From positions 1,736,001 through 1,800,000 of the forward strand of contig NZ_CP036346.1 in the NCBI RefSeq assembly GCF_014131695.1: a DNA stretch of 64,000 nucleotides, given 5' to 3'. How positions within the stretch are numbered: the first letter of the stretch is position 1; each line of letters starts with the position of its first letter. Source of the stretch: Thomasclavelia ramosa DSM 1402. Lineage in GTDB: Bacteria; Bacillota_I; Bacilli_A; Erysipelotrichales; Coprobacillaceae. The position numbers were made by a program, and so were the translations under genes. Under the pieces are notes generated by a model. It had not been told where the DNA came from and ran no database searches. It was given only the letters and a program-made list of their open reading frames with translations. Of this stretch, positions 1 through 64,000 are shown piece after piece.

Positions 1-148
1 CACCGCCACCAAAACCATAAGCAATAGTCATTGCCCTATCCATATCTAAATCAAATAAATCCACATATGCCCCAAGTACTGCCTGAGCGCAGTTATAACC
101 TGAATGATGTAAAGCATATGCTTTTTTCACTCTTTCATCAATATTCAT
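1..148 (-). CDS. C_GCAxxG_C_C family probable redox protein (partial, N-terminus only)
   Basis: The leftward reading frame starts at the ATG complementary to 146-148 and runs off the left edge, giving 49 residues. They read as the start of the C_GCAxxG_C_C family: a short helix, then GYNCAQAVLGAY, then a GFGGG segment at the edge. Members are small cysteine-rich proteins of unknown function, thought to be redox-active or metal-binding because of conserved Cys residues; only the first Cys is visible here. The rest of the signature (GCAxxG and the later Cys) lies outside the window, so intactness cannot be judged. Upstream DNA is AT-rich and separates it from the next leftward gene. Confidence 0.75.
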   Translation of the reverse strand, partial: MNIDERVKKAYALHHSGYNCAQAVLGAYVDLFDLDMDRAMTIAYGFGGG

Positions 149-239
149 AATTTAGCCTCACTTTTATATAATTTAATTATAGTTTAGTGATAATTATAAT
201 CGATGTCAAGACATTAACAATTATGTATTCGTCTTGAAT

Positions 240-1046
240 CTAACCCTTTAGAAAAAACTCACCATACAATAAATCATGATCAGAAAATGATGATTTTTTC
301 AAACCACAATTCTTTAATTCAAAAAAATCTGCATAAAAAATATTATCAGGTGCTGCAAATTCGCAGAAAGTCTTGTATTTTTTATTCTCGTTGATACACT
401 TTACCCCTTCCATTTTAAATTTATTGTTCATTTTAAATGAATTAAAATCACCAGCTAAGATGCTGTAACTGTTAAAATCAACATGCTTTTTTACATAATC
501 CATTTGTTTAATACGATATTGATTATCCGCATAAGTTAAATGGGTATTATAAATATTAATTATCTGCTCATTAAAATAGAGCTTTGTTCTTGTAAGGATA
601 CGCGGTTCCCTTATTATGCTATTTGGTAATCGTTGAGCCATAACTTCTATTATAGAATATTTACTTAAGATTCCCAAACCATAGTAACCACTTAAAATCC
701 ACATGGTAGGATAAAAATAATAATAACAATATCCACTAGAATTTGCCATGATTTTTAGCATGTCAAAATTGCCTGAACGTAAAGAATTCTTATCTACCTC
801 TTGCAAACAAATAATATCAAGTTTTAAATCAATAATATCCTTATTAAAACTTTTTAAATCATTTTTCCCATAATTTAAGGATTTTATATTATATGTTCCT
901 ATCCCCAAGGTATTAGTCTTTAAATTTTGAATCTTTTTTTGATCAACAAATTTATAACAATACTCATTAGTTAAGATGCTATAATAATAACGACCTGATA
1001 TTATCATCAATAATATCTTAATTATTAATTTAAACTGTTTATTCAT
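240..1046 (-). CDS. Endonuclease/exonuclease/phosphatase (EEP) family protein
   Basis: The 268-residue protein shows the EEP fold motifs in order: TYNIKSL near residue 52, ICLQEVD near 78 (the metal-binding Glu), YGLGILSKYSI near 120, NTHLTY near 166, ILAGDFNS near 195 and FSDHDLLYGEF at the C-terminus. These match the Asn, Glu, His, Asp-x-Asn and Asp-His residues of Mg-dependent phosphodiesterases such as exonuclease III-like and sphingomyelinase-like enzymes. A mildly hydrophobic N-terminus (about residues 6-25) could be a membrane anchor or uncleaved signal, so it may act at the cell surface. The substrate (DNA, phospholipid or inositol phosphate) cannot be told from sequence. It stands alone, with AT-rich gaps on both sides. 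Confidence 0.8.
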   Translation of the reverse strand: MNKQFKLIIKILLMIISGRYYYSILTNEYCYKFVDQKKIQNLKTNTLGIGTYNIKSLNYGKNDLKSFNKDIIDLKLDIICLQEVDKNSLRSGNFDMLKIMANSSGYCYYYFYPTMWILSGYYGLGILSKYSIIEVMAQRLPNSIIREPRILTRTKLYFNEQIINIYNTHLTYADNQYRIKQMDYVKKHVDFNSYSILAGDFNSFKMNNKFKMEGVKCINENKKYKTFCEFAAPDNIFYADFFELKNCGLKKSSFSDHDLLYGEFFLKG

Positions 1047-1186
1047 TTATTTACCTCAATTATTTACTAATTTATTATTGGATAAATTAGTAATTTTAAT
1101 ACAATCAAAATATTTATCTAACTTTCAAAATTCTAATCTGATTCAACTAAAAATAAAAAAGATATAGACAGTTAATTTGCCTATAT

Positions 1187-2413
1187 CTATCTTATTTGCC
1201 CATTCCCAAATATTTTATATTTTGTTGATGTCATTTCCTGCAGTCCAATTGGGCCACGTGCATGTAATTTTTGAGTACTAATTCCAACTTCAGCGCCAAA
1301 TCCAAATTCTCCACCATCAGTAAAACGAGTTGAAGCATTATGATAAACACAGGCAGAATCTAAAGAATCCATAAAATATCTAGCTGTATCTTCATTATCA
1401 GTAATAATACTTTCAGAATGTTTGGTTGAATAATCATAGATATGCTCAATCGCTTCATTGATATCATTCACAACTTTAATATTACAAATATAATCATCAT
1501 ATTCAGTAGCATAATTCTTGGTTGTTGCCTTATTGCCTTCTAGATATTTTAAAACTATTTCATCACCAAATATCTTAATTTTATCAAACCTTGGTTTTAA
1601 TAACGTTAAAAATTCATTTGCAACACCTTGATGAACTAAAATAGTTTCAATCGCATTACAAACTGAAGGACGAGAAATTTTAGCATTAACTGCAACTTCA
1701 ACAGCCATTTCTAAATCAGCTTCTTGATCAATGTATAGATGACAAATTCCTGCACCAGTTTCAATTACTGGGACAGTTGCATTATTTACAACATGTTGAA
1801 TCAACCCTGCTCCCCCCCGAGGAACGACAACATCTATATAATTATTGGCTGTGATAACTTCAGTAACAACACTACGATCTGTTTTCTCAATCAAATTAAC
1901 AACATTTTCAGGTAAAATATTTGTGATTGCCTCTTTGATTACCCTTACTAGAGCAATATTAGAATTAATCGCTTCTTTTCCGCCTTTTAGAATACAAACA
2001 TTATTTGTCTTTATACAAATAGCAGCTATATCAACTGTAACATTAGGGCGAGATTCATAAATAGTAGCTACTGTTCCAATGGGAATACGAACTTGTTTAA
2101 TGATTAAGCCATTTGGACGTTTTATCTCACGAACAACTTCACCAATGCAATCATGTAATCCAGCTACTTTTAAAACATCATTAGCAATACTTTCAATACG
2201 TGACCTAGTTAATAAAAGTCGATCAACCATTGCCTCACTGATTCCGTTTTCCTTGGCGCAAGCAACATCCTTCTTATTTTCGGCCACGATATAATCAATA
2301 TTAGAAATCAAATTTTTACTAATAGCTTCTAAAGCTTTTATTTTAGTATCTTTATCAATATTTTGCATCTTTCGACAAGCTAGTTTAGCCTGTTTTAATT
2401 GTTCTTCTATCAT
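1187..2413 (-). CDS. proA: Glutamate-5-semialdehyde dehydrogenase (gamma-glutamyl phosphate reductase)
   Basis: ProA reduces gamma-glutamyl phosphate to glutamate-5-semialdehyde with NADPH, the second step of proline synthesis. The 408 residues are the usual length. Visible family marks include YESRPNVTVD near 119, the VVPRGG segment near 196 and SRPSVCNAIET, which places the catalytic Cys at residue 252. The ATG overlaps the proB stop by one base (TAATG on the minus strand), so the two are translationally coupled and share the promoter upstream of proB. The C-terminus (FGNGQIR) is intact. No feedback domain is expected in ProA; regulation would act on ProB. Confidence 0.97.
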   Translation of the reverse strand: MIEEQLKQAKLACRKMQNIDKDTKIKALEAISKNLISNIDYIVAENKKDVACAKENGISEAMVDRLLLTRSRIESIANDVLKVAGLHDCIGEVVREIKRPNGLIIKQVRIPIGTVATIYESRPNVTVDIAAICIKTNNVCILKGGKEAINSNIALVRVIKEAITNILPENVVNLIEKTDRSVVTEVITANNYIDVVVPRGGAGLIQHVVNNATVPVIETGAGICHLYIDQEADLEMAVEVAVNAKISRPSVCNAIETILVHQGVANEFLTLLKPRFDKIKIFGDEIVLKYLEGNKATTKNYATEYDDYICNIKVVNDINEAIEHIYDYSTKHSESIITDNEDTARYFMDSLDSACVYHNASTRFTDGGEFGFGAEVGISTQKLHARGPIGLQEMTSTKYKIFGNGQIR

Positions 2414-3546
2414 TAATTTTTCACTCCTTCTACTAATACCAGGTTATTTGCGTGAACTACTTCATCATAATCTTTATAATGTAAAACATCCTCGATTTCA
2501 CTAGTGTTCAATCCTTTAATCAATCTTATCTCATCACTTGAGTAATTTACCATTCCACGTGCTAACAGATTATCATTACCATCAACAATATCAATAATCT
2601 GCGAAATTAAAAAATTTCCTCTTACCTCAATAATTCCCTTAGGCAACAAACTTGAGTGGCATGTAACTAATGCTTTTTTAGCACCTTCATCAACAACGAT
2701 TGTTCCTTTTGGCATACTTCGATACATAATCCAATGTTGTCTAGAATTAAGGAGTCTTCCAGGTTTACCATCAAAATAAGTACCCACATCTTTTCCTTCA
2801 ATCAGATCAATCAAAACGTTTGGTTGGTTACCATTAACAATAGCCATATCACAGCCAAAGTCATTACAAACTTTAGCTGCTCTAATCTTAGTAATCATTC
2901 CTCCAGTTCCAACCTTGCTTGAAGCATCTTTTGCCATGCTTTCAATTTCTTTAGTAATCCCATCGACATTACGAATCAATCTTGCATTCTTATTCGTATG
3001 TGGATTATCATCATATAATCCATCAATATCACTGACTAGTACAACCATATCTGCATTAACAGCCGGTACTACCAGTGATGCTAATGTATCATTATCACCA
3101 ACTTTAATTTCTTCGACCGCTAAAGTATCATTTTCATTAATAATTGGAACTACGTCATATTCAATCAATGCCTGCATTGCATTGTTAAAATTCATCAACC
3201 GCTTACGATCATCAAAATCATCATGATTTAATAAAATTTGTGCACATTTTAAATTAAATAAGCTAAATAAATCTTCATATATTTGCATTAATGAAGCCTG
3301 TCCAATAGCTGCCAGAGCTTGCTTTTGAGGAATAGTTTGCGGGCGACATTCAAGATTCATTACATGAACTCCAGCATTAATAGCACCACTGCTGACTAAT
3401 GTAATACTTATCCCTTTACGCTTAATATATGCTATTTGTTGAATTAAATTTAAAATTTTCTCTTTATTAATATTCCCTTCATCATCACATAATGATGATG
3501 AACCTATTTTAATAATTAGATTTTTAATATTGCTTAAATCTCGCAT
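2413..3546 (-). CDS. proB: Glutamate 5-kinase with PUA domain
   Basis: ProB phosphorylates glutamate and is the committed, usually proline-inhibited, step of proline synthesis. The 377-residue protein has the amino-acid kinase domain first (IKIGSSSL near residue 12, LVSSGAINAG near 50, INENDTLAVEEIKVGDND near 137, KVGTGGMITKI near 211) and a C-terminal PUA domain from about residue 280. This is the full long form of the enzyme. The ATG at 3544-3546 is preceded by a purine-rich GGGGGAAG ribosome site. It is the first gene of a two-gene operon with proA and lies just downstream of a consensus promoter. Confidence 0.97.
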   Translation of the reverse strand: MRDLSNIKNLIIKIGSSSLCDDEGNINKEKILNLIQQIAYIKRKGISITLVSSGAINAGVHVMNLECRPQTIPQKQALAAIGQASLMQIYEDLFSLFNLKCAQILLNHDDFDDRKRLMNFNNAMQALIEYDVVPIINENDTLAVEEIKVGDNDTLASLVVPAVNADMVVLVSDIDGLYDDNPHTNKNARLIRNVDGITKEIESMAKDASSKVGTGGMITKIRAAKVCNDFGCDMAIVNGNQPNVLIDLIEGKDVGTYFDGKPGRLLNSRQHWIMYRSMPKGTIVVDEGAKKALVTCHSSLLPKGIIEVRGNFLISQIIDIVDGNDNLLARGMVNYSSDEIRLIKGLNTSEIEDVLHYKDYDEVVHANNLVLVEGVKN

Positions 3547-3575
3547 TCTAACTTCCCCCTGTAATTATTTTCTTA

Positions 3576-3604
3576 ATTATACAAGGTTTATCTCATCTTC
3601 TCAA
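3576..3604 (-). promoter_or_regulatory. Sigma-A promoter of proBA
   Basis: On the minus strand a TTGAGA -35 box (3599-3604) and a perfect TATAAT -10 box (3576-3581) are 17 bases apart, about 30 bases before the proB start codon. No T-box or other leader fits in the short 5' region. Confidence 0.85.
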
Positions 3605-3609
3605 CAAAA

Positions 3610-3640
3610 AAGTGTTTAAGCATAAATTACTCAAACACTT
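3610..3640 (-). terminator. Intrinsic terminator upstream of proBA
   Basis: AAGTGTTT (3610-3617) pairs with AAACACTT (3633-3640). Read leftward the stem is followed by a short T run, so it ends transcription from the decayed gene to the right before the proBA promoter begins. Confidence 0.7.
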
Positions 3641-3867
3641 TATCTATCGATTTCAACTTCATAAATATATTTAAATTCACCATTGACCTTTAGCATAAAT
3701 TTATTACAAGTATACTCGATTTCAAAAACGTGAATGCACTTGTTTGCTAATATAGCTGTTTCACCAGTTAAAGCAATTTTTAAAGTTCCATTTTTATTCT
3801 ATATAACAATTTTTTCATAATCAATATTTTGACCAACTAAAATTAGATATTTTTTTATTGATTTTAT
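3640..3867 (-). pseudogene. Decayed gene fragment of unknown family
   Basis: A leftward frame ends at the stop complementary to 3640-3642 and encodes about 50 residues ending KYIYEVEIDR. Translated upstream it continues in the same frame through a TAG (near 3797) into LVGQNIDYEKIVI and KSIKKYLI, so a coding frame seems to have been broken by a nonsense codon. It then runs into DNA of different composition at about 3868, suggesting its 5' part was lost when that segment arrived. I do not recognise the family. Confidence 0.45.
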
Positions 3868-4440
3868 AGACGGAAATCGTCTTATAACTTCTTGCAAGTG
3901 TTTATAGACCTACCGAAAATTCCTGTGTTTTCAATGGTTTTCCCATATCTCTATATATTCTGTCATATCTCCGCACAGCTTCGTTTTGTAAGCGCGGGCG
4001 TCAAAAAAGCGTCAAATACAAAAGCAAAAATCAAATGCAGAAGATGATTTTTTCCTACTCTCTATGTTACGCATTAGAGGCTCATTAAGCCTTGCACGAA
4101 CGGCATTGCAGACACGAAAACTGATAGGGTAAGGTGTTTGTATCTTTTCCCTGAAAAATATCATTTGACTGCGTAACATTCCAAAGCAAGCTGCTATCTG
4201 TTCTGATTATCCTTTTCCTTTCCATTCCTTTATGAAAAGTTCCGTAGCAAGCATAGGAAAGGGGTACCCTTTCCGTAAAATGCAAGCATTTTTTGTCGTT
4301 GATAAGTTAACCTCATTTGCCTTATTTTCTACCTTTATAACAAATCAGTATGAGGTCTTTGGCAATTTTAAGGGGAAAACCGCAACAACTTTTCTCTGTT
4401 TCATATCACGGACAAGGACATTGAAAACACTAAAAATTAA
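3868..4440. other. Gene-poor DNA at the left side of a foreign cassette
   Basis: This 570-base stretch is visibly richer in G and C than its surroundings and holds no convincing gene. Two short frames (4085-4285 minus, 4232-4444 plus) overlap each other, lack good ribosome sites and resemble nothing I know. It contains one copy of a 21-base direct repeat (3996-4016). It looks like debris of a mobile element bordering the MarR/membrane-protein pair. Confidence 0.4.
3996..4016. repeat. 21-bp direct repeat, left copy
   Basis: The sequence beginning GGGCGTCAAAAAAGC and ending GTCAAA recurs at 5785-5805 in the same orientation with one mismatch. The two copies bracket the membrane-protein/MarR cassette, 1,789 bases apart. 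They could be a target duplication or a shared recombination site left by the insertion. Confidence 0.6.
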
Positions 4441-5130
4441 TTAAAACAGGTATCTGCCGTCAAATAAATAAAATCCTGTATCAATCAGCAATACGATAGC
4501 AATGATTAATAATACGGCATAGATGGTATAGGTGATAGGCTTTATATTTTTCGCTTTCAGTTTATCAACCAATGCAACCAACTTGTCCAATAGATTTAGG
4601 CTGTTGGCGACATAGACAATTAGTGCCATAAACTGACTGACTACAAACCAAATCGTCATGAGCAGAGTTGCGGTCAGAAAGTTTCCCACTTCACCGCCCA
4701 TAAGAATAACGGCATAATAAGTGGGGTCAGTAAAACAAGAGATTGCAAATACAAAGCCGGTACTTAGGTACTTAATCCAAGCCCCATTAACAGTTTTCTT
4801 CTCCTTTTTCTCATTTTTTTTGCTAATATCCAAAAATCTTCGTAGCACCCATATCAGAATAAAAACGGATACCGTAAACTCCAGAACTGCCCAAAACGGG
4901 CTATTGTCCCCAGGCACTATACTTTTAAGAATATCTACTGCCGTAGCACCGAAAATAGCGGAAAGTATAGCGCCGATAAAAACGCTAAATCCCGCATAGG
5001 AGAGGAAGAACAGCGTAATATTCGACTTCTTTTCTTGCCGCAGTCCCATAGACAAAAGGTAAACTGCTGTAAATGGGTCAACACCTAAAATGCCCAACCC
5101 GATTGTACTGATTAATTTGTGTATCATCAT
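4441..5130 (-). CDS. Polytopic membrane protein, possible exporter of the LysE/GAP type
   Basis: The 229-residue protein has about six hydrophobic segments (roughly 2-25, 38-60, 78-98, 120-142, 150-175, 205-222) with a Lys-rich cytoplasmic loop near residues 100-112. The start, with a Gly-rich helix followed by DPFTAVYLLS, recalls small exporters of the LysE/cadmium-resistance/GAP group, but I cannot name the substrate. It ends with a short hydrophilic tail. It lies 8 bases downstream of a MarR-family gene, with which it must be cotranscribed, so it is probably an effector-induced efflux protein. Base composition is richer than the flanking chromosome, consistent with transfer. Confidence 0.6.
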   Translation of the reverse strand: MMIHKLISTIGLGILGVDPFTAVYLLSMGLRQEKKSNITLFFLSYAGFSVFIGAILSAIFGATAVDILKSIVPGDNSPFWAVLEFTVSVFILIWVLRRFLDISKKNEKKEKKTVNGAWIKYLSTGFVFAISCFTDPTYYAVILMGGEVGNFLTATLLMTIWFVVSQFMALIVYVANSLNLLDKLVALVDKLKAKNIKPITYTIYAVLLIIAIVLLIDTGFYLFDGRYLF

Positions 5131-5138
5131 TATTCCTC

Positions 5139-5576
5139 TTATAGATTTTCAATTTTACTGCGGAAAGATGTTAGATATTTTTCCACCAAACGCAATATCT
5201 CTTGATGTTCCTTTTCTGTCATTTCCTCAAAGACTTTGTTTTCCACTTGTTCAATAGGCAATATTTTTTCCCTTACAAGTGCCTCGCCTTTTGCTGTCAA
5301 ATAGATTTTTAATTCTCGTCCGACACCTGCTTGAAATTCAATCACTCCGTCTTGATTTAGTTTTTTTGCCGATGAATTGACGGTTTGCTTATTCAAGAGT
5401 GTGTACTTGTAAATTTCTGTCTGCGTACAGCCGTTTCCTAACACAAGAATTGCCTGCAAAATCGCATAAGCACTATCGGAAAGTCCTTGCATTAGGCAAA
5501 TATCGTGATAAAGCTCATCAATCGCATTATTCAAACGGTCAAATTCTTGTAGAACGGGATGTTTTTCAAACTTCAT
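5139..5576 (-). CDS. MarR-family transcriptional regulator
   Basis: The 145-residue length and pattern fit MarR: an N-terminal dimerisation helix, a winged helix-turn-helix at about residues 45-95 (CTQTEIYKYTLLNKQTVNSSAKKL as recognition region, then a wing ending ELKIYLTAKG), and a long C-terminal helix with Glu/Lys heptads. It is the first gene of a two-gene operon with the membrane protein at 4441-5130. Two copies of a palindromic 16-mer flank its promoter -10 box, so autorepression is very likely. The ligand is unknown. Confidence 0.9.
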   Translation of the reverse strand: MKFEKHPVLQEFDRLNNAIDELYHDICLMQGLSDSAYAILQAILVLGNGCTQTEIYKYTLLNKQTVNSSAKKLNQDGVIEFQAGVGRELKIYLTAKGEALVREKILPIEQVENKVFEEMTEKEHQEILRLVEKYLTSFRSKIENL

Positions 5577-5591
5577 ATTTGCTCTCCTTTA

Positions 5592-5640
5592 AGTATGAAA
5601 TCATACTCAATATTATAGTATGATTTCATACTCCTGTCAA
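5592..5640 (-). promoter_or_regulatory. Consensus promoter with two MarR operator sites
   Basis: On the minus strand a perfect TTGACA (5635-5640) and perfect TATAAT (5612-5617) are 17 bases apart. The spacer is filled by a 16-base quasi-palindrome with AGTATG/CATACT arms (5617-5632). A second copy, its exact reverse complement, lies downstream at 5592-5607, just before the AGGAG ribosome site. Binding of a MarR dimer at each would block polymerase. Confidence 0.85.
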
Positions 5641-5994
5641 TGCCTTTCAGAAAACAAATAGCAGAACCAGCCGCCCTTGCTTGCGTGGCATCCAAGAGAG
5701 CAAAAGCAACAAGTGCTTTCGCTCTCGAACAGTATGATTTTTCTTATATCTGCCCGTATCGTTTCATATTGCCTTATTGAGTTAGGGCGGCAAAAAAGCG
5801 TCAAAGTGTTTTTTTGAGCATTTGAAACCGCGGTTGTATATACCGGAAAATCAAGCATTTATGCGGGTTCGGGGCGTTTTGTTTGTTGCACCGCTAAAAA
5901 ATAATACTATTTTTTATTATTTATTCAATCATTATCAATATGTGCATTTTCTCAAAAATAAAAATCAGTATATACTAAAACTTTTTTAGTATTG
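5641..5994. other. Non-coding right flank of the cassette
   Basis: The first half carries G+C-rich cassette-type DNA with the second copy of the 21-base direct repeat (5785-5805). From about 5895 the sequence switches back to very AT-rich chromosome. A 73-residue leftward frame (5637-5858) has no ribosome site, overlaps the MarR promoter and resembles nothing known; I treat it as chance. Confidence 0.45.
5785..5805. repeat. 21-bp direct repeat, right copy
   Basis: Same orientation as 3996-4016 with a single T-to-G difference. Together they delimit the transferred segment. Confidence 0.6.
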
Positions 5995-6126
5995 TTATTG
6001 TGATTCTTTAGCCACTTTTAATAGATTATCACTCTTAACCTCTAAATCATAATCAAAATTATAATTATCCAAATTAGCAGCAAAGATTTCTAACCCCATT
6101 TCAATCAAAAAATCATAATAATACAT
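5995..6126 (-). pseudogene. Hypothetical ORF fragment
   Basis: A 43-residue acidic, Tyr/Asn-rich frame ends at the TAA complementary to 5995-5997. It opens only after a stop about 24 codons further upstream, and no good ribosome site precedes the ATG at 6124-6126. It looks like the C-terminal remnant of a gene otherwise lost. Family not recognised. Confidence 0.3.
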
Positions 6127-6304
6127 ATCATCGTTGTATATTGAAGATAATTTGTGCTTTGATTAAATAATATATATGTTTTATTTTCACAAATTTATAC
6201 ATGTACTTTTAAAATTACCAGATCTCGATAATTAAAATGTAGAATTGCCAGCCATTGGCAACTATCATAAGTAATATTTTTCTTTTCTTGTGTTGAAACC
6301 AAAT

Positions 6305-6496
6305 TCAACCATCTAATAACTCCTTATAACTCAATTCTAAAGCTTTTGCAAGTATTGGATATCGTGATAGCTCCCATTTGCTGATTATCTTGTCTGATAC
6401 ACATAATTTTTCTCCAAATTCTTTTTGTGTCAAACCTTTCTCTTTTCATAACTCCATCATGAAGGATCCGCATTTTTCATTATCTATATTGCTCAT
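6305..6496 (-). pseudogene. XRE-family helix-turn-helix regulator, broken
   Basis: From the ATG at 6494-6496, preceded by AAGGAGTG, the frame reads MSNIDNEKCGSFMMEL, then a TGA, then KEKGLTQKEFGEKLCVSDKI and SKWE. This is the typical start of small Cro/cI-type regulators (xFIxxLRKEKGLTQKELAEKLxVSDKxxSKWE). The TGA sits where the family has Arg (CGA to TGA is one change). After SKWE the usual Gly-Leu-Pro-Asp stretch is missing and the frame jumps to ALELSYKELLDG. So there is a nonsense mutation plus an internal deletion. Confidence 0.75.
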
Positions 6497-6661
6497 ATCT
6501 TTCACTCCTTGAGCCTATACTACTATTAAAATTCTGATTATTCAATCAACCATCGGTAGAGTTTATATTTATGACAAAATTACTTATATATAAAACTAAT
6601 CAGGATATTTAGCTTTTATTTTCTGATTAATTTCCAATTTTCAAAAATATGATCTTTTTTG

Positions 6662-7219
6662 TTACAGTGTTTCTAACAATTCCAATAATTTATCAGCATG
6701 CATAACTGCTTTTTCTTTCATTTCAGCCATTTTTTCAATATCATTTCTATTTTGATAAGATACTCCGCCTGTATAGACATATCCAAAGTAATCCAATCCA
6801 CACAAATTACACATTGCCTTTATCGGCGGGAGGAAATCTTCAATAGGATATTTCTGTGCCCCTTCATAACTATACATAAATTCTGGAGCACCAGTCGTAA
6901 AAGAAGCAATCAATTTCTTTCCTTTCAATTTATCACCGGTTGAACCGTGGGAAAAGCCATGCTGAAATGTTTCTTCAAGCCAGCGACTTAGTAATGAAGG
7001 CATAGCATACCAGAAAATAGGAAATTGCAAAACAATTATATCTGCATTTAAAAGTTTTTCTTGCTCTGCTTCAACATCAATTTGAAAATCTGAATAAAGT
7101 TTGTCTAAATAGACAAATTCAGCCTGTGGTAATTTATTTTCAAGCCTTTCTAATATTGCCTTATTTGCAACAGAATTATTTAAGTCTGTGTGTCCAGATA
7201 CTACTAATATATTTTGCAT
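6662..7219 (-). CDS. NAD(P)H-dependent quinone/flavin oxidoreductase (flavodoxin-like fold)
   Basis: The 185-residue protein matches the KefF/MdaB/YwrO-type NAD(P)H:acceptor oxidoreductases: an N-terminal ILVVSGHTD phosphate-binding loop for FMN, IIVLQFPIFWYAMPSLLSRWLE near residues 62-82, and FTTGAPEFMYSYEGAQKYPI near 108. These enzymes are soluble homodimers that reduce quinones, azo or nitro compounds by two electrons. It is the last gene of a leftward cluster with flavodoxin, Dabb protein and aldo/keto reductase, which suggests a shared role in detoxifying reactive electrophiles or oxidants. Confidence 0.9.
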   Translation of the reverse strand: MQNILVVSGHTDLNNSVANKAILERLENKLPQAEFVYLDKLYSDFQIDVEAEQEKLLNADIIVLQFPIFWYAMPSLLSRWLEETFQHGFSHGSTGDKLKGKKLIASFTTGAPEFMYSYEGAQKYPIEDFLPPIKAMCNLCGLDYFGYVYTGGVSYQNRNDIEKMAEMKEKAVMHADKLLELLETL

Positions 7220-7234
7220 AAGTCATTACTCCTT

Positions 7235-7711
7235 TTATTTCATTTTTTTAACCCAATCAGATAATTCATCTGCACTAACATTTTCGTCAAATCTTTGCCC
7301 TTTCATCAAACGAGCACCCTTGCATGAATTTTCTAAATAATCGTTTGTTTTTCCCATTCCGCTCATTCCAGATGTCGCAAATGGAATAATTGTTTTATCC
7401 CTTAAATCGTATTGTTCAAGAAAAGTATTGATGATTGTAGGAGCAATATACCACCAGATAGGAAATCCTAAATAGATTATGTCATATTCTCCCATATCAC
7501 TTATTTTTTCTTTAACGGCTGGTCTGAACGATTTATCGTTCATTTCTACTGATGAACGGCTTTTAGGATTTGTCCAATTCAAATCAGCACTTGTGTAAGG
7601 TTGTTCTGGTACGATTTCAAACAAATTCCCCTGCACAACTTCATTTAATCTTTCTGCTACTTTTTTGGTTACACCACTTGCACTAAAATACGCTACTAAA
7701 GATTTACTCAT
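7235..7711 (-). CDS. Flavodoxin-family protein
   Basis: From the ATG at 7709-7711 the protein is 158 residues and begins SKSLVAYFSASGVTKKVAERL, the FMN phosphate loop of flavodoxins. It continues with IYLGFPIWWYIAPTIINTFLE near residue 80 and FATSGMSGMG near 110. I chose this start because AAAAGGAG lies about 9 bases upstream; an upstream ATG at 7732 would overlap the preceding gene and has no ribosome site of its own. It belongs to the long-chain flavodoxin-like group often found with aldo/keto reductases. It follows the Dabb gene by 7 bases. Confidence 0.9.
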   Translation of the reverse strand: MSKSLVAYFSASGVTKKVAERLNEVVQGNLFEIVPEQPYTSADLNWTNPKSRSSVEMNDKSFRPAVKEKISDMGEYDIIYLGFPIWWYIAPTIINTFLEQYDLRDKTIIPFATSGMSGMGKTNDYLENSCKGARLMKGQRFDENVSADELSDWVKKMK

Positions 7712-7718
7712 TTTTACA

Positions 7719-8024
7719 CTACTCCTTTTCATATTCTACTTGTGTTAATATAAAATTATCTGTTCTGAAAAAGTCTGGTGCTGTTGCACTTACCTTTTGA
7801 TGAGCAACACTTTGAATAACTTTGTCAAAATCTTGTTTACTTTCTACATCAATCGTCATAGTAACAACATCACTTAGACCAATCCACCCTTTACTTTTTT
7901 CTACGATAATTTCTTTGATTTCCGGAAGTTCATTTTTCATGCTTCTCATCAATTCCATTTCTTTTTGGATTTCACTGTCAGTTACTCCCTCTTTGATTGT
8001 TGCAATAAAAATATGTCTTATCAT
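7719..8024 (-). CDS. Dabb-domain (stress-responsive A/B barrel) protein
   Basis: The 101-residue protein fits the Dabb family: MIRHIFIATIKEGVTDSEIQ at the start, a helical middle, DVVTMTIDVESKQDFDKVIQ near 52-72 and an HQKVSATAPDFF segment. Dabb domains are dimeric alpha/beta barrels; some act as cyclases or bind small aromatic molecules, most are uncharacterised. It lies between the aldo/keto reductase and flavodoxin genes with 16- and 7-base gaps, so it is cotranscribed with them. Confidence 0.88.
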   Translation of the reverse strand: MIRHIFIATIKEGVTDSEIQKEMELMRSMKNELPEIKEIIVEKSKGWIGLSDVVTMTIDVESKQDFDKVIQSVAHQKVSATAPDFFRTDNFILTQVEYEKE

Positions 8025-8040
8025 TTTTCATCTCTCCTTT

Positions 8041-8904
8041 TTATTTCTGCCCGACATGAAACATTTTGAAAAATTTATCAATATCCTCTGCATTTTCGTG
8101 GTTCATAAATACATTTTCACCCAAGTCCAATTCTTCAATTTTTTTCATTTCTTCATCTGATAGTGAAAAATCAAATATATTAAAGTTTTCTTCCATTCTA
8201 TTTTTATGAGTCGACTTAGGAATAGCGATTATTCCATTCTGAATTAGAAAACGTAATGCTACTTGCCCGATTGTTTTATTATGCTGTTTTGCAATTTTCA
8301 TTAAAACTTCATTCTCAAAAATACCTTGACTACCTCTGGCAAATGGTGCCCATGCTTCCAATTTTGTTCCATATCTCTCTAAAAACTTTTTATCATTTTT
8401 ATGCTGTTGGAAAACATGAGTTTCTAATTGATTTACCATAGGCTTAATTTCACTGAAAGTTGCTAAATCCATAAATCTGTCGAGGTAAAAATTAGACACT
8501 CCTATTGCCCTTACTTTTCCTAATTTATATGCTTCCTCTAAGGCTTTCCATGTTCCGTAATAGTCATTGAACGCCTGATGAATAAGAACTAAATCAATGT
8601 ATTCTATCTGTAATTTTTTCAAAGACTCATGAAGCGAAGCCTTTGCCTTTTCATATCCAGCATTTTCAATCCAAATCTTTGTTGTAATAAATAATTCTTC
8701 TCTAGGTACACCACATTTTATGATTGCATTACCAACACCTTCTTCATTGTAATATGCTTGTGCTGTATCAATCAGTCTATATCCAGTTTTAATTGCTTCC
8801 AAAACGCAACGCTCTGTTTCCTCATTGCTCATTGTGAATGTTCCATATCCAAGTGCAGGCATTTTTACGCCATTGCTTAAAGTGATAAACTCCATTTTTT
8901 TCAA
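8041..8904 (-). CDS. Aldo/keto reductase
   Basis: The 287 residues have the complete AKR signatures: GYGTFTMSNEE, GYRLIDTAQAYYNEEGVG (catalytic Asp and Tyr), FITTKIW (catalytic Lys), LVLIHQAF (catalytic His), AIGVSNF and IPKSTHKNRMEEN (NADPH binding). It reduces aldehydes or ketones with NADPH. The group is the AKR5-like prokaryotic type often annotated as 2,5-diketo-D-gluconate or methylglyoxal reductase; the substrate is not determinable. It lies 11 bases after a MerR-like fragment and leads the flavodoxin/Dabb operon. Confidence 0.93.
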   Translation of the reverse strand: MKKMEFITLSNGVKMPALGYGTFTMSNEETERCVLEAIKTGYRLIDTAQAYYNEEGVGNAIIKCGVPREELFITTKIWIENAGYEKAKASLHESLKKLQIEYIDLVLIHQAFNDYYGTWKALEEAYKLGKVRAIGVSNFYLDRFMDLATFSEIKPMVNQLETHVFQQHKNDKKFLERYGTKLEAWAPFARGSQGIFENEVLMKIAKQHNKTIGQVALRFLIQNGIIAIPKSTHKNRMEENFNIFDFSLSDEEMKKIEELDLGENVFMNHENAEDIDKFFKMFHVGQK

Positions 8905-8915
8905 CTCCTTTTCAT

Positions 8916-9146
8916 TTACGCATTCTGTAATTCATGCCGTAAAAAATCTATTTCCTGTAATTGATTTTCTTTTACATGAATTTCTTCAAGAATTTTTCTA
9001 CGTTTTTCGCTTACTATCTGTATTCGTTTTTCTTTTGTTGAAGTGCCTAAATGTGAAAGTCTAATATATAATTCAATTTTTGCATTTGTGAACCCCAAAT
9101 CATTAAGGATTGTATTGTATTTTTCACCCCTCATGTAAAGGTTCAA
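8916..9146 (-). CDS. MerR-family C-terminal fragment lacking the DNA-binding domain
   Basis: The 76 residues align with the second half of MerR-type regulators: LGFTNAKIELYIRLSHLGTS, a run of Lys/Arg heptads (about 35-65) forming the dimerisation coiled coil, and a final IDFLRHEL. The winged helix that normally precedes this is absent, and upstream DNA up to the LysR terminator does not encode it. The likely start is a TTG at 9144-9146 with GGGGTGG a few bases before it. It may be a remnant, or a small dimerisation-only protein kept because its reading frame and ribosome site are intact. Confidence 0.6.
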   Translation of the reverse strand: MNLYMRGEKYNTILNDLGFTNAKIELYIRLSHLGTSTKEKRIQIVSEKRRKILEEIHVKENQLQEIDFLRHELQNA

Positions 9147-9170
9147 TTTTCCACCCCTTTCAAAGAAAAT

Positions 9171-9206
9171 AGGTGCACCAAGATAGCGGGTTATCTTGTT
9201 ACACCT
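9171..9206 (-). terminator. Intrinsic terminator of the LysR gene
   Basis: Arms at 9171-9185 and 9192-9206 form a 15-base stem with two mismatches and a six-base loop. Read leftward it is followed by TATTTTCTTT. It separates the LysR transcript from the aldo/keto reductase operon. Confidence 0.7.
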
Positions 9207-9282
9207 ATATTTTAAAGTTCATTCATTGATATGTCTAATGCTTATGTTGGATTAACAGAAATACAAATATTGAATTTCTATT

Positions 9283-10161
9283 TTAATTATGTTTATAGCG
9301 GTCTTTTATAAAACTGATAAAGGTATTTGTTGCCTTAGAATATGATTGACGGTCTTTCCATGCAAGTACAGAAGTTAATTCAAGTTTAGGTTCAAAAGGA
9401 ATAAACTTCATGTCATCATAATAATTATCTAACTTCACACAGATAACTGCTCCTTTTTTCTCTTTGGCAACAATTACAGCATTATACAATAGATTATAAT
9501 TTGCACATGATTCCATTTCTTTCGCAAAATCCCCTGACCAACTTGCCAACTCATGATGAACTGGCGTATCAAGGTGTATTGTTATAACCTTTGTGCCTAC
9601 TAATTCACCAGGGTAGATTACCTGTTTCTTAGAAAGGGGATTATCTTTATGAATGAGAACGCCCCATTGTTCTTTTGTCCTCATACGGATAAAATCATAC
9701 TTTACGACATTCATTGGTTCTAATAACAAGCCCAAGTCTAAAGTACCTTGTTCCATACGTTCCTTAATATTTTCGTTGTTTCCGCTATATAACTCAAATT
9801 GTACGAAAGGGTATATGTTTTGAAAATCAGTGATAAGTTTTGCGATTTCTTGTGCACTTCTCATTTCTCCACAGCCAATTGCAATGTTTCCTGATAATAC
9901 ATCAGTATCTTGTTTTAATTCCGCCTGTGCCTTATCTGCCAAATTCACGATTTCCTGTGCTCTACGGCGAAATAATAAGCCGTCATTTGTTAAGTATATA
10001 CTATGATTACTCCTTTGAAACAATTTGACACCCAATTCTTCCTCTAGCTGCATAAGCTGCCTTGAAAGCGTAGGCTGTGTGATATGAAGAAGTTGTGAAG
10101 CTCTTGTTATATTTTCTTCTCTTGCAACCATTAAAAAATAATTTAAAACTCTAATATCCAT
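9283..10161 (-). CDS. LysR-family transcriptional regulator
   Basis: From the ATG at 10159-10161 the protein is 292 residues, the standard LysR length. It begins MDIRVLNYFLMVAREENITR and has the helix-turn-helix ASQLLHITQPTLSRQLMQLE at about residues 18-37. An inducer-binding domain starts around residue 90 (IAIGCGEMRSAQ). I chose this Met over the one 15 codons upstream because AGGTGGGG lies just before it. It faces the same way as the aldo/keto reductase-flavodoxin operon downstream and is its obvious candidate regulator, although a terminator lies between. Confidence 0.93.
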   Translation of the reverse strand: MDIRVLNYFLMVAREENITRASQLLHITQPTLSRQLMQLEEELGVKLFQRSNHSIYLTNDGLLFRRRAQEIVNLADKAQAELKQDTDVLSGNIAIGCGEMRSAQEIAKLITDFQNIYPFVQFELYSGNNENIKERMEQGTLDLGLLLEPMNVVKYDFIRMRTKEQWGVLIHKDNPLSKKQVIYPGELVGTKVITIHLDTPVHHELASWSGDFAKEMESCANYNLLYNAVIVAKEKKGAVICVKLDNYYDDMKFIPFEPKLELTSVLAWKDRQSYSKATNTFISFIKDRYKHN

Positions 10162-10183
10162 TTCCCCACCTGCTTTTTGTTTC

Positions 10184-10212
10184 ATTATAGAATAATAAAA
10201 ATACATTTACAA
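10184..10212 (-). promoter_or_regulatory. Promoter of the LysR gene
   Basis: TTGTAA (10207-10212) and TATAAT (10184-10189) on the minus strand are 17 bases apart and lie about 25 bases before the chosen start codon. Confidence 0.75.
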
Positions 10213-10478
10213 CATTTCTCTTATACCTATATTCATTTGCAAGCAGGTAAATACAGGTTATTCCTTAATATCCTTTTGTTTAGGAAATTCCACATTCCCA
10301 TTTTGAAATTATTTTATCACTAATCCTCAATTAATCAGTCAGTTGTTTTGAGATGATTTTTCTCTGTCATCATAAATATACTATTTCTCCAATATTTTCA
10401 TTTTATACCACATGATTATAATTTTAACTCATTCTATAAAATAATAAACACTTCATAGCATACTAATAAAATAAAAAG

Positions 10479-11753
10479 TTAGCAGTTTGTCATGATCTTA
10501 ATTATTTCTTTATCTGTTTCTTTCATTCCTTCTTTACCAAGACGAGCAACATTACGAATCGTATTCTCTACACCTTTAACAACGATTCCATCACCGTCTT
10601 TGAATTCTTGACCATCTAAATACATCTTATATCCAAGAATACCAGCATCCACACTAGCTGCAATTTTTGCCGCACAAGAAGATTTTGCACCATCACAAAT
10701 AATTCCTGAAGTTATTGCTAGTGAATTTACAATTGTGTGAGCAATGCATTCATAATCAGCACCATATAAATAAGCAATTCCACATCCAGCTGCACATCCG
10801 GCACTAACAGCCCCACAATAAGCAGATAAACGACCAATTCCATTTTTTTGATGAATCGCAATCAAATTTCCTAGTACTAAAGCACGGTATAACTTCTCAT
10901 CATTAACATTTAGCTCTTTTGCATATTCAATGATTGGTAAAGAAACGGTCATTCCTTGATTGCCGCTTCCAGAGTTAATAACAACTGGCAATTCACACCC
11001 TGACATTCGTGCATCACTTCCTGCAGCGGCAAATGCCTTTGCACGAGTAATAATATCCTGTCCTGAATTTAATAAAACACTACCAATATTGGCGCCATAA
11101 TTATTAGTTAATCCTTCTTTTGCAATGGCACTATTATAAGCAATTTGTCTTGAAATAATCTCTTTGACATCATTTAGATCAACAATATTGGCAAATTCCA
11201 AAATATCCTTAACGTTTAGGCTACAACGATCAATTACCATTTCATTATTACAAATTTTATTTTCTTTAGAGAATAAAACTCTATGATTTTTTTCAATTGA
11301 TATAATATTAGTGTGTTGATCAACAATTCTGACCATGGCATAATTATCATCATCAAATAAAGTAATTTTAATATCTAAGATATGCTCCGTTTCTAATGGT
11401 CTTACTATAATACAATTATGCTCTAAATAATCTTTTATTTCCTTGATTTGATCTTTTTTTACATCAGCAATTACTTCCAATACCTTGTTCGCATTGCCAG
11501 CAATTATCCCTGCTGCTACTGCTGCTTCAATCCCTTTTAATCCGTTTGTATTAGGTACAATTACACTCTTAACATTTTTTATAATATTACCACTTATTTC
11601 AACTAGACAGCGTGTTGGAGTAGTTCCTAAAATATCACGGGCCTTACTAGCACAATAAGAAAGAGCAATTGGCTCTGTACACCCCATCGCCGGTACTAAT
11701 TCCTCTTTTAAGATTTGTACATATGTCTGATATTTTATTTCATCAAGTGCCAT
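10479..11753 (-). CDS. L-cysteine desulfidase / UPF0597 family (L-serine dehydratase alpha-like)
   Basis: The 424-residue protein matches the UPF0597/CdsB/YhaM (CyuA) family. It has LVPAMGCTEPIALSYCASKA near residue 18, PNTNGLKGIEAAVAAGIIAG near 67, GCELPVVINSGSGNQGMTVS near 258, GAVSAGCAAGCGIAYLYGA near 310 and CDGAKSSCAAKIA near 350. These conserved Cys residues ligate an Fe-S cluster in characterised relatives, which break L-cysteine into pyruvate, ammonia and sulfide. It is a monocistronic leftward gene with a GGAGG-type site, divergent from asnA. A cysteine role is the best inference; serine cannot be excluded. Confidence 0.88.
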   Translation of the reverse strand: MALDEIKYQTYVQILKEELVPAMGCTEPIALSYCASKARDILGTTPTRCLVEISGNIIKNVKSVIVPNTNGLKGIEAAVAAGIIAGNANKVLEVIADVKKDQIKEIKDYLEHNCIIVRPLETEHILDIKITLFDDDNYAMVRIVDQHTNIISIEKNHRVLFSKENKICNNEMVIDRCSLNVKDILEFANIVDLNDVKEIISRQIAYNSAIAKEGLTNNYGANIGSVLLNSGQDIITRAKAFAAAGSDARMSGCELPVVINSGSGNQGMTVSLPIIEYAKELNVNDEKLYRALVLGNLIAIHQKNGIGRLSAYCGAVSAGCAAGCGIAYLYGADYECIAHTIVNSLAITSGIICDGAKSSCAAKIAASVDAGILGYKMYLDGQEFKDGDGIVVKGVENTIRNVARLGKEGMKETDKEIIKIMTNC

Positions 11754-11842
11754 TTTTATGCCTCCTTCTATTGTAATTATAATCTTATCGTCTTTTTTTA
11801 CTTTTTACAATAAACGTTTATAAAAATTACTCGATTTTATAG

Positions 11843-11872
11843 TTGTATACATGTATTTATACATGTTACAAT
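11843..11872 (+). promoter_or_regulatory. Promoter of asnA with operator-like repeat
   Basis: TTGTAT (11843-11848) and TACAAT (11867-11872) are 18 bases apart. The spacer carries two copies of TATACATGT/TTACATGT-like sequence around a TTT, which could bind a regulator. There is no T-box leader in the 34 bases to the start codon. Confidence 0.6.
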
Positions 11873-11906
11873 GTAGAAAATAATTAAAAGGAGATTAATA
11901 ATTACA

Positions 11907-12914
11907 ATGAACTTAATTATACCTGAAAACTACGATCCAGTTTTGGATCTTCGTCAAACCCAGGAAGCAATTAAATATATTCGTGATACTTTCCAAAAAG
12001 AGATTGGACGCGCTCTACATTTATCAAGAATATCTGCTCCGCTATTCGTTCAAAAAAGTAGTGGTTTAAATGATAACTTAAATGGTTTCGAATCACCTGT
12101 CTCATTTACTATTAATGAAATACCTGGAGAACAAATTGAAGTAGTTCATTCACTAGCTAAATGGAAAAGAATGGCACTTAAAAAATACGGTTTTAAAATG
12201 CATGAAGGTTTATATACAAATATGAACGCCATTAGAAAAGATGAAGAAGTTGATAATTTACATTCTTATTACGTAGATCAATGGGATTGGGAAAAAGTGA
12301 TTGCTAAAGAAGAACGTACTGAAGAAACTTTAAAACGTCATGTTAAAAAGATTTTTAAAGTAATCAAACATATGGAACATGAGGTATGGTATAAATATCC
12401 ACATGCTGTAAACCGCCTTCCTGATAAAATTCATTTCTTTACATCTCAAGAATTAGAAGATCGTTACCCCGATTTAACTCCTAACGAAAGAGAAACAGCG
12501 ATTTGTAAAGAATTAGGATGTGTTTTTGTAATGGGCGTAGGCTGTAAATTAAAAAGTGGAATTAAACATGATGGTCGGGCTCCTGACTATGATGATTGGA
12601 ATTTAAATGGGGATATTTTATTCTGGTTTGAACCATTACAATGTGCATTAGAAATTTCTTCAATGGGAATTAGAGTCGATGAAGATACACTTGTAAAACA
12701 ATTAAAAGCTGAAAATTGTTTAGATCGTCTTAAACTCCCTTATCATAGTCAAATCGTTAACAAAGAATTACCATACACAATTGGTGGTGGAATCGGGCAA
12801 TCAAGACTATGTATGTTATTATTGAAAAAAGTTCATGTTGGAGAAGTTCAGGCAAGTATTTGGCCACAAGAAATGATTGATGAATGTACTAAACACAATA
12901 TTAATTTACTATAA
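11907..12914 (+). CDS. asnA: Aspartate--ammonia ligase (asparagine synthetase A)
   Basis: AsnA makes asparagine from aspartate, ammonia and ATP through an aspartyl-AMP intermediate; it is related to class II aminoacyl-tRNA synthetases. The 335 residues are the family length. Marks include [20 protein letters not shown] near residue 42, [22 protein letters not shown] near 70, [14 protein letters not shown] near 113 and [28 protein letters not shown] at the C-terminus. It is monocistronic between its own promoter and a bidirectional terminator, with AAAAGGAG before the ATG. Confidence 0.97.
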
Positions 12915-12944
12915 AAAACATTGGAAGATACTCCAATGTTTTTT
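12913..12944. terminator. Bidirectional terminator between asnA and the 12,943-13,182 gene
   Basis: AAAAAACATTGGA (ending 12925) pairs with TCCAATGTTTTTT (12932-12944) around a six-base loop. A/T runs on both sides let it work for both converging genes. Confidence 0.9.
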
Positions 12945-13182
12945 AATTATGACGATAATAGTCACATAGGTATTCTTTTGCAGCAGCTTTACCAATTGAT
13001 TTATCTACATCATTTCCAGTTAAATATATAATTGCATCATGCCATTCTTTCATACTATAATCATCAACATTTAAAGACAGAATTGCAGAATACAATACAT
13101 CTTTACCAACATACCTTAAATCAGAAATAATCATACAATTTGTAATATTTCTTAATTGACCTAATAACTCTTCTTTTTCCAC
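12943..13182 (-). CDS. Small acidic hypothetical protein downstream of an invertible segment
   Basis: I place the start at the GTG complementary to 13180-13182 because GAGGGG lies 7 bases upstream; a TTG at 13197 would have no ribosome site. The protein is then 79 residues, soluble, acidic, with no membrane segment or recognisable motif, ending in CDYYRHN. Its only upstream promoter candidate (13275-13303) lies inside the segment bounded by recombinase-type inverted sites, so its expression may depend on the segment's orientation. I do not know its function. Confidence 0.6.
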   Translation of the reverse strand: MEKEELLGQLRNITNCMIISDLRYVGKDVLYSAILSLNVDDYSMKEWHDAIIYLTGNDVDKSIGKAAAKEYLCDYYRHN

Positions 13183-13220
13183 TTCTGTACCCCTCAATAT
13201 CTTATTAAATATATATTATT

Positions 13221-13246
13221 TACCACATAACACGTATTATGTGGTA
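13221..13246 (+). repeat. Inverted recombination site, left (IRL)
   Basis: A 26-base site built like a tyrosine-recombinase target: ten-base arms TACCACATAA and TTATGTGGTA that are perfect reverse complements, flanking a six-base core CACGTA. The right copy at 13455-13480 is its exact reverse complement, with core TACGTG, so the two sites are in inverted orientation. Confidence 0.85.
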
Positions 13247-13454
13247 TTGATTAACAAAATATTCTCTGAATATCATTTTACATCATTAAGTTAATTTTAA
13301 CAAGGAATTTGAAATATTATTAACAGCATTTTTATGGAATCTCGGACAATTATTTCTTTTTCTAAAATATATTTTTTAATATTTTAAAATTTATTCACAC
13401 TTAAAGAACTCAATTTTAATTTTAAGTGTTTTGCAGTGTTATTTTTATAGTAGT
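13247..13454. other. Predicted invertible DNA segment (phase switch)
   Basis: These 208 bases lie between two inverted 26-base sites and next to a tyrosine recombinase gene. They encode no protein. They hold a leftward promoter pointing at the 12943-13182 gene and an internal inverted repeat (CACTTAAA/TTTAAGTG, about 13399-13430). In the opposite orientation the promoter would point at the 3' end of the recombinase gene and away from the small gene. This is the layout of a phase-variable promoter. Confidence 0.7.
13275..13303 (-). promoter_or_regulatory. Promoter within the invertible segment
   Basis: TTGTTA (13298-13303) and TAAAAT (13275-13280) on the minus strand are separated by 17 bases. 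It would drive the 12943-13182 gene in the orientation present here. Confidence 0.6.
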
Positions 13455-13480
13455 TACCACATAATACGTGTTATGTGGTA
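13455..13480 (-). repeat. Inverted recombination site, right (IRR)
   Basis: Exact reverse complement of the 26-base site at 13221-13246. It begins 25 bases beyond... to the left of the recombinase stop codon (13 bases of spacing to 13494), placing site and enzyme side by side. Confidence 0.85.
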
Positions 13481-13493
13481 TTTGATTTTTATT

Positions 13494-14354
13494 TTAATTA
13501 TTTTTTCGGTTAGAAAATACTAGATCCATCTGATCAAAATATCTTTTAAATTCACGACCACTTGACATTGTATAAATACGAGTAGTGTCCATACTTGAAT
13601 GTCCTAATAAATCTGCTAAACGTGCAATATCTTTTTTTAAATTATAGTAAGTAACCGCAAAAAGATGACGTAAATTATGAGGATAAACTTTACTGCGCTC
13701 AACCTTAGCATCATCACACAAATCTTTCATCGCTTTCCAAATATTACTGCGATCTAACGGTCTTCCGCTTCTGGTTACAAATATTGCCCCATTTTCAATT
13801 TTATTTTTATGACAATATTTTAATAAGATTCTTTTTAGATCATCACTAAAAAAAATTTCTCTTACTTTTCCTTTATTATATATTTGCGCATACCCATCCT
13901 TAAGTGCTTGGACTGTAATGTATCGATGTTCGCTAACACGTATTCCAGTTGAGCAAATTGCTTGCAGTAAAACATATAGACGCTCGTTTTTTTGCTTTCG
14001 GGCAGCATTAACTAATCGTTTATATTCATCTTTTGATAGTTCTTTGCTTTCTTCTAAAAAAACTCTTTTTTGAATTTTTAGTTCTTTGATTTTACATTCT
14101 AGCCAACCATTATATTCAAAAAACTGATTTAATGCTGCAAGCATACTATTTATGCTAGTAGGCTTATATGATTTCATTAATTCTTCTTTATATAATTTAA
14201 CTAATTCCTTGGTAACTTCCTTTTTATCCGCATATTGATAAAATTTTTCAATATCCCGTATATATTTAGTTATTGTTGCTAAACTTTTTTCTTCATCAAT
14301 TAGATGATTTTTGTAATTAACGATTAATTTTTGATTTATTTCTCTTTTATTCAT
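13494..14354 (-). CDS. Tyrosine recombinase (XerC/D-like DNA invertase)
   Basis: The 286-residue protein has an N-terminal SAM-like core-binding domain (about 1-90, SLATITKYIRDIEKFYQYA) and a complete catalytic domain. Active-site residues are R139 (STGIRVSEH), K163 (NKGKVREIF), H226 and R229 (PHNLRHLFA), H252 (LGHSS) and the nucleophile Y261 (TRIYT). The size and lack of an arm-binding domain fit simple recombinases that control phase variation rather than phage integrases. It is adjacent to two inverted 26-base dif-like sites (13221-13246, 13455-13480), which are its likely substrate. No phage or ICE genes flank it. Confidence 0.92.
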   Translation of the reverse strand: MNKREINQKLIVNYKNHLIDEEKSLATITKYIRDIEKFYQYADKKEVTKELVKLYKEELMKSYKPTSINSMLAALNQFFEYNGWLECKIKELKIQKRVFLEESKELSKDEYKRLVNAARKQKNERLYVLLQAICSTGIRVSEHRYITVQALKDGYAQIYNKGKVREIFFSDDLKRILLKYCHKNKIENGAIFVTRSGRPLDRSNIWKAMKDLCDDAKVERSKVYPHNLRHLFAVTYYNLKKDIARLADLLGHSSMDTTRIYTMSSGREFKRYFDQMDLVFSNRKNN

Positions 14355-14469
14355 CTATAATAATCTCCTTAATCTCAATAATCTAATATAAAATAATAAC
14401 ATATACATCTCATATTATTAAATAAATCATATATATTATTGGATTTTTTACGAAAAATAAACAAACAAA

Positions 14470-14500
14470 AAGAAGAAGTAATTTATCTTTACATCTTCTT
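14470..14500 (-). terminator. Intrinsic terminator of the Cof-type hydrolase
   Basis: AAGAAGAAGTAA (14470-14481) pairs with TTACATCTTCTT (14489-14500) with one mismatch. Read leftward it ends in TTTTTGTTTG. It overlaps the stop codon of the upstream gene. Confidence 0.7.
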
Positions 14501-15312
14501 TATTCAAACATCTTTTTTTTACTTATATACCAGTCAACTACCTCTAATACACCATGTTCCTCATTAGAGGAAATTGTGTAATCCGCAATTTTCTTAATTG
14601 CTTCTTTTGCATTTGCCATGGCAAAACCATATGTAGCCTGCTCAAGCATCTCTAAATCATTACCACTATCCCCAAATGCCATTGTTTCGGCATCACTAAT
14701 TTTCCAACGTTCCATTAACAGGTTAATTCCATGTGCTTTATTAATCCCAGGGATAATCAAATCAATTCCAAAATGTCCACAATCAACTGGTGTCATAATA
14801 TGTCCGATCTTCTCTTTCAATTCTGTTAAAATCGTTTCAAAATTATCTTTTGAACAATGCAGATATATCTTAAAAATAGTATCATCAAAATCATCAAAGT
14901 TATCTACTTTAGCAAGACGATGATAGTAAAAGTTCATTGTATTATAAAAATCTTCATCTATGTATTTACTAATATAAGCACTTTTTCGACCACAGACAAT
15001 TTTTTCTACTTCAGGATATTGATTAACTACCTTTAAAACTGTCTGAATATCCTCTTTTGCAAGTTTTGCAACAAAAACATCTTTTCCTTGATCAACGATA
15101 TAAGCTCCGTTTTCAGCAATGAAAGCTAACTCGTTATGAATATCTGGAAAAAAAGATCTTAGTTGATAATATTGATTCCCACTAGCAACTACAAAATGAA
15201 TTCCCTTTTCCTTCATAAATTCGTATTGCCTCGTAAATCGTTCTTGATCATATTCATTATTATTTGTTAAAAAAGTTCCATCCATATCTACTGCTATTAA
15301 TTTTACATTCAT
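14500..15312 (-). CDS. Cof-type HAD-family phosphatase
   Basis: The 270 residues carry all HAD type IIB marks: AVDMDGTFLT (nucleophile Asp near residue 9), VVASGN near 42 (motif II), GINKAHGINLL near 189 (Lys of motif III) and MAFGDSGNDLEML near 213 (motif IV). Family members are cytoplasmic Mg-dependent sugar-phosphate or flavin phosphatases. It is monocistronic, with a terminator at its end and a GGAT-type site. The substrate is unknown. Confidence 0.93.
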   Translation of the reverse strand: MNVKLIAVDMDGTFLTNNNEYDQERFTRQYEFMKEKGIHFVVASGNQYYQLRSFFPDIHNELAFIAENGAYIVDQGKDVFVAKLAKEDIQTVLKVVNQYPEVEKIVCGRKSAYISKYIDEDFYNTMNFYYHRLAKVDNFDDFDDTIFKIYLHCSKDNFETILTELKEKIGHIMTPVDCGHFGIDLIIPGINKAHGINLLMERWKISDAETMAFGDSGNDLEMLEQATYGFAMANAKEAIKKIADYTISSNEEHGVLEVVDWYISKKKMFE

Positions 15313-15411
15313 ATTTACATCCTTTCCATCTTTCGTTATAACGTGACGTATCTTTATATAACTTAGTATATATTGTTTATAAAAAGATTGTAGATTATTT
15401 CATAAAATGAA

Positions 15412-15436
15412 AAAATGACTGGAAACCAGTCATTTT
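15412..15436 (-). terminator. Terminator of the purine operon
   Basis: AAAATGACTGG (15412-15422) and CCAGTCATTTT (15426-15436) form a perfect 11-base stem with a three-base loop just after the purB stop codon, followed leftward by TTCATTTT. Confidence 0.9.
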
Positions 15437-15439
15437 CTA

Positions 15440-16825
15440 CTATTTATTTAATTCGATTTTAGCAAGTTCTTTAGCTAAACCAATATAAGAAGCCGGTGTC
15501 ATATCAACTAAAGTTTGACGATCTTGATCTGATAAGATATCCAGACTTTCAGCAAATTTTAGAATATCCTCTTTAGAAATACTTTTACCTCTTGTTAAAG
15601 CTTTTAAAGTATCATAAGCATCAGGTACTCCATACTTTCTTAACATTGTTTGAATTGGTTCTGCTAATACTTCCCATTTTTCATTTAAGTCACTAGCTAG
15701 TTTGTCTTTATTAACTACACACTTAGCCAACCCATTCATCGTTTCATTGATGGCTTGTAAAGAATAACCAAATGCTAAACCTAAATTTCTTTGGCTTGAA
15801 GAGTCTGATAAGTCTCTTTGCATTCTTGACTTAGGAAGTTTATTAGATAAAGCAATACAGATATTATTAGACATATCAATATTAGCTTCACTGTTTTCAA
15901 AGCGAATAGGATTTACTTTATGTGGCATAGTACTGCTTCCAACTTCACCTTTAACTGGAATTTGTTTAAAGTATTCCATTGAAATATACAGCCACATATC
16001 AACATCAAAATCGACTAATACATTATTGAAATGACGAATACCATCCAAAATATGACAAGTATAATCATGACTTTCAATTTGAGTAGTCAATGGGTTAAAT
16101 GTTAAACCTAAGTACTCTTCAACAAATTTTTTTGCTAAAACTTGCCAATCTTCATTAGGGAAAGCCGTTAAAATAGCACTATAGTTACCTGTTGCACCAT
16201 TGAACTTAGCTTTGATTTTAACTGCTTCAACATTTTCAATACTAGACAAAAAACGATAAGCATAAACTTTAAATTCTTTACCAATTGTTGTTGGTGTTGC
16301 AGGTTGTCCATGAGTATGCGCCAACATAGCATCATTACTATGTTCTTCAGCCCATTTATCAATGATAGCAGCAAATTCTTTAGCTTTTGGTAACCATACA
16401 TCTTTTAATCCATATTTTAGCATGCAAGCATATGAAGTATTATTAATATCTTCAGATGTACAACCAATGTGAACAAAGCTTTGTAAATATCCAAATCCTA
16501 AAGCATCAACTTTTTCATCAATAAAATACTCCACTGCTTTAACATCATGGCGTGTTGTATTTTCAATTTCTTTAATTCGAGCAAAAGAGTCGTAATTAAA
16601 CTCACTTGAAATAGTAGTAAGTTTATCCATATCTTGTAAATCAAATTTAGCTAAAACGTCACTTTCAACATTTTCAATTAAGAACTTTAGCCATTGAATC
16701 TCAACGAAAACTCTATATTTAACTAATGCATATTCAGAGAAATATTCTCCTAAAGCATCTTTAACACCTGAATAGCGACCATCTAATGGACACAGGGTTA
16801 GACATTCAAATTCTTGTTTTTCCAT
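15440..16825 (-). CDS. purB: Adenylosuccinate lyase
   Basis: PurB cleaves SAICAR to AICAR in IMP synthesis and adenylosuccinate to AMP. Starting at the ATG complementary to 16823-16825 it has 461 residues, beginning MEKQEFECLTLCPLDGRYSG. The fumarase/lyase signature GEVGSSTMPHKVNPIRFENSE lies near residue 290 with the catalytic Ser just before it, and TSEDINNTSYA and HTHGQPATPTTIG near 120 and 165. I prefer this start to the GTG at 16837 because AGGTGG lies nine bases upstream. It is one base beyond the purL stop and is the last gene of the operon. Confidence 0.96.
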   Translation of the reverse strand: MEKQEFECLTLCPLDGRYSGVKDALGEYFSEYALVKYRVFVEIQWLKFLIENVESDVLAKFDLQDMDKLTTISSEFNYDSFARIKEIENTTRHDVKAVEYFIDEKVDALGFGYLQSFVHIGCTSEDINNTSYACMLKYGLKDVWLPKAKEFAAIIDKWAEEHSNDAMLAHTHGQPATPTTIGKEFKVYAYRFLSSIENVEAVKIKAKFNGATGNYSAILTAFPNEDWQVLAKKFVEEYLGLTFNPLTTQIESHDYTCHILDGIRHFNNVLVDFDVDMWLYISMEYFKQIPVKGEVGSSTMPHKVNPIRFENSEANIDMSNNICIALSNKLPKSRMQRDLSDSSSQRNLGLAFGYSLQAINETMNGLAKCVVNKDKLASDLNEKWEVLAEPIQTMLRKYGVPDAYDTLKALTRGKSISKEDILKFAESLDILSDQDRQTLVDMTPASYIGLAKELAKIELNK

Positions 16826-16826
16826 T

Positions 16827-19800
16827 CTATTTTCCACCTTTAAAATAATCTACACCAGCTTCAAATAATTTTTGGTCCATTTCACCATAAACATTTTTAA
16901 AGCGGTTTTCACCTTGACGCTCACTATGTCCCATCTTACCAATAACACGTCCATCTAGAGAAACAATTCCTTCAATCGCATACATTGAACCATTAGGATT
17001 GTATGGTGTTTGCATTGTTACCTTACGATTAGGATCAACATATTGTGAGAACACTTGTCCATTTTCAAACAATTCTTCAATCACTTCCTCAGGAGCTACA
17101 AAACGCCCTTCTCCGTGACTTACTGGAATTGTATGAATATCATCAACATTGACATATTTTAACCATGGTGATTTAACACTTCCAATACGCGTATCAACCA
17201 TCTGAGAAACATGGCGACCAATTGTATTGAATGTTAATGTTGGATCATCTTTAGACATTTCTTGAATTTTACCATATGGTAATAATCCTAATTTAACTAA
17301 TGCTTGGAATCCATTACAAATTCCAATCATTAAACCATCACGATTATCTAATAAATCCGTAATTGCTGCTTTTAAACGTGGATTCTTCAATACTGTGGCA
17401 ATAAATTTACCAGAACCTTCAGGTTCATCGCCAGCACTAAAACCACCTGGTAACATTACAATATTAGCTTGTTTAATGGCAACTTCTAATTCATCAATTG
17501 AATCTTTAAGCATTTGTTCAGTCTTATTTCTAATTAAAACTAATTGAACTTTAGCTCCCGCTTTTTCAAAAGCACGTTTTGAATCATATTCGCAGTTAGT
17601 TCCTGGGAATACTGGAATAACAACTAGAGGTGTTTCTACTGTTACTTTTGGTTTAAGATCCGCTCTTGTTTTACAAGCTGCCACTTTGATTTTACTAGTA
17701 GGTGCTTTTTCTCTTGTTGGATATACTTTTTCTAGAGGCGCTTTATTAATTGCATAAGCTTCATCTAATGAAATTGTTTCACCACCATAAGATAATAATT
17801 CACTATCATTAGTAGTTCCAACAATACGATAATTATCAAAGATACTTAAATCTTTTTCAGATTTAACCTCAATAATAATATTACCATAATCACGCACTAT
17901 GTAGCTTTCAAGACTATTTTCATTATTAAAAGCTACTCCAACACCATTACCAAAAGCCATTTTACTAACGGCTTCAATAACACCACCATCTTTAACAGTA
18001 TAAGCACTATAGATTTTCTTATCTTTCATTAATTCCATAATCGCATCGTATTGTTTTTGAAGATGATTAAAATCAAATATATGATATTGATCTTTATTAA
18101 TAATAATTTCAGCTAAAACATGACCAGTTTCTTTAATTTCAGGTGTCATGATATCATTAACATCTCCACTTGTAATAGCAAAAGAAACTAGAGTTGGTGG
18201 TACATGTAAATCTTCAAAAGATCCTGACATACTGTCTTTTCCACCAATTGAAGCTAATTTTAACGCACTTTGAACACGGTATGCCCCTAATAAAGCAGCC
18301 GTTGGTTTTCCCCAAGTAATTGGGTTGTCTAGAAGTTTCTCAAAGTATTCTTGGAATGAAAATCTAATTGTATGATAATTTCCACCCATAGCCACAATCT
18401 TCGCTACCGATTCAACAATTGCATACATTGCTCCGTGATATGGTGACCATTTTGAAATCAATGGATTATAACCATAAGTCATAACTGAAGCTGTTGTTGT
18501 CTCTTTTCCTAACACTGGAATCAATGCTGCCATTCCTTCAGTTTCAGTATGATATTTAATTCCACCAAATGGTGATAATACTGTTCCATTACCAATTGAA
18601 GAGTCAAATCTTTCAATTAACCCTTTTTGTGAAGCAACACTTAATTTTGATAAAGTTTCTTTCACAGTTTCAACAAAACTAGTTTGTGACTGTTTATCAA
18701 AAGGTGTCTTTTCAAAATCTGGTAAAGTGATCTTAACATCTTGATAACGTTTAGCGCCTGCAGCATCAAGAAAATCACGAGAAATATTAACAATATCTTC
18801 ACCCATATGTTTCATTACTAATCTGTTTTGATCAGTAACCACTGCAACTTGAACTACTTCTAGGTTTTCTTTAGCACACTCAGCTTTAATGAAATCCGCA
18901 TCTTTTTCATCAATTACAATAGCCATTCGTTCTTGTGATTCAGAAATAGCTAACTCTGTTCCTGTTAACCCTTCATATTTTTTCAAGACTGCATCTAAAT
19001 CGATTACTAATCCTGGAGCTAATTCACCAACGGCAACACAAACACCACCAGCTCCAAAGTCATTACAACGAACCACTTTTTCACTAACTTCTTTATTTCT
19101 AAATAAACGTTGAATTTTTCTTTCTTCAACCGGGTTTCCTTTTTGAACTTCAGCCCCAGCTGTTTCAATTGATTTAACATCGTGAGATTTAGAAGAACCT
19201 GTCGCTCCTCCAATACCATCACGTCCAGTACGACCACCAATCAATAAAACTATATGATCTTTTAAAGGTTCTAGACGTTTTACTTGTTCTTTTGGTGCCG
19301 CTGCAACAACTGCTCCTAATTCCATTCTTTTAGCTACATATCCGTCATCATAAATTTCATGAACATAACCTGTAGTTAACCCAATTTGGTTACCATAAGA
19401 GGAAAAACCATGGGCAGATTCTTGACACAATTTACGTTGAGGTAACTTACCAGCCATTGTTTCTGCTAATGATTTACGAGGATCTCCAGCCCCTGTAATC
19501 CGCATACTTTGATATACATAAGCGCGACCAGATAACGGATCCCGGATTGCTCCGCCTAAACAAGTAGCAGCTCCACCAAATGGCTCAATTTCAGTTGGAT
19601 GGTTATGTGTTTCATTTTTAAACATTAATAACCATTGCTCATCACCATCAGTTGTATGTACCGTAATCTCAACTGAGCAGGCATTAATTTCTTCAGATAC
19701 TTCCAAATCATCTAAATAACCAGTTTTACGTAACTCTTTCATTGAGATTGTGGCTAAATCCATCAATGTTAAAGGTCGTTTTGTATCAATACCATAAACT

Positions 19801-20588
19801 AAATGACGACTAGTTTTATAATCCTCAATATCCTTTTCTAAGATCTCTTTAAAAGCTCCATTTTCAATATCTAAATCTGTAATAACTGTTGCAAATGTTG
19901 TATGCCGGCAGTGATCAGACCAATAAGTATCTAATACTTTTAATTCAGCTTCAGTAGGATCTCTTTTTTCTTCATTTTTAAAATAATCTTGAGTTACTTT
20001 TAAATCTTCATAGTTCATAGCCATACCATTGTCAGTTAAGAACTTTTCAAGACCGGTTTTATCTAATTCATTAAACCCATTAATTGTAGGCACCGGTTTA
20101 ATTTCTGGAGCAACATCATTTAAATCAGCTGGTTTTTCTAAAATAGCAAGACGCTGATCAACAGGATTAATCAAGAAGCTTTGAATCTTCGTCAAAATTT
20201 CATCTTTATCGCCTTTAAAAGTAATGGCAAATACCCGTGCACATTTAACTTTAGCACTACTATTCCCTGTTAAAATAGCAAAGCATTGTTCACATGAATC
20301 TGCTCTTTGATCATATTGACCAGGTAAAAATTCGATTGCAAAAACTACTTCTTGATTATTAGTAGGAAATTCTTCTTGATAAACATCGTCGACCATTGGT
20401 TCAGCCAAGATAGTGTTGATTCCTTGTTTTAAAATGCCATCACTAACTCCTTGAACATCATAACGGTTGATAATTCTTAAGGTATCAATTTCTAACCCTA
20501 ATTGTTCAATTAAATTATGTTTAATTTCGTTTGCTTCTGTTGCATACGCTGTTCTTTTTTCAACGTAAATACGCTTTACATCACTCAT
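16827..20588 (-). CDS. purL: Phosphoribosylformylglycinamidine synthase, single-chain
   Basis: This large form (1,253 residues from the ATG at 20586-20588) fuses the synthase and glutaminase parts that other bacteria split into PurS/PurL/PurQ. The synthase core shows SDHCRHTTF near residue 240, FKNETHNHPTEIEPFGGAATCLGG near 340 and repeated AIRM-type ATP sites. The C-terminal glutamine amidotransferase has GTNCEYDSKRAF, GICNGFQALVKLGLLP (nucleophile Cys) and SHGEGRF (His/Glu partners). It converts FGAR to FGAM. AGGGGG six bases before this ATG decides the start; an upstream frame into purD is not used. Confidence 0.96.
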   Translation of the reverse strand: MSDVKRIYVEKRTAYATEANEIKHNLIEQLGLEIDTLRIINRYDVQGVSDGILKQGINTILAEPMVDDVYQEEFPTNNQEVVFAIEFLPGQYDQRADSCEQCFAILTGNSSAKVKCARVFAITFKGDKDEILTKIQSFLINPVDQRLAILEKPADLNDVAPEIKPVPTINGFNELDKTGLEKFLTDNGMAMNYEDLKVTQDYFKNEEKRDPTEAELKVLDTYWSDHCRHTTFATVITDLDIENGAFKEILEKDIEDYKTSRHLVYGIDTKRPLTLMDLATISMKELRKTGYLDDLEVSEEINACSVEITVHTTDGDEQWLLMFKNETHNHPTEIEPFGGAATCLGGAIRDPLSGRAYVYQSMRITGAGDPRKSLAETMAGKLPQRKLCQESAHGFSSYGNQIGLTTGYVHEIYDDGYVAKRMELGAVVAAAPKEQVKRLEPLKDHIVLLIGGRTGRDGIGGATGSSKSHDVKSIETAGAEVQKGNPVEERKIQRLFRNKEVSEKVVRCNDFGAGGVCVAVGELAPGLVIDLDAVLKKYEGLTGTELAISESQERMAIVIDEKDADFIKAECAKENLEVVQVAVVTDQNRLVMKHMGEDIVNISRDFLDAAGAKRYQDVKITLPDFEKTPFDKQSQTSFVETVKETLSKLSVASQKGLIERFDSSIGNGTVLSPFGGIKYHTETEGMAALIPVLGKETTTASVMTYGYNPLISKWSPYHGAMYAIVESVAKIVAMGGNYHTIRFSFQEYFEKLLDNPITWGKPTAALLGAYRVQSALKLASIGGKDSMSGSFEDLHVPPTLVSFAITSGDVNDIMTPEIKETGHVLAEIIINKDQYHIFDFNHLQKQYDAIMELMKDKKIYSAYTVKDGGVIEAVSKMAFGNGVGVAFNNENSLESYIVRDYGNIIIEVKSEKDLSIFDNYRIVGTTNDSELLSYGGETISLDEAYAINKAPLEKVYPTREKAPTSKIKVAACKTRADLKPKVTVETPLVVIPVFPGTNCEYDSKRAFEKAGAKVQLVLIRNKTEQMLKDSIDELEVAIKQANIVMLPGGFSAGDEPEGSGKFIATVLKNPRLKAAITDLLDNRDGLMIGICNGFQALVKLGLLPYGKIQEMSKDDPTLTFNTIGRHVSQMVDTRIGSVKSPWLKYVNVDDIHTIPVSHGEGRFVAPEEVIEELFENGQVFSQYVDPNRKVTMQTPYNPNGSMYAIEGIVSLDGRVIGKMGHSERQGENRFKNVYGEMDQKLFEAGVDYFKGGK

Positions 20589-20598
20589 TTTCATCCCC

Positions 20599-21849
20599 CT
20601 ATCTAAGTCCGATATCACTTCGGTAATATTTGCCTTCAAAATCAATCTTTTTTGCTACCGCATAAACTTTTTCACGAACCTCATCTAATGAAACTCCTGT
20701 AGCACAAATATTTAAGACCCGACCACCATTAGTAACTAATTTTCCATCTTTGATTGCTGTCCCCGCATGGAAAACAACACAGTCATCACAGTCATCAATA
20801 TTCTCTATTTCAATTCCTTTTTGATAATTACCTGGATATCCTCCACTTGAAAGAACTAAACAAGCAACGTGTTGATTATTCCATTTAACTTCAACATCTT
20901 TTAAAGTTTTTGTAGCACAACCAACCATGATATCATATAGATCACTATCTAAGCGAAGCATAATTGATTGTGTTTCAGGATCACCAAAACGAACATTAAA
21001 TTCTAATACTTTCGCTTTACCATCTTCAATCATTAAACCAATAAACACAACACCGCGATAGTCCATATTATCATCTTTTAATCCTTGCATAAAAGGATCA
21101 AGAATATCTCTTTTAATTACCTCATCCATACCTTCTGGCATAAATGGATTTGGTGAAACAGTTCCCATACCACCAGTATTAGGACCCTTATTCCCATCAA
21201 AAATTTGTTTATGATCTTTAGCACTTACCATTGGAACAATTGTTTCTCCATCTGTAAAACAAAGAAGTGAACATTCAAATCCGGTTAAAAATTCTTCTAA
21301 AACAACTTTACTTCCTGCTCCATCAAGACTTCCGTCAATCATCATTTCTTTTAAAGTTACAGTAGCATCTTCATGGTTGTCAACAATAACGACTCCTTTT
21401 CCTGCTGCTAAACCATCAGCCTTAATAACTAACGGATAATCAAATTCGCTAATTGCTTTAACGGCTTCATCATAACTATTAACTTCTTTATATTTAGCAG
21501 TTGGAATACTGTGTCTAATCATAAAGTCTTTTGAAAAAGCTTTACTACCTTCCAATGTAGCTGCATGTTTAGTTGGTCCAAAAGCCATTAACCCGGCTGC
21601 CTCTAAATCATTTGCTAGACCATTACAAAGTGGTACCTCTGGTCCTATAACAGTTAAATCAATTTGATGTTCTTTAGCAAAATTAACGATCATTTCATTA
21701 TCTTCAACCTTACCATCAATACACTCACCAATTTTAGCAATTCCCGGATTCCCTGGAATCGCATAGATTTTATCTACCTTACTGCTTTGATTCAATTTAT
21801 ACGCAATGGCGTGTTCACGACCACCACTACCAATTACAAGTACTTTCAT
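20599..21849 (-). CDS. purD: Phosphoribosylamine--glycine ligase (GAR synthetase)
   Basis: PurD joins glycine to phosphoribosylamine with ATP. The 416 residues show the ATP-grasp order: VLVIGSGGREHAIAYKL at the N-terminus, IGPEVPLCNGLA, PLVIKADGLAAGKGVVIVDN near 135, and GPNTGGMGTVSPNPF near 220 followed by LEFNVRFGDPETQ (metal ligands). It lies 10 bases upstream of purL and 18 downstream of purH in the same leftward operon. Confidence 0.97.
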   Translation of the reverse strand: MKVLVIGSGGREHAIAYKLNQSSKVDKIYAIPGNPGIAKIGECIDGKVEDNEMIVNFAKEHQIDLTVIGPEVPLCNGLANDLEAAGLMAFGPTKHAATLEGSKAFSKDFMIRHSIPTAKYKEVNSYDEAVKAISEFDYPLVIKADGLAAGKGVVIVDNHEDATVTLKEMMIDGSLDGAGSKVVLEEFLTGFECSLLCFTDGETIVPMVSAKDHKQIFDGNKGPNTGGMGTVSPNPFMPEGMDEVIKRDILDPFMQGLKDDNMDYRGVVFIGLMIEDGKAKVLEFNVRFGDPETQSIMLRLDSDLYDIMVGCATKTLKDVEVKWNNQHVACLVLSSGGYPGNYQKGIEIENIDDCDDCVVFHAGTAIKDGKLVTNGGRVLNICATGVSLDEVREKVYAVAKKIDFEGKYYRSDIGLR

Positions 21850-21867
21850 ATATTCTAGGCCTTTCTA

Positions 21868-23391
21868 TTAATGTCTAAAATGTCTGTATCCAGTAAATAC
21901 CATTGGGATACCTTTCTCATTACAGAAATCAATTGAATCTTGATCTCGAACCGATCCCCCTGGTTGGACGATTGCTCCAATTCCAGCTTTATATGCTACC
22001 TCAGCACAATCGCTAAATGGGAAAAAGGCATCACTAGCAAGAACTGCACCTTTAAAATCTTTATCTTTATTATTGATAATCGCATTTTCTAAAGCCCAGA
22101 TTCTTGATGTTTGTCCACCACCAACAGCCAATGTAACACCATCTTTAACGATACAAATAGCATTTGACTTTACAAATTTAACGACCCGCATACCAAATTC
22201 CATATCTTTAAGTTGAGCTTCTGTAGGTTTGGCTGTTGTTACACAATTCATTTCTTTAATCATTTCAGTATTGATATCTTGAACTAAAACTTTACCCTCT
22301 AAATATTTAATATCATATTTAGCTTCACGCGCATATAGATTTTTAAGTTTTAAGATTCGTAAATTTTTCTTTTTCTTCAATACTTCTAAAGCATCATCAT
22401 CAAAGTCAGGTGCAGCTACGATTTCTAAGAAGATCTTATGCATTTCTTCAGCCGTTTTTTTATCGATTTTATAATTTACTGCTACAATTCCGCCAAAAAT
22501 ACTTTGAGGATCAGCCTCATAAGCTTTCATATAAGAATCATAACCATCTTTGCCAATCGCTACCCCACAAGGAGTTGAATGTTTAATCGCAGCTGTAACA
22601 ATTTGATCTTTAAATTCACGTACTACGGCAATAGCACCATATAAATCATTAACATTGTTGAAAGAAATTTCTTTACCGTGTAATTGTTCATAATCCAATA
22701 AAGTTTCTTGCACAAATGGATCAACATAGCCGTTAGCTCTTTGTTGAGAATTTTCACCATAACGCAAATGTTCCGTTTTCTTTAAGGAAATGTTTAAAGT
22801 ATCTGGGAAATCATCCCCTACAACACCTGCAAAATAACGAGAAATCATCGCATCATAAGCGCCAGTAGTTGAAAATGCTTTATATGCAAGATTTAATCTA
22901 AAATCAAAATCATCAGTTTTATCTTTGATTGCAGTTAAGACGTTATCATAATCAGCAGGATCGGTAACGATTAAAACATCTTTAAAATTCTTTGCTGCTG
23001 AACGAATCATCGATGGTCCCCCAATATCGATATTTTCAATCATATCTTCCATCGGTTTACCAGCTTTTAACGCTTTTTCAAATTCATATAAATTAACACA
23101 AACCACATCAATTGGTTGGATGTCCATTTTTTTAACTGTGTCAACGTGTTCTTGAAGATCACGACGGAATAATAATCCACCATGAACTTTTGGATGTAAA
23201 GTTTTAACTCGACCATCTAAGATTTCAGGAAATCCGGTTACATCATCAATTGCAATACATGGTACATTTTCTGCTTGTAATTTAGCCATCGTTCCCCCAG
23301 TGGAAACAATTTCAAAACCTAAATCTACTAGGCCTTTACAAAAATCAACGATACCATCTTTATTAGTAACACTAACTAATGCTCTTTTCAT
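21868..23391 (-). CDS. purH: Bifunctional AICAR transformylase / IMP cyclohydrolase
   Basis: PurH performs the last two steps to IMP. The 507 residues open with the MGS-like IMP cyclohydrolase domain (KRALVSVTNKDGIVDFCKGL, STGGT, GFPEILDGRVKTLHPKVHGGLL) and continue with the AICAR transformylase domain (RYGENSQQRA near 210, IKHSTPCGVA near 265, PGGSVRDQDSI near 478 and GYRHFRH at the end). The transformylase uses 10-formyl-THF, the product of the fhs gene that heads this operon. It starts one base after the purN stop. Confidence 0.97.
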   Translation of the reverse strand: MKRALVSVTNKDGIVDFCKGLVDLGFEIVSTGGTMAKLQAENVPCIAIDDVTGFPEILDGRVKTLHPKVHGGLLFRRDLQEHVDTVKKMDIQPIDVVCVNLYEFEKALKAGKPMEDMIENIDIGGPSMIRSAAKNFKDVLIVTDPADYDNVLTAIKDKTDDFDFRLNLAYKAFSTTGAYDAMISRYFAGVVGDDFPDTLNISLKKTEHLRYGENSQQRANGYVDPFVQETLLDYEQLHGKEISFNNVNDLYGAIAVVREFKDQIVTAAIKHSTPCGVAIGKDGYDSYMKAYEADPQSIFGGIVAVNYKIDKKTAEEMHKIFLEIVAAPDFDDDALEVLKKKKNLRILKLKNLYAREAKYDIKYLEGKVLVQDINTEMIKEMNCVTTAKPTEAQLKDMEFGMRVVKFVKSNAICIVKDGVTLAVGGGQTSRIWALENAIINNKDKDFKGAVLASDAFFPFSDCAEVAYKAGIGAIVQPGGSVRDQDSIDFCNEKGIPMVFTGYRHFRH

Positions 23392-23392
23392 T

Positions 23393-23986
23393 TTAAATCA
23401 CCTTAGCCCTTTCATTTTCAACAATAATTTTACCATCACAAAATAAAGCAACTGCTTTAGGTAAAATGCGATGTTCAATTTCTAATACCCGTGCTTGGAT
23501 ATCTTCAGCATTATCTAAATCATCAATATTGCACGCCTCTTGAAGAATAATCGGTCCTCCGTCAACCTCACTACTAACAAAATGAACTGTTGCACCAGTC
23601 ACTTTTACCCCTCGCGCTAAAACTTTTTCATGAACATGCATTCCATAATGCCCTGGTCCACAAAATGATGGAATCAATGAAGGATGAATATTAATAATTT
23701 TATTAGGATAAGCATCAATCAATACATCCGTAAGGATCGCTAAATATCCCGCTAAAACAACTAGACCAACATTGCGTTCTTTTAACATTTTAACAATTAA
23801 TTCATCATCTTTACGCACTACAGCAGTTTCAATTCCTGCCTGTCTTGCACGTTCAAGTCCATATGCATTCTTACGATTAGAAATAACGATTGCAATTTCA
23901 CCATTGATGCTGTTATTTTTAACAGCATCAATGACCGATTGCAAGTCTGTTCCTCCCCCAGAAACAAAGACAGCAATTTTTAGCAT
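23393..23986 (-). CDS. purN: Phosphoribosylglycinamide formyltransferase (GAR transformylase)
   Basis: PurN formylates GAR using 10-formyl-THF. The 197 residues carry FVSGGGTDLQSVIDA at the N-terminus, VISNRKNAYGLERA, LAGYLAILTDVLIDAYPNKIINIHPSLIPSF (catalytic Asn-His) and VTGATVHFVSSEVDGGPIILQ (catalytic Asp). The first codons overlap the end of purM by seven bases, indicating coupled translation. Confidence 0.97.
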   Translation of the reverse strand: MLKIAVFVSGGGTDLQSVIDAVKNNSINGEIAIVISNRKNAYGLERARQAGIETAVVRKDDELIVKMLKERNVGLVVLAGYLAILTDVLIDAYPNKIINIHPSLIPSFCGPGHYGMHVHEKVLARGVKVTGATVHFVSSEVDGGPIILQEACNIDDLDNAEDIQARVLEIEHRILPKAVALFCDGKIIVENERAKVI

Positions 23987-25005
23987 AATTGCACTCCTTT
24001 GTCACCTGCTTCAATACTTCCAATAATATAACATTCATCACCTGCTGCTTTAATTGCCGCCATACTAGTTTCAATATCAGCTGGATCTAACGCAATGACC
24101 ATACCTAATCCCATGTTAAATGTGTTATACATCATTTCCTCTGCAATATCACCTTTTTTAGCAATCAGATCAAAAATTGCGGGTACTTTATAGCTATCTT
24201 TTTTAATAACTGCTTTTACTCCATCGGGTAACATTCTTGGGATATTTTCATCAAAACCACCACCAGTTATATGAGAGCAGCCTTTTATTCTTACCCCAGC
24301 ATCTTTAACATTTTTTAATGCTTTTACATAAATTCTAGTTGGTGCAATTAGGGCTTCGCCTAATGTTTTTCCAAGTTCATCATAATATGTATCTAAGGTT
24401 TCTTTATTCATCTCAAATACGTTTCGAACTAATGAGAATCCATTACTATGAACTCCACTTGAAGCAATTCCCACTAAAACATCACCTGGTTTAATGTTTT
24501 CACCATTAATAATATCTTTTTTATCAACCACCCCGACTGCAAAACCAGCTAGATCATAGTCGTCTTCAGGCATTAATCCAGGATGTTCCGCTGTTTCACC
24601 ACCAACTAAAGCACAACCAGATTGTTTACAGCCTTCAGCAACCCCACTTACGATCGTCGCAATTTTTTCCGGATAGTTTTTTCCACACGCAATATAATCA
24701 AGGAAGAACAATGGTTCTCCACCTGAACAGGCAATATCATTAACACACATTGCAACTGCATCAATACCAATTGTATCATGTTTATCCATTACAAAAGCAA
24801 GTTTTACTTTTGTTCCGCATCCATCAGTTCCTGATAAAAGAACAGGTTCATCCATATCTTTGATTGCACTTAAATCAAATGCTCCTGCAAAACCACCAAG
24901 ACCACCTAAAACCTCCGGACGCATTGTTTCCTTAACGTGTTTTTTCATTAATTCAACTGATTTGTATCCTGCTTCAATATCTACTCCAGCCTTTTTGTAA
25001 TCCAT
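23980..25005 (-). CDS. purM: Phosphoribosylformylglycinamidine cyclo-ligase (AIR synthetase)
   Basis: PurM closes the imidazole ring to form AIR. The 341 residues show the PurM-type features: LLSGTDGCGTKVKLAF near residue 57, GIDAVAMCVNDIACSGGEPLFFLDY near 77, ALVGGETAEHPGLMP near 130, and HITGGGFDENIPRMLP near 245. The fold is shared with the PurL synthase domain. It lies 15 bases after purC in the operon. Confidence 0.97.
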   Translation of the reverse strand: MDYKKAGVDIEAGYKSVELMKKHVKETMRPEVLGGLGGFAGAFDLSAIKDMDEPVLLSGTDGCGTKVKLAFVMDKHDTIGIDAVAMCVNDIACSGGEPLFFLDYIACGKNYPEKIATIVSGVAEGCKQSGCALVGGETAEHPGLMPEDDYDLAGFAVGVVDKKDIINGENIKPGDVLVGIASSGVHSNGFSLVRNVFEMNKETLDTYYDELGKTLGEALIAPTRIYVKALKNVKDAGVRIKGCSHITGGGFDENIPRMLPDGVKAVIKKDSYKVPAIFDLIAKKGDIAEEMMYNTFNMGLGMVIALDPADIETSMAAIKAAGDECYIIGSIEAGDKGVQLC

Positions 25006-25020
25006 TTTTAATCTCCTTTA

Positions 25021-25722
25021 TTATTTTTGCATTCTTGCTAATACTGCTTTATAAGTTTCGATTAAATCACCAATATCTTGTCTAAATACATCTTTATCGT
25101 ATTTTTGATTAGTTTCAACATCCCATAAACGACAAGAATCTGGAGAAATTTCATCAGCTAACAAGATTTGACCATCAGGTGTTTTCCCAAATTCAATTTT
25201 AAAATCAACTAATTTTAAATTTAAGCTTAAGAAAAATTCCTTTAATAATTCATTTATTTTTAATGTTTCTTGTTTAATAAAATTATATTCTTCTCTTGTA
25301 CATAGTTTTAAGGCAACTGCGTGATCTTCATTAATCAATGGATCACCATAATCATCATTTTTATAACTTAATTCAAAAATTGGTTCGTCTAAAACGATTC
25401 CTTCAGGAGCTCCTAATCTTTTACAAAAAGACCCTGTTGTAATATTTCTAATAATTACTTCTAATGGGAAGATATCAACTTTTTTTACTAAAATATCTCG
25501 TTCATTTAATTTCTTGATCATATGAGTTTTAATTCCTGCTTCTTCTAACATATCAAAGATAATGCAAGAAATTGTATTGTTTAAAACTCCCTTACCTTCA
25601 AACTGATCATGTTTTACACCATTTCCAGCAGTTGCGTCATCTTTATAATGAATCAAATATTCATCTTCTTTATCTGTTTTGTAAACTTGTTTTGCTTTTC
25701 CTTCATATAATAATTCTGCCAT
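25021..25722 (-). CDS. purC: SAICAR synthetase
   Basis: PurC condenses CAIR with aspartate. The 233 residues are typical: LLYEGKAKQVYKT at the start, DDATAGNGVKHDQFEGKG near 28, LVKKVDIFPLEVIIRNITTGSFCKRLG near 73 and LADEISPDSCRLWD near 173. A good ribosome site precedes the ATG. It sits between purE and purM. Confidence 0.97.
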   Translation of the reverse strand: MAELLYEGKAKQVYKTDKEDEYLIHYKDDATAGNGVKHDQFEGKGVLNNTISCIIFDMLEEAGIKTHMIKKLNERDILVKKVDIFPLEVIIRNITTGSFCKRLGAPEGIVLDEPIFELSYKNDDYGDPLINEDHAVALKLCTREEYNFIKQETLKINELLKEFFLSLNLKLVDFKIEFGKTPDGQILLADEISPDSCRLWDVETNQKYDKDVFRQDIGDLIETYKAVLARMQK

Positions 25723-25743
25723 TTTGATTTCTCCTCTTATCTT

Positions 25744-26232
25744 TTATTTATATTTTGCAATAACTTCTTCATTAGCACTCATTGCTTGCTTTTCCATATC
25801 TTTACGATATGCTAATAACTTTTCTTTAATCTTATCATGTTTGATTGCCATGATTTGTAACGCCAAATATGCAGCGTTCTTGCTCCCGTTAATTGCCACA
25901 GTAGCCACAGGAATTCCTGAAGGCATTTGAACGATTGATAGTAACGCATCCATACCATCTAATGTAGCCCCGCTAATTGGTACCCCGATAACTGGCAATA
26001 CTGTTTGAGAAGCGACAACTCCAGGTAAAGCTGCTGCCATTCCAGCCGCTGTAATAATTACTTCGGTTCCATCAGTCTCTGTTTCTTTAATAAATGTACT
26101 TAATCCTAAATGTGCCCGATGAGCTGAAAGACATCTTACATTTACTTCAACACCATAGTCTTTCAAAATTCCAATTGCTGGTTCAACCTTACTTAAATCG
26201 CTTGTAGAACCCATAATAATTGCTACTTTCAT
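25744..26232 (-). CDS. purE: N5-carboxyaminoimidazole ribonucleotide mutase (class I PurE)
   Basis: The 162-residue protein has IIMGSTSDLSKVEPAI at the N-terminus, LSAHRAHLGL near 40, IITAAGMAAALPGVVAS near 62 and VPISGATLDGMDALLSIVQMPSGIPVATVAI near 84. Class I PurE usually needs PurK to make N5-CAIR; no purK lies in the window. If none exists elsewhere the cell may use a PurE acting directly on CO2. It is preceded by a hairpin separating it from fhs. Confidence 0.96.
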   Translation of the reverse strand: MKVAIIMGSTSDLSKVEPAIGILKDYGVEVNVRCLSAHRAHLGLSTFIKETETDGTEVIITAAGMAAALPGVVASQTVLPVIGVPISGATLDGMDALLSIVQMPSGIPVATVAINGSKNAAYLALQIMAIKHDKIKEKLLAYRKDMEKQAMSANEEVIAKYK

Positions 26233-26257
26233 AATTTCTTCCTTTCTTTTTAAACCA

Positions 26258-26284
26258 CTAAAAGTGACAATGAGTCACTTTTAG
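26258..26284 (-). other. Intercistronic hairpin between fhs and purE
   Basis: CTAAAAGTGAC (26258-26268) and GTCACTTTTAG (26274-26284) make a perfect 11-base stem with a five-base loop over the fhs stop codon. There is no T run after it leftward (TGGTTTAAAAAG follows), so it looks like a processing or stability element rather than a full terminator. Confidence 0.65.
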
Positions 26285-27951
26285 AATAAGCCTACTATCT
26301 TACCATCTTTATCAATGTCCATATTAACCGCTGCCGGACGTTTTGGTAATCCTGGCATTCTCATAATACTTCCAGAGATAGCTACTAAAAATCCTGCTCC
26401 AGCAGATGGGATAAGATCATTAATCTTAATCGTAAATCCCCTAGGGCGACCAAGCAGCGTCGGTTGATCAGATAAAGAGTATTGGGTCTTAGCTACACAG
26501 ATTGGTAAATCAGCTAATCCTTGTGCTTCGTACTTTTTCATCTTTGTTAATACTTTTTTATCAAACGCTACTCCGTCAGCACCATAGATTTCTTTCGCGA
26601 TAGTTTCAATTTTTTCTTTGATTGATAAATTTAAATCATATAATGGTTGATAATTAGCTTCTTTAATATCTAAGATTTCTAATAGTTTTTCAGCAAGCTC
26701 GATTCCCCCATCAGCACCTTTTTCCCATACTTTAGAAATAGCTACATCAACACCCATTTTATTACATGTATCTTTTAATAATTGCAACTCTGCTTCACTA
26801 TCAGTTGGAAAAGCATTGATTGCTACCACTGAAGGCAGGTTATATTTCGCAATATTTTCAATATGTTTTTCTAAATTTTTAATTCCTTTTGCTAAAGCTT
26901 CAAGATTTTCTGTGCCTAACTCTTTTTTATCAACACCACCATGCATTTTTAGCGCTCTAACAGTTGCAACGATCACAACTGCTTGAGGATCAAGATTAGC
27001 TTGACGACATTTTATATCTAAGAATTTTTCTGCTCCTAAATCAGCACCAAATCCTGCTTCTGTAATTGCATAATCACCTAATTTAATAGCTAATTTAGTT
27101 GCCATCACTGAGTTACATCCATGAGCAATATTAGCAAACGGTCCCCCATGAACAAAGACCGGCGTATGATCTAATGTTTGTACTAAGTTTGGTTTAATTG
27201 CGTCTTTTAATAATAAAGTAACTGCACCAGTTGCTTCAATATCATTTACTGTGACTGGATTTCCAGCATAGTCATAAGCAACGATCATTTTACCTGCTCG
27301 TTCTTTTAAATCTTCAAGGCTCGTTGCCAAACATAAAATTGCCATTACTTCACTAGCGACAGTAATATCAAAACCGTCTTCTCGAGGCATTCCATTGACT
27401 TTTCCGCCAAGACCACAGATAGTATTACGTAAAGCGCGATCATTTAAATCAACAACTCTTCTCCAAACAATATTACGTACATCGATATTTAGAGGATTTC
27501 CCTGATGAATAGAGTTATCAAGCATTGCCGCAATAAGATTATTAGCAGCAGTGATTGCATGGATATCACCAGTAAAATGTAAATTAATATCTTCCATTGG
27601 AACTACTTGTGCATATCCTCCACCGGCAGCTCCACCTTTGATCCCAAAACATGGCCCTAAAGATGGTTCTCTCATTGCCACAACTGATTTTTTTCCTAAC
27701 TTATTTAAGGCTTGAGACAATCCGATCATCGTTGTCGTCTTACCTTCCCCAGCTGGAGTAGGATTAATTGCAGTAACCAAGATCAATTTTCCATCAGGAT
27801 TGTTTTCCAGCCGATTAATCGCCTCAAGTGCAATCTTGGCTTTATACTTACCATATAATTCTAAATCATCATCTTCTAAACCAACCTTTTTAGCAATCTC
27901 ACTAATTGGTTTCATCTTTGCACTTTGTGCAATTTCAACATCAGTTAACAT
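26281..27951 (-). CDS. fhs: Formate--tetrahydrofolate ligase
   Basis: Fhs makes 10-formyl-THF from formate, THF and ATP, feeding the PurN and PurH transformylases encoded downstream. The 556 residues match the bacterial family: [20 protein letters not shown] (P-loop) near residue 66, [23 protein letters not shown] near 100, [15 protein letters not shown] near 270 and [20 protein letters not shown] near 500. It is the first gene of the purine operon and lies behind a ZTP riboswitch, a classic pairing because ZTP signals 10-formyl-THF shortage. Confidence 0.97.
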
Positions 27952-28118
27952 AACGCCACCCTTTCAAATATAATTTTTAAATAAACATTCTAAGGTCACC
28001 AATAATCAAAACAAAAATACACCTAATTTATATCATATTTCAGCTTTTTTCTCAACCAGTACAGTTGTTTTAAAACCACTCTTTTCGCCCTCAAAACAAG
28101 CAATTTGACCAAAGAATT

Positions 28119-28167
28119 AAAAAAGAGCCTACACTCGTCCAGACTCTTGCCCAGACGGTCGGCTCTT
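28119..28167 (-). terminator. Riboswitch-controlled terminator
   Basis: AAGAGCC and GGCTCTT (28161-28167 and 28123-28129 on the plus strand) pair across the aptamer's 3' conserved region and are followed leftward by TTTTTTA. The stem competes with the ZTP pseudoknot. Confidence 0.85.
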
Positions 28168-28217
28168 ACATGATTATACTCCCTGTGGTTAATTCCACTT
28201 CCGTCAGTCGTATAACT
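28119..28217 (-). promoter_or_regulatory. ZTP riboswitch (pfl motif) controlling fhs-pur
   Basis: Read on the minus strand this leader has the pfl aptamer order. P1 is TTATAC (28210-28215) with GTATAA (28174-28179). Inside it are CGACTGACGGAAGTGG, a hairpin GTGG/CCAC (28185-28198) and ACAGGGAGTA. The conserved 3' part is GACCGTCTGGGCA, close to the consensus CCGCCTGGGCA. The 3' aptamer segment overlaps a terminator stem, so ZTP binding should prevent termination and turn the operon on when formyl-folate is short. Confidence 0.88.
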
Positions 28218-28223
28218 ATTTGC

Positions 28224-28252
28224 ATAATATCATTTATTGATTCAAGATTCAA
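28224..28252 (-). promoter_or_regulatory. Promoter of the fhs-purECMNHDLB operon
   Basis: TTGAAT (28247-28252) and TATTAT (28224-28229) on the minus strand are 17 bases apart. Transcription would start a few bases before the aptamer P1 stem. Confidence 0.75.
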
Positions 28253-28283
28253 GCATTTACAAAAAAATTGTCGCATTTTAAAC

Positions 28284-28586
28284 TCAACAAAAATAATTGA
28301 TAATAAAAATAATTACTAACGGAATTATCATTATAAACAACTCTTTGATTAAAATAGCATCATCACGGCTTTCTAACTTATCTTTGATGGTCTGTTCTGT
28401 ATCAATTTGACGAGTTGGATAACCAACAAAACCACCACAACAAAAAGCTAAAACACCAATAAAAATAAATAAACAGATAATATTTAAAGTACCTTTACTG
28501 ATACTATTAGCAAAACGGCTTCCCAATAACCCAACCAAGAAAACAATATAACCACTATAAAGAAAATATACTAATTTGCGCTTCAT
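28284..28586 (-). CDS. Small membrane protein of unknown function
   Basis: From the ATG complementary to 28584-28586, preceded by AGAAGGTG, the protein has 100 residues. It has three hydrophobic segments (about 6-24, 35-55, 82-98) with a charged loop (TRQIDTEQTIKDKLESRDD) between the second and third. No family is recognised. It lies just upstream of the purine operon promoter on the same strand and has no clear terminator, so some readthrough into the riboswitch is possible. Confidence 0.7.
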   Translation of the reverse strand: MKRKLVYFLYSGYIVFLVGLLGSRFANSISKGTLNIICLFIFIGVLAFCCGGFVGYPTRQIDTEQTIKDKLESRDDAILIKELFIMIIPLVIIFIINYFC

Positions 28587-28661
28587 AATTATCACCTTCT
28601 ATGTTAATTATAAAGATAATATAATGAGATTACAAATATTATATATATTATTTTATAATAA

Positions 28662-28682
28662 AAGATGGTTTTATCCCATCTT
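28662..28682 (-). terminator. Terminator of the CapA-like gene
   Basis: AAGATGG (28662-28668) and CCATCTT (28676-28682) form a stem directly after the stop codon at 28683, followed leftward by TTATTATAAAAT. Confidence 0.7.
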
Positions 28683-29723
28683 CTAGTAACTATATTTTTG
28701 TATTTTAGTTAGTACTCTCTCTTTTTCATTACCTTCTAAAATTATTGGCTGATAATTATTTCGTCCTTTAACCGAGGTAACTGAACAAGGAATAATTTCG
28801 TGACTATCTCCAGTATAAACACCGTCAGTGAAATTCATTGTAATTGAGTAAATCATTGAATCTGTATCACTAGGATTGCGATTTCCACCAAAACAAAAGT
28901 TTCCTAATGAATAAACGATTTGTTTTCCATTATATTCTTCTGTTCCTTGAACAACATGCGGATGTGAACCCATAACTAAATCCGCACCACTATCTATTGA
29001 AAATTTTGCTAACTCACGCTGATCACTATTCGCATAGTATTCCCGCTCAATTCCCCAGTGATAAAAAACGACTACGGCATTAGCTCCCTGGTTATTTTTC
29101 AAGTCATTGATTGCTGCTTTAATTGTTGCACGCCCTTTTTCGTTATTCATTGATAAAGACATTGAACGATACCCCAAAAAGCCAATTTTAATTCCTTTAA
29201 TTTCCTTGACACATGACGTTTCATAGCCAAAATAGCCAATTCCCTTTTCATCAAGTACTTGCTTAGTATCCGTCATCCCTTGTTCATAATAATCTTCTGA
29301 ATGATTATTGGCAATAGAAACCAGCTCAACACTACCGCTAGTTAAAATATTAACATATTCTTTTGGTCCGCTAAAAGGAAACTGTTTTTCTACATGTGAA
29401 GTCGCACTTGTCAATGGGCCTTCAAGATTAACAATTGTAAGGTCATCATTTTCGAAAACATTTTTGACATTCTTAAAAAAATATGTAGCATCATTTCCCT
29501 GTTTGGCATACTCTTGATTAAACGATCCATCATAAGCTTGTCCTGCATAATTTCCCAATGTACAATCCCCTGCAAAATTTAATTTAATACTAGTATTGAC
29601 AGGCTCTTTTTCTTCTGTTTTTTCTTCTTTCTTGACTGTTTCTTCTTTTTTATTCTTTTGATTCGATGATGAGCAGCCAACCACTAAAAATAACATCATC
29701 AAACAAATTAATATTTTCTTCAT
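28683..29723 (-). CDS. CapA/PgsA-family lipoprotein
   Basis: The 346-residue protein begins with a lipoprotein signal (MKKILICLMMLFLVVGC, lipobox Cys at 17) and a Lys/Glu-rich linker, then a CapA domain. Marks are LNFAGDCTLGN near 50, VNLEGPLTSAT near 97, SIANNHSEDYYEQG near 137, IGFLGYRSM near 178, VVFYHWGIERE near 218 and VMGSHPHVVQGTE near 250. CapA proteins have a metallophosphatase-like fold and act in poly-gamma-glutamate or surface polymer assembly, but many lone copies have unknown roles. It lacks PgsB/PgsC partners here. Confidence 0.9.
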   Translation of the reverse strand: MKKILICLMMLFLVVGCSSSNQKNKKEETVKKEEKTEEKEPVNTSIKLNFAGDCTLGNYAGQAYDGSFNQEYAKQGNDATYFFKNVKNVFENDDLTIVNLEGPLTSATSHVEKQFPFSGPKEYVNILTSGSVELVSIANNHSEDYYEQGMTDTKQVLDEKGIGYFGYETSCVKEIKGIKIGFLGYRSMSLSMNNEKGRATIKAAINDLKNNQGANAVVVFYHWGIEREYYANSDQRELAKFSIDSGADLVMGSHPHVVQGTEEYNGKQIVYSLGNFCFGGNRNPSDTDSMIYSITMNFTDGVYTGDSHEIIPCSVTSVKGRNNYQPIILEGNEKERVLTKIQKYSY

Positions 29724-29819
29724 CTTTGCTGCACTCCTTTGTCCATTAGTATATCATATAATTAGATTCTTTTACATTAGATAAAACTTTGTTATAATAC
29801 ATCTTGGGAAGTGAAAACA

Positions 29820-30269
29820 ATGATAAAAGAAATAAACAATAAAATGGATTATGATCACCTTTTAACTGAAAGTGATCCTAATATTAATTTAGTTAGAGAT
29901 TACCTAGAAAATGGTGCTCTGTATGGCTTTTATTTAAAAGACGAACCAGTTTCATTCATTGCAGTAGAAATAATTGATGGCGAAGTTGAAATCAAAAATC
30001 TCCTTACATTAAGTGAACATCGTGGTCACGGCTATGCCAAAGCATTAATCAAATTTATTGAAGAAACGTACAATTCATATGATACTTTTCTAGTTGGTAC
30101 TGCAAATTCCAGTCTTGAAAATATCACTTTTTATACACGTTTAGGATATGTTTATAGTCATCGGATTGAAAATTTCTTTATTGACTATTATCCTAATAAG
30201 ATAATTGAAAACGGAATGCAGGCAACCGATTTAATGTATTTTAAAAAAAGTCGACAAGGCTTAAATTAA
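29820..30269 (+). CDS. GNAT-family N-acetyltransferase
   Basis: The ATG at 29820 gives 149 residues; GGGAAGTG just upstream serves as ribosome site, whereas a GTG at 29811 would sit inside it. The acetyl-CoA site is visible as VEIKNLLTLSEHRGHGYAKALIKFI (about 58-82), followed by NITFYTRLGY (about 102). The acceptor substrate is unknown. It is expressed rightward, divergent from the CapA-like gene. Confidence 0.88.
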   Translation: MIKEINNKMDYDHLLTESDPNINLVRDYLENGALYGFYLKDEPVSFIAVEIIDGEVEIKNLLTLSEHRGHGYAKALIKFIEETYNSYDTFLVGTANSSLENITFYTRLGYVYSHRIENFFIDYYPNKIIENGMQATDLMYFKKSRQGLN

Positions 30270-30270
30270 G

Positions 30271-30370
30271 AGCAAAGACATATTTGATATAATTATCTTT
30301 AAATAGCCAAGGCAAATAACCAAAATCTATTTAAGAGGGAATCATATCATCTAAACACTTTGCTTTTTTA
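30271..30370 (+). other. Structured 3' region with terminator-like end
   Basis: AGCAAAG (30271-30277) pairs with CTTTGCT (30358-30364), which is followed by TTTTTT. Inside, TTAAATAG (about 30298-30305) pairs with CTATTTAA. The whole can fold as a branched hairpin ending the GNAT transcript. It is longer than a normal terminator and might be a small RNA or leader. Confidence 0.4.
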
Positions 30371-30433
30371 TTTATTATGATGTTTTTAAATCAGTATCTA
30401 TGTTAGAATATTAATATAAGGCTGGTGAGAAAG

Positions 30434-31255
30434 ATGATTGAACTTCCTGAAGCATATGCAATTGCTGATGACTTGGAAAAAGAAATACTTGGTAAGACTA
30501 TAATTGATCTCGGGGGTAACTACACTGATCATAAATTTACTTTTTATGAAGGAAATCCTAATTCATACAAGGAATTATTAGTTGGTAAAAAAGTAACAGG
30601 TATTATTAAGCGAAATTACTATGTTGAAATAGTAATTGAGAATTACCGTTTAACCTTTCGTGACGGCGCTAATATTCGCTACTACCAAAAACCAACTAAA
30701 TTAAAAAAAAGCAAATTACTAATTACTTTTGCTGATCAAAGTTTCATCAATGTAACAACATCAATGTATTGTTTTATTGGACTTTTTGATCAAATAACAG
30801 GATCAAATAATGAATATTATCAAACAGAATTAACCAGTATTGGTCCTTTAGATCAAGAATTTACTCTTAATTACTTTAAAACATTAATTACTGATGAAAC
30901 TGAAAAACTCAGTATCAAAGCCTTTTTAGCAACTAAGCAAAGAATTTTAGGGATTGGTAATGGTGTTGCTCAAGATATTATGTTTAATGCCAAACTCTTT
31001 CCCAAACGAAGGATTAAGACATTAAATGAACAAGATATAAAAAATTTATATGATGCGCTTATTAGAACTCTAACAAAGATGGTCGAAAACCACGGTCGAG
31101 ACAGTGAAAAAGATATATACGGAAATCCTGGTGGCTACAAAACTATCTTATGCGCTAAATCTTATAAAAGTGGTTGCCCAATCTGTCACTGTGAAATAAA
31201 AAAAGAACAATATCTAGGTGGTAGTATCTATTATTGTCCTAATTGTCAAAAATAA
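30434..31255 (+). CDS. Fpg/Nei-family DNA glycosylase-like protein
   Basis: From the ATG at 30434 (GGTGAG before it) the protein has 273 residues. It keeps the Fpg/Nei layout: N-terminal beta-sandwich, helix-two-turn-helix (FLATKQRILGIGNGVAQDIMF near 163) and a C-terminal zinc finger with CPIC and CPNC pairs. The N-terminus is MIELPEA, whereas active Fpg and Nei start MPELPEV and use Pro as the nucleophile; here that Pro is Ile, though Glu is kept. It may bind lesions without base excision, or use another nucleophile. Known family function is oxidised-base repair. Confidence 0.88.
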   Translation: MIELPEAYAIADDLEKEILGKTIIDLGGNYTDHKFTFYEGNPNSYKELLVGKKVTGIIKRNYYVEIVIENYRLTFRDGANIRYYQKPTKLKKSKLLITFADQSFINVTTSMYCFIGLFDQITGSNNEYYQTELTSIGPLDQEFTLNYFKTLITDETEKLSIKAFLATKQRILGIGNGVAQDIMFNAKLFPKRRIKTLNEQDIKNLYDALIRTLTKMVENHGRDSEKDIYGNPGGYKTILCAKSYKSGCPICHCEIKKEQYLGGSIYYCPNCQK

Positions 31256-31290
31256 AAAAGTAAGATAGAAATTAATCTAAGGGCTATCAG

Positions 31291-31385
31291 GTAGATACAC
31301 AAAATAAATAAAATTTTTAACCCGGCTAACTTAGTGATATGCTCCCACCTCCATAGATACCCATTTGGTTATTTCGTGTGTCTAC
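31291..31385. ncRNA. Candidate structured RNA or long hairpin between convergent genes
   Basis: Arms GTAGATACACAAAATAA (31291-31307) and TTATTTCGTGTGTCTAC (31369-31385) form a 17-base stem with one wobble and one mismatch. Flanking CTAA/TTAG can extend it across a bulge. The 61-base interior is more GC-rich than its surroundings (CCCGGC, GCTCCCACCTCC). It encodes no protein. It does not match 6S, SRP or tmRNA consensus as far as I can tell, and the strand is unclear. Confidence 0.4.
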
Positions 31386-31488
31386 TTTAGTGGAATCATC
31401 ATATCATGTTTTCATCTACTTTTTTATCTTTCTGTTTAAATCAAAATAAAAACCTGTTTATTTTCAATCAGTTATAGCATTCATCTAA

Positions 31489-32487
31489 TCATTTGAACTT
31501 AAATCTTTTATCTTCCATAAAGGATTTTCGTGAAGGATTTCCTTCAACTCGAAAAATCCTTTTATTTTTCACATCATATATGACCGACCAAACTGTATCC
31601 TTTCCTGTTTTTCGATCGTACTGACAAATATAACCATACCTACCTGATAATAAAGCAGCCGCATCATTAAAATCGTTGATTTTATCAGTTAAAATCGCTT
31701 CTTTGATAGTTTGATAGCGCTTTTGAGCTTGCCAATTATCAATAAGATGATTATTATATTCCCGCATTGCTTCACTGAAGAACCAGTTAGTTGCAAAAGC
31801 ATTCTGATTATTTCTATTGATTTTAATTTGTTTACTATTGCACTCAATCAATGCAATATCACCACCAGTATCAACCAGTGTAAAAGTTTGACTTGAAGCA
31901 ATCGGTAATGTATTCAACAATTGAATTACTTCATCAACTGTTTTACACTTCTCCAAAAATAGCCGCAGCATCATTCCGGCATTTAGCCCCAGTTGTTTTA
32001 CAGTTGGATAAACAGCAGTTAATCCAATTGCTAAACCATACTCGTTGATACCATCTTCCATCTCAACGCACGCTGTAGTGTTGCCATTAAACGCATATGA
32101 ATCATTAGTAAATTGATATATACAATTAGTATACAGTTTTTCAATTTTTGTTAAAAAATCACTATTTCGTCCAAATAAGATTTCATTTTCATTTCTAAAA
32201 GCAAAACAAGAACAATGTACTTCTGGAACAATGCAGTACATACTCAACAAAACAGCACAAATACTTTTAAATGAACATTTTTGTCCATCAGCAATTCCCC
32301 TTATTTCTTCAATAATCTCTGGGAAAAATTTTTGATAAATCGGTAAACATTGTAAAGCAAAATCATAGTGCTCTAAAGTAATTTCAAAGGGTACATTAGT
32401 TAAAAACAGTTGCTTATGTTTTAATAAATTTCTCCCCCACTTAAATCCAATCTGATAATGTTCTCCTTTAAATCTTGAATGATACAT
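31489..32487 (-). CDS. C45-family autoproteolytic acyltransferase/hydrolase
   Basis: The 332-residue protein matches the acyl-CoA:6-aminopenicillanic acid acyltransferase (peptidase C45) family of Ntn hydrolases. It shows YQIGFKWG at the start, EIRGIADGQKCSF near 60, VHCSCFAFRNENEILFGRNSDF near 90 (a Cys there becomes the N-terminal nucleophile after self-cleavage) and NEYGLAIGLT near 148. Gut bacterial relatives cleave or form amide bonds, including N-acyl amides and bile-acid-like substrates. The true substrate is unknown. It is monocistronic. Confidence 0.85.
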   Translation of the reverse strand: MYHSRFKGEHYQIGFKWGRNLLKHKQLFLTNVPFEITLEHYDFALQCLPIYQKFFPEIIEEIRGIADGQKCSFKSICAVLLSMYCIVPEVHCSCFAFRNENEILFGRNSDFLTKIEKLYTNCIYQFTNDSYAFNGNTTACVEMEDGINEYGLAIGLTAVYPTVKQLGLNAGMMLRLFLEKCKTVDEVIQLLNTLPIASSQTFTLVDTGGDIALIECNSKQIKINRNNQNAFATNWFFSEAMREYNNHLIDNWQAQKRYQTIKEAILTDKINDFNDAAALLSGRYGYICQYDRKTGKDTVWSVIYDVKNKRIFRVEGNPSRKSFMEDKRFKFK

Positions 32488-32853
32488 AATTTTTCGCTCC
32501 TTTTTATAAGAGCCACCGGTAACTCATAATCCAAGCATAAATCAATAAAATTTTATTGTCAATGAATTAAATTTATTAAATCAATTACCCGTTTTACTTA
32601 TTAAAAATCATGAAATTATCTATTTAAAGGCAAATATAATCACTCCTATGATAAAAAGAGATAGCGGAGCAATTAAAAACTAAAATCAAAATAGCTAACG
32701 TACGTTTAGGAAAACTACTATTTATTAAAGACTTTAATATAAATAATTTATTTCCTCTTCTCCCTTTTTCAGTATTATTTATATAAGTATGAAGCTTATC
32801 AATCTGTTGAGAAATTTCGCTACCTCAAGGGTTATCCAAGCCATATTTTTTTG
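32488..32853. other. Intergenic region without recognisable gene
   Basis: An AT-rich stretch of about 365 bases. I see no tRNA, conserved leader or convincing ORF. It adjoins a decayed regulator gene and is probably eroding coding sequence. Confidence 0.4.
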
Positions 32854-33283
32854 CTATTTAGACATATTATTATCAAAATATTTTTCAAGCTCAGACAAAT
32901 TTTGATATTGGGTAAAAATACCGTTCAAATTGAGCGGATCTTCGATTATGATATCCTTATCTTTTAAAATAGCAAAGATTTCATGAATATTATCTAGAGA
33001 AATACTCTCAAATAAATGACAACTATATTCAGCATATATATCCAAATCTATATAAATACCGTGATAATAATCCAATATGTGACCACATTGCAAATAGCAA
33101 ATACCCATGATCGCCAGCTAACGCCGGAATATAAGTTCTGGAACATATCGAAAAAACCACTCTCTTGATATCCTGATAATTATATTTGGCAATCCTTTCT
33201 TATGTTCTCCCTAATCATTATTTCTTCATTTGAGAAAAGAACGTGTACTTTATTTTCAATGTCTACTGGAATTTTTAAATAAC
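32854..33283 (-). pseudogene. Decayed C-terminal part of a MerR-type regulator
   Basis: Reading leftward past the stop of the 33284-33607 frame, another frame continues the protein (GYLKIPVDIENKVHVLFSNE), stops at a TAA (near 33186), and the remaining 84 residues (32854-33108) form a further open piece (GICYLQCGHILDYYHGIYID). The pieces are in different frames with stops between, so the ligand-binding half of a longer MerR-like protein seems to be lost. The link between the last piece and the regulator is inference. Confidence 0.5.
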
Positions 33284-33607
33284 CTAAAAAGCTTTCTTGC
33301 GTGATAAGTTTTTTTCAATTAAATCAATGATTCTCTGCTTTTTACCTATCTCTTTTAATAAATATTCTTTTTTCTGATTCAAACATGTATTTAAAGAAAT
33401 TTCATTGTTAAATATACGTCTGATGTCTTCAATTGAAAGATCAAAAGAGCGCAACATAATAATATTTTTTATTATTCGAATATCTTCATGACTATAATTA
33501 CGATAACCATTATCATCACGTGATGGCGAAATTAATTCCTCCTTTTCATAATAACGTAAGGTATCCTTTGTAGTCCCCAATAATTTTTCAAGTTCATTTG
33601 TTTTCAT
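33284..33607 (-). CDS. MerR-family transcriptional regulator, truncated
   Basis: The 107 residues hold a full MerR winged helix (TNELEKLLGTTKDTLRYYEKE, then SRDDNGYRNYSHEDIRIIKN) followed by SIEDIRRIFNN and a coiled coil (about 80-104). It ends abruptly at KKAF where a one-base shift would continue into a longer C-terminus. The DNA-binding and dimer parts are intact, so it could still bind an operator, but it lacks an effector domain. A promoter of the type bound by MerR proteins is not adjacent. Confidence 0.75.
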   Translation of the reverse strand: MKTNELEKLLGTTKDTLRYYEKEELISPSRDDNGYRNYSHEDIRIIKNIIMLRSFDLSIEDIRRIFNNEISLNTCLNQKKEYLLKEIGKKQRIIDLIEKNLSRKKAF

Positions 33608-33688
33608 AACAACCTCTCCCTGTTATAAAATATAAAAATCTTAAAAAACCAAGAAAACGTAAGAAGCCTTCTTGCATCTTACGTTCAA

Positions 33689-34051
33689 TTACTTGTTTAA
33701 AAACTTTTTAATTCCTTCAAATACTTCATCACTTATAATATGTTCAATCTTACAAGCATCATCCTCAGCTACTTCTTTAGAAACCTTTGCAGTATGCATT
33801 AAAAATTCTGTAAGACATTCATGTTTTTCATAAACAGCAGTAGCCTTTTCCGTTCCTTTTTCAGTTAGTTCAATATATCCTTTACTATCAACAATAATAT
33901 ATCCGTCATTCTTTAGAATGCCTACACCACGACTAACACTTGGTTTACTAAATCCCAACTCTCGAGCAATATCAATCGAACGAACATTACCGTTTTGTTT
34001 TTTTAATAATAAAATTGTTTCCAAATACATTTCACCAGATTCGTGCATCAT
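33689..34051 (-). CDS. DtxR/MntR-family metal-dependent repressor
   Basis: The 120-residue protein has the DtxR winged helix (MYLETILLLKKQNGNVRSID, then ARELGFSKPSVSRGVGILKNDG) and the dimerisation/metal domain (ITEKG-type LTEKGTEKATAVYEKHECLT, DACKIEHIISDE). Glu and His residues of the metal site are visible near 78-82 and 100-105. It lacks the SH3-like third domain, as in MntR and short IdeR-like proteins. It lies close to nrdI, whose promoter carries tandem GTTAG/CTAAC operators resembling DtxR boxes, so it is a good candidate to bind them. Confidence 0.9.
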   Translation of the reverse strand: MMHESGEMYLETILLLKKQNGNVRSIDIARELGFSKPSVSRGVGILKNDGYIIVDSKGYIELTEKGTEKATAVYEKHECLTEFLMHTAKVSKEVAEDDACKIEHIISDEVFEGIKKFLNK

Positions 34052-34090
34052 CTACTCTTCCTCCAATCGTTTTATATAATTATACCAATA

Positions 34091-34126
34091 AAATAAAAAA
34101 AAGAAAACCAGAATGCTTCCGGTTTT
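34091..34126 (-). terminator. Intrinsic terminator upstream of the DtxR-family gene
   Basis: AAAACC (34104-34109) pairs with GGTTTT (34121-34126), extended by GAA/TTC inside. Read leftward it is followed by a long T-rich tail. It ends transcription coming from the right. Confidence 0.8.
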
Positions 34127-34570
34127 GAAAGTTACGAACTTAATGTAAAGAATGATAATTATAATGGCTAAATTATTTATCACTTACTTGGATGTGGATT
34201 TAAAGTTCGTTACATTTGAAAATATTATTTATAACTTGAAGGATATTTTATAAATTACATTTTCTATCACTTTCTAATATGCCATGATTTCAAGGACAAA
34301 ATACCATGGACGAATGTTTAGAGAATGAACTGATATAAAGGAAATTCACTACTATGTTTAAGGAATTTGGAAAATAGTTAAATCTATTATTGTTTTCGAC
34401 GGGATAATTTAGTAAGAAGTATCCGTCTATGTCTTCGAGAAAAAGGTGAATAGCTTATCACGGATACCTTTCTTACTATTTTTTACTTTTAAAGAGTGCT
34501 AATAATTATATTAGGAAATTTTATCGTTGTAGGTATGATATATCAGCAACCTCTATCAGCAAATATTTAA
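34127..34570. other. Intergenic region with two inverted repeats
   Basis: About 440 bases with no convincing gene. An imperfect inverted repeat pairs TTACGAACTTAA (about 34132-34143) with TTTAAAGTTCGTTAC (about 34199-34213). A long hairpin occupies 34411-34486. A short frame MFKEFGK (34353-34376) with AAAGGAAA upstream is too small to call. Confidence 0.4.
34411..34486 (+). terminator. Long hairpin with T run
   Basis: AGTAAGAAGTATCCGT (34411-34426) pairs with ACGGATACCTTTCTTACT (34460-34477) with a two-base bulge, followed by ATTTTTTAC. The loop is about 33 bases. On the plus strand it has no obvious gene to terminate, so it may belong to an unannotated RNA or be an element remnant. Confidence 0.5.
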
Positions 34571-34924
34571 CTATTGATTATTAATTATTTTTTTAATTTC
34601 CTCTATATCTTCATCAGTTCCATCATTCTCAACTTTGTAAAGACAAGGAACATTGTATTGTTCAGCAATAACGTCACCAGCTTTACAGAATGCTTCACCG
34701 TATCCTTGATCACCACTAACTATAACACCTTTTAAATGGTCACCATTACTATTTAAAAATGATTCAACTTCCATAGGGACATCACCATAACCATCAGTAT
34801 AAGTGATTAAGAGAAACGGCTCGCTAACAGCCTCATCTCCAGAAGATATTTCTAAGGCGTCGACACTTAAACGATCAACAATACTTTGAACATTACCTGT
34901 TCTTGATGCAAATACTACTTTCAT
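34571..34924 (-). CDS. nrdI: NrdI, flavodoxin-like activator of class Ib ribonucleotide reductase
   Basis: The 117 residues show NrdI's short flavodoxin fold: VVFASRTGNVQSIVDRL at the start, LLITYTDGYGDVPMEVESFL near 38 and VIVSGDQGYGEAFCKAGDVIAEQY near 67. NrdI supplies the oxidant that assembles the manganese-tyrosyl cofactor of NrdF. nrdE and nrdF are not in the window, so it is split from its partners. Two 16-base palindromes overlap and follow its promoter, pointing to metal control. Confidence 0.93.
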   Translation of the reverse strand: MKVVFASRTGNVQSIVDRLSVDALEISSGDEAVSEPFLLITYTDGYGDVPMEVESFLNSNGDHLKGVIVSGDQGYGEAFCKAGDVIAEQYNVPCLYKVENDGTDEDIEEIKKIINNQ

Positions 34925-34943
34925 ACATTTCTCCTTTTCTCTA

Positions 34944-34995
34944 GTTAGCTTTAACTAACTATCTATATGTTAGCACAGACTAACTGACTATGCAA
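34944..34995 (-). promoter_or_regulatory. nrdI promoter with tandem GTTAG-N6-CTAAC operators
   Basis: On the minus strand TTGCAT (34990-34995) and TAACAT (34967-34972) are 17 bases apart. GTTAGCACAGACTAAC (34969-34984, plus strand) fills the spacer; a second palindrome, GTTAGCTTTAACTAAC (34944-34959), follows with starts 25 bases apart. The same arrangement occurs before eno. Confidence 0.75.
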
Positions 34996-35019
34996 TAGTT
35001 TTTATAAAATTTATCCAAA

Positions 35020-36358
<1,339 letters not shown>

Positions 36359-36382
36359 GAAAGAATCATTTATTCACACGAA

Positions 36383-36434
36383 GTTAGTTTTACCTAACTA
36401 CAATAAGGTTAGCACATACTAACTTTATATGCAA
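36383..36434 (-). promoter_or_regulatory. eno promoter with tandem GTTAG-N6-CTAAC operators
   Basis: On the minus strand TTGCAT (36429-36434) and TAACCT (36406-36411) are 17 bases apart. Palindromes GTTAGCACATACTAAC (36408-36423) and GTTAGTTTTACCTAAC (36383-36398) lie in the spacer and downstream, again with starts 25 bases apart. This duplicates the nrdI promoter layout. Confidence 0.75.
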
Positions 36435-36471
36435 GTAAAAAGCATTAAAAAAATCACAGAAATTTCTGCGA

Positions 36472-37464
36472 TTACAAATCTTTTGTTAACTCATTATCCC
36501 AATCCAGATCATTATAACAAGCCCATAGACCATTAAGTGATAATTGAACCATACTGCTAACAGCTGCATCAGTATAAAAAGCTAAATGTTGTGTCATGAC
36601 AACATTAGGAAATTGACGTAAATATGCCATATTTTTATTTTTAATTATATCAGTACGCATATCTTGATGATAAATTCCTTCTTCACCTTCAACCACATCA
36701 AGTCCTAAAGCCCCAATCTTCTTATTTTCGATTCCCCTGATTAAAGACTCGGTATTGCATAATTGCCCCCGAGCACAGTTAATAATGATTATTCCATCTT
36801 TCATTTTACTTATTGTTTGATCGTTAATTAGATGGTGCGTACTTTTAAGATACGGCATATGCAAAGAAATAATGTCACATTCTTGATAAAACTGCTCTAG
36901 GTCGACATAAGTTGCATATATTTTAGCGGTTTCATTTTGATGAATATCATAAGCTAATAAACGAGCTCCAAAGCCGGATAAGTTTTTTAAAACTGCTTGA
37001 CCTATTCGTCCGGTCCCCATAATTCCTATCGTTAAATCTTTCATCTCTCGCCCTTCTAGCCCTTGTAAAGAATAATCATTTACCTGTCCTAACCACAAAG
37101 CTTTTTTATAATGACGTAACGATAACAGCATTAGCATAACAGTAAAATCTGCAACTCCTTCCGGTCCATAACTAGAATTACAAACCTTTATTCCTAATTC
37201 TTTGGCATATTCGATATCAATATGATCATATCCTATTGTTCTTGTTGCAATAACTCCAATTCCTGCTTTAGCAATAGCATCTAAAATTTCATGATTAATC
37301 TTACTCTCCCCTAAAAAAGCAATTCCATCATATCCATTCAATAAAGATAAATTTTTTTGGCATAGATATTCCTTATAATAAGTTATTTCAAAGTTATTTG
37401 AATTATTCATAATTTCAAAATCTGCCATCTCGTCACTTCGTACTTCAAATGCAATAATCTTCAT
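36472..37464 (-). CDS. D-2-hydroxyacid dehydrogenase (D-lactate dehydrogenase type)
   Basis: Starting at the ATG complementary to 37462-37464, which follows GAGGAGG, the protein has 330 residues. It has the D-LDH layout: ATRTIGYDHIDIEYAKELGI near 85, GIMGTGRIGQAVLKNL (NAD Rossmann loop) near 148, INCARGQLCNTESLI near 228 (catalytic Arg), GLDVVEGEEG near 252 (Glu) and VVMTQHLAFYTD near 290 (catalytic His). It most likely makes D-lactate from pyruvate at the end of glycolysis; a VanH-like role is possible but no ligase partner is present. It lies downstream of a decayed paralogue. Confidence 0.92.
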   Translation of the reverse strand: MKIIAFEVRSDEMADFEIMNNSNNFEITYYKEYLCQKNLSLLNGYDGIAFLGESKINHEILDAIAKAGIGVIATRTIGYDHIDIEYAKELGIKVCNSSYGPEGVADFTVMLMLLSLRHYKKALWLGQVNDYSLQGLEGREMKDLTIGIMGTGRIGQAVLKNLSGFGARLLAYDIHQNETAKIYATYVDLEQFYQECDIISLHMPYLKSTHHLINDQTISKMKDGIIIINCARGQLCNTESLIRGIENKKIGALGLDVVEGEEGIYHQDMRTDIIKNKNMAYLRQFPNVVMTQHLAFYTDAAVSSMVQLSLNGLWACYNDLDWDNELTKDL

Positions 37465-37602
37465 TCTCGTCCTCCTCAATATCAATATTATATCATCTCA
37501 AAATGAATTCTAAACATTTTGTTGAATTTCATACACTGAAGTTCTATCCTACATTATCTCTTTTAAAAGCAAGATTGTGTTTTCTACCATATCATTAGTT
37601 GC

Positions 37603-37990
37603 CTAATCGCAACACTCTACCAATTTCTTTGAATTAATCAATTCATCACATTCTGTATCAATAATAATGATTCTACCTTTCACCTTTATAAAAATTATCC
37701 TTATTAATAGCATGATATGTTTTAGCGCTGACTGGAATATGTAAAGAAATAAAGTCCGCAATTGAACTAACTGAATAAGGATTATTTGAAATACCAATTC
37801 CTAATACCTTGGTAGCCTTAATATTAATATGATCATATCCAATTGAATGGATATTAATGAATTTAACACCATTCCTTTTTAATAAGATTAATAATTCATG
37901 ATTCAAGATTGAATTTTCGACAATGCTAATTGCTTCAAAAATTGCTATTATAAATAATTTTCTTTAGTCAAAGGTTCCTTGAGTAGTTTA
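37603..37990 (-). pseudogene. Decayed D-2-hydroxyacid dehydrogenase paralogue
   Basis: Two frames (37673-37906 and 37603-37797) together mirror the intact gene at 36472-37464: LNHELLILLKRNGVKF then SIGYDHINIKATKVLGI, NNPYSVSSIADF, then directly SLHIPVSAKTYHAIN and GRIIIIDTECDELINS. The whole NAD-binding middle (about 100 residues) is deleted, a frameshift follows FYKGER, and the N-terminal part is broken near 37945. It is the remnant of a tandem duplicate. Confidence 0.8.
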
Positions 37991-38192
37991 ATTTCTCCCC
38001 CATATTTCAATAAAAATCATCTTAGTGTTATCCCTATATATCTTTACGATGATTAAACATGGGTATTTTCATACTCATAGCCTGTTCAATATGTTTTTAT
38101 TAGTGTAATAATATTATATTAAAAGGTATTCATAAACTCCTTTTTTTACCGATTATTTTGTCGAATTTATTTTGATAATCGTTGATGTTTCA
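37991..38192. other. AT-rich intergenic region
   Basis: Between the dehydrogenase remnant and the promoter at 38193 I see no gene or conserved leader. A few partial matches to the decayed dehydrogenase extend into its left part. Confidence 0.35.
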
Positions 38193-38221
38193 TTGACTTT
38201 AACTCGGCTTTATTCTATACT
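38193..38221 (+). promoter_or_regulatory. Strong promoter of the NifU-like/GGGtGRT operon
   Basis: TTGACT (38193-38198) and TATACT (38216-38221) are 17 bases apart, close to sigma-A consensus. A stem AAATAGC/GCTATTT (38248-38268) lies in the 5' leader, followed by AAGGGAG before the ATG at 38300. Confidence 0.8.
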
Positions 38222-38299
38222 TTACTCAGGTGATTTTAGTTCGCCTTAAATAGCATGACTAGCTATTTATAATCGAAAACACGAAGGGAGTTAGAAAAA

Positions 38300-38992
38300 A
38301 TGATTTATTCACACGAAGTAGAACAAATGTGTAGTGTCGCTCAAGGTGCTTCACATGGATGTGCTCCAATTCCTGAAGAAGGAAAATGGGTATATTCTAA
38401 AGAAATTAAAGATATCTCTGGTTTAACTCACGGTATCGGTTGGTGTGCTCCTCAACAAGGTGCTTGTAAATTAACATTAAACGTTAAAGAAGGTATCATT
38501 GAAGAAGCATTAATTGAAACTATCGGATGTTCAGGGATGACTCACTCTGCAGCGATGGCTTCAGAAGCATTAGTAGGAAAAACTTTATTAGAAGGTTTAA
38601 ATACTGACTTAGTTTGCGATGCAATCAATACTGCAATGAGAGAATTATTCTTACAAATCGTTTATGGACGTACTCAATCTGCATTCTCTGAAGGTGGTTT
38701 ACCTGTTGGAGCTGGATTAGAAGACTTAGGAAAAGGTTTAAGAAGTATGACTGGTACTTCTTATTCAACAAAAGCTAAAGGTCCTCGTTATCTTGAATTA
38801 ACTGAAGGTTATATTAATAGAATCGCTTTAGATGCTAATAATGAAATTATTGGTTATGAATTTGTTAACTTAGGTAGAATGATGGATATGGTTAAAGCTG
38901 GAAAAGATGCTAATGAAGCAATGAAAGAAGCTACTGGAACTTATGGTAGATTCGATGATGCTGCTAAGTACATCGATCCAAGAAAGGAATAA
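38300..38992 (+). CDS. NifU/IscU-like iron-sulfur scaffold-type protein paired with GGGtGRT
   Basis: The 230-residue protein contains an IscU-like core: GWCAPQQGACKLTLNVKEG near 48-66 and TIGCSGMTHSAAMASEALVG near 75-94. Cys49, Cys56 and Cys77 could be cluster ligands; Cys11, Cys21 and Cys106 are additional. The IscU core is followed by a distinctive C-terminal half (GLRSMTGTSYSTKAKGPRYL) not found in IscU. The gene is always described next to GGGtGRT proteins in anaerobes; its job is unknown. Codon use is strongly biased (GGT, GCT, GAA), suggesting high expression. It is the first gene of a two-gene operon. Confidence 0.85.
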   Translation: MIYSHEVEQMCSVAQGASHGCAPIPEEGKWVYSKEIKDISGLTHGIGWCAPQQGACKLTLNVKEGIIEEALIETIGCSGMTHSAAMASEALVGKTLLEGLNTDLVCDAINTAMRELFLQIVYGRTQSAFSEGGLPVGAGLEDLGKGLRSMTGTSYSTKAKGPRYLELTEGYINRIALDANNEIIGYEFVNLGRMMDMVKAGKDANEAMKEATGTYGRFDDAAKYIDPRKE

Positions 38993-39007
38993 TAGGAGGG
39001 TACGAAA

Positions 39008-40006
39008 ATGGCATTATTTGAAAGTTATGAAAGAAGAATTGATCAAATTAACGCTGCACTAGCTAAATTTGATATCAAATCAATCGAAGAAGCTAAAGCT
39101 ATCTGCGATGAAAAAGGAATTGATGTTTACGAAATCGTAAAATCAACTCAACCAATCTGTTTTGAAAATGCTTGTTGGGCATACACTGTCGGTGCTGCAA
39201 TGGCAATCAAAAATGGAGATGTTAAAGCTGTAGACGCTGCAAAAACAATCGGTGTTGGTTTACAATCATTCTGTATTCCAGGATCAGTTGCTGATGACCG
39301 TAAAGTAGGTTTAGGACATGGTAACTTAGGTTCTATGTTATTAGATGAAGGTACTGAATGTTTTGCTTTCTTAGCTGGACATGAATCTTTCGCTGCTGCT
39401 GAAGGTGCAATCAAAATCGCTGAAAAAGCTAATAAAGTTAGAACTAAACCATTAAGAGTTATCTTAAACGGTTTAGGAAAAGATGCTGCAAAAATCATCT
39501 CAAGAATTAACGGATTCACTTACGTGGAAACTCAATTCGATTATTTTACAGGTGAAGTAAAAGTATTATCTACAACAGCTTACTCTGATGGTCCTCGTGC
39601 TAAAGTTAACTGCTATGGTGCTGATGACGTTAGAGAAGGTGTTGCTATCATGCATAAAGAAGGTGTAGATGTATCAATTACTGGTAACTCTACTAACCCT
39701 ACTCGTTTCCAACATCCAGTTGCTGGAACATATAAAAAAGAATGTATTGAACAAGGTAAAAAATATTTCTCAGTTGCTTCTGGAGGAGGAACTGGACGTA
39801 CTTTACACCCTGATAACATGGCTGCTGGTCCTGCTTCTTACGGTATGACTGACACTATGGGACGTATGCATTCAGATGCTCAATTCGCTGGTTCTTCATC
39901 AGTTCCTGCTCACGTAGAAATGATGGGATTAATCGGTATGGGTAACAACCCTATGGTTGGAGCTACAGTTGCTGTTGCCGTAGCTATTGAAGAAGCTTGT
40001 AAATAG
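39008..40006 (+). CDS. GGGtGRT protein
   Basis: The 332-residue protein bears the family-naming motif GGGTGRT at residues 259-265, followed by LHPDNMAAGPASYGMTDTMG. Other marks are FENACWAYTVGAAMAIKNGD near 52, SFCIPGSVADDRKVGLGHGN near 87 and FLAGHESFAAAEGAIKIAEK near 121. Eight Cys are scattered. The family is widespread in anaerobic gut bacteria but has no established biochemical function. It follows the NifU-like gene by 15 bases with AGGAGG, ends at a strong terminator and shares the highly biased codon use. A metallocluster-related role is inference from the neighbour. Confidence 0.9.
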   Translation: MALFESYERRIDQINAALAKFDIKSIEEAKAICDEKGIDVYEIVKSTQPICFENACWAYTVGAAMAIKNGDVKAVDAAKTIGVGLQSFCIPGSVADDRKVGLGHGNLGSMLLDEGTECFAFLAGHESFAAAEGAIKIAEKANKVRTKPLRVILNGLGKDAAKIISRINGFTYVETQFDYFTGEVKVLSTTAYSDGPRAKVNCYGADDVREGVAIMHKEGVDVSITGNSTNPTRFQHPVAGTYKKECIEQGKKYFSVASGGGTGRTLHPDNMAAGPASYGMTDTMGRMHSDAQFAGSSSVPAHVEMMGLIGMGNNPMVGATVAVAVAIEEACK

Positions 40007-40020
40007 ACAAGATGTTCTTA

Positions 40021-40047
40021 AAAAAGTGTGATTAATTCACACTTTTT
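40021..40047 (+). terminator. Terminator of the GGGtGRT operon
   Basis: AAAAAGTGTGA (40021-40031) pairs with TCACACTTTTT (40037-40047), a perfect 11-base stem ending in T5. Strong and symmetric. Confidence 0.92.
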
Positions 40048-40651
40048 AATTTCTAAATATAAACACTATTTAACACGCTTATACAATCCTTCAACTTTAA
40101 TAAAAAGAGCGCTATTTTTCATTCTCGTCCACAATTCCACTTATCAAGACGAATAAATATAAAAGAGTCTTTTTTATTATGGTCTTAAAAAAGTTTTATC
40201 TCATCATTTTTGAGACTACTATCATTGTTCTAGACTCTATTTTTTAATTTTCATTAATGCTTTTTTCTTGTAACATCAAGATACTTAATAAAAAATACTA
40301 ACTATACTTTAGATATTCAATAACTCATTTATAAGTCCTAATGTGGTACCCTATTTCAGTTTATAATTTTCAGGTATATTTCTTCTCTATCTATACTCAT
40401 CAAACAATGCCCATATCACTAGAAAACGTAATTTTTTACATATATTTAAAATTGCTACACTATTTTTATTACTTATTTTTAAATATACAAAATAATAGAT
40501 ATCAATTTAAACAGAAAAATAATATAATAATTTCTATTATTTGATAAAAACATTTAAAACCAATATGATTTTTTATCATATTTCATCTTTTACCTTTATA
40601 AAAATAGAATTATCATGTAATCTTATATTATAAAGTAAAGGAGGGTTTAAT
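40048..40651. other. 600-base AT-rich intergenic region
   Basis: No gene is supported. A 67-residue rightward frame (40341-40544) is a Tyr/Phe/Ile/Asn-rich product of AT-rich DNA without ribosome site. AGAGTC (about 40161) and GACTCT (about 40233) form a long-range inverted repeat followed by T6, possibly the end of a lost transcript. Confidence 0.45.
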
Positions 40652-41320
40652 ATGCTAAAAGCAATTATCTTTGACATGGACGGTTTGATGGTTGATACCG
40701 AAATCATCTCATTCCAATGCTACAAAGATATTATTGAAAGTTATGGTTTTAACTTTACAAAAAAAGAATACATAGAAGATTATCCTGGAAAATCTGTTAT
40801 TTCATCAATGAACTTTATCAAAAATAAGTATAATATAGACTTTGATACGGATGAAAAGATAAATCAATTTAAAATATTGGAAGAGCAATACTTACTAAAA
40901 AACAGTGTAGAATTAAAAAAAGGACTAATTCAACTATTGAAGTATTTAAATATTCACTATTATAAAACGATTGTTGCAACTTCCAGTGGTAAAGAAAGGG
41001 CCGAAAGAATACTTGGTGAACATAATCTTATGAAATATTTCAATGGTATTGTATGCGGTAGTGAAGTAGAACATGGAAAGCCGGCTCCAGATATTTTCTT
41101 AAAAGCTTGTGATAAATTAAATGTTGAACCAGAAGAAGCACTTGTATTAGAGGATAGTGAAGCGGGTATTCAAGCTGCATCTGAAGCAAAAATATCAGTT
41201 ATCTGTATCCCTGATATGAAATTTCCTCAAGAAAAATATCTAAAAAAAGTTGAGCATGTCTATGATTCATTAGAAGATGTTATTTCTTATTTAGAAATGA
41301 AAAAAGATATTTCAAAATAG
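40652..41320 (+). CDS. HAD-superfamily hydrolase, beta-phosphoglucomutase-like
   Basis: The 222-residue subfamily IA protein has IFDMDGLMVDTE (nucleophile Asp near 8), VATSSGKERAERIL near 108, HGKPAPDIFLKACDKL near 141 and LVLEDSEAGIQAASEA near 169. This pattern is shared by beta-phosphoglucomutases and 2-deoxyglucose-6-phosphate type phosphatases. The cap contains GKSV (near 46) rather than a mutase-specific signature, so phosphatase activity is as likely. GGAGGG precedes the ATG. It is upstream of and convergent with a 6-phospho-beta-glucosidase. Confidence 0.9.
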   Translation: MLKAIIFDMDGLMVDTEIISFQCYKDIIESYGFNFTKKEYIEDYPGKSVISSMNFIKNKYNIDFDTDEKINQFKILEEQYLLKNSVELKKGLIQLLKYLNIHYYKTIVATSSGKERAERILGEHNLMKYFNGIVCGSEVEHGKPAPDIFLKACDKLNVEPEEALVLEDSEAGIQAASEAKISVICIPDMKFPQEKYLKKVEHVYDSLEDVISYLEMKKDISK

Positions 41321-41334
41321 AAATATCTTTTTCT
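41306..41334 (+). terminator. Terminator of the HAD gene
   Basis: AGATATTTC (41306-41314) pairs with GAAATATCT (41321-41329), followed by TTTTCT. The stem overlaps the last codons. Confidence 0.85.
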
Positions 41335-41351
41335 CTTATCTAGCTATCTAT

Positions 41352-42770
41352 TTAATCACTTAAATCATCACCATTAGTGGCAATAACTTTTTTGTACCAA
41401 TAGAATGAATCTTTACGATAACGATCTAAAGTTTTTAAATCAAATTCTTCACGGTCTACATAAATAAATCCATAACGTTTGACCATACCTTCATGTGTTG
41501 AAATCAAGTCTACTGCTGACCATGGACAGTATCCCATCATTTCACAACCGTCTGTGATTGCTAATTGTACCTGTTCAAGATGTTTTCTTAAATATTCAAT
41601 TCGATATTGATCATGTACTTTACCGTCTTCTGTTAATTTATCATATGCTCCTAGTCCATTTTCAGTAACGATCATTGGCAGACGATAACGTGAGTACATT
41701 TCACGGATTGTTGCCCGGAATCCCATTGGATCAATTTCCCATCCAAATTCAGTAGTTGGTAAATTAGGATTTTTAAATCCACGATAGAATCCGGCTTCAC
41801 CACGAGCAGTTTGCTGATCAGCTCCAGGATCCATTGTTTCAGTTCCATCACTAGCTTCACAGGTAGCAGTATTGTAATAGTTGAAACCAATAAAATCAGG
41901 ATGTCCATTTTTCAATGCTTCAGCATCTCCAGGTGCAAATGTTGGGCAGGCATCATGTTCTTCTAAGTAAGCCCAAACTAAATTATTATATACACCGTAA
42001 ACCGCCATATCCAAATATAACCAGTTTCTTATAGCATTATAGTTTTGTGCTGCTAGAACATCTTCAGGTTTACAAGAAGCAGGATAAACTAATGAAATAT
42101 TTGGTGCAGGTCCGATTTTTGCTCCAGGAATCATTTCGTGGCATAATGCCATTGCTTTAGCTTGTGCTACCAGCATATGATGGTTTTGCTGATAGATTTC
42201 TTTGATTTCGTTTGTGCATCCTTCCGGCAAGTGTAATGTACCAATTACCGGTCCAACTAAAGTCAGCATATTTTGTTCGTTGATCGTTAGCCAATATTTA
42301 ACACGATCACCATAATTTTCATACATAACTTTTGCAAAGTTTACAAACCAGTCAACCGATTCTGGATTACCCCAGCTTCCTCTTTCATCTAAAGCAGCCG
42401 GCATATCAAAATGGAACATTGTTACCAATGGTTCAATACCGTATTTTAAACATTCATTAATAACATTATTATAATATTCAATTCCTTTTGGATTGACCTC
42501 ACCAGTTCCATTAGGTAAAATTCTTGTCCAAGCGATAGAGAAACGATAAGTCTTGAATCCCATTTCTGCCATCAATGCAATATCTTCTTTATAACGATGA
42601 TATTGATCAGCACACACATCAAGTTCTGAAGTTCCTTCAGGTACTTTTTTGACATCCTGACAAGATGGTCCTTTTCCATCGATTAAGTTAGCTCCTTCTA
42701 CTTGATAAGCAGATGTTGAAGCTCCCCATAAAAAATCACTTGGGAATGGTTTTAGTTTTTTGTGTAACAT
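41352..42770 (-). CDS. 6-phospho-beta-glucosidase (GH1)
   Basis: The 472-residue GH1 enzyme starts FPSDFLWGASTSAYQVEGA. The acid/base Glu is in TINEQN near 174 and the nucleophile Glu in VTENGLGAYD near 372. SAVDLISTHEGMVKRYGFIYVD near 420 carries the Ser/Lys/Tyr phosphate loop that marks 6-phospho enzymes. It hydrolyses PTS-imported aryl- or cello-oligosaccharide phosphates. No PTS component is in the window, so the sugar must enter via one encoded elsewhere. An RpiR-family gene lies directly upstream on the same strand. Confidence 0.94.
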   Translation of the reverse strand: MLHKKLKPFPSDFLWGASTSAYQVEGANLIDGKGPSCQDVKKVPEGTSELDVCADQYHRYKEDIALMAEMGFKTYRFSIAWTRILPNGTGEVNPKGIEYYNNVINECLKYGIEPLVTMFHFDMPAALDERGSWGNPESVDWFVNFAKVMYENYGDRVKYWLTINEQNMLTLVGPVIGTLHLPEGCTNEIKEIYQQNHHMLVAQAKAMALCHEMIPGAKIGPAPNISLVYPASCKPEDVLAAQNYNAIRNWLYLDMAVYGVYNNLVWAYLEEHDACPTFAPGDAEALKNGHPDFIGFNYYNTATCEASDGTETMDPGADQQTARGEAGFYRGFKNPNLPTTEFGWEIDPMGFRATIREMYSRYRLPMIVTENGLGAYDKLTEDGKVHDQYRIEYLRKHLEQVQLAITDGCEMMGYCPWSAVDLISTHEGMVKRYGFIYVDREEFDLKTLDRYRKDSFYWYKKVIATNGDDLSD

Positions 42771-42884
42771 TTTATTTCCTCCTTTTAAATATACGGTTTT
42801 ATAGTAATTTAAAACTTAATTATTTTCAATCGGTTTTCCAAAGAAAGAAACAATGTGACATAATTTAAAGAAAATAAGTAAAAA

Positions 42885-42905
42885 ATATGCAACATTGTTG
42901 CATAT
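42885..42905 (-). terminator. Perfect 21-bp palindrome: rpiR terminator or operator
   Basis: ATATGCAACA, a central T, and TGTTGCATAT form a perfect palindrome overlapping the stop codon of the RpiR gene. Read leftward, a nine-base stem with an AAT loop is followed by TTTTT, the shape of a terminator. Its position also upstream of the GH1 gene means it could instead be an RpiR-binding site. Confidence 0.65.
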
Positions 42906-43732
42906 CACTTTAAATATATTTTTTCATATTCGTCATTAAATTGAACAATCGACTGATAATCGTCTGTAAATAACAAAGAAAATAGACAATTAATAATATA
43001 TTGAGCAGAAACCTGAAAAATCATATCTCTTAATTCAACAAAAGAGCCAATATGAATCGCAGATAAAATTTCATCGCAATATCTTGCAATTGGACTATCT
43101 TTTCTCCCAGTTATTGCAATAATTTTTATTTCCTTATTTTTATGTAACTCTTGAACAACTTTAAGAATCTTTTCATCTTCTCCCCTACGGCTAATCACAA
43201 AAACAACATGCTCCTTTAATTCAGTTAAAGTTAAATAAAGCTGCTGATTTGATGTTGTATAATTGTTAGCTATCTTTCTCTCTAAGAAAAATAAATGACA
43301 TGCATAATCTGCAATACATGCATTTGCATCACTACTAATAAAATCAATATATGTAGTTTTCTTTAGGAGTTCTGCTATATATTCTATTTGTTGTAATGAT
43401 AATTGATTTTTTGTTTTTTCAATGACATTTTTTTCTAGTTCACTAATTTTATCAACAATTGAAATACTTTTTTCTTTTTCTGTAATTTTAATATCAGCAG
43501 CTTGATATTCTTTTAAATCATGAACAAGATGAATTTTAAAATCATTATAATTTTCATATCCAATCTTTTGCACAAACCGGATAATCGTTGAAGCATTTGT
43601 ATAAGTTTCTTTTGCTAATGCTCTTGCACTCATCTTAACAACATCTTCACTGTGATTTAAAATATACTGACAAATTATATTTTGCGTTTCATTAAATTGC
43701 TTACTGTCATTTAGCAGGTCTACTAAATTCAT
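42905..43732 (-). CDS. RpiR-family regulator of the GH1 gene
   Basis: Starting at the ATG complementary to 43730-43732 (GGGTG upstream) the protein has 275 residues. The N-terminal RpiR helix-turn-helix reads MSARALAKETYTNASTIIRF and a SIS phosphosugar-binding domain follows from about 110 (IDFISSDANACIADY, VVFVISRRGEDEKIL, IIAITGRKDSPIARY). SIS domains sense sugar phosphates, fitting control of the downstream 6-phospho-beta-glucosidase. It is the first of three RpiR genes in 11 kb. Confidence 0.93.
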   Translation of the reverse strand: MNLVDLLNDSKQFNETQNIICQYILNHSEDVVKMSARALAKETYTNASTIIRFVQKIGYENYNDFKIHLVHDLKEYQAADIKITEKEKSISIVDKISELEKNVIEKTKNQLSLQQIEYIAELLKKTTYIDFISSDANACIADYACHLFFLERKIANNYTTSNQQLYLTLTELKEHVVFVISRRGEDEKILKVVQELHKNKEIKIIAITGRKDSPIARYCDEILSAIHIGSFVELRDMIFQVSAQYIINCLFSLLFTDDYQSIVQFNDEYEKIYLK

Positions 43733-43836
43733 ATTAATCACCCACTCATATTTTACAATAAATTTTCTAAAAACCAAACAATTATAATTCTAACTGTAGT
43801 TATTTCATTAAAAATATTTAAATTTAATAAACTATC

Positions 43837-44697
43837 CTAATCTTGAGTAAAAACAATTCTTTTAATTTTACCATTTGCCTCACGTTGAACGCCTCTAGCA
43901 TAACGAATTTCAGGATAACCAAACCCAACCATTAAACTAATATAATGATCCTCAGGAATTTGCAATAATTTCATTACATTAGGCATATTACCTAGAACTG
44001 CCAATGGATAACTCATACATATTGCGCCCAATCCATTTGCATTACATAACAATTCAAAATATGCAGCTGCCATATTAACATCCTGAACAGCACAAGGAAT
44101 ATTTTTTGGTGCATGAGGAATCAAAATATGCGGTGCTCCACAAAAAATAGAGTCTGGCCGAACTGATTTTTCCCATGCCATCATTTGATTATATGAAGTT
44201 TTATCAAACCCTTGTGGATATATGCCATTATTAGCTAATTTAATCATTTCATCTCTAACTAATAAGCGAAAATAGTCCATTTCTTTACAATCATCAATAA
44301 TGGTAAACTCTAACTTTCGCTTATTGCCACCAGTTGGTGCATATTGAATACTCCCCATTAATTCTTTTATAATTTTTTTATCAACATCTTTATTAAGATA
44401 ACGTCTACAAGCACGACGAGTACGAACCAACGCCGACATCATTTTCCCAGCATCTTGATAATCTGGTAAAGTTACACTATTTTGAGGATCTTTATTAAAA
44501 ATAGAAATTGCCCCAGTTGGACATACAGCCAAACAATGATCACACTGCCAACATCCATCCCAACCAAAACAATCAATTTCTTTTATTTTTAATTCATTCT
44601 TATCATCAAAAATAAACAAATCGCCTGGACAAACCTTCAAACATTTTCCACAATGAATACATTTTCCAAGACTCCATTTAAAATTAGTAATATTCAT
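43837..44697 (-). CDS. Nitroreductase-family protein with N-terminal 2[4Fe-4S] ferredoxin domain
   Basis: The 286 residues start with two four-Cys ferredoxin motifs: CIHCGKCLKVCP (13-24) and CWQCDHCLAVCP (near 48-60). A nitroreductase/FMN domain follows from about 88 (RTRRACRRYLNKDVDKK, QYAPTGGNKRKLEF, and a C-terminal YISLMVGFGYPEIRYAR). The fusion lets the flavin take electrons from ferredoxin-type carriers instead of NAD(P)H. It faces away from an HxlR-family gene, its probable regulator, and reduces nitro, quinone or enone compounds by inference. Confidence 0.93.
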   Translation of the reverse strand: MNITNFKWSLGKCIHCGKCLKVCPGDLFIFDDKNELKIKEIDCFGWDGCWQCDHCLAVCPTGAISIFNKDPQNSVTLPDYQDAGKMMSALVRTRRACRRYLNKDVDKKIIKELMGSIQYAPTGGNKRKLEFTIIDDCKEMDYFRLLVRDEMIKLANNGIYPQGFDKTSYNQMMAWEKSVRPDSIFCGAPHILIPHAPKNIPCAVQDVNMAAAYFELLCNANGLGAICMSYPLAVLGNMPNVMKLLQIPEDHYISLMVGFGYPEIRYARGVQREANGKIKRIVFTQD

Positions 44698-44837
44698 AAA
44701 TATTTTCTCCCTTTCAATAGAATTAATTTTATAATTTTTAAGCTACTATTATAATATCAAGTAATTATTGATTAAAAAAGAAGGCACTTTTTTGTTAGAA
44801 ATGAGATTTATAACACAACTACCGGCTTAGCTCTATC

Positions 44838-44866
44838 TTGCTTAAATGACTCTAACTATTTATAAT
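44838..44866 (+). promoter_or_regulatory. Promoter of the HxlR gene
   Basis: TTGCTT (44838-44843) and a perfect TATAAT (44861-44866) are 17 bases apart, ending about 32 bases before the start codon. The intergenic region to the divergent nitroreductase would hold a shared operator. Confidence 0.8.
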
Positions 44867-44898
44867 AAAATTAACTTATCTAAAGGAGAACAGGACCA

Positions 44899-45222
44899 AT
44901 GATAAAAAAAGAAAACTTGCCAGAATGTCCAGTTGCAACAACTGTTGAACTAATTGGAAGCAAATGGAAATTATTAATTCTGAAATATCTTCTTAACAAA
45001 ACAATGCGTTATAATGAATTGAAAAGAGAAATTGATGGAATATCTCAAAAAGTCTTAACCTCAACCTTAAAGTCAATGGTTGAAGATGGAATCGTGATTA
45101 GAACATCCTATCCAGAAGTCCCACCACGTGTTGAATATAGTTTAAGTGAAATTGGTGAAAGTATGCGACCAGTAATCGACGTAATGGCTGATTGGGGAAA
45201 TACATATAAAAATAAAAAATAA
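44899..45222 (+). CDS. HxlR-family transcriptional regulator
   Basis: The 107-residue protein is a typical HxlR winged helix: LPECPVATTVELIGSKWKLLILKYLL at the start, MRYNELKREIDGISQKVLTSTLKSMVEDG near 40-68 and PPRVEYSLSEIGESMRP near 80. These regulators often sense electrophiles through Cys; here there is one Cys (Cys9). It is divergent from the ferredoxin-nitroreductase, a common regulator-target pair. Confidence 0.93.
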   Translation: MIKKENLPECPVATTVELIGSKWKLLILKYLLNKTMRYNELKREIDGISQKVLTSTLKSMVEDGIVIRTSYPEVPPRVEYSLSEIGESMRPVIDVMADWGNTYKNKK

Positions 45223-45597
45223 ATTTGTGATATATCAAAAATGATTCACATATGCCATTATTTCCACAAGAGTTAATATAAAATACATATATGATTTTAG
45301 TATTTAAAACTAATTGACCAATTTCAAAGATGTTAGTATCCTATTTACTTTTATTTAAATTAAAATTACTATTGTAACTTAGCCACAATAATAGTCAATA
45401 ATTTTATTTAATATGTCTCTCATTTATACAATGACTATCAAAAATAATGAATATTTGTTAAAATCAAATAGTAAGAGGTGATTAACTATTGTAAATCAAA
45501 CGATTTATAAAAAAATTTATATATAGATATCAAATAACGCCAGAAAGGAGTTTTTCAACTCCAAAAAAATTAATAGTGACAACTATTGATTATTATT
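45223..45597. other. AT-rich intergenic region next to an IS remnant
   Basis: No gene is supported. GGAGTT and AACTCC (about 45547-45563) make a small hairpin near the IS110 remnant, which may mark its left end. Confidence 0.4.
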
Positions 45598-46292
45598 TTA
45601 ATAATTTGGAATCAAAATCCATGCCGTTTTTTCTAGGTAAAAAATGATACGGATAAGTTTTCTAGCAAACGTGAGTCTGTGCAACTCGCCAGTGTTTTCC
45701 TTCTTTGATTGATAGTCATATATAACAGGATTGTTTAATGCAAAAGTATCTACAACATTCATGATAATTTGACGAAGATGAGAAGAGCCATGTTTTGCCA
45801 TGTGACCTTTAAAATTATCTTGTCCAGACTCATTTCTGAATGATTCCAGCTTCAATATCTTTTATTTTAGCATTAATATTTTTGTAGATTTCAAGCAAGG
45901 TGCTATGACTGGTTCGAAGTAGGTTTGTAGTCAACGGTCGTAAGATATCAAGGAATCAAAACAGAATCAATCTTATCAGTTTTAGTTTTCCTAAGAGTTG
46001 AGGCTTTGGAAAATTGTTTGATTAAAAAAGAATTAATCTCCATAAAGTCAAAATTGTAGGCTTTGAGGAATTGTTTAAGGCTGCTTCCATAATGACCAGT
46101 GGCTTCAAAACCTATTTTTATTTTTTGATTCTTATCCAAAAAATTTAAGAATAAGAAGCAATTGATTGAACCCATTCTAGTTATTAACGAAAGTAAAAGA
46201 ATGACGAATGGCTTCACCATTATGATCATGAATGAAGCAGTCATGCTTGTATTTAGCAATATCGATACCAACTAAATAAGTTATAAAAAACC
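45598..46292 (-). mobile_element. IS110-family transposase remnant
   Basis: Leftward pieces in different frames align with an IS110 (DEDD-type) transposase. The N-terminus reads YLVGIDIAKYKHDCFIHDHN. After a frameshift come DKNQKIKIGFEATGHYGSSL and SKASTLRKTKTDKIDSV. After a large deletion the C-terminal piece (45598-45855) reads ESFRNESGQDNFKGHMAKHG, then SSHLRQIIMNV. About 150-200 residues of the middle are gone. The element is dead. It has no terminal inverted repeats, as is usual for the family. Confidence 0.85.
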
Positions 46293-46567
46293 TCCATAAA
46301 ATAATTCGCACTGTCAGTAAGACCACAAGTTTTTTCTTCATGTATTCACGTTGTTCATAAAGCATCGAGTGCTAATTAACTTAATCAACAATTTGAAAAA
46401 GAACTGTGGCAGGTATAACCTCTAAACAGTCAAGCTGTAGAAAAATAGGGACAAATCCACAGTGCTAATAAAATTATATCATCATTGGCCCTGGATGATA
46501 TAAATGTATATAAGGGCAGAAAGGAGAATACTCAACTTAGTGACCTAAATTGAGTATACGTGATAAA

Positions 46568-46951
46568 ATGGAAATAACAATGGAAATCTTATATAATATC
46601 TTAGATGCTTATGCTTATGAAATAGTCTTCGTTGATCGAAATCATATTGTACGCTATATGAATAAAACCGCAAAGCAAAGATACGGCTCAAGAGTTCAAG
46701 TTGGCAATAGTTTATTCAATTGTCATAATGAAAATTCAAAGAAAAGAATTGAAGAATTTCTAGAACGCGCCGATGCTGGTGAAGAAGAAATGTTTGAAGT
46801 TCTTAATGGTAAAACTGGAGAAAGAGAGTTTTTCGTTCCTGTTAAAGATGCATCAAAAAAAGTTATTGGCTATTTTGAAAGACATGAAATGTTCTGGTCA
46901 AAAGACAAACCAGAGGCTCCTATATTTGAATATTGGAAATCAAAAAATTAA
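46568..46951 (+). CDS. Small PAS-domain protein
   Basis: About 127 residues comprising one PAS domain: ILDAYAYEIVFVDRNHIVRYMNKTA, YGSRVQVGNSLFNCHN near 40, and REFFVPVKDASKKVIGYFERHE at the end of the domain. There is no output domain, so it may act as a ligand or redox sensor protein, as do PAS tails of DUF438-type proteins. The start is uncertain: a TTG at 46550 opens the frame, while ATG at 46568 or 46580 are better; no strong ribosome site exists. The IS110 remnant lies just upstream and may have removed its original 5' part. Confidence 0.75.
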   Translation: MEITMEILYNILDAYAYEIVFVDRNHIVRYMNKTAKQRYGSRVQVGNSLFNCHNENSKKRIEEFLERADAGEEEMFEVLNGKTGEREFFVPVKDASKKVIGYFERHEMFWSKDKPEAPIFEYWKSKN

Positions 46952-47060
46952 ATAAAAAAGACAGCAATATATCTTACTATCTTCTAAATATACATTTTGT
47001 ATTCTATTAGAAAAGAAATTCATATGACTGTCTTTTTATTTGTTTTAAATGATTAACCCC

Positions 47061-47456
47061 CTACCATAAATTTCTAATTATTATTTTATAATGGCAAGTC
47101 TTTTTTTGAAACCATATAATACCGATTATATATAAAATAATTGCAATTAACAGCATAGCCATTAATCCGCTTTTATATCCACTACCTTCTAAAATACTTT
47201 TTGTATCATATAAAGTATTAAATGTAATATATTTCAAAAATTCTAAATTTTCTGACAACTTTATCAACATAATTACTACAAAAATACAACGGAATACCTG
47301 ACCCAAACATCAATGAGTTCTTAGAAGTATTAAATATACATGATGAACAAAAACATATACCGCTTATTCCCAGCTGATACAAAAAAGCACCTAAATTTAT
47401 CAATAAAAATGTATCAATATCAAGACCAGACAGTTTCGCAGCAAGATGTTCTCAAA
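47061..47456 (-). pseudogene. ABC transporter permease (ABC-2 type), broken C-terminal part
   Basis: Two overlapping leftward frames make one protein end: FLLINLGAFLYQLGISGICF, CIFNTSKNSLMFGSG in the first, then after a frameshift LSENLEFLKYITFNTLYDTK and MAMLLIAIILYIIGIIWFQKK. This is the C-terminal membrane part of YhaP/ABC-2 permeases. The N-terminus and the ATPase gene are missing. A rightward 68-residue frame over the same place is a shadow. Confidence 0.75.
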
Positions 47457-47568
47457 AAAATATTTTTGATTTCATCAAACGGAGTTTTTAATTCATTAAA
47501 ACAAGAACTTGATAATTTATATGAAAACAATGATATTTTAACGTGAAAAATCTTATATTCTGCATAAT

Positions 47569-47616
47569 AAAAAGCCTAGTTGAAATTGCTGAATGCATAT
47601 TCAATCAAGACTTTTT
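47569..47616 (-). terminator. Probable terminator of the phosphodiesterase gene
   Basis: AAAAAG...TTGAA (47569-47584) and TTCAA...CTTTTT (47600-47616) form an imperfect stem just after the stop codon at 47628, ending leftward in a T run. Confidence 0.5.
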
Positions 47617-47627
47617 ATCAAAAACAA

Positions 47628-48065
47628 TTATTTAGAACATTCTTTAACAAGAAATTCATAATGATCCTCATATAGATCTAAAATAATATATGTTAAGGGC
47701 AATGAGAAACGTTTTTTTCCACAACTTCCAGGATTTAAATATAATGTTCTACCTTTTTGATAACATGCTAATTGATGTGAATGTCCATAAATATAAAAAT
47801 CAACATCCTTTTTAGTGTCTAATTGATGAACCAAATAAAATGAATAACCTCCAATATTAAAATATTCTTCTTCATTCAGACTCAGCTTGTCATTATTCCC
47901 CTTTACAACAAATACCTTTGTAATTGTTTGTAGACGCTCCAATATTTTTATATCAACTATATCACCAGCATGAATAATATAATCACATTGTTTCAGTTCA
48001 TTTAACACTTCTTCTTTTAATATGTCATGTGTATCAGCAATCACTCCTACTCTAATCATTATCAT
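47628..48065 (-). CDS. YfcE/MJ0936-family phosphodiesterase (metallophosphoesterase)
   Basis: From the ATG complementary to 48063-48065 (AAAGGATG just upstream) the protein has 145 residues. It shows the metallophosphoesterase motifs GVIADTHD near 6, HAGDIVD near 33, KGNND near 56, VHQLD near 80 and YGHSHQ near 95, with LNPGSCG at the end. Family members are Mn-dependent phosphodiesterases of unknown physiological substrate. A start two codons later is equally possible. Confidence 0.9.
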   Translation of the reverse strand: MIMIRVGVIADTHDILKEEVLNELKQCDYIIHAGDIVDIKILERLQTITKVFVVKGNNDKLSLNEEEYFNIGGYSFYLVHQLDTKKDVDFYIYGHSHQLACYQKGRTLYLNPGSCGKKRFSLPLTYIILDLYEDHYEFLVKECSK

Positions 48066-48349
48066 TTCATCCTTTCCCAAAATAGCAAACGCCTCATCTT
48101 CCATATGCTTCTTTTCAAAAATTAATATAACAAAGTTATTCTATATTTACAATCACTCATATCATGAAAAATAAAGTATCCAATATAAATACTTAAAAAA
48201 TTTAATATTAGCATATTTCAATCGGGAGGAATACAAATCAGCTGAATTTATTCTATGAAACCCCTTCCTTTAATGCTATAATCATAACAAACAAGAAATA
48301 ATAGACTTTATTTCCTGTTTCATAAATTTATTCTAAGGAGTAAGTAAAA

Positions 48350-49144
48350 ATGAGTTTAATCGATAATTTAAGTAATGAGAAACTTTTTACAAAAAGTGAG
48401 ATCGAAGTCATCAATTTTATTAAAGAAAATCCCAATCTAGTCTTAAATATGACAATTGGAGAATTAGCTAACCAAACATTTTCGTCAAATACAACAATTA
48501 TAAGAATTTGTAAAAAACTAGGATTTAATGGCTTTAGAGATTTCAAAATAGAATACCTAAGAAATATCGAATCTTTAAAATATCTAAATAACGAAACTGA
48601 TTTCACTCTACCTTTCCAAGAAAATGAACCAACCTGGCAAATTATTAACAGTATTTCAAATGTCTATAAAGATAGCATTAATCTAATTAACAGTGAATTA
48701 AATATTGCTGAATTAGAAGATATTGTAGAAGTTCTTGATACTAGTCCACGAACTTTTGTTTTTGGAATTGGTGATTCTAAAATTACAGCGATGAATTTTA
48801 TAAATAAGCTAGTTAAAATTGGTAAATTTTTCATTTTGACAACTGAAAATAATGAACAGGAATCTTTTTGTAAAGGAATCACTAAGGATGATTGTTGTTT
48901 ATTTATCACTTATGATAAAAATGAATCCTATAAAGCCTGTTTAAAAATTCTTTTTCAAAAACGCTGCAAGATCATTGTCATTACTTCTAACTGTGACAAT
49001 CCATTAGTCAAATATAGCAATTATCATATAATTATTCCTCATAAAGAAAAAGATGAAAAAATTGCTACTTTTTATTCACAACTTGCATTTAATTATATTC
49101 TTAGTATTATCTATTCACTGATTTATAAAAGAAATAAACACTAA
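48350..49144 (+). CDS. RpiR-family transcriptional regulator
   Basis: The 264-residue protein has the RpiR helix-turn-helix (MTIGELANQTFSSNTTIIRI, then CKKLGFNGFRDFKIEYL) and a SIS domain from about 125 (TFVFGIGDSKITAMNFI, CLFITYDKNESYKACL, IIVITSNCDNPLVKYSNY). It probably senses a phosphosugar. AAGGAGTAAGTAAAA precedes the ATG and an extended -10 (TGCTATAAT at about 48274) lies upstream. No obvious target gene is beside it. Confidence 0.92.
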   Translation: MSLIDNLSNEKLFTKSEIEVINFIKENPNLVLNMTIGELANQTFSSNTTIIRICKKLGFNGFRDFKIEYLRNIESLKYLNNETDFTLPFQENEPTWQIINSISNVYKDSINLINSELNIAELEDIVEVLDTSPRTFVFGIGDSKITAMNFINKLVKIGKFFILTTENNEQESFCKGITKDDCCLFITYDKNESYKACLKILFQKRCKIIVITSNCDNPLVKYSNYHIIIPHKEKDEKIATFYSQLAFNYILSIIYSLIYKRNKH

Positions 49145-49160
49145 TAACTTACATAACATA

Positions 49161-49190
49161 AAAACGATAGTCTTTAATCACTATCGTTAT
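49161..49190. terminator. Bidirectional terminator
   Basis: AACGATAGT (49163-49171) and ACTATCGTT (49180-49188) form a nine-base stem between the convergent RpiR gene and the next leftward gene, whose stop codon lies inside it. Confidence 0.8.
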
Positions 49191-49542
49191 CTATGTTATT
49201 TTTTAATAAAAAATCATGTAATTCCTTATCCGTTAAATCTTTTATTTTTGTTTGATAATAACGCATTGTATCTTTAGTTTTATTGCTGATATAAGCATTA
49301 TAATCGATTTTTTCATTATAAATACCGTAGAATTCATATACATATGCCATCCCACCTTGTTCACTGATACTCTTTTTAAATGTTTTAATAATATTTTTTA
49401 AATCAAGGCTAGTATCAATATAAAGAAAAACCTTTGGCCCAACGTTTTTAATTTTATAGATTGCTTTAATTCCTTCATAATTACGATTGTTTATCCACTC
49501 TAAAAGTTTTTTATATCTTGCTGCAATTAATACAATAACCAT
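49174..49542 (-). CDS. Hypothetical protein
   Basis: The 122-residue protein is soluble, Lys/Asn/Tyr-rich, with predicted mixed helix and strand: IAARYKKLLEWINNRNYEGI, PKVFLYIDTSLDLKNIIKTF and a helical C-terminus (KDLTDKELHDFLLKN). I do not recognise the family. It is monocistronic with a plausible purine-rich site and ends inside a bidirectional terminator. Confidence 0.6.
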   Translation of the reverse strand: MVIVLIAARYKKLLEWINNRNYEGIKAIYKIKNVGPKVFLYIDTSLDLKNIIKTFKKSISEQGGMAYVYEFYGIYNEKIDYNAYISNKTKDTMRYYQTKIKDLTDKELHDFLLKNNIDNDSD

Positions 49543-49640
49543 AATTTATAATTCTCCATTCCTTATTACTATTACTCTAATCTCAAATATCTTATATTTT
49601 ACACTATATCAAATTAAAAAACATTATTTTTTCATATATC

Positions 49641-49668
49641 CAAAAAAACATCTCGGATTGAGATGTCT
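49641..49668 (-). terminator. Terminator of the YjbR-like gene
   Basis: ACATCTC (49648-49654) and GAGATGT (49660-49666) pair; read leftward the stem is followed by TTTTTTTG. Confidence 0.8.
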
Positions 49669-49731
49669 TTAATAAAATATCTATCATAAATACTGATGTA
49701 TTTTTATTATTCACTAAATTATAAAATTATT

Positions 49732-50384
49732 TTACTTTTTAGTAACTAGTTGGTAACTTTCATCTAATAATTTTTCTACTTGTGTTATCTGGACAGTACG
49801 ATCAAGTAAAATACTGATCCAATGCTTTTTATTCATATGATAAGCAGGAAAATAATGAATATGATCAATTAAGGCATTGATTTTTTCAGGTGTATTTTTA
49901 ACATTTAAAATATCTACTTTTCCTTCTTTATCAATATTTAAACATCGATATGGGATATTTATAATCAATCCATACCATTTTTTAGTTTCTAATATTTTTA
50001 AGGTAGCTGACATTGGATCACGTGTCCACGGATAATCTGCTTCAGTTTGATATTTATCATTTACATAAGCTAATATCTTTTTTCTAATACTAATTGGTTT
50101 AAAGCATGATTTTAAGATTTCATCCGTTAAACTTGCAACTTCTTCCTTTATCAGTGCAGTATAGCCCCAACTACATTTTTTATATAAAAAGGTAAAAATT
50201 TTTCACCGTTATTTTCAAACACATCAATGTTGAAGCAACTATTACTTATTTCAAAACGAGCATAAAATTCATTGTTTTTCAAAGTTTTTTCAACAATAAA
50301 AAGATTATCAAGACGTTTGAATCCATATTTTACTAGGGCATCTTCTTGCATATAATAATTATTAAGTACCTCATCTCTATCCAT
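49732..50384 (-). pseudogene. MmcQ/YjbR-family protein, single-base frameshift
   Basis: An N-terminal piece (50151-50384, from MDRDEVLNNYY to NVVGAILH) and a C-terminal piece (from about 50150 to 49732) are in different frames but join as one protein. The normal family text YTALIKEEVASLTDEIL continues directly after GA if one base is added near 50158 in TTGGGGC. The C-terminal part has YPWTRDPMSATLKILETKKW and FPAYHMNKKHWISILLD, typical of YjbR. So a ~217-residue gene is broken by a one-base deletion, real or a sequencing error. Confidence 0.8.
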
Positions 50385-50460
50385 GATCTAGTCCCCCTAT
50401 AATTCATCGTTACTATAACATTATAGCGTATCTAGTCATTGTTTTATAGTCAATCTTATC

Positions 50461-52786
<2,326 letters not shown>

Positions 52787-52854
52787 TTATTTTAAAAGAC
52801 TAAAGAATTAAAGGAAATGTTGTATCAAGATTACGCTTTTTAATAAATTGAAAT

Positions 52855-52881
52855 AAAAAAAGCGGAATTACGTTCCGCTTT
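52855..52881 (-). terminator. Terminator of the second RpiR gene
   Basis: AAAGCGGAA (52859-52867) and TTCCGCTTT (52873-52881) form a nine-base GC-rich stem; the T-run follows leftward (TTTTTTTATTTC). The stop codon is in the loop. Confidence 0.92.
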
Positions 52882-53764
52882 GAGTATTATCTTCTTTCAT
52901 TATCTCTAACGTAGACTCCCGTCCCACCTCTGCTTGTTTCGAGATTGCAATTCGTCGAGCTAAATTATCATCATACATTAAATTAAAATAACATGAATAC
53001 AAAATATCAAGAATTAGTTTAATACTATTTTCATTAGAATATCCAGCAATTTTTGAATATAATTTTTCGCGAGTTGAAATATGAAGGACAACATCAGCAT
53101 ATTTTTTTAGCTCATTATCCCCTAAACTTGTTATTGCAATAATTGGCACGCTTCTTCCTTTTAAAGTCCTAGCCAAACTACATAAATTATGAATTTCTCC
53201 TGAATACGAAATAATGATTATGCAATCATTATTTTTAATTACCGCAGGTAAAAATAACTCTTCACCATTAGTGTTACAAATATTAACATTTTTTCCAATT
53301 CTAAGCATGTCTAATTTAAAAATTTGTCCCAATAATAAAGAATAAGAAATTGCCGCTAAATGAATTTGATTGGCCTTCTGCATAATTCGAAGAGCTTTTT
53401 GTAAATTATCATGCTCTAGCAAAGCTAATGTATCTGATAATGTCTCTTGTGCAAGTAATGTTACTTTACTTGCAATTTTTTGAATATTATCAGTTTTAAC
53501 AAATGGGAAATTGGGATCAATATTCTTAAAATGAGTATCTAAATAATAAACTTCTTTTAAAAAATCAGCCTTAAAATCTTCATAACCATGATATCCCAAT
53601 TTTTTGGCTAATCTGATAATCGTTCCCGTTGATGTATATGTTGCTACAGCTAGTTCCTTGATTGTCATATCCTTTATATTACTTCTTTTTTCCAGAAGAT
53701 AATCAGCAATTAATTGTTGGCTTTGAGATAATCTTGCACGTTCTATTTTTTGTTCAATCAACAT
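52868..53764 (-). CDS. RpiR-family regulator of the second GH1 operon
   Basis: From the ATG complementary to 53762-53764 (AGGTGG upstream) it has 298 residues. The helix-turn-helix is MTIKELAVATYTSTGTIIRL, then AKKLGYHGYEDFKADFLKEV; the SIS domain runs from about 130 (IHLAAISYSLLLGQIFKLDM, CIIIISYSGEIHNLCSL, VPIIAITSLGDNELKKYADV). It lies 117 bases upstream of the GH1/ferredoxin operon, but a terminator separates them, so the operon has its own promoter. Confidence 0.93.
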   Translation of the reverse strand: MLIEQKIERARLSQSQQLIADYLLEKRSNIKDMTIKELAVATYTSTGTIIRLAKKLGYHGYEDFKADFLKEVYYLDTHFKNIDPNFPFVKTDNIQKIASKVTLLAQETLSDTLALLEHDNLQKALRIMQKANQIHLAAISYSLLLGQIFKLDMLRIGKNVNICNTNGEELFLPAVIKNNDCIIIISYSGEIHNLCSLARTLKGRSVPIIAITSLGDNELKKYADVVLHISTREKLYSKIAGYSNENSIKLILDILYSCYFNLMYDDNLARRIAISKQAEVGRESTLEIMKEDNTQSGT

Positions 53765-53884
53765 ATATTTCCACCTCATCTAATTTTATTCTATTATAAG
53801 TAATGATAATAAGCAAATATTGAATATAATAAAAATAAAAGAACTAAAAAGTCAACTTAGACCTTTTAATTCTTCTATTATAGC

Positions 53885-55009
53885 CTATTTTTCAAAATGA
53901 GCAGCCACTTCTTGAAGTCCTTCAATAATATTTAAATGTTGTGGACAAACATTCTCACATTGACCGCATGCAATACAGTCACTTGCTTTACCAAACGTTT
54001 TTGTCAGATTTGCATAATATTCGCCTTGTGGAGTCCAGCCCTTTTCTGCTACTTCTTGTAAATCTGCATTATATAATGAAAAATATTTTGGAATATTAAT
54101 ATTCATTGGACAACCATCTGTACAGTACGAACATCCCGTACAAGGAATTTTTATAGTAGAATTAATAGCTGCAACTGCTTTATTAATAAGTTTGTATTCC
54201 TTGTCATTTAAAGGTTTAAAATTAGCCATATATTCAGTATTATCTAACAATTGTTCCATATTAGACATACCACTTAATACCATGACTACATTATCTAGAC
54301 TAGCAACAAAACGAATCGCCCAAGATGGAATTGAACTTTGTGGAGCATAGTCCTTAAACATTTTCGTAACTTCCTCAGGCACATTTGCTAATGTTCCACC
54401 TTTAACCGGCTCCATTACAATAACTGGCTTATGATGTTTTGTCGCAACTTCATAACATTTACGAGATTGTACTCCTGCACTATCCCAATCTAAGTAATTG
54501 ATCTGTAATTGAACTAGTTCAAATTCAGGATGCTCAGTTAAAACTTTATCCAGTAACTCCGGCCCATCATGATAAGAAAAACCTATTTTCTTTACTAACC
54601 CTTGTTTTTTCTTTTCAACAATCCAATTAAAACAATCTAATTCATTATAAGTATCAATACTATGGGTATTAATATCATGCAATAAGTAATAATCAAAATA
54701 TTCTACCCCTGTCTTTTTTAGCTGCTCATTGAAAATGCGATCACGATCTTCTTTTGATTTTAAAAATCCTGCATGTAATTTTGTTGTTAATGTAAAACTA
54801 TCACGAGGATAGCGGTCCACTAATGCTTCTTTAGCAGCATTCTCACTTGCAAAACCACAGTACATCCAAGCTGTATCAAAGTAAGTAAATCCCCTTTCCA
54901 AAAATAGATCAACCATTTGCTTTGTTTGTTCAATATCAATCTTCGCTGGATCATTAGGATCCAATGAAGGTAAACGCATTAAACCAAATCCCAATTTCTT
55001 ATTATCCAT
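53885..55009 (-). CDS. Aldo/keto reductase with C-terminal ferredoxin domain
   Basis: The 374-residue protein has an aldo/keto reductase barrel ([64 protein letters not shown]) of the Fe-S-containing type. The tail from about residue 290 has [20 protein letters not shown] and [17 protein letters not shown], giving two [4Fe-4S] clusters. This family is common in gut anaerobes and couples NAD(P)H or ferredoxin to carbonyl reduction; substrate unknown. It lies downstream of a MerR-type promoter together with a small protein. Confidence 0.92.
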
Positions 55010-55087
55010 ATTTTGCCCTTCCTTTCAAAACTATTATAAGCCTTAAAGCATACTTTAGCGCAAGAATTTTTTTAAAGATAATATAAA

Positions 55088-55315
55088 TTATTTACTAATA
55101 CAAAGACAGCATTTTTGCTTATTTATCATTTCAAATTTTTTTAGTGCAGCTTCTATTAAATTATATTGATAATCATAAATATTTAGCAATAAAATTGAAA
55201 AATCCTGCATAATTTCATAATTATCAAATTTTTTAAAAATAAAATAATCTGCTTCTAATTCCTTAATTAATAAATGACATTGATTAGATGGTACTATAAT
55301 TGTAATTACTTTCAT
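55088..55315 (-). CDS. Small hypothetical protein
   Basis: The 75-residue protein begins MKVITIIVPSNQCHLLIKEL and ends with KQKCCLCISK, a Cys cluster that could bind metal. The middle is Asp/Tyr/Leu-rich with no known motif; the pattern is like a small ferredoxin-fold or PII-like unit but this is not certain. It is the first gene after the MerR-type promoter and is followed by the Fe-S aldo/keto reductase after 78 bases. Confidence 0.55.
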   Translation of the reverse strand: MKVITIIVPSNQCHLLIKELEADYFIFKKFDNYEIMQDFSILLLNIYDYQYNLIEAALKKFEMINKQKCCLCISK

Positions 55316-55357
55316 CTCAATACTCCTCCATAATTGTTCAAATAATACTTTATTTCA

Positions 55358-55388
55358 ATTATAAAACTTATAGTGAACTATAAGTCAA
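55358..55388 (-). promoter_or_regulatory. MerR-type promoter (19-bp spacer)
   Basis: On the minus strand TTGACT (55383-55388) and a perfect TATAAT (55358-55363) are 19 bases apart, too far for normal sigma-A use but typical for MerR activation. The spacer holds ACTTATAGT and ACTATAAGT arms (55366-55385), matching the CTT-N2-AGT-N2-ACT-N2-AAG operator of AdhR/NmlR-like regulators. Confidence 0.8.
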
Positions 55389-55502
55389 TTAGAAATATTC
55401 GACTATAGCTTCATCCTATAGCCAAACAGCTTTTTTTAGTATTATAAAAGTATGCCATTTTTCTTTATAATATTTATATTAAAATAAAAGGAGAACAAAA
55501 AT

Positions 55503-56606
55503 ATGTTGAAGATAAAATATGATATTGTTGGTTCTTTTTTAAGACCTGAAAAAATCAAAGAAGCACGAGCAAAATATTTTAATCAAGAGATTGATCTAAA
55601 AACACTTAGAAAAATTGAAGATGATGAAATTGCTAAACTTGTCGATAAACAAGTTGCTCATGGACTAAAAATTGTCACTGATGGCGAGTTTAGAAGAAGA
55701 TGGTGGCATTTGGACTGGTTAAAAGAATTTAATGGCTTTACAACTCAACATCTTGATAAAACGAGAAATGGTGTAACAAATCACATTGAATTAGGAATGA
55801 TCAACGGTAAAATAACCTATGATAAAGATAAATATCATCCAGAAATCGAGGCTTGGGACTACTTATTCAACCTAGTAACAAAATATCCTGGAATTGAGGC
55901 CAAAAAATGTATCTCTGGACCAAATATGATCTTAGTTGATCATTTTCTTCAATTAGGTTTAAAAGAGGTACCATATTATAATGGTGATATTGATGCTCTT
56001 ATCGATGATATTGGAAAAGCATTTCAAATTGCAATTAAAGATTTATATGATCATGGTTGTCGTTATTTACAAATTGATGATACATCATGGACCTATATGA
56101 TTGATGATAATTTCCTTTTAAAAGTAAGCTCACTTGGATACAAAAAAGAAGATATTTTAGAATGGTTTAGAAAAGTATCTACAAAAGCATTAGAAAATAA
56201 ACCTATTGACATGACCATTGCTAACCATTTTTGTAAAGGAAATTTTAAAGGCTATCCTCTTTTTTCTGGTTTATATGATACTGTTGCCCCTATCATTTGT
56301 CAAATCCCATATGATGGCTTCTTTGTAGAATATGATGATGAGCGTTCAGGTTCATTTACACCATGGGCACGATTAAAAAATACTAATGTTACTTTTGTAG
56401 CTGGCTTAATTTCAACTAAAAATCCTAAACTAGAAACATATGATGAAATAAAAACACGTTATTTTGAAGCAAAAAGAATTGTTGGTAAAAATATTGCATT
56501 ATCACCTCAATGTGGCTTCGCCTCTGTTGAAGAGGGAAACTGTATTGATGAAAAAACTCAATGGGCAAAAATAGACCTTTTAGTTTCATGTCAGGATTTT
56601 TTATAA
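55503..56606 (+). CDS. MetE C-terminal-like methyltransferase (YxjG/YxjH type)
   Basis: The 367 residues match the C-terminal half of cobalamin-independent methionine synthase: YDIVGSFLRPEKIKEARAKY at the start, LKIVTDGEFRRRWWHLDWL near 55, CISGPNMILVDHF near 138, CRYLQIDDTSWTYM near 194 and IALSPQCGFASVEEGN near 340 (Cys zinc ligand). The His/Cys pair in IANHFCKGN near 240 gives further ligands. It probably moves methyl groups from small donors such as S-methylmethionine to homocysteine. It is monocistronic with GGAG before the ATG. Confidence 0.9.
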   Translation: MLKIKYDIVGSFLRPEKIKEARAKYFNQEIDLKTLRKIEDDEIAKLVDKQVAHGLKIVTDGEFRRRWWHLDWLKEFNGFTTQHLDKTRNGVTNHIELGMINGKITYDKDKYHPEIEAWDYLFNLVTKYPGIEAKKCISGPNMILVDHFLQLGLKEVPYYNGDIDALIDDIGKAFQIAIKDLYDHGCRYLQIDDTSWTYMIDDNFLLKVSSLGYKKEDILEWFRKVSTKALENKPIDMTIANHFCKGNFKGYPLFSGLYDTVAPIICQIPYDGFFVEYDDERSGSFTPWARLKNTNVTFVAGLISTKNPKLETYDEIKTRYFEAKRIVGKNIALSPQCGFASVEEGNCIDEKTQWAKIDLLVSCQDFL

Positions 56607-56614
56607 ATTTTATT

Positions 56615-56640
56615 AGAGAAACAATTAGTTTCTCTTTTTT
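56615..56640 (+). terminator. Terminator of the MetE-like gene
   Basis: AGAGAAAC (56615-56622) and GTTTCTCT (56628-56635) pair, followed by TTTTT. Confidence 0.9.
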
Positions 56641-56666
56641 ATTTTCTTCATTATATAAAAAAACAA

Positions 56667-56697
56667 TTGACTTAGAGTCAAGTCGAGGTTGTATTAT
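56667..56697 (+). promoter_or_regulatory. MerR-type promoter of the MATE gene (19-bp spacer)
   Basis: TTGACT (56667-56672) and TATTAT (56692-56697) are 19 bases apart with an operator-like CTTAGAGT-CA-AGTCGAGG between them. The same class of promoter occurs at 55358-55388. MATE genes are frequently under MerR control. Confidence 0.7.
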
Positions 56698-56718
56698 ATG
56701 AAAAACGGAGGAATATAT

Positions 56719-58092
56719 ATGTTTAAATTTATTGAACCAAAAATACAATTAGATAAAAAACGGCAAATCTTTACAAATAAGCATCTACGAGCTCTAATCA
56801 TCCCCTTGATCATTGAACAATTATTGATCTTATTAGTTGGGATAGCTGATACTCTAATGGTTAGTTATGCTGGTGAAGCAGCCGTATCTGGTGTCTCACT
56901 AGTCAACCAGTTGAATACGGTCTTCATTCTTGTCTTTACTGCATTAGCATCTGGTGGTGCCGTTGTTGCCAGCCAATATATCGGTAATAAAAACAAGGAA
57001 AATGTAGTGTTAGCAGCTAGTCAATTAGTTATGATAACAACAATAATTTCAGTTATTTTATTAGTATTATCGGTTATTTTTCGAGAACAATTACTAACAT
57101 TATTGTTTGGAAAAGTCGCTCCAGATGTAATGGATGCCTGCTTAAAATATTTAGTTATTTCTGCTTTTTCTTTTCCTGCTTTAGCAATCTATAACAGTTG
57201 TGCCGGATTGTTTAGAAGTATGTCTAAAACAAGTGTTATCATGTATGTATCAATCATCATGAATATTATTAATATTATTGGTAATGCTATTGGAATTTTT
57301 ATTCTTCATGCAGGTGTTGCAGGAGTCGCATACCCTTCACTAATTTCTCGAGTCGTTGCGGCTTTAATTTTATTAATTATATCTTTTAATCAGAAAAATA
57401 TTATTTATATTCGCATTAAGGATATTTTTAAATGGAATGCTCAAATGATTAAGCGTATCCTAAATATTGCTATTCCCAACGGCATTGAAAATGGCTTATT
57501 TCAATTATCTAAAGTTGCTTTAAGTAGTATTGTCGCAATGTTTGGAACTAGCCAGATTGCTGCAAACGGGGTTGCACAAAGCTTTTGGTCAATGGCCGCT
57601 CTTTTTTGTATTGCAATGGGACCAGCTTTTATCACTGTTATCGGTCAATGTATGGGAGCCGGTGATAAAGAAGCGGCGGACTATTATATGAAAAAATTAT
57701 TAAGAATCACTTATATTGGCGGGATCATTTGGAATATTGTATTTTTCCTATTTACCCCTATCATTCTTAAATTGTATAGTTTATCGAACGAAACGATTAA
57801 ACTAATTATTATTTTATGTTTTATTCATAACCTATTTAATGCCTTATTATGCCCTATAGCCTCATCATTATCAAATGGCCTTAGAGCAGCTGGTGACGTA
57901 AAATACACGATGTATACTTCAATTTTTTCAACTGTTGTGTGTCGTGTCATCTTATCATTTATTTTTGGGGTTTGGATGAACCTTGGTGTAATTGGAATTG
58001 CATTAGCAATGGTTGGCGATTGGGCTATTAAATCTGCTCTTATCTTAGTACGTTATTTACAAGGGCAATGGAAAAATTTTAAAGTCATCTAA
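56719..58092 (+). CDS. MATE-family multidrug efflux transporter
   Basis: From the ATG at 56719, seven bases after GGAGG, the protein has 457 residues and about twelve transmembrane helices. It shows the MATE pattern LIIPLIIEQLLILLVGIADT near 30, VSGVSLVNQLNTVF near 57, SCAGLFRSMSKTSVIMYV near 158, ANGVAQSFWSMAA near 275 and SSLSNGLRAAGDVKYT near 390. It exports cationic drugs or flavonoid-like compounds using Na or H gradients; the true substrate is unknown. Its promoter is MerR-type, but the regulator gene is not adjacent. Confidence 0.94.
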   Translation: MFKFIEPKIQLDKKRQIFTNKHLRALIIPLIIEQLLILLVGIADTLMVSYAGEAAVSGVSLVNQLNTVFILVFTALASGGAVVASQYIGNKNKENVVLAASQLVMITTIISVILLVLSVIFREQLLTLLFGKVAPDVMDACLKYLVISAFSFPALAIYNSCAGLFRSMSKTSVIMYVSIIMNIINIIGNAIGIFILHAGVAGVAYPSLISRVVAALILLIISFNQKNIIYIRIKDIFKWNAQMIKRILNIAIPNGIENGLFQLSKVALSSIVAMFGTSQIAANGVAQSFWSMAALFCIAMGPAFITVIGQCMGAGDKEAADYYMKKLLRITYIGGIIWNIVFFLFTPIILKLYSLSNETIKLIIILCFIHNLFNALLCPIASSLSNGLRAAGDVKYTMYTSIFSTVVCRVILSFIFGVWMNLGVIGIALAMVGDWAIKSALILVRYLQGQWKNFKVI

Positions 58093-58144
58093 TTATCTTG
58101 ACTATTTATTTTTAAACAAACTGATTATTTTTCATTTTTATCTG

Positions 58145-58153
58145 TGCTATAAT
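58145..58153 (+). promoter_or_regulatory. Extended -10 promoter of the micropeptide
   Basis: TGCTATAAT at 58145-58153 is a perfect extended -10 box 22 bases before the start codon. The -35 region is weak (TTATTT about 17-18 bases upstream). Confidence 0.6.
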
Positions 58154-58175
58154 TAAACAGAGGAGTCTAGTTATA

Positions 58176-58271
58176 ATGAAAAAAATAATAAAACCTATTC
58201 AACCAATAAAACCAAGCCCACCAACAAAAAACAAACCAAAAAATTCTTCAATTAAAAAGCCATCTAAATAA
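58176..58271 (+). CDS. 31-residue cationic Lys/Pro-rich micropeptide
   Basis: A rightward 31-codon frame (ATG at 58176, TAA at 58269-58271) sits between a GAGGAG site, an extended -10 box and a perfect terminator, so it forms an independent transcription unit. The peptide has 10 Lys and 7 Pro, no acidic residue, and repeats IKPIQPIKPSPP-like steps near the N-terminus. It has no signal or membrane segment. Cationic Pro-rich peptides can bind ribosomes, nucleic acids or membranes, but I cannot assign a function. Whether it is translated is not proved. Confidence 0.6.
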   Translation: MKKIIKPIQPIKPSPPTKNKPKNSSIKKPSK

Positions 58272-58281
58272 ATGGCTTTTT
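58254..58281. terminator. Bidirectional terminator between micropeptide and M3 peptidase genes
   Basis: AAAAAGCCAT (58254-58263) and ATGGCTTTTT (58272-58281) are perfect complements with an eight-base loop. The stem covers the micropeptide's last codons and precedes the stop of the converging gene. Confidence 0.92.
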
Positions 58282-58285
58282 ATTA

Positions 58286-59974
58286 TTATAAAAATTCTCT
58301 TTTTATTTCAGAAGAAATATTTTTAATTACTTTAGATGTAAAAGGATTACTGAAACCTGAGTCTTTTAATGCATCTAAGTAATCAACATTGAGAGTGTTT
58401 TGAGTCATATTGCGATATGCATTTAATGCATCTTCACGATTTTTTGTACCTACTAACCATAATTCTAATGATGAAACTGCACTCGTAGCATAACTAATAT
58501 AATAAAACGGCGTTTCAAAATGATGATGAATATCGACCCATTCATACTCTAAAGGATAACCCATATATTTTTGATAAATTTGACCATGTAAAGTATTCAT
58601 TTCTTCTAATGAAATATCTGGATTTTCAAAAACTTTTCGTTGAAATTCATCTTCTATGCATCCTTGTAAGATGCTATTTAACATATCATTAATAACCTTT
58701 ATCTCCATTAGTTTTGCATCACTACCGTATATTTCATCATAATATTCAAACATCAACAGCTCAAATGCTTGTGAATGAATCTCGGCAATATCGAGATTAT
58801 TACCATCATTCCAAGATGTTCCTCCCATCAAATAAAAATTGTAATAATGCCCAAATTCATGAAATAAAGTTGAAGGATCTTTGTAGTCTGAAGTATTAAT
58901 AAATAAAAATGGCTCATTCCCAATAATTGTCGTATACCCAGCATGGAGCATATTTGAATCGTCATCAATTTGGTAAAGGTGATGTTTTTGCATATAATCA
59001 TAAGCATCTTGCATTGCTTTAGGAAATTCCTGTTTTAATGCTGTTTTTAAATATGAAAAACCAGATTCGACTGTAATTTCACTAGTATCCAATTTTTGTA
59101 ATTTTTCTTGATATTTTGTATCCATCTTTGCTGCTAGTGGTGCCACATACTCTAAAACTGCTTCCTCAAATTTTTCTGCATCTTCTTTACTAAAATCTCG
59201 ACCTAACAAATCATAAGCATAATCCGTATAATTTTCATATCCTAATTTTTTCGCAATTTCAACTCTAATACTGACTAATTTTTTATAAATCGTTCCTAAC
59301 TCTTTATTTTTTTGTTCATAAATATCATAATACCCGTCAATATCTTCTTGTTTATTAAAATCTAAGTCATCAATTGTTTTACTCTGCCCATTGATCATCG
59401 TAGTATATTCTTTAGCAGCAGTTTTACTGTATTCATTAATCAGCGCTGTTTCTTGTTCACTTAGTTCCTCAATTTCTGGAGAATTGAGTTTCTTATTCTT
59501 CTCATAACGTTCGATAAAATCTTCTCCCATCTTTTTAACAAACGCATCTTTATATGAAGTTGTCAAAATAGCTTCGGTTAATTCGTTCATACGATTATCT
59601 AGTTTTACAAAAGCACTAGTAAGAAATTGGTATTCTTCTTCATAATAAGAGTCTGACAAATCAATATTATTTTTTATAGATGCTAATGACTCCATTTGAT
59701 CAACCTCTTTTAAATCATTTAATATTTCATCATATCCTTTTAAAATTTCTTCTTGATTTCCTTCTAGCACTACCTTCGCTAATAAATCATTTATTTTTTG
59801 ATTTATTGCATCAATATCTGGTCGCTCATAGCTCATATCTTCAAAATTTAAATCAGAATGTTCAGGAACAACCTCAGCTTGTGGTTGCGGAATATTATAA
59901 CCATCTGTAGTACATCCAGTTAACCCCAACATAAAAACCAATAAACATGTCAATAATCTATACTTCTTTTTCAT
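58286..59974 (-). CDS. M3-family oligoendopeptidase F-like lipoprotein
   Basis: The 562-residue protein starts with a lipoprotein signal (MKKKYRLLTCLLVFMLGLTGC, lipobox Cys21), so it is anchored outside the membrane. The long helical body leads to the zinc site LFHEFGHYYNFYL near 370 and a third ligand, Glu, in IAEIHSQAFELL near 395. M3 oligoendopeptidases cleave short peptides. The extracellular form could trim imported or signalling peptides. It is monocistronic and shares a terminator with the micropeptide unit. Confidence 0.9.
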   Translation of the reverse strand: MKKKYRLLTCLLVFMLGLTGCTTDGYNIPQPQAEVVPEHSDLNFEDMSYERPDIDAINQKINDLLAKVVLEGNQEEILKGYDEILNDLKEVDQMESLASIKNNIDLSDSYYEEEYQFLTSAFVKLDNRMNELTEAILTTSYKDAFVKKMGEDFIERYEKNKKLNSPEIEELSEQETALINEYSKTAAKEYTTMINGQSKTIDDLDFNKQEDIDGYYDIYEQKNKELGTIYKKLVSIRVEIAKKLGYENYTDYAYDLLGRDFSKEDAEKFEEAVLEYVAPLAAKMDTKYQEKLQKLDTSEITVESGFSYLKTALKQEFPKAMQDAYDYMQKHHLYQIDDDSNMLHAGYTTIIGNEPFLFINTSDYKDPSTLFHEFGHYYNFYLMGGTSWNDGNNLDIAEIHSQAFELLMFEYYDEIYGSDAKLMEIKVINDMLNSILQGCIEDEFQRKVFENPDISLEEMNTLHGQIYQKYMGYPLEYEWVDIHHHFETPFYYISYATSAVSSLELWLVGTKNREDALNAYRNMTQNTLNVDYLDALKDSGFSNPFTSKVIKNISSEIKREFL

Positions 59975-60299
59975 CTTTATCCTCCTTATCTATCTTTAAT
60001 AATTTTTTAGTTATATACAATAAAATATAAAGTATTACCCTAATTTTTAACAAAATATTCTTTTGTAAACATTACTAATAAATCTTTTCATATAATAAAA
60101 AAACGTAAAATGCGATAGTTATAATAAACGATTCAACGAATAAACTTAAAGTAATAATCAATAAATATGTCTTTATCAGAGTAACAAAAAAATTAATCTA
60201 CTAAAAAAATGAATGTATCTAATTAAATATAGACAACAACCCTTTTATTTGAATTAATGCATCCATTTTTAGAGATACTATCTTTTTTACCTTTACAGA
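59975..60299. other. AT-rich intergenic region
   Basis: About 325 bases with no gene, hairpin terminator or leader I can support. It contains the promoter of the M3 peptidase on its left side. Confidence 0.4.
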
Positions 60300-61571
60300 T
60301 TATTTTAACTGTTGTGCCATCCATTGCCAAACTCTAATTCCACAACGATCAGATACTGCCTCATTATTAAAGAAGTAAATCCATGACCAATGACCACTAT
60401 ATCGTAATGGCTCTCCATCTTTATCATTAAAACGCCCAGAAGTATCAATAACATGCTTTGAAACAAAAGTATGAACGTTGCTGGCCCCAGCCCCTAACAA
60501 GCGCCTAATCGTTGGCAATTCATGGGTTTCAGGGGCTACGACATCATCATCTCTGGAATAAATAAAGAATATTGGCAATTTTTTTAATTGTTTAATTTCT
60601 TCATCAGATATTTTTTCATTTAAAAAAGCTTCACAAATTGGCACATAGGCATTATATTCTTTACCATACTTAAGTGCCATCAACATTGTCATATAGCCAC
60701 CATTTGAACATCCTGTGATAATAACTTTCTCACTTTTAGTTTCTTTTCGATAAAAATTAATCAATTCATGTAAAGAATCACAATAATATGAAGTCCCATC
60801 TGCTTCCGTAAATTTAGTTGCTAAACTATCACCAGTTTTATCCATCCAAAAAGTTGGACACTGAGGTACCAGAATATTAGCCCCACCAATCGTATTTTGG
60901 AACTCTTGACCCGCTAATGAACTAACCTTGTTAGCTAATACAGTAATATAAGGATCAGTATTAATTGTTCCTCCCTCACCTAGCCCATGTAACCAAACAA
61001 CCAAAGTATCACTTGCTTGCACAGGATTATAAGCAGCATATTTATAACTCACTCCATCACAAGATTCATATAACGCTTCTTCAAACAGATCTGCACTAGT
61101 AATCTTATCTTTCATTTTTTTAGCAATATTTATTTGTTTAACTTTTTGACCTAATGAGGTCATTTCATGTCCATCAGCTATCATGATGTCCAATTCATAT
61201 AAATCATTATATGTATTATATTGTGTCTGCATTGAAAACAATAATGGATTTCCTTCTGCTGGACTGATTTTCATTTCTATCATAATAAAATTAGATGGTT
61301 CACTAGTTATTTGACCACTATAGTCTACTAAATAAACATTTGTTACAGTTCTATAAATAATACTTTCAATAATCGGATATAGCGTATCACAATAATCTGT
61401 AGTCAACTTCTTCTCTTTAACCACAAAACTCAGATTATTAACCTGATCAATTTTATGATCGAGACTTAGCAATATTTTATTGACACCGCATCCCCAGTCA
61501 TCGCCTTTAATAAAAGCTGTATAACTTCCAGATACAATCAAATCTTTTAAATTATTATTTTTACTTTCCAT
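60300..61571 (-). CDS. Alpha/beta hydrolase with N-terminal beta domain (prolyl-oligopeptidase-like)
   Basis: The 423-residue protein has an N-terminal part (1-160) without catalytic motifs, then an alpha/beta hydrolase fold: VVWLHGLGEGG near 188 (oxyanion loop), ITGCSNGGYMTML near 285 (nucleophile Ser), IFFIYSRDDDVVAPETHEL near 330 (Asp) and GHWSWIYFFNN near 392 (His). It resembles two-domain bacterial esterases/peptidases with PHB-depolymerase-type cores. No signal peptide is seen, so it is cytoplasmic. Substrate unknown. Confidence 0.85.
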   Translation of the reverse strand: MESKNNNLKDLIVSGSYTAFIKGDDWGCGVNKILLSLDHKIDQVNNLSFVVKEKKLTTDYCDTLYPIIESIIYRTVTNVYLVDYSGQITSEPSNFIMIEMKISPAEGNPLLFSMQTQYNTYNDLYELDIMIADGHEMTSLGQKVKQINIAKKMKDKITSADLFEEALYESCDGVSYKYAAYNPVQASDTLVVWLHGLGEGGTINTDPYITVLANKVSSLAGQEFQNTIGGANILVPQCPTFWMDKTGDSLATKFTEADGTSYYCDSLHELINFYRKETKSEKVIITGCSNGGYMTMLMALKYGKEYNAYVPICEAFLNEKISDEEIKQLKKLPIFFIYSRDDDVVAPETHELPTIRRLLGAGASNVHTFVSKHVIDTSGRFNDKDGEPLRYSGHWSWIYFFNNEAVSDRCGIRVWQWMAQQLK

Positions 61572-61640
61572 ACATTTTCTCCCTTTAATAACTCCTTTAT
61601 TATAACATATTTAAGTTATTCATTTAGAGTCTTTAAAATA

Positions 61641-61667
61641 AAAATCCTACATAACGTAGGACTTTTT
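61641..61667 (-). terminator. Terminator of the Cof-type hydrolase
   Basis: TCCTAC (61645-61650) and GTAGGA (61656-61661) pair; flanking A/T runs on both sides (AAAA and TTTTT) make it work leftward right after the stop codon. Confidence 0.8.
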
Positions 61668-62520
61668 AGTCAATTAAACCATATTTTTTCATTGAATTAT
61701 AAATACCATCATCTTTAATATCGTCTGTCACTTCATCAGCAATTTCTTTTAATGCCTCTTTAGCATTACCTACCGCAATCCCATATTGACAAAATTCCAG
61801 CATATCTGCATCATTTAATCCGTCACCAAAAGCATATGTATTTTCTTTAGGGATACCTAACTCATCAATCAAAGCATTAATAGCTGAAGCTTTGTTAACT
61901 CCAGGAACCGATAACTCTCCACTGTTATCACCAAAAATAGGAACAGTGCAATGAATTACATTAAACTCTTGCTCAAATTCTTTTTTTATTTTTTCAAAAG
62001 GGAAATTATCTTTTTCCAAAAAACAAATCTTATTAACATCATCACGATGAAGATCATAACCTTCTTTTAATGATCCAATAAAATGATTAGGAGTTTCAGC
62101 TTTAGTTCTACGTGCAACTGGATCATTTTCCAAATCCCCATACATTATTCTTTCTAATCGTGGAATTAAATTCTTACTTGCATATAATCCACCATTACTT
62201 TCAATGTAATAATCAAATTCATTAGCCTCAAAATAATCAACAACATGGTTGATTGCTGTGCGAGAAACTTGTTTGTGATATAACATTCGATCTCCAATTT
62301 CAACGAAACCACCACCAGCTCCAATAATTCCATCAAAACCAACATCCATGATATGATCAAAAATCTCAGCTTTACTTCTTCCCGTACACAAAAAACATAA
62401 ATTTCCTTTAGCTCTTGTCGCTTGGACAGCCTTAACGGTCGAAGCAGGAATATATTCTTGTGATGGTCGAACATCTACTAAAGTTCCATCAACATCAAAA
62501 AAAATAATTTTCTTTGTCAT
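61666..62520 (-). CDS. Cof-type HAD-family hydrolase
   Basis: From the ATG complementary to 62518-62520 (GGAGGG ahead) the protein has 284 residues and all HAD IIB motifs: IIFFDVDGTLVDVRPSQ, FLCTGRSKAEIFD near 44, GVNKASAINALIDEL near 207 (Lys) and YAFGDGLNDADMLEF near 228. It resembles the homologue at 14500-15312 but is clearly distinct. It probably dephosphorylates a sugar phosphate or cofactor. Confidence 0.93.
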   Translation of the reverse strand: MTKKIIFFDVDGTLVDVRPSQEYIPASTVKAVQATRAKGNLCFLCTGRSKAEIFDHIMDVGFDGIIGAGGGFVEIGDRMLYHKQVSRTAINHVVDYFEANEFDYYIESNGGLYASKNLIPRLERIMYGDLENDPVARRTKAETPNHFIGSLKEGYDLHRDDVNKICFLEKDNFPFEKIKKEFEQEFNVIHCTVPIFGDNSGELSVPGVNKASAINALIDELGIPKENTYAFGDGLNDADMLEFCQYGIAVGNAKEALKEIADEVTDDIKDDGIYNSMKKYGLID

Positions 62521-62637
62521 AATACCCTCCAATATTTTTATAATTAATACGATTATACTATTAATTAAAATGTATTTAACTTTTTTTCTAAATAAAAAAA
62601 TTTATGTCTGAATTATCATAATTAACTATGAAAATAT

Positions 62638-63196
62638 CTAAATTATACTAGATTTACTACTAAAAATAGTTTTATGAGGACAAGAAAAGTTTTTCCCATA
62701 TTCCTCCATCGATTCAAGATCAGGATTTTCTAACCATTCTCTCAATAACACAACAAGCCCTAAAATAAAAATATTTAAAGTTTGTCGAACTTCTTGACTA
62801 CATGAATACTCTTTTAATAATTGTAAAATAATAACTTTCTTAATATCTTGATAAAAAGAAAATGAAAAATCTTGATTCACTAAAATCTTATATGTTTCAT
62901 AATCTTTTTTAAGATACTTATTACCTCATTGAGTAATAGATCTATTTTATCATTTAATCCTCGTCCTTTATTTTTTCAGTAAAGCTGCTTGGTTGAGCCA
63001 AAAATTCTTTTTGAAAGCTTTCCGACAAATCTATTGTATCTTAATAATGTGCATAAAAAGTCCTACGACTAATACTAGCACTTTTAATATTATCAGTGAC
63101 TATAATCTTACGTGTAGGTTTCTTCTTCAATAATTCAATAAGCACCTCTTTGTTCAAAGCTTTAGATCTTAGGGTATTTCTATATTTTATTGGCAT
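62638..63196 (-). pseudogene. TetR-family regulator, broken
   Basis: From an ATG at 63194-63196 the frame reads as a TetR N-terminus (RSKALNKEVLIELLKKKPTR, SISRRTFYAHY), but a TAA interrupts right after FYAHY. It resumes with DTIDLSESFQKEFLAQPS, then a one-base shift after KIKDE joins the C-terminal ligand domain (LLLNEVISILKKDYETYKIL, then 62638-62880). Two lesions make it non-functional. Confidence 0.8.
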
Positions 63197-63621
63197 AATT
63201 ATTCCTCCCAATTTTATACAATGATTACAAATTTATCTATGATTAAATAAATCTAAAGATATTGAATATTGTTGTTTTATTTTCTTAACAGTATAGTATA
63301 AATATACAGTTAAGATAAGCATTTTATAAAAAAGTAGAGGAATGCTTATGCCAAATTGGAAACTTATAAATTATTGATCACAAAATCTATCTCCTACAGT
63401 CTTTAAAAAATATATACTAATCATAACATAAATTTAGCTGATAATGATTTAAAAATTATTCTTGATATTATTAAGAACAACCTTTATTCTATTCTTAATG
63501 AAACGTATTTCCCAATTATATTTTTTAAAGACACATGAAAGAATATCTAACTATTTTAAACTCTTAATAGCAAAGCATTAACTGATTCAAAAAATTTCAA
63601 AGGCGTATTCTTAGAATATGC
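63197..63621. other. Decayed intergenic DNA
   Basis: Between two pseudogenes this AT-rich DNA contains short open stretches on the plus strand (from ATG at about 63348, and LADNDLKIILDIIKNNLYSI near 63437) broken by stops. They look like remnants of a gene I cannot identify. Confidence 0.4.
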
Positions 63622-64000
63622 CTAAACCTTTTTATATGTTAATTCTCCGGCCCATTCAAAACCTTTTTTTGCAAATATTACACCAATCAATTCATTAATC
63701 ACTGCGGCAGTAGCAATCGTTCTTTGAATAATCTAAGCAGCTGGAGTTGAAACAGCAATTCCAGTAAATACTAAAGATACTCAAGAATGCGGTAATAGTG
63801 TAAAACCAAGATATTTAATGACTGTAGCAGGACACATAATCAAAGTTACCCCTAATCGTGCAATTCATAATATTGGATTAAACTCATGCATTAGTGAAGA
63901 TAATTCAGACTCACTAAACATATTTGCAAAAACAGCTGAAAGTATCATTCCAATCAATATAAAATTAAGAATTGGTTTTGGTAAAAAATAGTCATTAATG
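63622..64000 (-). pseudogene. Cation:proton antiporter C-terminal part, broken (runs off the right edge)
   Basis: The leftward frame encodes membrane-protein text typical of CPA/NhaP antiporters: ILNFILIGMILSAVFANMFS, YLGFTLLPHS, VFTGIAVSTPAA and TIATAAVINELIGVIFAKKG ending WAGELTYKKV. It is interrupted by TGA after NPIL, TGA after LLPHS and TAG after TPAA. At LLPHS-stop-VSL the family has LLPQAGVA, so a Gly codon (GGA) became TGA. The N-terminal part lies outside the window. Confidence 0.75.

Follow-up and report, generated by a model that had tools for sequence, protein, structure and literature searches.

The 64,000-nt stretch of Thomasclavelia ramosa DSM 1402 analysed here (the window) probably encodes a working DNA inversion switch that acts in cis and has the gene of a small helical protein as its target; on the strength of sequence comparisons, the probability of this reading can be put at roughly 0.8. 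At its centre, a 208-bp segment with a pair of inverted sites lies between a tyrosine recombinase gene and the gene of a 79-aa protein. The first-pass annotation of this DNA had proposed precisely such a recombinase-linked switch aimed at the small gene, and comparison supports it strongly: relatives of the recombinase carry site pairs of the same type, natural inversion is seen between two of them, one further locus repeats the arrangement, its small gene being a homologue, and inverted site pairs of a different kind stand before other members of the small family. Judged from sequence, this family is repeatedly found behind predicted inversion switches of two unrelated recombinase classes.

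The switch locus

The distal site (13221..13246, TACCACATAACACGTATTATGTGGTA, core CACGTA) and the proximal site (13455..13480, TACCACATAATACGTGTTATGTGGTA, core TACGTG), neither assigned to a strand, are exact reverse complements of each other, each being a 26-bp palindrome with perfect 10-bp arms around an asymmetric 6-bp core, just as the first reading had described them. They enclose, in inverted orientation on its two sides, the predicted invertible segment (13247..13454, no strand assigned, 208 bp, ~19% G+C). As an inverted pair the window sites score 25.8, whereas the upstream regions of 286 control genes reach at most 14.5. A scan allowing up to 3 mismatches finds the 26-bp site in only these 2 copies in the complete genome of 3,247,604 bp, and an exact search of IMG/VR for the window site returned zero matches. 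A third, single dif-like palindrome, 1 mismatch away from the degenerate site pattern, is present at G000:C1:827817-827838.

The presumed invertase is a 286-aa tyrosine recombinase encoded on the minus strand (13494..14354), the stop codon of which lies 13 bp from the proximal site; recombinase, segment and small gene share one direction. The protein is intact, with a Phage_integrase match (E 1.2e-26) and an N-terminal SAM-like domain, and R139, K163, H226, R229, H252 and Y261 are not only all present but invariant across a 12-sequence alignment of the window recombinase and eleven relatives. Domains, residues and spacing thus agree with the earlier description of a complete enzyme starting 13 bases from a site. 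Models of XerC, XerD and XerA give at best 136 bits against cut-offs of 220-335, so that the recombinase resembles these proteins while falling far below their thresholds. Its relatives occur in 15 of the 315 genomes of the order, the window genome counted, and also in Clostridia MAGs, gut megaplasmids and IMG/VR contigs; none was found in eight other genomes of the genus.

The candidate target gene (12943..13182, minus strand) begins with a GTG at 13182, 38 bp past the distal site, and is preceded by a Shine-Dalgarno sequence recognised from the sequence, GAGGGG (13190..13195, minus strand). It is the sole candidate target within a block (12915..15439, no strand assigned) made up of the small gene, the switch, the recombinase and a HAD hydrolase. 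In three sibling species asnA leads straight into purB (95-97% identical protein) and the entire 2.5-kb block is missing, which indicates that all of it came or went together. The HAD hydrolase occupies 14500-15312 on the minus strand. Elsewhere in the window, the sole Rfam match is a ZMP/ZTP riboswitch (RF01750, 59.7 bits) at 28142-28221 on the minus strand.

The promoter that the first-pass annotation had placed in the segment, TTGTTA-N17-TAAAAT (13275..13303, minus strand), does exist on that strand, reading from 13303 to 13275, but such weak matches are not above chance in this AT-rich region, where 10 promoter-like matches were found against 13.4 expected from shuffled sequence. The named promoter should therefore carry no weight. 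A weak alternative in the same direction, TTAATA-N18-TAAAAT with a TG before the second hexamer, lies at 13294..13323 (minus strand), and scans of all segments gave candidates that point both ways without a clean assignment of ON and OFF.

Site pairs and inversion among relatives of the recombinase

Conservation of the site pair beside the recombinase, on which the first reading had staked its proposal, was found in about 20 relatives (41-57% identity), all of which bear the same type of pair just 3' of their stop codon. Relatives with enough downstream sequence mostly have an ACMACATAAT-N4-ATTATGTKGT-like site within ~60 nt of the recombinase stop, with the second site 205-440 nt beyond the first and the segments equivalent to that of the window measuring 181-387 bp. 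The central bases vary by locus (GAGT, TGTG, TATC, TCGC, GATG, CGAT and others), while at every locus scored for cores the core of the second site is the reverse complement of that of the first. Because cores are reverse-complementary within a locus, as strand exchange requires, inversion rather than excision is predicted. This rule, by which cores differ across loci and match inside a locus, allows further switches to be found by sequence alone. At the locus of the closest relative (L041, 57%) neither a recognisable site pair nor a small gene lies behind the recombinase, and at L044 a site pair was likewise not recognised there.

A natural inversion can be read from a comparison of L123 with L133, IMG/VR contigs that stem from separate metagenomes and whose recombinases are 49-55% identical to the window protein. 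Their flanks are collinear, with 72.6% identity at the recombinase end and 77.3% downstream of the distal site, whereas the piece between the sites aligns in reverse only (70.5%, E 2e-24). This flipped segment indicates that the family of the window recombinase inverts DNA. Two other pairs of loci are uninformative on inversion, L123 and L124 being identical and L127 and L134 sharing one orientation. Contig ends also cluster just past the recombinase stop: of those no more than 400 bp away, 9 are on the switch side and 2 on the other (p 0.03), a pattern suggestive of mixed orientations at assembly, though some of these ends are virus-calling boundaries.

Beyond the distal site the relatives usually have a co-oriented gene with its start nearby. 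Most of their switches face genes for surface proteins, with VWA, Cna_B, FctA/pilin, LRR, camelysin/TasA-like or S-layer proteins among the products, and at some loci the product is instead a LytTR regulator or an EAL-domain protein. The earlier remark that no surface operon adjoins the switch is right for the window locus, although it does not describe most relatives. At L004 (5182-6477) the gene that a related switch faces encodes an EAL-domain protein, and at L042 (8348-9157) a LytTR regulator, suggesting phase-variable signalling rather than control of surface proteins. On the conjugative megaplasmid pMM59_01 of Pusillibacter faecalis (L173, 5551-8843), a related recombinase lies directly upstream of a large S-layer-homology protein, and in a Lachnospiraceae MAG (L003, 563-2504) two different tyrosine recombinases stand in tandem before glycosyltransferase-like genes.

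The small protein family and its switches

The 79-aa reading frame is genuine, and homologues of it exist; a profile of the family detects members in 20 of the 315 genomes of the order, with three further copies in the window genome. In keeping with the initial description of the target as an unknown protein, Pfam, NCBIfam and PHROGs yielded no family match beyond a scatter of weak hits, none of them in more than two members. An AlphaFold2 model of the protein is all-helical with a pLDDT of 93.8; fold searches with it returned nothing significant (Foldseek E above 1), an absence of match that is itself uninformative. Since the protein is small, soluble-looking and helical, and genes of the family have surface-protein genes as neighbours at L062, L063, L099, L105 and L117, we favour the reading of it as a cytoplasmic regulator or adaptor, for which on/off heterogeneity would be advantageous.

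One locus, L056 (in G051), reproduces the order seen in the window: a site pair comes after a 41%-identical recombinase, and a homologue of the small gene lies 17 nt past the pair. Other members of the small family have a different inverted pair, built on the half-site TAAAGT with a 2-bp core of AA, GT or CT; its cores are reverse-complementary between the two sites, which are 93-150 nt apart, and the distal site precedes the start codon by 17-52 nt. Serine recombinases typically have cores of 2 bp, and a serine recombinase gene adjoins the small-family gene at five loci (L061, L101, L102, L111 and L116). Pairs of the TAAAGT type score above threshold at 9 of 28 small-family members as against 0 of 443 control genes (Fisher p 2e-12). 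The half-site matrix behind this count had been derived by eye from the same loci before the test, and for that reason control genes were used and each locus was scored with itself and its close relatives left out. At roughly half of the members examined, a switch was not recognised.

Inversion can be read here as well. In two congeneric species (G034 and G033), orthologous small genes at L064 and L067 lie in collinear DNA of 78% identity, within which the segment between the sites is inverted (L064 6410-6465 vs L067 3383-3438; 94.6% over 56 nt, E 1e-19). At both loci the small gene follows a predicted extracellular-sensor-like gene. Two paralogues in the window's own genome, L061 (6624-7723) and L116 (3889-5744), at C1:1249 kb and C1:643 kb, stand behind serine recombinase genes with apparent inverted sites of AG/CT core; both were read by eye and are outside the count of 9 of 28, and at L116 extra short ORFs intervene between the serine recombinase and the small gene. 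In genome G000, one copy of the family carries a tyrosine-type switch and one copy, or probably two, a serine-type switch.

In light of this, the family of ~80-residue helical proteins in Erysipelotrichales-like gut Bacillota may be a dedicated phase-variable regulator, repeatedly placed under inversion control by tyrosine or serine recombinases and with several differently switched copies in one genome, a proposition to which we give about even odds. The usual view of inversion switches is that they control surface antigens; in the present case, what is conserved is a small protein that lacks annotation. That its genes have taken on inversion control from two unrelated classes of recombinase suggests that on/off heterogeneity of the protein is under strong selection, and the family, of which one genome holds several switched copies, offers a defined set with which to find what it regulates.

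Proposed mechanism and alternative explanations

In the mechanism proposed, the recombinase encoded at 13494-14354 (minus strand) would bind both 26-bp palindromic sites and exchange strands within their oppositely oriented 6-bp cores, so that the 208-bp segment would flip reversibly. The segment would carry the promoter of the 79-aa gene: in one orientation the small gene would be transcribed (ON), and in the other the promoter would face the 3' end of the recombinase (OFF). Flipping of the window copy itself is predicted by analogy with its relatives, a working promoter is presumed to lie inside the segment, and the assembled orientation would be the ON state. The small gene is the likely target because the gene order at L056, the serine-type pairs at other family members and the inversion between L064 and L067 all point to it.

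The main rival, which we consider unlikely, accepts that the segment inverts and makes the small protein an accessory factor of recombination, for instance one that biases its direction, such that the switch would regulate its own flipping. Such a role would fit the adjacency of a recombinase gene to 7 of the 28 examined small-family genes, with two unrelated recombinase classes involved, the want of another candidate target in the window block, and a weak, non-significant likeness of the predicted fold to the SAP-like nucleic-acid-binding domains of DEK and 3'hExo (Z 3.1-4.3). However, the partner of most relatives of the recombinase is a surface or regulatory gene, without a small protein, many small-family genes have no recombinase gene in their vicinity, and it would be surprising for a single family to assist tyrosine as well as serine recombinases.

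Regulation of the recombinase gene itself, through an antisense promoter or a terminator at its 3' end and with the small gene as a bystander, is improbable. A flipped promoter would indeed fire into the 3' end of the recombinase, the segment being so close to its stop codon, but in relatives the distal site is usually followed at a short distance by the start of a co-oriented gene, and some small-family loci without a recombinase gene still bear inversion sites.

It is very improbable that the sites are static, whether as remnants of a decayed switch or as palindromes kept for transcription termination or autoregulation of the recombinase. Such a state would explain that the one assembly shows the segment in a single orientation, that a terminator-like hairpin is scored at the proximal site on the plus strand, and that the site folds as a hairpin within the 5' leader; the intact catalytic residues, the exactly matched sites, the coordination of cores across loci and the natural inversion in relatives stand against it. 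Least probable of all is that the recombinase is a mobile-element integrase or Xer-type resolvase acting on attachment or dif-like sites, as its Xer-like sequence and the missing block in sibling species might suggest, since the inverted sites lie 208 bp apart without cargo between them, the Xer scores are far below cut-off and the change between relatives is an inversion, not an insertion. The integrase or dif reading was dropped.

Comparison with known systems

A parallel might be struck with the RecV-type phase variation of Clostridioides difficile, known from cwpV, the flagellar switch and pdcB/pdcC. There, too, a tyrosine recombinase inverts short upstream segments, as proposed for the window, and among relatives of the window recombinase, too, some have a switch in front of a LytTR regulator or an EAL protein. 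The switches on which RecV acts, the flagellar one among them, are located elsewhere than the recombinase gene (PMC7446863), whereas here each recombinase adjoins its own switch.

In the Mpi/Tsr-type invertons of Bacteroides, a site-specific recombinase inverts a promoter, often one for surface structures. As for XerC/XerD-dif, the arms of the window site resemble the XerD half of dif. The recombinase is Xer-like, yet it falls below the XerC and XerD cut-offs, and two inverted sites lie beside it. Mpi is cited in PMC11892184; its type differs from the window locus in site motif and genomic arrangement, the window locus having a single local switch, with a small gene as its one target.

The closest published example comes from the hCom2 gut community, where inverton group 139 with invertase group 35 is Clostridia-dominated and lies next to a tyrosine-type recombinase, and where an inverton of Clostridium sp. 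D5, with 26-bp repeats and ~205 bp between them, changed orientation across passages (PMC11892184). The likeness is one of geometry and linked recombinase; the text names neither Erysipelotrichales nor Thomasclavelia, and its accessible passages describe no small helical protein target (PMC11892184). The literature searched holds no description of the small target family or of its capture by two classes, which is weak evidence of absence. Inversion of the promoter type, carried out by a linked tyrosine recombinase, is of a known kind; the novelty lies in the target family and in the fact that two classes of recombinase have captured it.
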